Shown: piece by piece, positions 1-33,539 of the stretch
Position numbering within the stretch: the stretch's first letter is position 1
Layout: the number at the start of each line of letters is the position of its first letter
DNA from: Flavobacteriales bacterium
Lineage (GTDB): Bacteria; Bacteroidota; Bacteroidia; Flavobacteriales; BACL11
DNA length: 33,539 nucleotides
Direction: 5' to 3'
NCBI GenBank assembly: GCA_012960805.1
Contig: DUAO01000024.1
Span: forward strand, 1 to 33,539
Program-made: the position numbers and the translations under genes
The notes under the pieces: model-generated
Database searches by the model: none
Told to the model about the DNA's origin: nothing
What the model saw: only the letters and a program-made list of their open reading frames with translations

Positions 1-1
1 C

Positions 2-481
2 AATTTGGAAAAAGAAATTGTTCTGTATACTACGTCCTCTTATTTGGATTTATGCGAGTACATTCAAAGTCAATTGTCCGAAATAGGTTTAAATGTTAGG
101 GTAGAAGTGAATCCGCCATCAACCCATAGGCAAATGGTAGCTACTTCGAAACTTAACTTTTTCAGAGGAAGTTGGATTGCAGATTACCCAGATGCAGAAA
201 ATTATCTTTCCTTATTTTATAGTAAGAATTTTTGTCCAGACGGCCCAAACTACACACATTTTAATAATAGTACTTATGATAAGTTGTATGAGCAAGCTTT
301 ATCTGAGACAAATAATAGTTTACGAGCAGAACTTTATCAGCAAATGGATAGGATTATTATTGACAATGCAGTTGTAGTTCTACTTTATTATGATAGGGTT
401 CTTCGTTTTACTAGTAAAGATATTAGTGGTTTTAATAGTAATGCTATGAATCTACTTGATTTGAAAAGAGTAAGAAAGTAG
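2..481 (+). CDS. ABC transporter substrate-binding protein, family 5 (C-terminal fragment)
   Basis: The reading frame is open to the left edge, so this is the last ~160 residues of a longer protein. The in-frame TTG at position 5 is not taken as a start. The fragment resembles the C-terminal lobe of extracellular solute-binding proteins family 5 (OppA/DppA type), which deliver peptides, nickel or other small ligands to an ABC permease. Supporting features are a stretch reading WIADYPDAENYLSLFYS, a following NYTHFNNSTYDKLYEQAL segment, and the closing pattern of an alpha-helical hinge then VVVLLYYDRVLRF. Family members are normally 500-600 aa, so about two thirds lies outside the window. The ligand cannot be told from this part, and no permease or ATPase gene follows. 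Confidence 0.85.
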   Translation, partial: NLEKEIVLYTTSSYLDLCEYIQSQLSEIGLNVRVEVNPPSTHRQMVATSKLNFFRGSWIADYPDAENYLSLFYSKNFCPDGPNYTHFNNSTYDKLYEQALSETNNSLRAELYQQMDRIIIDNAVVVLLYYDRVLRFTSKDISGFNSNAMNLLDLKRVRK

Positions 482-497
482 ATCCTAAAAAAAATCG

Positions 498-505
498 TAA
501 TATTG
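498..505 (+). promoter_or_regulatory. Possible -7 promoter element of the barrel protein gene
   Basis: TAATATTG is one mismatch from the Bacteroidota -7 consensus TAnnTTTG and lies 25 nt before the ATG at 531. No convincing -33 TTG was found at the right distance, so support is modest. Confidence 0.35.
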
Positions 506-530
506 CAGTATCATTAATTAAAAACAAATT

Positions 531-1220
531 ATGAAAAAATTATTTACAATTTTAACTGTAGTTGCTTTAACTACAACAATTTCGTTTGCACAAACTTTTG
601 GTGTAAATGCAGGACTTAATCTTGCAAATTTAACTCCTGGTTCTGACATGCAAGCTGACATGGATGATCTTGAAGCAACTTCAAATATGATAATTGGAAT
701 TTCAGTTGGAGCTACTGGAACCTTTGAATTAAGTGATGTGTTAGACCTAAACGCTGGAATAAGTTATATACAAAAGGGAACGACTCTTTCTGTTGATTTT
801 ACTGGTGATGGAGAGGATGAAAATATATCAACCAAACTTAATTTTATTGATATCGCTCCTTCTGTATCTTACAAAATTACAAACGAATTATCTGCTAGTA
901 TAGGTACTTATGTTGGTTTTGCTCTTAGTGGAACACAAGACGATTTGGAAATTGAAATAGATATGACTACTGGTGAACTTATTACTACAATAACCTCAGA
1001 AGCAATTGATTTTGAGGAAGATGAGATTGGAACGTTGGATTATGGACTGAATATTGGTGTGTCTTATGTTTTAAATGAGATGATTGCAATTAATGCAGGT
1101 TATAGTTTAGGTTTAGCTGATTTAAATGCGGAAGGCGGAGAGTTTGATGATGAGGATTATTCTCAAAAAACTAATGGAATTTATTTTTCAGTAGGATATC
1201 TTTTTGGAGGCGGATATTAA
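531..1220 (+). CDS. Outer-membrane beta-barrel (porin-family/PorT-like) protein
   Basis: The 229-aa protein has a clear Sec signal peptide (MKKLFTILTVVALTTTISFAQ, cleavage after about residue 21). The rest alternates short amphipathic beta strands with acidic loops, for example 'GVNAGLNLANL', 'GISVGATGTFEL' and 'NAGISYIQKG', ending in GIYFSVGYLFGGGY, a glycine- and aromatic-rich last strand. This is typical of the small Bacteroidota outer-membrane barrel families (OMP_b-brl_2, PorT-like). Loops are rich in Asp and Glu (DDLE, GDGEDEN, GGEFDDEDY), so they could bind cations, but that is inference. The gene is a single unit: a near-consensus -7 element lies 25 nt before the ATG and a terminator follows. 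The exact role is not recognisable. Confidence 0.8.
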   Translation: MKKLFTILTVVALTTTISFAQTFGVNAGLNLANLTPGSDMQADMDDLEATSNMIIGISVGATGTFELSDVLDLNAGISYIQKGTTLSVDFTGDGEDENISTKLNFIDIAPSVSYKITNELSASIGTYVGFALSGTQDDLEIEIDMTTGELITTITSEAIDFEEDEIGTLDYGLNIGVSYVLNEMIAINAGYSLGLADLNAEGGEFDDEDYSQKTNGIYFSVGYLFGGGY

Positions 1221-1240
1221 TTAATTTAATATAATGCATA

Positions 1241-1269
1241 AAGAAGCCGGGCAAATGCTCGGTTTTTTT
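1241..1269 (+). terminator. Rho-independent terminator after the barrel gene
   Basis: CCGGGC (1247-1252) pairs with GCTCGG (1257-1262) across a 4-nt AAAT loop, with one G-T wobble, and is followed by seven T residues. It lies 20 nt beyond the stop codon at 1220 and separates this gene from pheT. Confidence 0.85.
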
Positions 1270-1318
1270 ATGTTTAAAACCCAAATAGAAAACAATACAA
1301 ACTAATATTCTATTTTTA

Positions 1319-1326
1319 TACTTTTG
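1319..1326 (+). promoter_or_regulatory. -7 promoter element of pheT
   Basis: TACTTTTG matches the Bacteroidota -7 consensus TAnnTTTG exactly and lies 28 nt before the pheT ATG, downstream of the preceding terminator. A -33 TTG is not obvious. Confidence 0.5.
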
Positions 1327-1354
1327 TATTTATCATAACCCACTATCTCATTAA

Positions 1355-3778
1355 ATGAAAATATCATACAACTGGCTTAAAAATTATTTAAATCTTGAAC
1401 TACCTGCAGAGGAGATATCTGTACTTTTAACTGATATAGGGTTAGAAGTGGAAGGTATAGAAAAAATAGAAAGTGTAAAAGGTGGGCTTAAAGGGGTTGT
1501 AATTGGTGAGGTGCTTACTAAAATTCAGCACCCAAATGCTGATAGGCTTAGCCTAACTACTGTTAATGTTGGAGAAGATGAGTCATTACAAATTGTATGC
1601 GGAGCGCCTAATGTTAATATTGGGCAAAAAGTTCCTGTAGCTACAGTAGGTACTTGGCTTTATGATAACGATACTAAATTTAAGATAAAAAAAGGAAAGA
1701 TAAGAGGAGAGGAATCAGTAGGTATGATTTGTGGAGAAGATGAGTTAGGTCTTGGAGAAGATACTGATGGTATTATGGTTTTGGATGCTGCTGCTAAAGT
1801 AGGAACACCAGCTAGTGAATATTTTCAATTAGAATCAGATATAGTTTTTGATATAGGATTAACGCCAAATCGATCGGATGCTATGGGTCATATTGGTGTT
1901 GCTCGTGATTTAATGACAGTGCTTAACCATAAAGGTGGTAAACTACAAATATGCAAACCTTCTGTAGAGAGTTTTAAAGCAGATAACACTAAAAAAACTA
2001 TTACTGTTGAAGTGAAGGATACTGCGCTTTGTCCTAGATATTCCGGGGTAAGTATTAGTGGTATTAAAGTATCTGATTCTCCTGAATGGTTACAAAATAA
2101 ACTAAAAGCTATTAGAGTAGCACCTATCAATAATGTAGTAGATATAACCAATTATGTACTGCATGAAACAGGACAGCCCCTACACGCTTTTGATATTGCT
2201 AAAATTAAGGGAGGTAAGGTTATTGTTTCAACTGTTAAGAATAAAACTAAGTTTACTACCTTAGAGGAAAAAGAGATAGAGCTTTCATCTGACGACCTGA
2301 TGATAAACAGTGCTAATGAACCAATGTGTATTGCTGGCGTATTTGGTGGAACTGATTCAGGAGTTTCTAAAGCAACAACTAATGTATTCCTGGAGTCTGC
2401 TTACTTTAATCCGGTTAGCATTCGCAAAACAGCTAAACGTCTTAACTTAAGCACAGATGCTTCCTTTCGGTTTGAAAGAGGTTGTGATCCAAATATTACC
2501 GTTTATGCACTAAAGCGTGCTGCTCTTTTAATTACTGAAATATGTGGTGGTGAAATTGCTTCAGAAATTACTGATATTTATCCAAATAAAATTGAGCATT
2601 TTGCAGTTGAGCTTACTTATTCTAAAATGGATGCGCTTATTGGTGAGTTAATTGATAGAAAAGTAGTGAAAGCAATCCTTACTGATTTAGAAATTGATAT
2701 TACAAATACTACGGATGATGGTTTAAGTTTGCTTATTCCTCCATTACGTGCTGATGTACAAAGAGAAGTTGATATAATTGAAGAAATATTGAGAATCTAC
2801 GGCTTTAACACAGTAGTAATTCCTTCAAAATTAAATACTACTATATCTTATTCTCACGGTGTTAATCCTGAGGGAATACGCAATACTATTTCAGATTTGT
2901 TATCTAACAATGGTTTTAATGAAGCCATGAATAACTCTTTAACTAAAGGAGGATACACTGGTCTTATTTCTGAACTAGATATATCTCAAAATATTGAGCT
3001 TTTAAATCCTTTGTCACAAGATTTAAATGTAATGCGTCCGTCACTTTTATTTAGTGGATTGGAGAATATTGCTTATAATCAGAATAGAAAGAATACTGAT
3101 ATTAAATTCTATGAATTTGGAAAAACCTATCATAAAACAGAAGAAGGGAATATTGAAAACCAACATCTTCAGATTTTAGTAAGTGGTAGGGTGCAAGCTG
3201 AAAATTGGAACACTAATACTGACAAAGCAGATTTCTATTTTATGAAAGAGGAAGTAGAGCAGGTACTAAATAGATTAGGAATTAATAATTTTGAATCCTC
3301 AGAGGGTAGTGGTTGGGGAAGGTCATATTCATTGACTTATAACCATAAAAAGAAACGTTTAGTTTGTTTTGGAAAAGTCACCAAAGATTTATGTAATAAA
3401 TTTGGCGTAAAATCAGATGTTTATATGGCTGATTTCAATTGGGATTTAGTACTTGAGTTAGTGGGCTATAATAAAACCAGATACAAGGATGTAAGCAAAT
3501 TCCCAGAGGTAAGGCGGGATTTATCATTATTAATTGATGATTCAGTTTCTTTTGCTGAACTTTTAGAAATTGCAAAGCAAACTGATAATAAAATTCTAAA
3601 ATCAGTAAATCTATTTGATGTCTATGAAGGCGATAAACTACCAGAGGGTAAAAAATCTTATGCTTTATCTTTTATTATGGCTGATGAAACCAAAACCCTT
3701 ACCGATAAATATGTAGATAAAGTAATGGGAAAATTAATGAACTCCTTTATAGAAAAAGTAGGGGCAGAGTTAAGGTAA
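1355..3778 (+). CDS. pheT: Phenylalanine--tRNA ligase beta subunit
   Basis: This is the beta subunit of the alpha2-beta2 phenylalanyl-tRNA synthetase, which charges tRNA-Phe in the cytoplasm; the alpha subunit (pheS) is not in the window. At 807 aa it has the full bacterial length. Visible parts in order are the N-terminal MKISYNWLKNYL segment, a tRNA-binding EMAP-like domain (about residues 40-155, with HPNADRLSLTTVNVG and the IVCGAPNV motif), the B3/B4 editing region (about 210-390, including 'INNVVDITNYVL' and 'RFERGCDPN'), the B5 domain (about 410-480), the core, and a C-terminal anticodon-binding FDX-ACB domain (about 712-807, 'FPEVRRDLSLLID'). The last 17 codons recur in degraded form at 4461-4516, beyond the next gene. 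The ATG at 1355 is supported by the family's N-terminus and an upstream -7 element. Confidence 0.98.
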   Translation: MKISYNWLKNYLNLELPAEEISVLLTDIGLEVEGIEKIESVKGGLKGVVIGEVLTKIQHPNADRLSLTTVNVGEDESLQIVCGAPNVNIGQKVPVATVGTWLYDNDTKFKIKKGKIRGEESVGMICGEDELGLGEDTDGIMVLDAAAKVGTPASEYFQLESDIVFDIGLTPNRSDAMGHIGVARDLMTVLNHKGGKLQICKPSVESFKADNTKKTITVEVKDTALCPRYSGVSISGIKVSDSPEWLQNKLKAIRVAPINNVVDITNYVLHETGQPLHAFDIAKIKGGKVIVSTVKNKTKFTTLEEKEIELSSDDLMINSANEPMCIAGVFGGTDSGVSKATTNVFLESAYFNPVSIRKTAKRLNLSTDASFRFERGCDPNITVYALKRAALLITEICGGEIASEITDIYPNKIEHFAVELTYSKMDALIGELIDRKVVKAILTDLEIDITNTTDDGLSLLIPPLRADVQREVDIIEEILRIYGFNTVVIPSKLNTTISYSHGVNPEGIRNTISDLLSNNGFNEAMNNSLTKGGYTGLISELDISQNIELLNPLSQDLNVMRPSLLFSGLENIAYNQNRKNTDIKFYEFGKTYHKTEEGNIENQHLQILVSGRVQAENWNTNTDKADFYFMKEEVEQVLNRLGINNFESSEGSGWGRSYSLTYNHKKKRLVCFGKVTKDLCNKFGVKSDVYMADFNWDLVLELVGYNKTRYKDVSKFPEVRRDLSLLIDDSVSFAELLEIAKQTDNKILKSVNLFDVYEGDKLPEGKKSYALSFIMADETKTLTDKYVDKVMGKLMNSFIEKVGAELR

Positions 3779-3780
3779 TA
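3725..3780 (+). repeat. Direct repeat copy A (genuine pheT terminus)
   Basis: This is the intact member of a 56-bp direct repeat pair; the other copy is at 4461-4516. It covers PheT codons 791-807, the stop codon, and the first two bases up to the A of the next ATG. Confidence 0.8.
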
Positions 3781-4454
3781 TGATAGAGCATCATCTTATT
3801 CAACCTTTAAGCAGTACTTGGTGGATTGGATTGCTATCTTCAATTATAGTAATTTCTTTTTTATTAATATTTTATAAGAAAAAGGAAGTAGTCAAAAAAG
3901 CACAATTCTTAATATTTTTAGGATTTTCTTTCATTATTGCCTTCTTAATTAGTAATAGTATTGGGATTTATAAAGGAACCTGGAATATTCAAGATAATCT
4001 ACCTTTGCATCTGTGTAGAATTTCATTTATTATTAGCATAATAGTTTTATTTACAAGAAAACAGTGGATGTATGAGTGGGTATTGTTTTTGGCAATACCT
4101 TCAGGTTTGCATTCTATGCTAACGCCAGAACTTACAAAAGGAGTTAGTGATTGGTTTTATTTTGAATATTACCTTGTTCATGCTGGTTTAATTTTTGTTC
4201 CTTTGTTTTTAACCATTGTAATGGGTATGAAAACTAGGGTAGATGCTTGGTGGAAAACACTTTTAAGAGTTCAAATCCCAGTTGTACTTATTATGCCTTT
4301 TAACTTTTTAATTGACTCAAACTATATGTTTCTAAAAGCAAAACCACTTGTAGATAACCCTTTGTTAATAGGAGAGTGGCCAACTTATATTATCTTTTTA
4401 GAGTTAATAATGGTAGTGCATGTTTTTATTATTTATAAATTAGCAACAAAATAA
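3780..4454 (+). CDS. YwaF/TIGR02206-like integral membrane protein
   Basis: The 224-aa protein has about seven hydrophobic helices (roughly residues 12-31, 42-62, 76-92, 97-113, 131-149, 162-178, 202-220). Motifs LPLHLC (74-79), GLHSMLTPE (109-117) and NYMFLKAKP (181-189) match my memory of the YwaF/TIGR02206 family, related to eukaryotic TMEM164. In bacteria its function is not established; TMEM164 has been linked to acyl transfer on phospholipids, and carrying that over here would be speculation. The ATG follows the pheT stop codon after a single base, so the gene is probably read from the pheT promoter. It is bracketed by the genuine end of pheT and a degenerate copy of it, which suggests that this gene was inserted or moved here. 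Confidence 0.85.
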   Translation: MIEHHLIQPLSSTWWIGLLSSIIVISFLLIFYKKKEVVKKAQFLIFLGFSFIIAFLISNSIGIYKGTWNIQDNLPLHLCRISFIISIIVLFTRKQWMYEWVLFLAIPSGLHSMLTPELTKGVSDWFYFEYYLVHAGLIFVPLFLTIVMGMKTRVDAWWKTLLRVQIPVVLIMPFNFLIDSNYMFLKAKPLVDNPLLIGEWPTYIIFLELIMVVHVFIIYKLATK

Positions 4455-4460
4455 TAAATA

Positions 4461-4516
4461 ATGAAAAGATTAATAAACTCCTTTACGGAAAAAGTAGGGA
4501 CAAAGCTCAGGTAATA
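4461..4516 (+). pseudogene. Degenerate duplicate of the pheT 3' end
   Basis: These 56 bases align without gaps to 3725-3780, the last 17 codons and stop of pheT plus two bases, with 46 identical positions by my hand count. The frame is intact from ATG to TAA and would encode MKRLINSFTEKVGTKLR against MGKLMNSFIEKVGAELR in PheT, 11 of 17 residues the same. It cannot be a working synthetase fragment. It is either a relic left when the membrane gene was inserted at the pheT terminus, or a local duplication. The repeat copies lie 736 bp apart and enclose exactly one gene. Confidence 0.8.
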
Positions 4517-4522
4517 ATAAGT

Positions 4523-4747
4523 TTAAGTTGTTTGCTTACCTTTATGTATACCGTCTATCCAAAAATGGTTTTCCACCCGACCTATATATTGAAAATTATG
4601 ATTCTTAAATTTCTCTTTAGCGTGATTTAATTCTTTAATAGTTTCACGCATTATCCTAATAGGCTTTACTGTATTTTTCAAGGTAATAGACATATAATAC
4701 CCGTCTTTTAATTTTTTTGGAGCCCTAGATGGTCGTCCTTTTTTCAT
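4523..4747 (-). CDS. Small basic conserved Bacteroidota protein of unknown function
   Basis: The 74-aa product starts MKKGRPSRAPKKLKDGYYMS, a strongly basic N-terminus, followed by a beta-rich part ('ITLKNTVKPIRIMRET') and a helix ('IKELNHAKEKFKN'). I recall similar small proteins with a KKGRP-RKKP-LKDGFY start in other flavobacteria, without an assigned role. The GRP-type basic start could contact nucleic acid, but this is inference. A perfect -7 element on the minus strand ends 4 nt before the ATG, which both supports the start and predicts a leaderless mRNA. The gene faces the pheT unit, with six bases between its 3' end and the pheT relic. Confidence 0.7.
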   Translation of the reverse strand: MKKGRPSRAPKKLKDGYYMSITLKNTVKPIRIMRETIKELNHAKEKFKNHNFQYIGRVENHFWIDGIHKGKQTT

Positions 4748-4751
4748 TATG

Positions 4752-4759
4752 CAAATTTA
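4752..4759 (-). promoter_or_regulatory. -7 promoter element, start codon 4 nt downstream
   Basis: Read on the minus strand this is TAAATTTG, an exact TAnnTTTG match, followed by CATA and then the ATG at 4747. Transcription would begin at or near the A of the ATG. Confidence 0.5.
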
Positions 4760-4982
4760 TATAAAAAGCATCAGAAATATAAAAAAAATAAAATAGTATT
4801 CAACTATGATATAAACAATCCCAAATTTAACATTTTATTGCATATGAACCGAAATCGTGCACAAAATAAACTTACTTAAAAAACCAAAGCTGTAGAAATT
4901 TGCGTCACTTTTCATTTTTAATTGCGTAATTTTATAGCTTGTATTACGACACATACATAAAGAATTTATTAAGCTAACTATT

Positions 4983-7811
4983 ATGAAAAAACTACTTACG
5001 CTTTTACTAATTTGCCTGACATTTTTAGCAAATGCTCAAAGCAGTTGGAATATGAATCTTTTAGGTACGTACGACTATCCTACAACTCAAGGAAATGATA
5101 TTTGGGGTTGGGTTGATGCTAGTCAAAATGAATTTGCAATAGTTGGTTTGCGTAATGGGATATCTTGCGTAAATGTTACAAATCCTTCAGCACCTTTTGA
5201 AGAGTTTTTTATTAATGATGTATATTCTATTTGGAGAGATATCAAAACCTATGGGAATTACGCTTACGTAACAACTGAATCAGATACAGGTCTTTTAATA
5301 ATTGATTTAACAGATATGACGGGCAATACTTTTTGGCATGTAAAAGATTTTATGAATCCAATTACTGGTATAAATCTGCATTGGGAAGCAGCTCATGATT
5401 TATTCATTGATGAAAATGGAGTGTGTTATATTTTTGGAGCTTCTAATCCTAACAGTTTTCCGGCGCCACCATCAAGTGTTATCTTCTTGGACGTCATTAC
5501 AAATCCTACAAATCCTATACATCTAGGGCAATGGATTGATCCACAATTAACTACCATGACCAATTATGTTCATGATGGAATGGTGAGGGGAGACACTATG
5601 TATACTGGAAATATTTATTCAGGTAAAGTTTTTATAATAGACGTAAGTGATAAGGCAAGCCCTGTAACTTTAGGATCAGCAACAACTCCTAATTCTTTTA
5701 CTCACAATGCCTGGGTGTCTGATAATGGAAATTATGTATTTACTACTGATGAAAAGCCAGATGCTTATTTAGCAGCATTTGATATTAGTAATCTGAATAA
5801 CATACAGGAAGTGGATAGAATACAATCCAATCCTGGAAGTAATAGTATCCCGCACAATACTTTTGTTGATGGTAATTTCTTAATAACTTCCTATTATACA
5901 GATGGAACTACAGTTCATGATATTACTTATCCAAATAATATGATACAAGTTGCGTATTATGACTCCTATTCTGGAAGTGGTCCTGGTTATAATGGTTGTT
6001 GGGGGACTTATCCTTATTTACCTTCAGGTAATATTATTTCTTCAGATGTAAATAGTGGAGCAGGAGGTAAGGGTCGATTGTTAATCTATGGACGTAACTT
6101 TCAGCAGGCTTCTTTTTTATCAGGCACCGTAACAAATTCTAATACTGGTTTTTCAATAAGTAATACCACTATTCAGATAGTTAGTACATCATACACTACA
6201 ACAACCAATTTATTAGGTGGTTATAGTTTAGGATCTGTCAATTCAGGGATATTTCAAGTTTTATTTTCAGCGCCAGGCTATATTCCTATCATATTAAATG
6301 TAACGCTCTCTAGTGGTAATATGATTATACTAGATGCCGCTTTATCTCCAGGCTCAGGCTTACCTGGTTGTACAGATACTTCTGCTGTGAATTACGATCC
6401 AAATGCAACAATAGATGATGGGAATTGTATTTATTGTAATGGCACTTGGGTTTCGTTAAATATGTTTGATACTTATGGAGATGGATGGAATGGTAATACA
6501 TGGACAGCTACATCTACAACAGGAGGGGCTAGTTATGGTCCTTATACAATTTCTAACGGATCATCAGGGGTAGAATCTTTTTGTTTACCAGATGATTGTT
6601 ATGATATTGTATGTGGTAATGGTACATGGCAAACAGAAGTTAGTTGGACGTTGACTGATCCTACAGGTGGTATTTTACTATCTGGAGGAGCTCCTATTTC
6701 CATTCAATATGCTATTGGCCTTACTTGTGCCGTGTATGGTTGCATGGATTCAACAGCTCTTAACTACTATGCTGGTGCAAATGTTGATGATGGTACATGT
6801 CTGTATGTTCCTGGTTGTATGGATGCTACTGCATGTAACTACGATCCATTAGCAGATGTTGATGATGGAACTTGCGAATGGACTTCATGTACTGGTGTTT
6901 GTGCTAATGCTACACCAACAGGATTAAATACCACGAATGTTGTTCAAAACAGAGCTACTATAAACTGGGATAACATGAATGACGCTAACTGTATGGTAGA
7001 TCAATACCGTATTAAGTTTAGAGCAGTTGGTAGTTCAACCTTCACTCAAAAGACCATGGGACAACCAGTAAATAGCTGCCTGTGGGCTGCTAATAATACT
7101 GATAAGTTAATCTTGAATCTAACTCCATCTACACTGTATGAGTATCAAATGAAAGCTTGGTATTGTGATGGCTCTGGAAATGGCGTTGGAAGCGTATGGA
7201 CTGCACTTTACAACTTCACTACAGAAGATGACTGTCCAAATGTTGGTAACCTAACGGTAAGTTCAGGTTCTACTACACAAGCTACCTTTACTTGGGACGG
7301 TTCAAATGGAACCTATAGCTTTATGAGAATCAAAGCAAGAGTAGATACTAATAATGGGGTTTGGTTTAATGTAGGTGGCTTAGGAGTTAATTATGGAATA
7401 TTCACTAAGAATAAGAATGGTCTTAGTGCAGGTACTTCATATAGAGGTCAATCTAGAACATGGTGTTCTCCAAATGGAGGTGCTTGGAAATCTCCAACAT
7501 GGACATCATTACTTTTCTGGACTCAGCCAACTGTAATAAGATTAGAAGGAGGTAATACAATAACTAACTTAGCTATTTACCCTAACCCATCAAGAGATAT
7601 CTTTAATGTAACATTCACTTCAGAAGAAGTTCAGAACTTAAAGGTAAGAATACTTAATATAGTGGGAGAGGAGCTAATAAGTGATAACCTGGAGCAGTTC
7701 ATTGGAGAGTACACCAAACAGATTAATCTTTCCAATAATGCTAAAGGAATTTACTTCTTAGAAATTACAACAAATAATGGCGTGGTTAATAAGAAGTTGA
7801 TACTTCAATAA
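4983..7811 (+). CDS. Secreted choice-of-anchor B mosaic protein with T9SS sorting domain
   Basis: The 942-aa protein carries a signal peptide (residues 1-19, ending FLANAQ). Residues ~25-375 form a beta-propeller-like choice-of-anchor B region (GNDIWGWVDASQNEFAIVG, 'NGISCVNVTNPSAP', 'GLLIIDLTDM', 'GKVFIIDVSDKASPVTLG'). Next come a carboxypeptidase-regulatory-like domain (~380-455, 'SGTVTNSNTG...GGYSLGSV...PGYIPI'), three Cys repeats of the form GC-D-A-NYDP-A-DDG-C (near 462, 586 and 611), with a DTYGDGWNGN domain between the first two, two fibronectin type III-like domains (~640-850) and a C-terminal type A sorting domain (~860-942, 'LAIYPNPSRDIFNVTF'). The last directs export through the type IX system and cell-surface anchoring or release. 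An adhesive or extracellular-matrix role is inferred; no enzyme active site is seen. The gene stands alone with its own terminator. Confidence 0.9.
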   Translation: MKKLLTLLLICLTFLANAQSSWNMNLLGTYDYPTTQGNDIWGWVDASQNEFAIVGLRNGISCVNVTNPSAPFEEFFINDVYSIWRDIKTYGNYAYVTTESDTGLLIIDLTDMTGNTFWHVKDFMNPITGINLHWEAAHDLFIDENGVCYIFGASNPNSFPAPPSSVIFLDVITNPTNPIHLGQWIDPQLTTMTNYVHDGMVRGDTMYTGNIYSGKVFIIDVSDKASPVTLGSATTPNSFTHNAWVSDNGNYVFTTDEKPDAYLAAFDISNLNNIQEVDRIQSNPGSNSIPHNTFVDGNFLITSYYTDGTTVHDITYPNNMIQVAYYDSYSGSGPGYNGCWGTYPYLPSGNIISSDVNSGAGGKGRLLIYGRNFQQASFLSGTVTNSNTGFSISNTTIQIVSTSYTTTTNLLGGYSLGSVNSGIFQVLFSAPGYIPIILNVTLSSGNMIILDAALSPGSGLPGCTDTSAVNYDPNATIDDGNCIYCNGTWVSLNMFDTYGDGWNGNTWTATSTTGGASYGPYTISNGSSGVESFCLPDDCYDIVCGNGTWQTEVSWTLTDPTGGILLSGGAPISIQYAIGLTCAVYGCMDSTALNYYAGANVDDGTCLYVPGCMDATACNYDPLADVDDGTCEWTSCTGVCANATPTGLNTTNVVQNRATINWDNMNDANCMVDQYRIKFRAVGSSTFTQKTMGQPVNSCLWAANNTDKLILNLTPSTLYEYQMKAWYCDGSGNGVGSVWTALYNFTTEDDCPNVGNLTVSSGSTTQATFTWDGSNGTYSFMRIKARVDTNNGVWFNVGGLGVNYGIFTKNKNGLSAGTSYRGQSRTWCSPNGGAWKSPTWTSLLFWTQPTVIRLEGGNTITNLAIYPNPSRDIFNVTFTSEEVQNLKVRILNIVGEELISDNLEQFIGEYTKQINLSNNAKGIYFLEITTNNGVVNKKLILQ

Positions 7812-7818
7812 ATTATTA

Positions 7819-7849
7819 ATGAGCAGGTTTTAAAACCTGCTCATTTTTT
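7819..7849 (+). terminator. Strong rho-independent terminator
   Basis: A perfect 13-bp inverted repeat with no spacer at 7819-7844 (arms ATGAGCAGGTTTT and its complement) is followed directly by a run of T to 7849. It lies 7 nt beyond the stop codon of the secreted protein gene and isolates that gene from the riboswitch. The sequence is nearly symmetrical, but no gene on the other strand needs it. Confidence 0.9.
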
Positions 7850-7899
7850 ATTGTATTTGCTGTATTTGTAAAATAAATTTATATTTTTACCACAAGTTT

Positions 7900-8090
7900 A
7901 GTACACCAAATAGGTGTAAAAGGGAATGAGGTGTAAATCCTCAACTTTACCAGAAGCTGTAAAGTCCGTAATATTTTGAATACTGCACGCGCCACTGTTA
8001 AAAAATGGGAAGGCCAAATTCAAAAGGACTAAGTCAGAAGACCTGCTAAATAAAACAAACCGAATCGTTTCTGGATAAAACGACAGGAGA
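7900..8090 (+). promoter_or_regulatory. Cobalamin riboswitch (aptamer plus expression platform)
   Basis: The leader of the BtuB-like gene carries the conserved blocks of an adenosylcobalamin-type aptamer in the right order: AGGTGtaaaAGGGAA (from 7912), GAGGTGtAAATCCTC (~7928), CTGTAAA (7957), GCCACTG (7991), GGGAAGGCC (8007) and the B12 box AAGTCAGAAGACCTGC (8030-8045). A 6-bp hairpin (TCGTTT 8065-8070, AAACGA 8078-8083) follows and abuts an AGGAGA sequence just before the ATG at 8091, so binding of cobalamin probably hides the ribosome entry site. A weak promoter (TTTG 7856-7859, TATATTTT 7880-7887) is possible upstream. Known riboswitches of this class switch their genes off when the cofactor is plentiful. 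Confidence 0.92.
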
Positions 8091-9965
8091 ATGAAACAGA
8101 TTTTAGCACACATAATAATCCTAATTAGCTTTGCATATACCCTGCAAGGACAAACCGCTATGGATACCATTAATCTTCCAGAAGTAAAGCTAGAACAAAG
8201 CCGATTGCGTACCCATTCAATTGCTACACAAATGGAAATATTTACACCTGTCGAGCTAGGAAATTTTCCTTCACAAAACCTAGCAGATTTCTTATCCCTC
8301 AATTCTGCTTTATACTTCAGGCAATATGGGGCTTTAGCTACTCCATCTTTCAGAGGAACCTCCAGTTCGCACACCTTAGTACTATGGAATGGTATTCCGC
8401 TTAATTCGGTAGCTAATGGGCTAATGGATTTTTCCATCTTGCCTGTTAATATAGGGCATGAATTAGCGGTAGTTCATGGTGGTGATGGCTCTGTATTTGG
8501 TTCTGGTGCTATAGGAGGGAGTGTGCACTTTAATGCTATAAGTAATTTTAAGCCTAAAAAACAGATACAGTTTACTTCAGAAATAGGAAGTTTTGGCCTT
8601 AGGAGTAATACCTTTAGCTTGAAGCGTACTGAGGGTAAATTATCTATTCAGGCCTCTTTATTTTCCCTTAGCGATAATAATTCCTTTGAGTTTGTAAATA
8701 CTACTCAAATAGGGCATCCTTCAGTTATGAATGAATACGGAAAGATTGAAAGCAAACACCAGCAATTGGATTTGGGGTATCGATACGATAATTACAATCA
8801 ATTTGCCATTAATTACTGGGCTGAAGATAATAACAGGGAAGTGCCTCAAAATATGACTGTTCTTTTTTCAGATGCCAAACAGTATGATGTAAGCAAGCGT
8901 TTGTTATTTTCTTCCAAACATAGATTTGATCACAGTAGTTTGCAATTAAAACAAGCTTATCTAAAAGAAGATTTCCGCTATACTGAACTGCTGTGGGGTA
9001 TTGATAGCCATTACCTAACTGAAAGCCATATTACGGATGCAGACTTTAAATATTTTACAGGAAATTATTTATTTAATTTAGGAAGTGCTTATACCAACAA
9101 ATCAGTTACCAACACTAATTATTTGGGCACAAAACAGGATGAAAAACAATTAGCTCTCTTTTCTGCTATTCAGTATAAGTCAGAATTTTTTGTAGTCAAT
9201 ACAATATTAAGGAAAGAGTGGCAATCGGCTTTTGAAGTGCCTTACATTCCTACTTTGGGCTTTTCTGCCCAATTAAGCAAGCATCTTCAGTTCAGATTAA
9301 AATACAATAGAAATTTTCGCTCCCCTAGCTTTAACGATAGGTTTTGGGTAGATGCATGGTCTAATGGTAATCCTGATTTGAAACCAGAAAATGCTTGGAA
9401 TAAAGAGTTTGGGTTTGATGTAAATACTTCTTATTTTACCTGTAGTGCTACCGCTTATACTTTGACTATATCGGATATGATTTTATGGCAAGAAATGGAC
9501 AATGGTAATTGGATGCCAGATAATATAAAGCAAGTGTGGAGCAGGGGGGTAGAGACAAAATTGAAATTGACAATAAAAGATTTTAGCATAGTTGGGAATT
9601 ATGGGTTTACTAAATCAACTAATGAATTATCGAGTGACAGCCTAGACAACACAGCAGGGAAGCAATTGCGATATGTTCCACTTCACAAAGGAAACGTGAT
9701 GTTTATTATTGCTAAAGATGATTTTCAATTCAGTATAAACCAAAGCTATACAGGGGAAGTGATAACTACTCACGGAATTCAGGAAAATGAAACTTTACCT
9801 GCTTTTGTGTTGACAGATATTGGGCTTAGATGGAAATCAACTCACTCTTCTTTTTCCCTTCAAGGAAAAGTAAAAAACCTAATGGATAAAAGTTATCAGA
9901 CTTATCAGAACTATCCTAACCCAGGCAGAGAATTGCAATTAACAATAACTTATAGTATCAATTAA
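8091..9965 (+). CDS. btuB: TonB-dependent outer-membrane receptor, vitamin B12 (BtuB-like)
   Basis: The 624-aa protein has a signal peptide (~1-21, ending LQGQ), a plug domain (~40-150, with 'FPSQNLADFLSLNSALYF', 'PSFRGTSSSHTLVLWNGIPL' and 'VVHGGDGSVFGSGAIGGSV') and a 22-strand-type barrel (~150-624), which includes the typical 'RNFRSPSFNDRFW' and 'GNPDLKPENAWNKEFG' segments. This is the BtuB/FepA receptor fold that takes up scarce ligands through the outer membrane using TonB energy. The ligand assignment rests mainly on the cobalamin riboswitch directly upstream. At 624 aa it is close to E. coli BtuB and lacks the large N-terminal extension of SusC proteins. The ATG follows an AGGAGA ribosome binding site, unusual for this organism and probably part of the switch. 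Confidence 0.9.
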   Translation: MKQILAHIIILISFAYTLQGQTAMDTINLPEVKLEQSRLRTHSIATQMEIFTPVELGNFPSQNLADFLSLNSALYFRQYGALATPSFRGTSSSHTLVLWNGIPLNSVANGLMDFSILPVNIGHELAVVHGGDGSVFGSGAIGGSVHFNAISNFKPKKQIQFTSEIGSFGLRSNTFSLKRTEGKLSIQASLFSLSDNNSFEFVNTTQIGHPSVMNEYGKIESKHQQLDLGYRYDNYNQFAINYWAEDNNREVPQNMTVLFSDAKQYDVSKRLLFSSKHRFDHSSLQLKQAYLKEDFRYTELLWGIDSHYLTESHITDADFKYFTGNYLFNLGSAYTNKSVTNTNYLGTKQDEKQLALFSAIQYKSEFFVVNTILRKEWQSAFEVPYIPTLGFSAQLSKHLQFRLKYNRNFRSPSFNDRFWVDAWSNGNPDLKPENAWNKEFGFDVNTSYFTCSATAYTLTISDMILWQEMDNGNWMPDNIKQVWSRGVETKLKLTIKDFSIVGNYGFTKSTNELSSDSLDNTAGKQLRYVPLHKGNVMFIIAKDDFQFSINQSYTGEVITTHGIQENETLPAFVLTDIGLRWKSTHSSFSLQGKVKNLMDKSYQTYQNYPNPGRELQLTITYSIN

Positions 9966-10053
9966 AAAAATGCAAATAACCTTTTAAAACTGGCAATTAA
10001 GTTGAGCAAATAAGATTTTGATTTAATGAGAGAGGCGGTTGCTTCCCTTTTTT

Positions 10054-10061
10054 TATATTTG
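10054..10061 (+). promoter_or_regulatory. -7 promoter element before the lipoprotein gene
   Basis: TATATTTG is an exact TAnnTTTG match 14 nt before the ATG at 10076. It suggests that the lipoprotein and the gene after it can be transcribed apart from the riboswitch-controlled receptor. A run of seven T just upstream follows only a weak hairpin. Confidence 0.45.
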
Positions 10062-10075
10062 CTAAAATTTAAAAC

Positions 10076-11137
10076 ATGAAATTACTGAATTATTTATTAG
10101 TTGTTTTTCTCTTTGTTTCAGCTTGTAAAAAGGATACAAAAGAGGAAACACCTGTATTGCCTGCCGATTATGGTAGTGGCATGTATATAGTAACTGAAAA
10201 TGGCATTAGTTTTTATGATGGTGAGGTAGTTAAAAATCAAATTTATCAAAAGGTAAATGGACGCTCAATATTTAATGGAAAGAAAATAAAATTCAGAGGC
10301 ACTAAAGCGTATATTGTTACTGATAATCAAATTCTAACAGCTAACGTTAAAACGTTTGAAAATAAAGAAGAAATCAAGGGTTTTACTAATGCAGTTGATT
10401 TTGATTTTGTTAGTAATAATAGATTATTTGTGGTTGACCAAGCAGATGCTAAAATCAAGGTTGTTGACTTGCTTACTTTGGATATTACCTCTGATATTGA
10501 AACAGGCAATAATACACAGCCAGTTTTTATTGTTTCTAAATGGTGGCGCTCTATTGTTTTAAATGGTGGATTAGTTGCTGATTTTTTAAAAGACTCAACT
10601 ATTGTGGCTATTGATTACAGCGATAATTTAGTTCCTTTAGCTGATTTTAATGGCAGCGTCTATGTTGGAGACAACCCTAATTCAGCTGTATGGATTAATG
10701 ATTTAAAAATATTGTGCAAAGGTATTTATGATCCAAATAATTTATTAAATAATACTGAAGCTATTCTGGTAAGAGTTCATCCATGGAATATGGAAGTGGT
10801 ATGGGTTCAAACTCTTAGTAATATTTATAATGCTCAAAATCTTATTTCAGAGTCTTCTGATGCTAAGTATTTTTTTACAGCAGCTGATGGGGTTTATCAA
10901 ATGAATAATGATGGCTCTGGTATTTCTAAAAAAATAAATTTTACTTCTGATTTTATAGATATAAAAGTAGAAAGTTATGACTTGACAGATACTACATCTG
11001 CTTATGCTAATATGTTGTATGTAAATGATGCGATAAATAATCCAAATACTATTTATAAATACAATATTGCTACAAGTGTATTCTCTGACACCATAGTAGT
11101 TGATGGTAATGTAAGGGATATTGCTTTCTATGAATGA
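10076..11137 (+). CDS. Surface lipoprotein resembling BtuG/DUF5074 beta-propellers
   Basis: The 353-aa product has a lipoprotein signal peptide with the lipid-accepting Cys at residue 17 (LFVSAC, then KKD). The body is made of repeated beta segments such as 'GMYIVTENGISFYDGE', 'GTKAYIVTDN', 'NNRLFVVDQADAKIKVVDLLT' and 'NTIYKYNIAT', a propeller layout. The combination of an ENGISFYDGEV opening, an N-G stretch and YIVTD / KIKVVD blades resembles BtuG and DUF5074 proteins, cobalamin-binding surface lipoproteins that cap BtuB in Bacteroides. The position directly after a riboswitch-controlled BtuB gene agrees with that. Identification as BtuG is inference from pattern and context; a generic YncE-like propeller is the alternative. 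It overlaps the next gene by 4 nt. Confidence 0.6.
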   Translation: MKLLNYLLVVFLFVSACKKDTKEETPVLPADYGSGMYIVTENGISFYDGEVVKNQIYQKVNGRSIFNGKKIKFRGTKAYIVTDNQILTANVKTFENKEEIKGFTNAVDFDFVSNNRLFVVDQADAKIKVVDLLTLDITSDIETGNNTQPVFIVSKWWRSIVLNGGLVADFLKDSTIVAIDYSDNLVPLADFNGSVYVGDNPNSAVWINDLKILCKGIYDPNNLLNNTEAILVRVHPWNMEVVWVQTLSNIYNAQNLISESSDAKYFFTAADGVYQMNNDGSGISKKINFTSDFIDIKVESYDLTDTTSAYANMLYVNDAINNPNTIYKYNIATSVFSDTIVVDGNVRDIAFYE

Positions 11138-11751
11138 ATCATAAACTAGTAAAATCGTTAAGAAGAGTTTATCTTATTTTCTGTATTCTTCTTGGAATCT
11201 TAACTCCCATGTATTGTTGGTATTTGAATCCTGGATTTAATCCAATGGAAAAACCACTTTCTCATTTTGGAATACAAGAACCAACTTGGCTACTATGGAA
11301 TTCAGCCTTGGTTTTTTTGGCTATTGGGCTTTTTTTGAATGCATATACCTCATTAAGATATTATTTTAAAAAGAGGAGGTTTCGTTATCCTTTAAAAGTA
11401 CTTCTGCTTGTTTCTTCATTCTCATTATTTTTTACGGCAACTATCCCTATGAGTTATGAAATTTTCCATAAGATTCCAGCATTTCTTTTTTTCTTCTCTT
11501 ATAATTTATTTGTTTTTTTATTTGGTTTGTTTCGATCTTTAAAATATTTAAGAACAGGAGTTTTTTCAATGTTTATAGGGCTTTCAATGTTATGTTCCCT
11601 ATTGTTATTGTTGCCATTCAAATCATATGGAGTATTCGAAATTGTTTATTTTTCTTTAATACTTATTTGGAATATCCATTTCTTGTATAACAGAATGAAA
11701 GAGGAGGGAGGCAAAAGCGACCAAAAAGGATTCTTAAAGTTCTTTCAATAA
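11134..11751 (+). CDS. Six-helix membrane protein, DUF998-like, coupled to the B12 lipoprotein gene
   Basis: The start overlaps the previous stop codon as ATGA, so translation is probably coupled. The 205-aa product has six hydrophobic segments (about 12-30, 52-72, 87-105, 112-134, 142-160, 166-186) and a basic C-terminal tail. A conserved-looking loop reads NPMEKPLSHFGI (36-47), followed by WNSALVFLAIGLFLNA, which resembles DUF998-type proteins; that family link is tentative. The context suggests a part in cobalamin handling, perhaps at the inner membrane, but no transport motif is present. The last 18 nt overlap the convergent M42 peptidase gene. Confidence 0.6.
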   Translation: MNHKLVKSLRRVYLIFCILLGILTPMYCWYLNPGFNPMEKPLSHFGIQEPTWLLWNSALVFLAIGLFLNAYTSLRYYFKKRRFRYPLKVLLLVSSFSLFFTATIPMSYEIFHKIPAFLFFFSYNLFVFLFGLFRSLKYLRTGVFSMFIGLSMLCSLLLLLPFKSYGVFEIVYFSLILIWNIHFLYNRMKEEGGKSDQKGFLKFFQ

Positions 11752-12642
11752 AACTTTATACAAATCCACCATGGATTGTATATCCGCTTTGTGTACTTTT
11801 TCATCAGGAGAATGTACATTGTCTTCAGGAGCACCAACAAAACACCAATCCCAAGGATAGTTACTTTTTTGTAAATCGTTTCCATCACTACCACCTGCAT
11901 TTTCAACCTCTAATTGAAAGGGGATATTACTTTGTTTAGCAATTTCTACAATTCTATTCACATAGGATTTTCTAGGAATTCCACTATCTCTTAATGAAAT
12001 AGCACATCCTTTGCCATGTTGCACTCCTTCAGTTACCCAAGTAATATCTGAAATAAGAGCTTGGCTAACACTATATTTTTCTTGTATAAATTTTCCTAAA
12101 TAACCTACAGACCCTCCTCCGTGTTCTTCCCAAGATGAGAATACTATAATTCCATTTTCTAGAGTTTTTGCTACTTCTAATGCATTCCAAACACCTAGTC
12201 GGTTATCCATATAACAGCTTTGTATAAAATGCTTTGTATCTCTGAAATTTACTTTAAAGGTCAGTGAAGTCCCTCTATCAATTTCTCTATCGAAATCAAT
12301 AAACAGTTCTTTTTCTTTTTTTATAATTTTTCCTTCAATCTTTCCTTTGCTATCTTCTCCGACCAATTCTATTCCTTCTGTAGTAACAGGCTCTCCAATT
12401 TTTACAATTTCATTATTATATTTTACAGTAAAACCAATAGAGTCAAGATGTGAAAATATAGCAGTTGTAGGAGTCCCAAAAACCATGATAATATTATCTT
12501 GAAATCCTTTTCCATAATGCAAAGTAGGTTGAACTTTCCAATCTTTCTGATTTTTGTTTATGTAGTTTAGTAAAAATTTAGTAATAGCAAATTCTTCCCC
12601 TGAAGGAGCATGAATTTCACACATTTGTTGTAATAATTTCAT
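11734..12642 (-). CDS. M42 family metallo-aminopeptidase
   Basis: M42 enzymes are two-metal aminopeptidases, usually large self-compartmentalised complexes that trim peptides in the cytoplasm. The expected ligands are all visible in this 302-aa protein: H65 and D67 (FSHLDSIGF), D146 (CYMDNRLG), the E172-E173 pair (SSWEEHGGGSVG), D199 (ISDITW) and H277 (VHSPDEKVH). It is shorter than the common 330-360 aa because the inserted dimerisation domain (~75-135) is small. The ATG directly follows the stop codon of the yigZ-like gene with no gap, making it the last gene of a minus-strand set starting at 15612. Substrate preference cannot be predicted. Confidence 0.85.
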   Translation of the reverse strand: MKLLQQMCEIHAPSGEEFAITKFLLNYINKNQKDWKVQPTLHYGKGFQDNIIMVFGTPTTAIFSHLDSIGFTVKYNNEIVKIGEPVTTEGIELVGEDSKGKIEGKIIKKEKELFIDFDREIDRGTSLTFKVNFRDTKHFIQSCYMDNRLGVWNALEVAKTLENGIIVFSSWEEHGGGSVGYLGKFIQEKYSVSQALISDITWVTEGVQHGKGCAISLRDSGIPRKSYVNRIVEIAKQSNIPFQLEVENAGGSDGNDLQKSNYPWDWCFVGAPEDNVHSPDEKVHKADIQSMVDLYKVLLKEL

Positions 12643-13254
12643 TTATATTGTTTTAATATATTTTATACTTAATTCATGATTTTTCTTAAAAGTATCTACA
12701 ATGGAATCCGCTTTACTTTTTTGAGCTGCAAATATAAGCTTACAATCTATTTGAAAGTCAGTAATTATCACTTCTAAATCAAATTCTTTTACCAATTGCA
12801 TCACAGCATTCATTTGAGGATATTTAAAACTTACCTCATGGTGTTCTTTTATGGTTTTTGTAAGGATTTCCGCATCAGATATTGTAATAGCTGCTGCTGT
12901 TTTATAAGAACGGATTAAACCAGGAACACCTAGCTTTACTCCTCCAAAATAACGAACTACAATAATTAGGATGTTGGTGAGGTCATTCGACTGTATTTGT
13001 CCTAAAATAGGTTTTCCTGCAGTAGAAGAGGGCTCTCCATCATCATTAGCTCTCCAAGATGATTTGTCTGCATGCAGAACATAAGCATAGCAATGGTGCC
13101 TAGCAGAATGTTCTAGTTTTTTTACTTCTTCCAATCTCTCTTTTACTTCCTGTTCAGAGTATACAGGGTAGGAGTATGCTATAAATTTACTACCTTTCTC
13201 TTTGTAAATTCCTGTTGTATGGTTTTTAACCTCTTTGTACGTATCATCAAACAT
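12643..13254 (-). CDS. YigZ/IMPACT family protein (UPF0029)
   Basis: The proposed start is the ATG at 13254, giving 203 aa (MFDDTYKEV...). A longer frame reaches 13305 but adds 17 hydrophobic residues not typical of the family, and the ATG at 13254 shares one base with the upstream stop (TAATG). The N-terminal UPF0029 domain is clear: 'HSARHHCYAYVL', 'DDGEPSSTAGKPILGQI' and 'VVRYFGGVKLGVPGLIRSYKTAA'. A C-terminal DUF1949-like part (~135-203) follows. Members include E. coli YigZ and eukaryotic IMPACT, a regulator of Gcn2; the bacterial role is unsettled, perhaps linked to translation. It is the third gene of the ribD set. Confidence 0.9.
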   Translation of the reverse strand: MFDDTYKEVKNHTTGIYKEKGSKFIAYSYPVYSEQEVKERLEEVKKLEHSARHHCYAYVLHADKSSWRANDDGEPSSTAGKPILGQIQSNDLTNILIIVVRYFGGVKLGVPGLIRSYKTAAAITISDAEILTKTIKEHHEVSFKYPQMNAVMQLVKEFDLEVIITDFQIDCKLIFAAQKSKADSIVDTFKKNHELSIKYIKTI

Positions 13255-14126
13255 TAAAGTGAGAAGATATAAATTGCACAAATAGAAAGTAAAATTCCAA
13301 TCCAATTATTTCTACTGAGTTTCTCCCTAAAAATGAGCATTCCAATAAAACTTGAACTTATAATAACGCCCATGCTTACTAGTGGAAAAACTATTGAGCT
13401 ATTTAGGTTGGGATCACTCAGGGCTCTTAAAAAGAATAGCAGAGAGAAGAAGTTGGGAATACCAAAAATAACTCCCCAGAAGATGCTTTTTAATTTCAAA
13501 GGCTTTCTTCCTTTAAATGATTTCCCTAATAGAATTAGAATTCCACTAATACTAGCAATAATAAATAATATCATAAAGAACAAATAGCTTTCTTTTTTTA
13601 ACACTTCCTTAAAACTTTGAGCAAAATCATTAAAGATTGCATCTGAGATTCCTTGACCTACAAAAACTAAAATAATTAACCATAAATATTTCTTATCAAA
13701 ACTTAGTTTTCCTGCTTTGGTAGAGGATAAATAAATGCCTGCAAGTGCTAAAAAAAATGCAATTCCTTTTAATTCATTAAAAGTGTTATCTTCAGGATAT
13801 AAAATAAGTGCTGTACACACAGGAATAATTAATGACATTTTATTTGCTACTGTAGTAACCGCTATTCCTACTTTTTGTGTTCCGAATGCGTAAAAGTTAA
13901 ATACAATTATAAATAATGTTCCTATAATCATTGCATGATATAGCCATTCAGAATTTAATACATGATTTAATGAAAAATCTTGCTCTAAAAAGAAATAAGA
14001 ACATCCTGCTGCGGTTAAGTAATTTACAATTAAAGCTTGCAAATTATCTACTTTGTATTTTTCGAACATTTTAAATACAATAATTAAAACATTGAATAGA
14101 AGTATGGTATAGATGATATTAGTCAT
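13254..14126 (-). CDS. EamA/DMT-family transporter
   Basis: The 290-aa protein is almost wholly made of about ten hydrophobic helices in two halves, the arrangement of drug/metabolite transporters with two EamA repeats. Typical segments are 'AFGTQKVGIAVTTVANKMSLIIPV' near the end of the first repeat and 'SSIVFPLVSMGVIISSSFIGMLIFREKLSRNNWIGILL' near the end of the second (shown split; the FREKLS-N-IGI pattern is a family hallmark). Family members export amino acids, nucleosides or other metabolites; the substrate here is unknown. Only 7 nt separate it from the ribD-ASCH gene upstream, and it overlaps the next gene by one base, so it belongs to that operon. A link to flavin or its precursors would be speculation. 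Confidence 0.85.
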   Translation of the reverse strand: MTNIIYTILLFNVLIIVFKMFEKYKVDNLQALIVNYLTAAGCSYFFLEQDFSLNHVLNSEWLYHAMIIGTLFIIVFNFYAFGTQKVGIAVTTVANKMSLIIPVCTALILYPEDNTFNELKGIAFFLALAGIYLSSTKAGKLSFDKKYLWLIILVFVGQGISDAIFNDFAQSFKEVLKKESYLFFMILFIIASISGILILLGKSFKGRKPLKLKSIFWGVIFGIPNFFSLLFFLRALSDPNLNSSIVFPLVSMGVIISSSFIGMLIFREKLSRNNWIGILLSICAIYIFSL

Positions 14127-14133
14127 AGTGATT

Positions 14134-15612
14134 TTAAGACCAAATTATTTTAAAATATTCACATACAATTATCATGTTTTCGCTTGGTTTTTTTCCATGT
14201 TTTCGCATCTCTCTACTGAAAAAATCCCAATGAACTTTCTTCCAATAAGTAAGAGATTTATCTCCTTCTCCTTCAGTTCTTGCAAATTCAGGTGTAATCT
14301 GATTAAAAGAAACTTGCTGGGTATTGGTAGTTTCTGCAATTGCTTTGGCTTTCCCGTTCCAATTAGTTACAATAAATAAATCCCCTTTTTTTGGTAGGCT
14401 TCTATTATATTTTTTGTAGGACCATAATGAACCTGCAGTAGCTTGTTTTATTCCTTTTAAAACTAATTCTGAACATTCATCAGCATCCTTTTTGTTATCG
14501 CAAAAGAAGAATGATTCTGGAACACCCTTCTTCTCATATATCTGGTTTTTAGCTGTAAATTCTTCCCACATTCTTTCTGATGAAGAAAGAAACTTATAAT
14601 AAGTGAGTTTATCTCCTCCAACTTCTGTTTCTTCCATAGTTTTCCCTGTAATAATTGGAGCCTTTAAACCCTCTATTAGCTCTTTATTGGTGGTAAATAT
14701 TCTAGCTTCATCCCATAGTTTTACATCAATAAAGGATTGTAAAGTGTTGCTTCCTCCCTCAATGATTATAGATTGAATGTTTTGTTTATGTAATTCTTGT
14801 AAAATATTTTTAATCAAATTATTAAAGTTAATTTTAATAAAGTAATTATTACTAATTTCTTGTGTTTTTAGGGTATTAAAAATAATGGTTTTTGCATCAC
14901 TATCAAATAAATTTAAATCAGTAGAAAGTTTCAAATCCTTATCGATCACAATTCGGATCGGATTTTCCCCCTGCACTTCTCTTACTGTAAGGTAAGGGTT
15001 ATCTTTTTCAGTAGTAATTCTACCTACCAAAATAGCATCTTCTTCCGCTCTCCATTTATGTACTAATTTCTTGGATTTGCTAGAAGTCATCCAAAAGGGC
15101 TCTTTCTGATTATTTGGAGCAATAAAGCCATCTTTGCTTTCTGCCCATTTTAAGATAACATAAGGCCTATTTTTCTCATGAAAAGTAAAGAATATTTTAT
15201 TAAGGCCTCTACTTTCTTTTTCCATAATTCCAATTTTTACATCAATTCCAGCATTCCTCATCTTTTTAATTCCTGCACCAGAAACTTCAGAAAAAGAATC
15301 GATACACCCAATTACTACTTTTGGTACTTTATGTTCTATTATAAGGTTAGAGCAGGGAGGAGTTTTACCAAAATGAGCACAAGGTTCCAAATTCACATAA
15401 AGTGTAGATTTATTGAGTAAATTTTTATCGGTTACACTATTGATTGCATTTACTTCTGCATGTGCTTCTCCATATTTTTGATGAAACCCTTCTCCAATAA
15501 TTTCACCATCATAAACAATTACACAACCTACCATAGGGTTGGGAGATACTAATCCTATTCCTTTTTGACCTAGTGTCAAACATCTTTTCATAAAAAACTC
15601 CTGATTTTGCAT
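14134..15612 (-). CDS. ribD: RibD bifunctional deaminase/reductase fused to a C-terminal ASCH domain
   Basis: Residues 1-342 are a complete riboflavin-synthesis RibD. The deaminase has the zinc site H51-A-E and C78/C87 in PCAHFGKTPPC. The reductase has 'KWAESKDGFIA' (155-164), 'KWRAEEDAILVGRITTEKDNP' and EGGS (285-288). It catalyses the second and third steps from GTP to riboflavin. RibD proteins usually end here, at about 345-360 aa. This frame continues, without stop or shift, into residues 348-492, which look like a whole ASCH-domain protein: MWEEF start, 'FCDNKKDADEC', LKGIKQATAG (GxKxxT motif), 'GDLFIVTNWNGKAKAI' and 'EGEGDKSLTYWKKVHWDFF'. The junction falls at nt 14571, where an ATG codon begins the ASCH part, so two once-separate genes may have joined. 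ASCH domains include nucleoside amidohydrolases and predicted RNA-binding proteins. Confidence 0.9.
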   Translation of the reverse strand: MQNQEFFMKRCLTLGQKGIGLVSPNPMVGCVIVYDGEIIGEGFHQKYGEAHAEVNAINSVTDKNLLNKSTLYVNLEPCAHFGKTPPCSNLIIEHKVPKVVIGCIDSFSEVSGAGIKKMRNAGIDVKIGIMEKESRGLNKIFFTFHEKNRPYVILKWAESKDGFIAPNNQKEPFWMTSSKSKKLVHKWRAEEDAILVGRITTEKDNPYLTVREVQGENPIRIVIDKDLKLSTDLNLFDSDAKTIIFNTLKTQEISNNYFIKINFNNLIKNILQELHKQNIQSIIIEGGSNTLQSFIDVKLWDEARIFTTNKELIEGLKAPIITGKTMEETEVGGDKLTYYKFLSSSERMWEEFTAKNQIYEKKGVPESFFFCDNKKDADECSELVLKGIKQATAGSLWSYKKYNRSLPKKGDLFIVTNWNGKAKAIAETTNTQQVSFNQITPEFARTEGEGDKSLTYWKKVHWDFFSREMRKHGKKPSENMIIVCEYFKIIWS

Positions 15613-15616
15613 GCCT

Positions 15617-15624
15617 CAAAAATA
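15617..15624 (-). promoter_or_regulatory. -7 promoter element of the ribD-ASCH operon
   Basis: On the minus strand this reads TATTTTTG, an exact TAnnTTTG match, then AGGC and the ATG at 15612. The mRNA would start at or near the start codon. Confidence 0.5.
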
Positions 15625-15634
15625 GCAAAAGGAA

Positions 15635-15642
15635 TACATTTG
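15635..15642 (+). promoter_or_regulatory. -7 promoter element of prmC
   Basis: TACATTTG is an exact TAnnTTTG match, followed by TAGC and the ATG at 15647. A possible -33 TTTG lies at 15606-15609, 25 nt upstream, inside the ribD start region; that spacing is slightly long. Confidence 0.5.
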
Positions 15643-15646
15643 TAGC

Positions 15647-16480
15647 ATGGAAAAAGTCAGCAATATTATCCCCTATTTTAAAGCAGAGCTCTTAGGCATT
15701 ACTCAGGAAAAAGAAGTTATTTCGTGGGCATATATTGTTATACAGCATTTGCTTGGTTATAATCGTTCGGATTGCATCATTCATGGGGATAAGGAAATAA
15801 CCATTGAAATATCAGATGAAATCAAGCAAATTGTTAGGGATTTAAAAACACAAAAACCATTACAGTACATACTAGGAGAAACAGAGTTTTACGGCATGAA
15901 ATTTAAAGTAAATGAACATACTTTAATACCAAGGCCAGAAACTGAAGAATTAGTGGGGTGGGTATTGAAAGAAAAGTTTAATTCTGTTTTGGATATAGGA
16001 ACAGGAAGCGGCTGTATTTCTATTGCTTTGGCTAAACATAGTAAGGCTACTATTTCTGCAATTGATATATCTAAAATGGCTTTAAAAGTAGCTAAAGAAA
16101 ATGCGGCTATAAATGAAGTAAAAATTGATTTTATTCAGAAAGATGTCTTGCAAGTTCATGGCTTACAAAAAGTTGATGTCATTGTAAGTAACCCTCCTTA
16201 TGTTTTAGAATCTGAAAAGCAGAAAATGAAAGCTAATGTATTGCAATATGAGCCACATTTAGCGCTTTTTACTCCTGAAAAAACCCCTGTATTATTTTAT
16301 AAAAAAATTGGAAATTTAGCAGCAAAATCCTTAAATTATGGCGGTAAATTATATTTTGAAATTAATGAGCAATATGGAGTTGAAATTTTAGAAATGCTAA
16401 GCAAGATTGGCTTTGTTGATATAGCGTTAAAAAAAGATATAAATGACAAGGACAGAATGATAAAAGCCATTTGGAAATAG
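15647..16480 (+). CDS. prmC: Peptide chain release factor N5-glutamine methyltransferase
   Basis: PrmC methylates the glutamine of the GGQ motif in release factors RF1 and RF2, which raises termination efficiency. The 277-aa protein has an N-terminal helical domain (1-~75), then 'PLQYILGETEFYG' and 'TLIPRPETEELV' (93-103), the SAM-binding motif VLDIGTGSGCISIAL (114-128), the acidic D140 (AIDIS) and the catalytic NPPY (182-185). All family hallmarks are present and the length is normal. It diverges from ribD across 34 bp with its own -7 element, so it does not share an operon with riboflavin genes. Confidence 0.95.
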   Translation: MEKVSNIIPYFKAELLGITQEKEVISWAYIVIQHLLGYNRSDCIIHGDKEITIEISDEIKQIVRDLKTQKPLQYILGETEFYGMKFKVNEHTLIPRPETEELVGWVLKEKFNSVLDIGTGSGCISIALAKHSKATISAIDISKMALKVAKENAAINEVKIDFIQKDVLQVHGLQKVDVIVSNPPYVLESEKQKMKANVLQYEPHLALFTPEKTPVLFYKKIGNLAAKSLNYGGKLYFEINEQYGVEILEMLSKIGFVDIALKKDINDKDRMIKAIWK

Positions 16481-16481
16481 T

Positions 16482-16489
16482 TATTTTTG
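16482..16489 (+). promoter_or_regulatory. -7 promoter element of the PPC-domain gene
   Basis: TATTTTTG is an exact TAnnTTTG match just past the prmC stop codon and 22 nt before the ATG at 16512. It would serve the unit PPC protein-ligA-DUF6913-dapA-peroxidase. Confidence 0.45.
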
Positions 16490-16511
16490 ATTACTTTTTA
16501 AAATTATAAAA

Positions 16512-18933
<2,422 letters not shown>

Positions 18934-18934
<1 letters not shown>

Positions 18935-19476
18935 TGCAATTTATTGAAGACATAAAACAAAAAACGGGGAAATGGGTTTTTCAAAAGGAAATGAAAACCA
19001 ATAAGCGCTTAAAGAAGGTTTGTAATTTAGATGATGCAAAATCGGTAGGGATTTTATATGATGCTACTTCAGAACGGCAAATAAAACAAATCAAACCTTT
19101 TATTGATTATTTCTTTGAATTAAAAAAGGATGTCAAGGCATTGGGCTATGTCAACGCCAAACAACTTTCCTATTGTCATGCCCCAAAATTGCAATACGAT
19201 TTCTTTTATCAGAAGGATTTGAATTGGTATTACAAACCTCAAAATTATATTATTGATAATTTCGTAAAAAAGGAATATGATATCTTGATTAATTTATGTG
19301 ATAGTAGTTGTATCCCTATTAAGTATTTGGTAGCAAGTTCTATCGCTCATTTCAAAATTGGACAACATGAAGAAGGATATGAAATTTACGATTTAATGAT
19401 TGCTTTAAAAAAAGATAAGAGTATGGAGAAACTTATGCATGAAATAAAACATTACATCAATTTAATAAATAAGTAA
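18934..19476 (+). CDS. DUF6913-like protein of unknown function
   Basis: The 180-aa protein has no signal peptide or membrane helix and a basic N-terminus (KTGKWVFQKEMKTNKRLKK). A central part, 'KSVGILYDATSERQIKQI', looks like a Rossmann-like beta-alpha start, followed by 'KDVKALGYVNAKQL' and 'YDILINLCDSSCIPIKYLVASS'. From memory this matches the Bacteroidota family DUF6913, commonly found beside ligA and dapA in flavobacteria. No function is known to me. It is coupled to ligA by a TAATG overlap and ends one base before the dapA start. Confidence 0.75.
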
Positions 19477-19477
19477 A

Positions 19478-20350
19478 ATGGAGAAAATCAAAGGAACAGG
19501 AGTAGCGCTTGTCACCCCTTTTAATACAGATTTAAGTATAGATTATGTAGGTTTAGAAAAATTATTAAATCATCAAATTGAAGGAGGAATTGATTATTTA
19601 GTGTTGATGGGAACTACTGGTGAAAGTGCTGTGCTTTCCAAAACAGAAAGGCAAGAAGTAATTACTTTCTGTAAAAAAATAAATGCAGGAAAATTACCAA
19701 TAGTATTGGGGATAGGCGGAAATAATACTTTAGCATTGGTTGATGAAATCAAAGCAACTGATTTTACGGGTATTGATGCAGTGTTGTCGGTTTCTCCCTG
19801 TTATAATAAACCAACACAAGAAGGGATTTATCAGCATTATAAGATGATTGCTGAAGCCTGTCCTTTGCCAATTATCCTTTACAATGTTCCTGGGCGTACC
19901 GCTAGTAATATGGCTAGTGAAACTACTTTTCGCTTGGCAAATGATTTTGAAAATATTATTGCAATAAAAGAAGCTTCAGGAGATATGGATCAAATTATGA
20001 AAATCATAAAAAATAAACCAACTGATTTTGTAGTGCTTTCAGGAGATGATGGTTTAACCTTACCTATGATTTATATGGGAGCAGAAGGCGTAATTTCAGT
20101 TATCGGGCAATCGCATCCAAAAGAGTACAGCACTATGGTTACTGAAGCAAGAAAAGGAAATATTGCTAATGCTAATGCTTTGCATTATAGTATTTATGAT
20201 TATTACGAACCGCTTTATGCAGAAGGAAATCCTGCAGGAATAAAGGCTTGCTTGGAATTGTTGGGTATTTCTAAAGCGGTTGTTCGCCCGCCACTAGTTG
20301 AAGTAAGTCCCACAATAAAAACTCAATTAAAAGTATTATTAAACTCGTGA
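19478..20350 (+). CDS. dapA: 4-hydroxy-tetrahydrodipicolinate synthase
   Basis: DapA joins pyruvate and aspartate semialdehyde at the first committed step to diaminopimelate and lysine, so it feeds both peptidoglycan and protein synthesis. The 290-aa TIM-barrel protein keeps the catalytic residues: T46-T47 (GTTGES), Y135 and R140 (LYNVPGRT), and the Schiff-base lysine K164 (IAIKEASGDM). Further signatures are 'GTGVALVTPF' at the start and 'VLSGDDGLTLPMIYMGAEGVISV'-like segments later. It lies within a dense plus-strand operon; its TGA stop overlaps the GTG start of the peroxidase gene. Confidence 0.97.
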   Translation: MEKIKGTGVALVTPFNTDLSIDYVGLEKLLNHQIEGGIDYLVLMGTTGESAVLSKTERQEVITFCKKINAGKLPIVLGIGGNNTLALVDEIKATDFTGIDAVLSVSPCYNKPTQEGIYQHYKMIAEACPLPIILYNVPGRTASNMASETTFRLANDFENIIAIKEASGDMDQIMKIIKNKPTDFVVLSGDDGLTLPMIYMGAEGVISVIGQSHPKEYSTMVTEARKGNIANANALHYSIYDYYEPLYAEGNPAGIKACLELLGISKAVVRPPLVEVSPTIKTQLKVLLNS

Positions 20351-20880
20351 AACAAATTATAGCTTTACTTATGGCGCTCTTCTCTTTTTCTACTAGCAAT
20401 TCACAAACATCAATTTATGATATAGCAATAAATAATATTAGTGGCAAGCCTATTGATTTAGGGGCTTTTAAGGGTAAATATATCTTATTTGTTAATGTGG
20501 CTTCAGAATGTGGTTTTACGCCACAATATGCAGGATTAGAAGAGTTACACCAATTATATAAAGATAATTTAATAGTTATCGGTCTTCCTTGTAATCAGTT
20601 TGGAGGACAAGAGCCAGCAGCTGAAAAAGAAATCCAGCAGTTTTGTACTAAAAACTTTGGAGTGAGTTTCTTACTTACTGAAAAAATTGAAGTAAAAGGA
20701 GACGGACAACATCCATTGTACACTTGGCTATGCTCAAAAGAAAAAAATGGAAAATCAAATTCTACTGTAAAATGGAATTTCCAAAAATATATTATTGATG
20801 CAAAAGGCGAGTTTGTCAACTATTTTTACTCCACTACAAAACCAAGGAGCCAAAAAATCACTTCAACTATAAAACAATAA
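20347..20880 (+). CDS. Glutathione peroxidase family protein (cysteine form)
   Basis: The protein belongs to the thioredoxin-fold glutathione peroxidases that reduce hydroperoxides; bacterial cysteine forms often use thioredoxin rather than glutathione. The catalytic tetrad is visible: C55 (VASECGFTPQY), Q88 (FGGQEP), W143 and N144 (VKWNFQKY). Residues 1-20 (MKQIIALLMALFSFSTSNSQ) look like a signal peptide, which places it in the periplasm. This favours the GTG start at 20347, overlapping the dapA stop as GTGA, over an internal ATG at 20371 that would destroy the signal. Length (177 aa) is normal once the signal is removed. Confidence 0.9.
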   Translation: MKQIIALLMALFSFSTSNSQTSIYDIAINNISGKPIDLGAFKGKYILFVNVASECGFTPQYAGLEELHQLYKDNLIVIGLPCNQFGGQEPAAEKEIQQFCTKNFGVSFLLTEKIEVKGDGQHPLYTWLCSKEKNGKSNSTVKWNFQKYIIDAKGEFVNYFYSTTKPRSQKITSTIKQ

Positions 20881-20941
20881 ATTCAAATTATTGTAGTTTA
20901 CTAGATATAAAAATAATTTAGGAATATCCAAATATAGGCTT

Positions 20942-20949
20942 TATCTTTG
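20942..20949 (+). promoter_or_regulatory. -7 promoter element of the bamD-recN operon
   Basis: TATCTTTG is an exact TAnnTTTG match, 15 nt before the ATG at 20965. A longer frame that would start with TTG at 20947 begins inside this element, which argues for the ATG. Confidence 0.5.
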
Positions 20950-20964
20950 CTGCTCATTAAAATT

Positions 20965-21777
20965 ATGACGAAAAAAATAACAACTATAATATTACTTGCT
21001 TCAGTACTCTTTTCCTGTGGACAATATCAAAAAGTACTCAAGAGTGATGATTATAACTATAAGTACATAAAAGCGGTTGCTTATTATGAATCTGAAGATT
21101 TCAATAGAGCCATGCCTTTGTTTAATGAATTAGCTACAGTACTTAGGGGGACTGCAAAAATGGAGGAGGTGAGTTATTATTTTGCGTATTGTCATTATTC
21201 CACTGGAGATAATTTAATGGCAGCTTATTTATTTAAGAATTTTACTCAGAATTACCCTAATAGTAAGCATACTGAGGAATGTGCTTATTTGAGTGCTTAT
21301 TGTTACTATTTGGAAGCACCTAATTTTTCTCTTGATGCTACCAATAATTATAAGGCCATAAAAGAATTGCAAGCTTTTGTAAATAGATTTCCTGCTAGTG
21401 AAAAAGTAGAAAAATGCAATGAATTATTAGATGAACTAAGAGTTATCTTATCAAAAAAAGCTTTTGAAAATGCAAAACAATATTTTGTAACAGAAAATTA
21501 CAAATCAGCAATTATTGCTTTGGAAAATGTACTTATTGATTTTCCTTCTTATACAAATAGGGAGGAGGTACATTTCTTAATTGTACAATCTTCTTATTTA
21601 TTAGCGATAAATAGTATTAGCACTAAAGTAGTTGATAGATTAAAAGCCACTTTGGATGCTTACGAACAATTTAAAGATAATTACGCTACAAGCGGATACT
21701 TGAAGGAGTTAGAATACACTTATAAAAAAACAAATCAAACTTTAACTGAATTAAAACAAATCAAAGATGAAATTTAA
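20965..21777 (+). CDS. bamD: Outer membrane assembly lipoprotein BamD
   Basis: BamD is the essential partner of BamA in inserting beta-barrel proteins into the outer membrane. From the ATG at 20965 the product is 270 aa, with a lipobox LFSC and the lipid-accepting Cys at residue 19. It then shows tetratricopeptide-type repeats: 'KAVAYYESEDFNRAMPLFNEL', 'AYCHYSTGDNLMAAYLFKNF', 'YPNSKHTEECAYLSAYCYY' and 'AKQYFVTENYKSAIIALENVL'. I chose this start because a TTG-initiated extension lies within the promoter and would move the lipobox. The gene overlaps rpoZ by 11 nt and leads the bamD-rpoZ-coaBC-porD-recN set. Confidence 0.93.
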   Translation: MTKKITTIILLASVLFSCGQYQKVLKSDDYNYKYIKAVAYYESEDFNRAMPLFNELATVLRGTAKMEEVSYYFAYCHYSTGDNLMAAYLFKNFTQNYPNSKHTEECAYLSAYCYYLEAPNFSLDATNNYKAIKELQAFVNRFPASEKVEKCNELLDELRVILSKKAFENAKQYFVTENYKSAIIALENVLIDFPSYTNREEVHFLIVQSSYLLAINSISTKVVDRLKATLDAYEQFKDNYATSGYLKELEYTYKKTNQTLTELKQIKDEI

Positions 21778-22117
21778 AAACACAGGTGCTGAGAAATCTA
21801 CTATTACTAGAGATGTAAATGACTTTATTGAAAAAACTGATAATATTTTTAAGGCCGTATCAATTATGGCGAAACGATCTACTCAAGTTAATGAGAAAAT
21901 GAAAGAAGAGTTAATGGATAAATTGCAAGAGTTTGCTGTTTCACAAGACCAGTTAGATGAGATTTTTGAAAATCAAGAGCAAATTGCAGTATCAAAATTT
22001 TATGAGAGCTTACCAAAACCTTGGGCTATAGCTATGAAGGAATTTTTGAATGATGAGATCTATATGCGTGATACTGAAACAGAAGTAAGCGCAGAGGATT
22101 CAAATCAAAATGCTTAA
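21767..22117 (+). CDS. rpoZ: RNA polymerase omega subunit (Bacteroidota Rpb6/RpoZ type)
   Basis: The 116-aa protein matches the Bacteroidota form of omega, which helps fold and stabilise the beta-prime subunit. Visible features are a start with STITRDVNDF, a helix 'DNIFKAVSIMAKRSTQVNEKM' holding the conserved A-KR-QV core of Rpb6/omega proteins, and 'EFYESLPKPWAIAMKEFL'-like C-terminal text typical of this phylum (actual VSKFYESLPKPW). An acidic tail ends it. Overlaps of 11 nt with bamD and 8 nt with coaBC suggest coupled translation. Confidence 0.88.
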   Translation: MKFKNTGAEKSTITRDVNDFIEKTDNIFKAVSIMAKRSTQVNEKMKEELMDKLQEFAVSQDQLDEIFENQEQIAVSKFYESLPKPWAIAMKEFLNDEIYMRDTETEVSAEDSNQNA

Positions 22118-23306
22118 GGGAAAGAAAGTATTATTAGGTGTAACTGCTAGTATTGCAGCTTATAAAACAGCTGAATTAGTACGCTTATTTAAAAAAGCAG
22201 GAGCTTCAGTTAGAGTTATTCAAACTGAGGCTTCTTTAGATTTTGTAGCATCCTTAACCTTAGCTACTCTTTCTGAAAATCCTGTATTAACTAAAATGGT
22301 TGACGGGGGAAGCGGAGAGTGGAGTAAGCATGTGGAATTAGGCTTGTGGGCCGATATGATGGTTATTGCCCCACTAACAGCTAACACTATGTCAAAAATG
22401 AAAAATGGCGAATGCAATAACTTGTTATTAGCTACTTATTTATCAGCAAAATGTCCTGTTTATTTTGCTCCTGCAATGGATCTGGATATGTATAAACATC
22501 CGTCAACAAAAGCTAATATAAGTAAATTAGAAGAATATGGGAATATTCTTATTCCTTCAGGTTTTGGTGAGTTAGCAAGTGGTTTGATAGGAAAAGGGAG
22601 AATGGCTGAGCCAACCGAAATTATTGAACTTATTACAAATGAGCTAAATAAAAATTTACCGTTAACAAATAAAAGAGTGCTTATTACTGCAGGGCCAACT
22701 CATGAACCTATTGATCCTGTCCGTTTTATTAGCAATCGTTCATCTGGTAAAATGGGTATCGCACTTGCTATTGAGGCTGCAAATCAGGGAGCTAAGGTTG
22801 ATTTAGTTTTAGGCCCAACAAGTCTGGATTGTAAACACGTAAATATTACTATTCATAAGATTGAAACAGCTGAACAGATGTATAGGAAGGTAGATGCTAT
22901 TTTTGATGCTACCAATATTTCTATTTTTGCAGCAGCAGTGGCGGATTATACTCCTGAAGTTGTAGCTAAAAATAAAATTAAAAAATCAGATATGAGCTTA
23001 GGTATTGCATTGATAAAAACAATTGATATTCTAGCAATAATGGGGGGAAAGAAAAGAACTGATCAGTTAATAGTTGGGTTTGCTCTGGAAACTGAAAACG
23101 AAATAGCAAATGCTCAGAAAAAACTAAATCGTAAAAATTTAGATTTAATAGTATTAAATTCTTTAAATAATAAAGGGGCAGGGTTTCAGCATAACACTAA
23201 TAAAATTACTATTATTGACAAAGAGAATAATATCACTAATTATGAATTAAAAGATAAGAGTGAAGTTGCTAAAGACATTATTAATAAAATTCTTGAAATA
23301 AGTTAA
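22110..23306 (+). CDS. coaBC: Bifunctional phosphopantothenoylcysteine decarboxylase/synthetase
   Basis: CoaBC performs two successive steps of coenzyme A synthesis. The N-terminal flavoprotein CoaC part (1-~185) shows 'VLLGVTASIAAYKTAELVR', the catalytic His at H74 (WSKHVELGLWAD), 'APLTANTMSKMKNGECNNLL' and 'PAMDLDMYKHPS'. The C-terminal CoaB part (~187-398) shows 'VLITAGPTHEPIDPVRFISN', SSGKMG, and 'AAAVADYTP'. The flexible-flap segment reads LASGLIGKGRM, with Ser where E. coli has the reactive Cys; I recall this ASG form from other Bacteroidota. Length is normal. The stop overlaps the next ATG by one base. Confidence 0.96.
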   Translation: MLKGKKVLLGVTASIAAYKTAELVRLFKKAGASVRVIQTEASLDFVASLTLATLSENPVLTKMVDGGSGEWSKHVELGLWADMMVIAPLTANTMSKMKNGECNNLLLATYLSAKCPVYFAPAMDLDMYKHPSTKANISKLEEYGNILIPSGFGELASGLIGKGRMAEPTEIIELITNELNKNLPLTNKRVLITAGPTHEPIDPVRFISNRSSGKMGIALAIEAANQGAKVDLVLGPTSLDCKHVNITIHKIETAEQMYRKVDAIFDATNISIFAAAVADYTPEVVAKNKIKKSDMSLGIALIKTIDILAIMGGKKRTDQLIVGFALETENEIANAQKKLNRKNLDLIVLNSLNNKGAGFQHNTNKITIIDKENNITNYELKDKSEVAKDIINKILEIS

Positions 23307-24217
23307 TGCAAAAACTAGCAATCTATTTATTATTAATGACATCAGTATTTAATACTACTGCTCAGGAATTATTTTGCAATGTTCAAATCAATTCATCACA
23401 AGTGCAAACAAGTGACAGAAAGGTATTTAGCACTATGCAAACAGCAGTTTATGAGTTTATAAATAATACAAAATGGACTGATACTAAAATTCAGAATGAG
23501 GAGCGTATTGAATGTTCAATTCTGATTAATATAAGTAAAAAAATCTCTAATGATGAATTTGAAGGCTCTATTCAAATTCAGAGTACGCGCCCAATTTATA
23601 ATACTTCTTATAAATCAACCCTATTCAATTATTTGGATAATAATTTTAGATTTAAATATTTAGAATATCAGTCTTTGGAATTTTCTGAAGTTACCCATAT
23701 GTCCAATCTTACTTCTGTTTTGGCATTTTATGTAAATATCATTTTAGGTTTAGATTTTGCTTCTTTTTCGGAAGATGGAGCTTATCAGTATTTTAATATG
23801 GCTCAAAAAATTGTAAATAATGCACAGAATGTCCGTGAAACAGGGTGGAAAGCATTTGAAAGCGACAAAAATAGATATTGGTTAGTCCATGATTTAATGG
23901 ATCGGAGATATGCTGATTATCATACTGCTATGTATCGTTATCACAGGTTGGGGATGGATCAATTAAGTGAAGAGCCTGATGATGCTAGGTATGAGATTAC
24001 TGAAGCATTGGAGAGTTTAAAAAGTATATATCGACAGAATGCTTCTGCATTTATCCTTAAATTATTTTTTGATGCAAAATCAGATGAGATCGTAAAAATT
24101 TATTCTGAAGCATTTCCTAATGAGCAAGCTCGTATTGTTAAAACTTTAGTTGAAATTGATCCTGCTCATTCCTCAAAATATCAAGCTATTACAAAATCAG
24201 AAGAAGGAGGTAGATGA
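23306..24217 (+). CDS. porD: Type IX secretion protein PorD-like (DUF4835)
   Basis: The 303-aa protein begins with a signal peptide (1-20, ending FNTTAQ) followed by ELFCNVQINSSQVQ, the characteristic start of DUF4835/PorD. Other signatures are 'VFSTMQTAVYEFINNTKWT', 'QIQSTRPIYNTSY', 'LTSVLAFYVNIILGLDFASF' and 'GWKAFESDKNRYWLVHDLMD'. PorD is linked to the type IX secretion system by its distribution and by work in Porphyromonas; its mechanism is unclear. Its place between coaBC and recN is the usual flavobacterial arrangement. It fits the presence of a T9SS substrate at 4983-7811. The last 4 nt overlap recN as ATGA. Confidence 0.88.
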   Translation: MQKLAIYLLLMTSVFNTTAQELFCNVQINSSQVQTSDRKVFSTMQTAVYEFINNTKWTDTKIQNEERIECSILINISKKISNDEFEGSIQIQSTRPIYNTSYKSTLFNYLDNNFRFKYLEYQSLEFSEVTHMSNLTSVLAFYVNIILGLDFASFSEDGAYQYFNMAQKIVNNAQNVRETGWKAFESDKNRYWLVHDLMDRRYADYHTAMYRYHRLGMDQLSEEPDDARYEITEALESLKSIYRQNASAFILKLFFDAKSDEIVKIYSEAFPNEQARIVKTLVEIDPAHSSKYQAITKSEEGGR

Positions 24218-25851
24218 TCAAAAGTCTACTCATATGTAATTATGCTTTATTAAAAAATGTAAGCATAAATTTTACAAATGGATTTACAGTCGTTTCTGGA
24301 GAAACCGGTGCAGGAAAATCGATTATGTTAGATGCTTTATCCTTATTGTTAGGTAAAAGAGTTGAGCGATTTTCTGAAAATGAGAATATTCCAAAAAGTA
24401 TTATTGAAGGAGTGTTTACAATTGACAATTCTCAAAAACGATTTTTTACAGATAATGATTTAGACTTTGAAACAGAAACAGTAGTTAGAAGAGAAATAAA
24501 TCAGAAAGGAAAAAGCAGGGCATTCATTAATGATACTCCAGTATTGCTACAAGTACTAATTGCTTTTGGCAAGAAAATACTTGAAATTTATGCTCAGCAT
24601 CAATCCGTGTTATTTAAAGATGAGGATGCTCAATTTAAATTAATTGATCAATTAGCTAAATCAGAAAAGGAGCTAACTAATTATCAACATGAATTAAAAT
24701 TTTATTCCATCTTAAAAACGGAATTAAGTGTAATTAAAAAATTAGGTAGTTTGTCTGTAAATGAATTAGAATTTCTGCAATTTCAGTATGATGAATTGGA
24801 TGCGGCTAACTTAACATTAAATGAAACAGTAGAATTAGAACAACAAATAGCATTATTAGAGAATGTAGACGGTATTGCATCAGCAATTGCGGAAAGCGAA
24901 CAGCATTTTAACAATGAACAAGGGGTTTTATCTTCTTTATCCTCAATAAAAAGAAGATTGTTAGAGTTTGATTCTTTTAATGATTTGCCTGAACGAATGG
25001 AAAGTTTGATTATTGAATCGAATGACATTATTGCCGAATTATCCGATATAAATAATAAATTAGAAGCTGATCCTGAGCAATTATTAAAATTGAATAACAG
25101 ATTAGATTTGTTAAATAATTTATTGCAGAAACATAGAAAACAATTTATTGAAGAATTAATTGATTTCAAAAATGAAATTGAAGATAAAATTAATATCTCA
25201 GCATCATTTGAGCTGCAATTAACTGCAAAGCAAAAAGAGATTGCTAAGCAATTTGAGGTGTTAAAAATGACAGCAACAATACTAAATGATAAACGAGTAA
25301 AAGTATTGCCAAAGTTAAAGCGTGAAATCCAACAACATTTACAACATCTAGGTATGCCTTATGCTCAATTTGAAGTAGTATTAACTAGTACAGAAACTTA
25401 TCATCAGTTCGGAAATACAGAAATTTTATTTTTGTTTTCAGCTAATAAAGGAGGTGCTTTACAGGAAGTTGATAAGGTAGCTTCTGGGGGTGAGCTTTCT
25501 CGTCTAATGTTAGCAATAAAGTACATTACAGCACAGTCATCAAAGATAAACACGCTAGTTTTTGATGAAATAGATACTGGAGTAAGTGGTGAAATTGCTA
25601 GCTTGATGGGGGATATGATGCTTGAAATAAGCAAAACAAATCAGCTTATTGCTATATCGCATTTACCTCAAATAGCATCAAAGGCAAATGTGCATTTAAA
25701 GGTAGTGAAAACTGTGAACAAAAACAATACAATATCTGATGTTGTAGTGTTAAATAAAGAGGAAAGAATAGAAGAAATAGCAAAGCTATTAAGTGGTAAA
25801 AAATTAACTAAGGCAGCATTTGATAATGCTGTTGAGTTATTAAATCAATAA
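24214..25851 (+). CDS. recN: DNA repair protein RecN
   Basis: RecN is an SMC-like ATPase that acts early in double-strand break repair. The 545-aa protein has the Walker A motif GETGAGKS (29-36), a long central coiled coil with 'LEFLQFQYDELDAANL', the ABC signature VASGGELSRLMLAIK and the Walker B TLVFDEIDTGVSG in the C-terminal third, then 'QLIAISHLPQIASKA' (the H-loop). Length is normal. It is the last gene of the bamD set; fabI follows after 28 nt with its own promoter, part of which lies in the recN 3' end. Confidence 0.97.
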   Translation: MIKSLLICNYALLKNVSINFTNGFTVVSGETGAGKSIMLDALSLLLGKRVERFSENENIPKSIIEGVFTIDNSQKRFFTDNDLDFETETVVRREINQKGKSRAFINDTPVLLQVLIAFGKKILEIYAQHQSVLFKDEDAQFKLIDQLAKSEKELTNYQHELKFYSILKTELSVIKKLGSLSVNELEFLQFQYDELDAANLTLNETVELEQQIALLENVDGIASAIAESEQHFNNEQGVLSSLSSIKRRLLEFDSFNDLPERMESLIIESNDIIAELSDINNKLEADPEQLLKLNNRLDLLNNLLQKHRKQFIEELIDFKNEIEDKINISASFELQLTAKQKEIAKQFEVLKMTATILNDKRVKVLPKLKREIQQHLQHLGMPYAQFEVVLTSTETYHQFGNTEILFLFSANKGGALQEVDKVASGGELSRLMLAIKYITAQSSKINTLVFDEIDTGVSGEIASLMGDMMLEISKTNQLIAISHLPQIASKANVHLKVVKTVNKNNTISDVVVLNKEERIEEIAKLLSGKKLTKAAFDNAVELLNQ

Positions 25852-25862
25852 TTTTATCTTTG
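25832..25862 (+). promoter_or_regulatory. Promoter of fabI (-33 TTG and -7 TATCTTTG)
   Basis: TTG at 25832-25834 and TATCTTTG at 25855-25862 are separated by 20 nt, a fit to the Bacteroidota -33/-7 arrangement. The fabI ATG lies 17 nt further on. The -33 part overlaps the end of recN. Confidence 0.6.
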
Positions 25863-25879
25863 CAACTTAAATTTAAAAA

Positions 25880-26713
25880 ATGGCAAACAATATTTTAAAA
25901 GGAAAAAGAGGGATTATTTTTGGAGCTTTAGATAATAAATCTATTGCTTGGAAAGTAGCAGAACATGCACATGCTGAAGGGGCAAAATTTGTACTTACAA
26001 ATGCGCCAATTGCTTTGCGTATGGGTACGATTAACGAATTAGCTGAAAAAACGGGTTCAAAAGTTATTCCAGCTGATGCAACTTCAATGGAAGATCTGAA
26101 AGCGCTTTATAAGGGAGCTATGGATGAGTTAGGAGGGAAGATTGACTTTGTATTGCACTCTATTGGTATGTCAGTTAATGTACGTAAAGGGAAAGCTTAT
26201 TATGAGCAGAATTATGACTGGACAATGAAAGGGTATGATGTTTCTGCGTTATCTTTTCATAAAACTATGCAGGCTGCATGGGAGTTAGATGCTATGAATG
26301 AGTGGGGTTCAGTAGTTGGGCTTTCATATATTGCTGCACAAAGAGTATTTCATACTTATAATGATATGGCTGATAATAAAGCTATTTTGGAATCTATTGC
26401 CAGAAGTTTTGGTTATCATTATGGTTTAAAAAATAAAGTGAGAGTAAATACTATTTCTCAATCTCCTACTGACACTACTGCTGGTAGTGGTGTTGCTGGG
26501 TTTGATGGTTTTTACAGATTTGCTAATGATTTATCTCCTTTAGGTAATGCAACAGCAGATGAATGTGCTGATTATTGTATTTCATTATTTTCAGATTACA
26601 CAAGAAAAGTAACTATGCAAAATTTATTTCATGATGGAGGATTTTCATTTACAGGTATGAGCGAAACAGCTATGGATATGTATCTTAAGGTGATGGAAGA
26701 TGAAAAGAAGTAA
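25880..26713 (+). CDS. fabI: Enoyl-[acyl-carrier-protein] reductase FabI
   Basis: FabI reduces the enoyl-ACP double bond in the last step of each fatty acid elongation cycle. The 277-aa short-chain dehydrogenase-type protein has the FabI-style nucleotide site 'GIIFGALDNKSIAWKVA', 'VLHSIGMSV' (91-99), and catalytic Y150, Y160 and K167 with the same spacing as Y146/Y156/K163 of E. coli FabI. 'SQSPTDTTAGSGVAGFDGF' covers the substrate-binding loop. The sequence is a divergent form common in Bacteroidota. The next gene starts 8 nt after the stop, so a methyltransferase may be co-transcribed. Confidence 0.92.
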   Translation: MANNILKGKRGIIFGALDNKSIAWKVAEHAHAEGAKFVLTNAPIALRMGTINELAEKTGSKVIPADATSMEDLKALYKGAMDELGGKIDFVLHSIGMSVNVRKGKAYYEQNYDWTMKGYDVSALSFHKTMQAAWELDAMNEWGSVVGLSYIAAQRVFHTYNDMADNKAILESIARSFGYHYGLKNKVRVNTISQSPTDTTAGSGVAGFDGFYRFANDLSPLGNATADECADYCISLFSDYTRKVTMQNLFHDGGFSFTGMSETAMDMYLKVMEDEKK

Positions 26714-26720
26714 ATAATTA

Positions 26721-27527
26721 ATGCTGTATAAAATCACCTATTATATCTTTAAACTGTTTCCAAGATTAAAGAAATGGTTTTGGAAAAAGTGGTATACTAT
26801 TTTTGCTAATAAAGTTTCAGATCCTGATTTGCGATTTATGAATTATGGCTATTACTCTGATGACTTAAATATAGAATTAAGCGCAGAAGATGAAAAAGAC
26901 AGGTATTCCATTCATTTATATCATCATGTTGCTTCTCAAATTAATTTAACAGGATTAAAAGTTTTAGAAGTTGGTTCTGGTAGAGGAGGTGGATGTTCGT
27001 ATGTTACTAGATACTTGAAGCCATCTGAAATGTATGGAATTGATATTTCCCCCTCAGCTGTAGATATTTGCAATAAAATTTACAATATTGAAAATCTTAA
27101 TTTTATGCAAGGGGATTCCGAAAATTTACCTTTTGAAGATAATACGTTTGATGCAGTTATCAATGTAGAATCTTCTCATTGTTATGCTTCAATGGATAAA
27201 TTTATGAAAGAAGTTTCTAGAGTTTTAAAGCCCAAGGCTTATTTTCTTTTTTGTGATTTAAGAAGAAATATCTATATTCAAGAGATGTTAGATTCAATAA
27301 ATTCGAATGGCTTTAACTTAATTTCTAAAACTGATATTTCCGCTAATATTATTGAGGCAACGATTCGAATGTCAGAAGGCAGAAAAAAGGCAATTAATAA
27401 GTTGAAATCTGGTTGGTTTAGAAATGTATTAGAATCCTTTGCTGGCGTAAAAGGAAGCAAGGTTCATCAATCTTTTGAAGATGGATTTCTACAATACATT
27501 AGTGCTTATTGTCAGAATGTAAAATAA
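26721..27527 (+). CDS. Class I SAM-dependent methyltransferase (phthiotriol methyltransferase-like)
   Basis: The 268-aa enzyme has motif I VLEVGSGRGGG (81-91), an acidic D108 (GIDISP), 'GDSENLPFEDNTFDAVINVESSHCY' (131-155; hallmark motifs post-I to II) and 'FMKEVSRVLKPKAYFLFCDL'. The N-terminus 'RFMNYGYY' followed by 'AEDEKDRYSIHLYHHV' resembles the family that includes mycobacterial phthiotriol/fatty-acid O-methyltransferases. The substrate here is not known; a lipid or polyketide-like product is plausible because fabI is 8 nt upstream. A basic, aromatic N-terminal helix (WFWKKWY) may touch the membrane. No promoter is seen in the short gap. Confidence 0.82.
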   Translation: MLYKITYYIFKLFPRLKKWFWKKWYTIFANKVSDPDLRFMNYGYYSDDLNIELSAEDEKDRYSIHLYHHVASQINLTGLKVLEVGSGRGGGCSYVTRYLKPSEMYGIDISPSAVDICNKIYNIENLNFMQGDSENLPFEDNTFDAVINVESSHCYASMDKFMKEVSRVLKPKAYFLFCDLRRNIYIQEMLDSINSNGFNLISKTDISANIIEATIRMSEGRKKAINKLKSGWFRNVLESFAGVKGSKVHQSFEDGFLQYISAYCQNVK

Positions 27528-27561
27528 ACTAATAAAAGCAAGAGTTAATCTTCCTTTTATT

Positions 27562-27569
27562 TATTTTTG
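27562..27569 (+). promoter_or_regulatory. -7 promoter element, start codon 5 nt downstream
   Basis: TATTTTTG is an exact TAnnTTTG match, followed by ACTTT and the ATG at 27575. This again predicts a leaderless or nearly leaderless mRNA. Confidence 0.45.
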
Positions 27570-27574
27570 ACTTT

Positions 27575-28291
27575 ATGAATAAGATAATTTGTTTATGGTC
27601 TTGCCCAAGGAATATGTCTACTGCTTTAATGTATTCTTTCGCTCAAAGAGAGGATACTCAAGTTTTTGATGAGCCTCTATATGCTCATTATCTTAAAAAA
27701 ACTGGAGCAAACCATCCTGCAAGAGAAGAAGTATTACAATCATTAGAAAATGATGGAAACAAAGTAGTGCAAGACATAATTCTTCAAAAAAGCAAGAAAG
27801 TATTATTTCATAAATTAATGACCCACTTTTTGATTGATATTGATACTGCTTTTCTTTCAAAAGTATCTAATATTATTTTTATCAGAAATCCTGAAGAAAT
27901 TATTATATCTTATTCTAAAGTAATTCCACATCCTAAGCTAGAGGATATTGGCCTAAAACAACAGCATGAGTTGTATTTATCACTAGAAAAACAAGGTAAT
28001 ATACCAATTGTTTTGGACTCAAAATGCTTGCTTCAAAATCCTAAATTAATGCTCAAAAGATTATGTAATATGTTGGAGATATCATTTGATCAAAAGATGT
28101 TGATGTGGAAAAAAGGAGCAAGAAAAGAAGATGGAATTTGGGCCAAGCATTGGTATGAAAATATTCATAATTCTACTGGATTTTTACCGTATGCCGAAAA
28201 AGAGATAAAGCTTTCAGGAAGTAATGTAACACTAGCAAAAAAATGCAAACCCTATTATGAATTTTTAACAGCTAAATCAATACAATTATGA
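27575..28291 (+). CDS. Sulfotransferase-like P-loop protein
   Basis: The 238-aa protein starts with a P-loop-like segment LWSCPRNMSTALMYSFAQR, matching the 5'-phosphosulfate-binding loop of sulfotransferases (here CPRNMSTAL, residues 10-18), and has FIRNPEEIIISY (102-113), matching the 3'-phosphate-binding IRNP-x-S pattern. 'DTQVFDEPLYAHYLKKTG' (27-44) is typical of a distinct subgroup. PAPS-dependent sulfonation is therefore possible, but substrate and even activity are uncertain. It overlaps the following class IV aminotransferase by 4 nt (ATGA), so the two probably work together. Its own -7 element precedes it. Confidence 0.75.
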   Translation: MNKIICLWSCPRNMSTALMYSFAQREDTQVFDEPLYAHYLKKTGANHPAREEVLQSLENDGNKVVQDIILQKSKKVLFHKLMTHFLIDIDTAFLSKVSNIIFIRNPEEIIISYSKVIPHPKLEDIGLKQQHELYLSLEKQGNIPIVLDSKCLLQNPKLMLKRLCNMLEISFDQKMLMWKKGARKEDGIWAKHWYENIHNSTGFLPYAEKEIKLSGSNVTLAKKCKPYYEFLTAKSIQL

Positions 28292-29184
28292 TACAAGAAT
28301 TTGACAACAGAAATAAAGATATTAAAATTTGGATAAATGGAGAGCTACTCCATAGAGATGAAGCAAAAGTCTCAGTATTTGATAGTGTAGTACAAGGAGG
28401 TGATGCAGTTTGGGAGGGTATAAGAGTATATGATAGAAAAATTTTTTACTTTGATAAGCATTTGAATAGACTAATGGAATCAGCCAAAAGTATGGATTTT
28501 GAAGATATTCCTACTTTGGAATACATTAAAGATGCTATTTTTTCTACTTTGAAAGCAAATGGAATGAAAGATGAAACACACATCCGATTAACATTAACAA
28601 GAGGAGAGAAGATTACTTCAGGCATGAATCCTAAATTAAATCGGTTTGGATGCACTTTAATTGTTTTGGCTGAATGGAAACCTTCAATTTACTCTGGAAA
28701 AAAGTTAAAATTAGTAACTGCTAATATTCGTAGAAATTCACCCCTTTGTTTGGATTCTAAGATTCATCATAATAATTTAATTAATAATATTTTAGCTAAA
28801 ATTGAAGCTAATCATGCTGGAGTAGATGACGCGATAATGCTTGATTTAAATGGTTTTGTGGCTGAAACCAATGCAACAAATATCTTTATGATTAAAGATG
28901 GGACTGTATACACTCCTTTTCCAAAAGCTTGCTTGCCGGGGATTACAAGAGGTTTGATTGTCGAAATTTGCCAGGATAATAATATTCCAATTTTAGAACA
29001 AGATATTTCACTTACTGAGCTATATAATGCTGATGAAGTATTTACAACAGGAACTATGGGGGAATTGGCTAGTGTAATAGAGGTTGATAAAAGAAAAATA
29101 GAAAATAAGGGCGGAGTGCTAATGCAACTCCAATCCTTATTTAGAAAATTAACTGAAATAGAAGGAGAGAGGCTAACCTTCTAG
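28288..29184 (+). CDS. Class IV PLP aminotransferase (branched-chain/D-amino acid type)
   Basis: The 298-aa protein shows the class IV fold: 'IWINGELLHRDEAKVSVFDSVVQGGDAVWEGIRVY' (14-48, with the -V-DS-V-G and EGIR motifs), the PLP lysine K158 (CLDSKIHHNNLINN), E193 (VAETNATNIF), 'CLPGITRGLIVEIC' and 'EVFTTGTMGELASV'. Family members include IlvE, D-amino acid aminotransferase and aminodeoxychorismate lyase. The residues around the lysine (SKIHHNN) differ from typical IlvE, so a branched-chain substrate is not certain. Its coupling to a sulfotransferase-like gene suggests a specialised pathway. The last 12 nt overlap the convergent clpC gene. Confidence 0.88.
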   Translation: MIQEFDNRNKDIKIWINGELLHRDEAKVSVFDSVVQGGDAVWEGIRVYDRKIFYFDKHLNRLMESAKSMDFEDIPTLEYIKDAIFSTLKANGMKDETHIRLTLTRGEKITSGMNPKLNRFGCTLIVLAEWKPSIYSGKKLKLVTANIRRNSPLCLDSKIHHNNLINNILAKIEANHAGVDDAIMLDLNGFVAETNATNIFMIKDGTVYTPFPKACLPGITRGLIVEICQDNNIPILEQDISLTELYNADEVFTTGTMGELASVIEVDKRKIENKGGVLMQLQSLFRKLTEIEGERLTF

Positions 29185-31719
29185 CTTATCTTTTTTAGAT
29201 TTCACTTTAGATTTCACTTTAGGTTTAATAATTTTCATTTCTAAAGCAGATTTTTCTTTATTCAGACTCACTTTTATGGCATCCCCTTCTTTTATTTGAG
29301 CATTAATAATTTCCTCAGACAAAGGATCTTCAAAGTATTTTTGAATGGCACGCTTTAATGGTCTTGCGCCAAACTTGGCATCAAAACCTTTTTCTGCAAT
29401 AAAATCTTTAGCTTCTTCTGATATTTTAACGCTATAACCCAAGGTGCCTATTCGTTTTAATAGGTTTCTCATTTCAATATCAATGATCTGATTTATATCT
29501 CCTTTATTTAGGTTATTGAATACAATAACATCATCAATTCTATTCAGAAATTCAGGAGAGAATGCTTTTTTCAAGGCATTTTGAATTACTCCTTTTGAGT
29601 GATTGTCAACGTTGCCTTTCTTTGCCGCTGTGTTAAAACCAATCCCTTGCCCAAAATCTTTTAACTGCCTTGCGCCAATATTGGAAGTCATAATAATGAT
29701 TGTATTTTTAAAGCTTATTTTTCTGCCTAAGCTATCAGTCATTTGTCCATCATCTAAGGCTTGTAATAAGATGTTAAATATATCAGGATGTGCTTTTTCA
29801 ATTTCATCTAATAGAATAACAGAGTAGGGTTTTCTTCTTACCTTTTCCGTTAATTGACCTCCCTCTTCATAACCAACATACCCTGGAGGCGCTCCGACTA
29901 AACGACTGACTGCAAATTTTTCCATATACTCACTCATATCTAAACGAATAAGAGCATCTTGCGAATCAAACATTTCTTCTGATAAGACCTTTGTAAGCTG
30001 AGTTTTACCTACTCCAGTTGGCCCTAAAAAGATAAATGAGCCAATCGGTTTGTTTGGATCTTTTAATCCAACTCTATTTCTTCTGATTGCCTTCACTACT
30101 TTCTCAACGGCTTCATTTTGCCCAATAATTTTAGCTTTTATACTGTCAGTCATTGATACAAGTTTTTTTCTTTCTTGTGAAGCGACTTTATTTACTGGTA
30201 TTCCCGTCATAAGAGAAACAACATCAGCAACATTTTCTTCTGAGACTATTTCTTTATGGTTTTTTAATTCTTTCTCCCAAATATCTTTAGCATGTTCCAG
30301 TTGAGTAGTATGCTTCTTTTCAGTATCTCTTAGCCCCGCTGCAATTTCAAATTTTTGTTTTTTAATCGCAGCTTTCTTTTTGATCGTTATTTCTTCCAGG
30401 TTTTCTTCTAAGTCAGTAATATTTTTAGGCACTTTAATATTGGTGATATGCACTCTTGAACCAGCTTCATCTAAAGCATCAATTGCCTTGTCTGGCAAAA
30501 AACGATCATTCATATATCGATCAGTAAGGATAACGCATGATTTTATAGCATCTTCAGTGTATATAACATTATGATGTTCCTCATACTTAATTTTAATATT
30601 ACTTAATATTTCAATAGTTTCTTCAATAGAGGTTGGCTCAATCATAACTTTTTGAAATCTTCTTTCAAGCGCCCCATCCTTTTCAATATGTTGACGATAC
30701 TCGTCTAAAGTAGTCGCTCCTATACATTGTAGTTCACCACTTGCGAGGGCAGGTTTAAACATGTTGGAAGCGTCTAACGATCCTGAAGCACCACCAGCAC
30801 CGACTAAAGTGTGTATTTCGTCAATAAATAAAATAATATCAGGGTTTTTTTCTAACTCATTGATTATGCCCTTCATTCTTTCTTCAAATTGCCCTCTGTA
30901 TTTTGTGCCGGCAACTAAAGCTGCTAAATCAAGCATTACTATTCGTTTATTGAATAGAATTCTGGACACTTTTCTTTGCACTATCCTTAAAGCTAAGCCT
31001 TCAGCAATAGCAGATTTACCAACCCCAGGCTCTCCTACTAGAATAGGGTTGTTCTTTTTTCTTCTGCTTAATATTTGTGATACTCTTTCAATTTCTTTAT
31101 GTCTTCCAACAATAGGATCTAATCTTCCTTCAGTTGCATATTTTGTTAAATCTCTTCCAAAATTATCCAAAACAGGAATAGTGCTCTTTGAACTTGACTT
31201 TGTTTTTTCTGGAGTTGAAGGGCCAAAAATTTCATCATCATCATCATCCATTGATGAATCATCATGCTTTGAACCGATATCAATATTCTGCACCTCATAT
31301 TCTTCAAGTATTATCTCATAATTAAGATTTAAGTACTTAAAAGAGATGGTTACTATATTATTTTCATCTAATAAAATAGCAAGTAGCACATGTATTGTTT
31401 TTATCTTATCCTCTCCAAGGTTTTTTTGTTCCATTATTGCTTTTTTAAGAATACGCTCCGTTTGTTTTTTAAAATCAATACCTTCTTTATCGATATTTAC
31501 TCGATTATCTCTTTTTATGATGTTACTCTCAATAACTACTCGCAAATCCTTTGGATCAATTCCTAAACCCTTTAATGTATTGATTGCTGCACCTCCACCT
31601 TCACGTAATATACCTAAAAATAAGTGTTCAACACCTATACTTTCATCACCTAATCTAATCACCTCCTCTCTTACATAGGTAAAAACATCCTTCATTCTAT
31701 TCGAAAATCCTGCATTCAT
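29173..31719 (-). CDS. clpC: ATP-dependent Clp protease ATP-binding subunit ClpC
   Basis: ClpC unfolds proteins and passes them to ClpP. The 848-aa protein has a duplicated Clp N-domain (~1-140), an acidic linker (~150-175, SSMDDDDDE), a first AAA module with Walker A GEPGVGKS (229-236) and 'ILFIDEIHTLVGAGGASG', a UVR-type coiled region (~425-460), a second AAA module with Walker A GPTGVGKT (~566-573) and 'VILLDEIEKAHPD', and a D2-small domain ('RIDDVIVF', 'FDAKFGARPLKRAIQ'). The C-terminal tail is lysine-rich (KPKVKSKVKSKKDKLEG) and carries a 12-bp tandem repeat. No ctsR or mcsA/B genes lie next to it. It diverges from gyrA across 191 bp. Confidence 0.97.
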   Translation of the reverse strand: MNAGFSNRMKDVFTYVREEVIRLGDESIGVEHLFLGILREGGGAAINTLKGLGIDPKDLRVVIESNIIKRDNRVNIDKEGIDFKKQTERILKKAIMEQKNLGEDKIKTIHVLLAILLDENNIVTISFKYLNLNYEIILEEYEVQNIDIGSKHDDSSMDDDDDEIFGPSTPEKTKSSSKSTIPVLDNFGRDLTKYATEGRLDPIVGRHKEIERVSQILSRRKKNNPILVGEPGVGKSAIAEGLALRIVQRKVSRILFNKRIVMLDLAALVAGTKYRGQFEERMKGIINELEKNPDIILFIDEIHTLVGAGGASGSLDASNMFKPALASGELQCIGATTLDEYRQHIEKDGALERRFQKVMIEPTSIEETIEILSNIKIKYEEHHNVIYTEDAIKSCVILTDRYMNDRFLPDKAIDALDEAGSRVHITNIKVPKNITDLEENLEEITIKKKAAIKKQKFEIAAGLRDTEKKHTTQLEHAKDIWEKELKNHKEIVSEENVADVVSLMTGIPVNKVASQERKKLVSMTDSIKAKIIGQNEAVEKVVKAIRRNRVGLKDPNKPIGSFIFLGPTGVGKTQLTKVLSEEMFDSQDALIRLDMSEYMEKFAVSRLVGAPPGYVGYEEGGQLTEKVRRKPYSVILLDEIEKAHPDIFNILLQALDDGQMTDSLGRKISFKNTIIIMTSNIGARQLKDFGQGIGFNTAAKKGNVDNHSKGVIQNALKKAFSPEFLNRIDDVIVFNNLNKGDINQIIDIEMRNLLKRIGTLGYSVKISEEAKDFIAEKGFDAKFGARPLKRAIQKYFEDPLSEEIINAQIKEGDAIKVSLNKEKSALEMKIIKPKVKSKVKSKKDKLEG
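29197..29220 (-). repeat. 12-bp tandem repeat in the clpC 3' end
   Basis: Two perfect copies of AGATTTCACTTT (plus strand) stand head to tail at 29197-29208 and 29209-29220, and encode the KVKSKVKS part of the ClpC tail. The unit keeps the reading frame. Confidence 0.8.
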
Positions 31720-31782
31720 AACTCAATGTTTTTAATTCAACTAAAATCTTTTGCAAGATATTAACTAAAGCTGCTTATTTTA

Positions 31783-31790
31783 CAATAGTA
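31783..31790 (-). promoter_or_regulatory. Possible -7 element of clpC
   Basis: On the minus strand this reads TACTATTG, one mismatch from TAnnTTTG, about 63 nt before the clpC ATG at 31719. The long leader would be unusual for this window. No HrcA-type CIRCE or CtsR-like heptad repeat was seen in the gap. Confidence 0.25.
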
Positions 31791-31910
31791 TTATCTCGTT
31801 TTTTTTAACACATACTGTTGATAACTTAAAAGGTAAAAACCAATCAATTTACTAACATAAAATACGCAAATTTCTTTAATTTGTTACCTTAACGAAAAAA
31901 GAAATAAAAT

Positions 31911-33539
31911 ATGTCATTAGGAGAAAAGATTATCCCTATCAATATTGAAGAGGAGATGAAAGCAAAGTACATTGATTATTCAATGTCAGTGATTGTTTCC
32001 AGGGCTTTACCAGATGTAAGAGATGGGCTGAAGCCAGTACACAGAAGGGTATTATTTGGAATGCATGAATTAGGCGTACGATCTAATACCGCTCATAAGA
32101 AATCAGCTAGAATTGTAGGGGAGGTGTTGGGTAAGTTTCATCCGCATGGAGATACATCAGTATATGATGCTATGGTGCGTATGGCCCAAGATTGGAGTTT
32201 GCGTTATATGTTGGTTGAAGGTCAAGGTAACTTTGGCTCTGTAGATGGTGATAATCCTGCAGCAATGCGTTATACTGAAGCGAGAATGCGTAAAACAGCA
32301 GAAGATATGCTGTTGGATATCGATAAAGAAACAATTGATTGGAACTTAAATTTTGATGATACTTTAAAAGAGCCGTCAGTGTTACCAGCAAGACTTCCTG
32401 CTCTGCTATTAAATGGAGCAACTGGTATTGCGGTAGGTATGGCGACTAATATGCCTCCACATAATCTTACTGAGATTGTAGAGGGTACAATTGCTTATAT
32501 TGAGAAAAGAGGTGATATTGAGATTCCTGAATTAATGGAATATGTAAAAGCTCCTGATTTTCCTACTGGAGGAACTATTTATGGATATGATGGAGTGCGT
32601 TCTGCTTTTGAAACTGGCAGGGGCAGGATTGTTGTTAGAGGTAAGGTAAGGTTTGATGAAACAGGCAGTAGAGAACAAATCATAGTAGAAGAGATTCCTT
32701 ATATGGTGAATAAGGCAAATATGATTATGCAAACAGCTGATTTAGTTAATTCGAAAAAACTAGATGGTATTGCAGATATAAGAGATGAGTCAGATAGAAA
32801 TGGGATGCGTATTGTTTATGATTTAAAAAGAGATGCAATTCCAAATATCGTGCTAAACAAATTATACAAGTACACTGCCTTACAGTCTTCATTTTCAGTT
32901 AATAATATCGCTTTAGTAAAAGGTAGGCCTCAATTATTGAACTTAAAACAATTGATTGGTTATTTTGTGGATCATAGACATGAAGTGCTAGTGCGTAAAA
33001 CCAAATATGAATTGGCTCAAGCAGAAAAGAGGGCACATATTTTAGAGGGTTTATTAATTGCTTTAGATAATCTTGATGCAGTGATTCAATTAATCCGTTC
33101 ATCTCGTACTCCTGAGGACGCAAGGAATGGGTTAATATCAAATTTTAAATTATCAGACATTCAATCAAGAGCTATTCTTGATTTAAGATTGCAGAAGCTT
33201 ACTGGTCTTGAAATAGATAAAATTAAAGAGGAGCATGCGGAAATTATGGAAAAAATTAAGCATTTCAATCTTATTTTATCAGATGAAGATTTAAGATATA
33301 ATATGCTTTCTGATGATTTGAAAGAAGTGAAAGAAAAATATGGTGATGATAGAAGGTCTAATATTGAATATTCATCTTCAGAAGTAAGTATTGAAGATAT
33401 GATTCCTAATGAAGAGGTATTGATTACTATCTCACATTTAGGTTATGTAAAAAGAACGTCACTTACAGAATACAGAGCGCAAGGCAGAGGAGGAGTTGGG
33501 TCGAGAGGAGCAACTACTAGGGATGAGGATTTTGTTGAG
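31911..33539 (+). CDS. gyrA: DNA gyrase subunit A (5' part, runs off the window)
   Basis: GyrA is the DNA-cutting subunit of gyrase. The frame from ATG 31911 is open for 543 codons to the right edge, so the C-terminal DNA-wrapping blades lie outside. The start [20 protein letters not shown] is typical. Visible motifs are '[24 protein letters not shown]', the quinolone-pocket stretch '[17 protein letters not shown]' with T82 and D86, the catalytic Y121 in [10 protein letters not shown], and '[11 protein letters not shown]', the GyrA box region, at the very end. Thr at position 82 equals E. coli Ser83; Thr is also natural in Flavobacterium psychrophilum to my knowledge. A weak -7 candidate (TTAATTTG, 31876-31883) lies 27 nt before the ATG. 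Confidence 0.97.

Follow-up and report, generated by a model that had tools for sequence, protein, structure and literature searches.

The ribD gene in the window, the whole 33,539-nucleotide stretch of DNA analysed here, is fused to an ASCH gene: one gene encodes one predicted polypeptide, in which a complete EF3133-like ASCH domain directly follows RibD. On the minus strand, from 15612 to 14134, a single frame of 492 codons plus a stop encodes RibD (residues 1–342) and then ASCH (residues 346–492), while the plus strand of the same interval is crowded with stops. The original prediction had given these coordinates correctly. Matches of the frame to PF04266 and to the RibD profile are far above chance level. 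In the window genome (G000), ribD and ASCH each occur once, both times in this fused gene. The fused form occurs in three related uncultured Flavobacteriales species, where it is the sole copy of RibD. The architecture is real and, within the literature searched, undescribed. No paper in the open-access literature searched mentions both RibD and ASCH, in line with the earlier impression that such a fusion was new. The features of the locus are collected in Table 1.

Table 1. Features of the fused gene and its neighbours, in window coordinates
Feature	Position	Strand	Basis or remark
EamA-family transporter gene	13254..14126	-	next after ribD in unfused relatives too
ribD–ASCH fused gene	14134..15612	-	492 codons + stop; also full length in G008, in part in G039
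Complete EF3133-like ASCH domain, residues 346–492	14137..14577	-	PF04266; 1t62 and 3s9x by sequence and fold; pLDDT 85–98
E447, at the place of YqfB Glu74	14272..14274	-	alignment
GIKQAT motif, residues 387–392 (K389, T392 at YqfB Lys21, Thr24 places)	14437..14454	-	alignment
Junction, residues 338–345: last residues of RibD and 3-residue link	14578..14601	-	unfused RibD tails vs free ASCH starts
RibD reductase part, residues 146–342	14587..15177	-	PF01872 at 150–307; TIGR00326 to 310
RibD deaminase part, residues 1–145	15178..15612	-	PF00383 at 1–103; H51, E53, C78, C87
prmC	15647..16480	+	divergent neighbour of ribD, conserved order

The RibD part matched TIGR00326 over residues 8–310 (E 1.9e-88, 297 bits vs a cut-off of 156), and both the Pfam deaminase (PF00383) and RibD_C (PF01872) domains were found in the fused protein. 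The zinc and catalytic residues His51, Glu53, Cys78 and Cys87 are present and invariant across 12 RibDs. Because RibD of unfused relatives stops at 341–345 residues, the part is full length, which bears out the proposal of a full RibD at residues 1–342. The protein shares with bifunctional RibD/RibG enzymes (TIGR00326; PDB 2b3z, 2hxv, 2g6v) both domains, the catalytic residues and a single genome copy, and differs from them in its extra C-terminal ASCH domain. The window genome also encodes RibH and a 403-aa RibBA, in which the GTP cyclohydrolase II half was identified by visual inspection. Since the sole ribD stands in a genome with these genes, its RibD part probably performs the normal two steps. 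RibBA and RibH also leave no obvious gap for ASCH, and with the 403-aa RibBA present we rejected the idea that ASCH fills a missing riboflavin step.

At the junction, where unfused RibDs end in tails such as GDKLDIIKND, the fused protein has GDKL and then TYYKFLSSSERMWEEF. ASCH proteins usually begin like the final stretch of TYYKFLSSSERMWEEF (NSVEKLW and similar in free-standing relatives). The RibD tail is thus joined to a usual ASCH start, and both parts are therefore complete, with almost no linker. The genome is metagenome-derived and lies in 127 contigs, as would suit an assembly or sequencing error that deleted a stop between two genes. However, Flavobacteriales MAG UWMA-0274 (G008), from a different genus, has the same architecture, with 75% identity over the full length. 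MAG NIOZ-UU109 (G039), from the same genus as the window genome, has ribD split over two contig ends, and in its 3′ fragment the last part of RibD continues in frame into ASCH. The same junction in three genomes differing at many silent sites, two of them with no start codon at that place, leaves such an error a negligible probability, and we rejected it. The stop codon between the parts that was initially considered for relatives was not seen, as both G008 and G039 carry the in-frame junction. Where the window gene has Met348, taken earlier as an internal ASCH start, the codon in G008 is ATT and that in G039 ATA; neither genome has an ATG, GTG or TTG among the codons examined around the junction. 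ASCH in those species is therefore made only within the fusion, and its separate translation from Met348 is ruled out there. The earlier description of the ASCH part thus holds for the complete domain, while the Met start is not general. Three genomes and a confident ASCH fold (below) back the in-frame fusion of two complete parts.

Purifying selection acts on the RibD and ASCH parts alike. The ASCH parts are 72–86% identical between species, and bootstrapped dN/dS values for the three pairs are 0.25 (0.12–0.48), 0.26 (0.14–0.43) and 0.19 (0.10–0.30), with all upper bounds below 0.5. For RibD, dN/dS between G000 and G008 is 0.12.

The ASCH part matched PF04266 over residues 378–489 (E 4.6e-20, 72.7 bits vs a cut-off of 21.2). 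Of 63 ASCH sequences, more than 85% agree at 26 positions, and the fused protein has the common residue at every one of them; the predicted GxKxxT motif was confirmed as G387-I-K-Q-A-T392. An AlphaFold model of the fused protein, built with 26 aligned sequences, gave block pLDDT values of 85–98 for the ASCH part; the RibD half was poor because few RibD rows were usable. The modelled ASCH domain superimposes on Lactobacillus crispatus 3s9x (Z 22.8, rmsd 2.0, 153 aligned), on EF3133 (1t62; Z 20.8, rmsd 1.5, 147 aligned) and on E. coli YqfB with ac4C (9kyh; Z 12.4, rmsd 1.9, 102 aligned), and 1t62 and 3s9x are matched at the sequence level too. Structure prediction, proposed at the outset as a check on the fold, thus returned an ASCH fold with confidence. 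The match to EF3133-like ASCH proteins (former Pfam DUF984) is full length in both sequence and fold, but those proteins are free-standing and the domain here is fused to RibD. To our knowledge, EF3133-like ASCH proteins have no established function.

Structural likeness to YqfB, the E. coli N4-acetylcytidine amidohydrolase (PDB 9kyf, 9kyh), makes hydrolysis a candidate activity. YqfB hydrolyses N4-acylcytidines by means of Lys21, Thr24 and Glu74, and its Arg26, 100% conserved in the group, forms the oxyanion hole (PMC6972931). In an alignment with a YqfB reference sequence, Lys389, Thr392 and Glu447 fall at the places of Lys21, Thr24 and Glu74, and Gly394 falls at that of Arg26. Because of this replacement we do not assign the fused ASCH as YqfB-type; the oxyanion arginine is missing in the solved EF3133 sequence too. 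The fused domain is also about 45 residues longer than YqfB. Pyrimidine hydrolysis related to the YqfB reaction is plausible.

An alternative is an RNA-binding ASCH domain, targeting its own mRNA or a tRNA for instance, that couples RibD to regulation or RNA turnover. ASCH resembles PUA, and ZmASCH binds nucleic acids and has weak ribonuclease activity. Besides a GxKxxxxR motif, the ZmASCH-type ribonuclease is defined by Tyr47, Lys53, Ser128 and RNA cleavage. ASCH proteins have been described with a GxKxxxxR motif (PMC5615036), which the fused domain does not keep: it reads GIKQATAG, with glycine in place of the final arginine. RNA binding was not observed for YqfB-type enzymes (PMC9599836), and no structured RNA was found near ribD. 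On balance, RNA binding appears unlikely, and nothing in this analysis favoured the RNA-sensing role raised earlier.

The gene order prmC (divergent), ribD, eamA, yigZ is common to most relatives read. Unfused genomes have eamA directly after ribD, and it is at this ribD/eamA junction that fused genomes carry ASCH. The other 49 family genomes searched, several of them incomplete, have no ASCH domain anywhere; where read, their ribD stops near codon 342 and the gene order is unchanged. Free-standing ASCH relatives, at up to 64% identity, are found in other Bacteroidota, in Acidobacteriota and in Gammaproteobacteria. None of their loci has ribD adjoining the ASCH gene, so the suggestion that relatives might carry the two parts as adjacent genes found no example. 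In one of them, locus L044, a ribD lies about 1.7 kb from the free-standing ASCH gene and on the other strand. No further RibD–ASCH fusions were seen in samples of 396 order, 395 phylum and 395 class genomes, nor, beyond the species of G008 and G039, in 44 ASCH loci from GTDB contigs, a scan that reaches close relatives only. Rarer cases may exist beyond the sampled genomes. Carriage of the fusion by phages or plasmids was rejected: viral contigs hold no close relative of either part, the phage-record ASCH matches are all below 60% identity, the plasmid matches listed are to RibD only and none spans 80% of the fusion, and a RibD profile search of viral sequences found nothing beyond partial matches within the deaminase region. 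A link to defence systems was also rejected, with no PADLOC match.

The three fused ASCH domains group as a single clade (99/99), in which G008 and G039 are sisters across genera. In the RibD tree, G000 groups with the unfused G047 (94/98) and G008 is placed elsewhere. Between G008 and G039, ASCH has a dS of 0.25 (0.16–0.37), compared with 0.90 for YigZ, 1.05 for EamA, 1.13 for PrmC and 1.43 for LigA. Comparison of G039 with its unfused near-twin G049 outlines a tract: the flanks are mostly 90–99% identical, ribD codons 291–313 are 97% identical and codons 314–335 only 74%, and near-identity resumes at the start of eamA. Codons 314–335 of G039 are nearest to those of G008 (79%). From these sequence comparisons, a single origin of the fusion and a recent horizontal movement of the ribD 3′ end together with ASCH are well supported. 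The simplest reading is one fusion event followed by spread through homologous recombination: a flavobacterial stand-alone ASCH gene would have come once to the 3′ end of ribD, before eamA, and a short segment (the ribD end plus ASCH) would have passed between species by way of shared ribD and eamA sequence. The unfused RibDs of G044 and G045 (ribD 3′ ends at loci L104 and L103) end in the tail FKILYV, and the DNA for this tail is the same as that at the end of the G008 ASCH; the tail may be the scar of a lost ASCH, or a shared site. As a scar, it would suit a fused form that is old and was lost many times with no horizontal spread. The G008–G039 ASCH dS, far under that of the flanking genes, and the tract pattern of G039 vs G049 speak against this history, which we regard as distinctly improbable.

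For the function of the fusion, we tentatively favour a real fusion with one origin and later spread, in which ASCH is an accessory clean-up or repair hydrolase near RibD; as a whole, this explanation has a little less than an even chance. The fused form spans three genomes in two genera. The ASCH pocket, tethered to RibD, would bind a small pyrimidine or nucleotide and hydrolyse it as a clean-up or repair activity beside RibD. The compound would most likely be a by-product, stray or N-acylated, that arises from the reactive 5-aminopyrimidine intermediates. RibD works on reactive aminopyrimidines. The clean-up role has a precedent in COG3236, a domain that occurs fused to riboflavin enzymes and disposes of such intermediates (PMC4921024, PMC5312566). 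The COG3236 (NADAR) N-glycosidase fusions, such as RibA-COG3236 of Vibrio, likewise place an extra small-molecule domain on a riboflavin enzyme, but ASCH is an unrelated domain. NADAR (PF08719) had no match in any of the three fused genomes (G000, G008, G039), nor in the Pfam scan of the fused protein. Rhizobiales have a formamidase of riboflavin synthesis that acts immediately ahead of RibD (BrbF/ArfB; PMC9478397). Its amide hydrolysis on a pyrimidine right before RibD resembles the chemistry proposed for ASCH, although BrbF/ArfB are of an unrelated family and free-standing, and the fused genome has the usual RibBA. Counting against the clean-up explanation are the glycine at the place of the YqfB oxyanion Arg26 and the lack of ASCH in most of the family. 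Moreover, fusion alone is a weak functional clue because ASCH is joined to unrelated domains elsewhere.

Those other fusions bring in a rival that is nearly as likely as the clean-up reading. ASCH may have its own modified nucleoside or nucleotide substrate, unrelated to flavins, having landed behind ribD, been joined in frame and spread as an accessory gene on the ribD 3′ end; the fusion would be tolerated because ASCH folds by itself. Such a tethered passenger fits the joining of ASCH to GNAT, VF530 and GNAT-ABC proteins in other members of the phylum, the lack of ribD beside free-standing ASCH relatives, the patchy presence and recent movement of ASCH, and the work of characterised ASCH enzymes on modified cytidines. 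It fits less well with in-frame joining kept over a large divergence (G000–G008 dS near 0.9), when a separate gene would be equally serviceable. A source of substrate in the cell's own tRNA ac4C is also unlikely, as neither the TmcA nor the TmcAL family was found in the genome, which is 97% complete, and clean-up of own tRNA ac4C by ASCH is therefore not favoured.

The clean-up reading also has a narrower form, in which RibD–ASCH would be a dedicated flavin enzyme with three activities and an EF3133-like ASCH domain, the latter deacylating, deformylating or otherwise hydrolysing damaged 5-aminopyrimidine intermediates. We consider this form less likely than not. If true, the EF3133-like ASCH group would gain a substrate, and riboflavin synthesis would have a second type of clean-up domain built in. 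More generally, a partner as well understood as RibD offers a direct clue to the function of EF3133-like ASCH proteins, and fusion clues have yielded functions before, as for COG3236 (PMC4921024). The weight of the finding is limited because the fusion has one origin and few species. The near-twins G039 and G049, with and without ASCH, provide a clean natural comparison.

Several further observations were made in the family, the phylum and the window. Within the family, a NADAR-domain gene was found only once (G009:C24:4247-4648, L136), in an unfused genome of the same genus as the fused G008. In another Bacteroidota genome, a GNAT acetyltransferase–ASCH fusion of 323 aa (L119:707-1675, minus strand) brings acetyl transfer and a possible deacylase domain into one protein. 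A Vicingaceae genome encodes a fusion of a VF530 DNA-binding domain with ASCH (L051:5749-6456, plus strand; 236 aa), and a further member of the phylum joins ASCH to a GNAT-ABC protein. Within the window, a Cobalamin riboswitch (RF00174, 87.6 bits) at 7882-8064 on the plus strand immediately precedes a TonB-receptor-like ORF (8091-9965), which is followed by a lipoprotein-like ORF (10076-11137), an arrangement resembling a B12 uptake unit.
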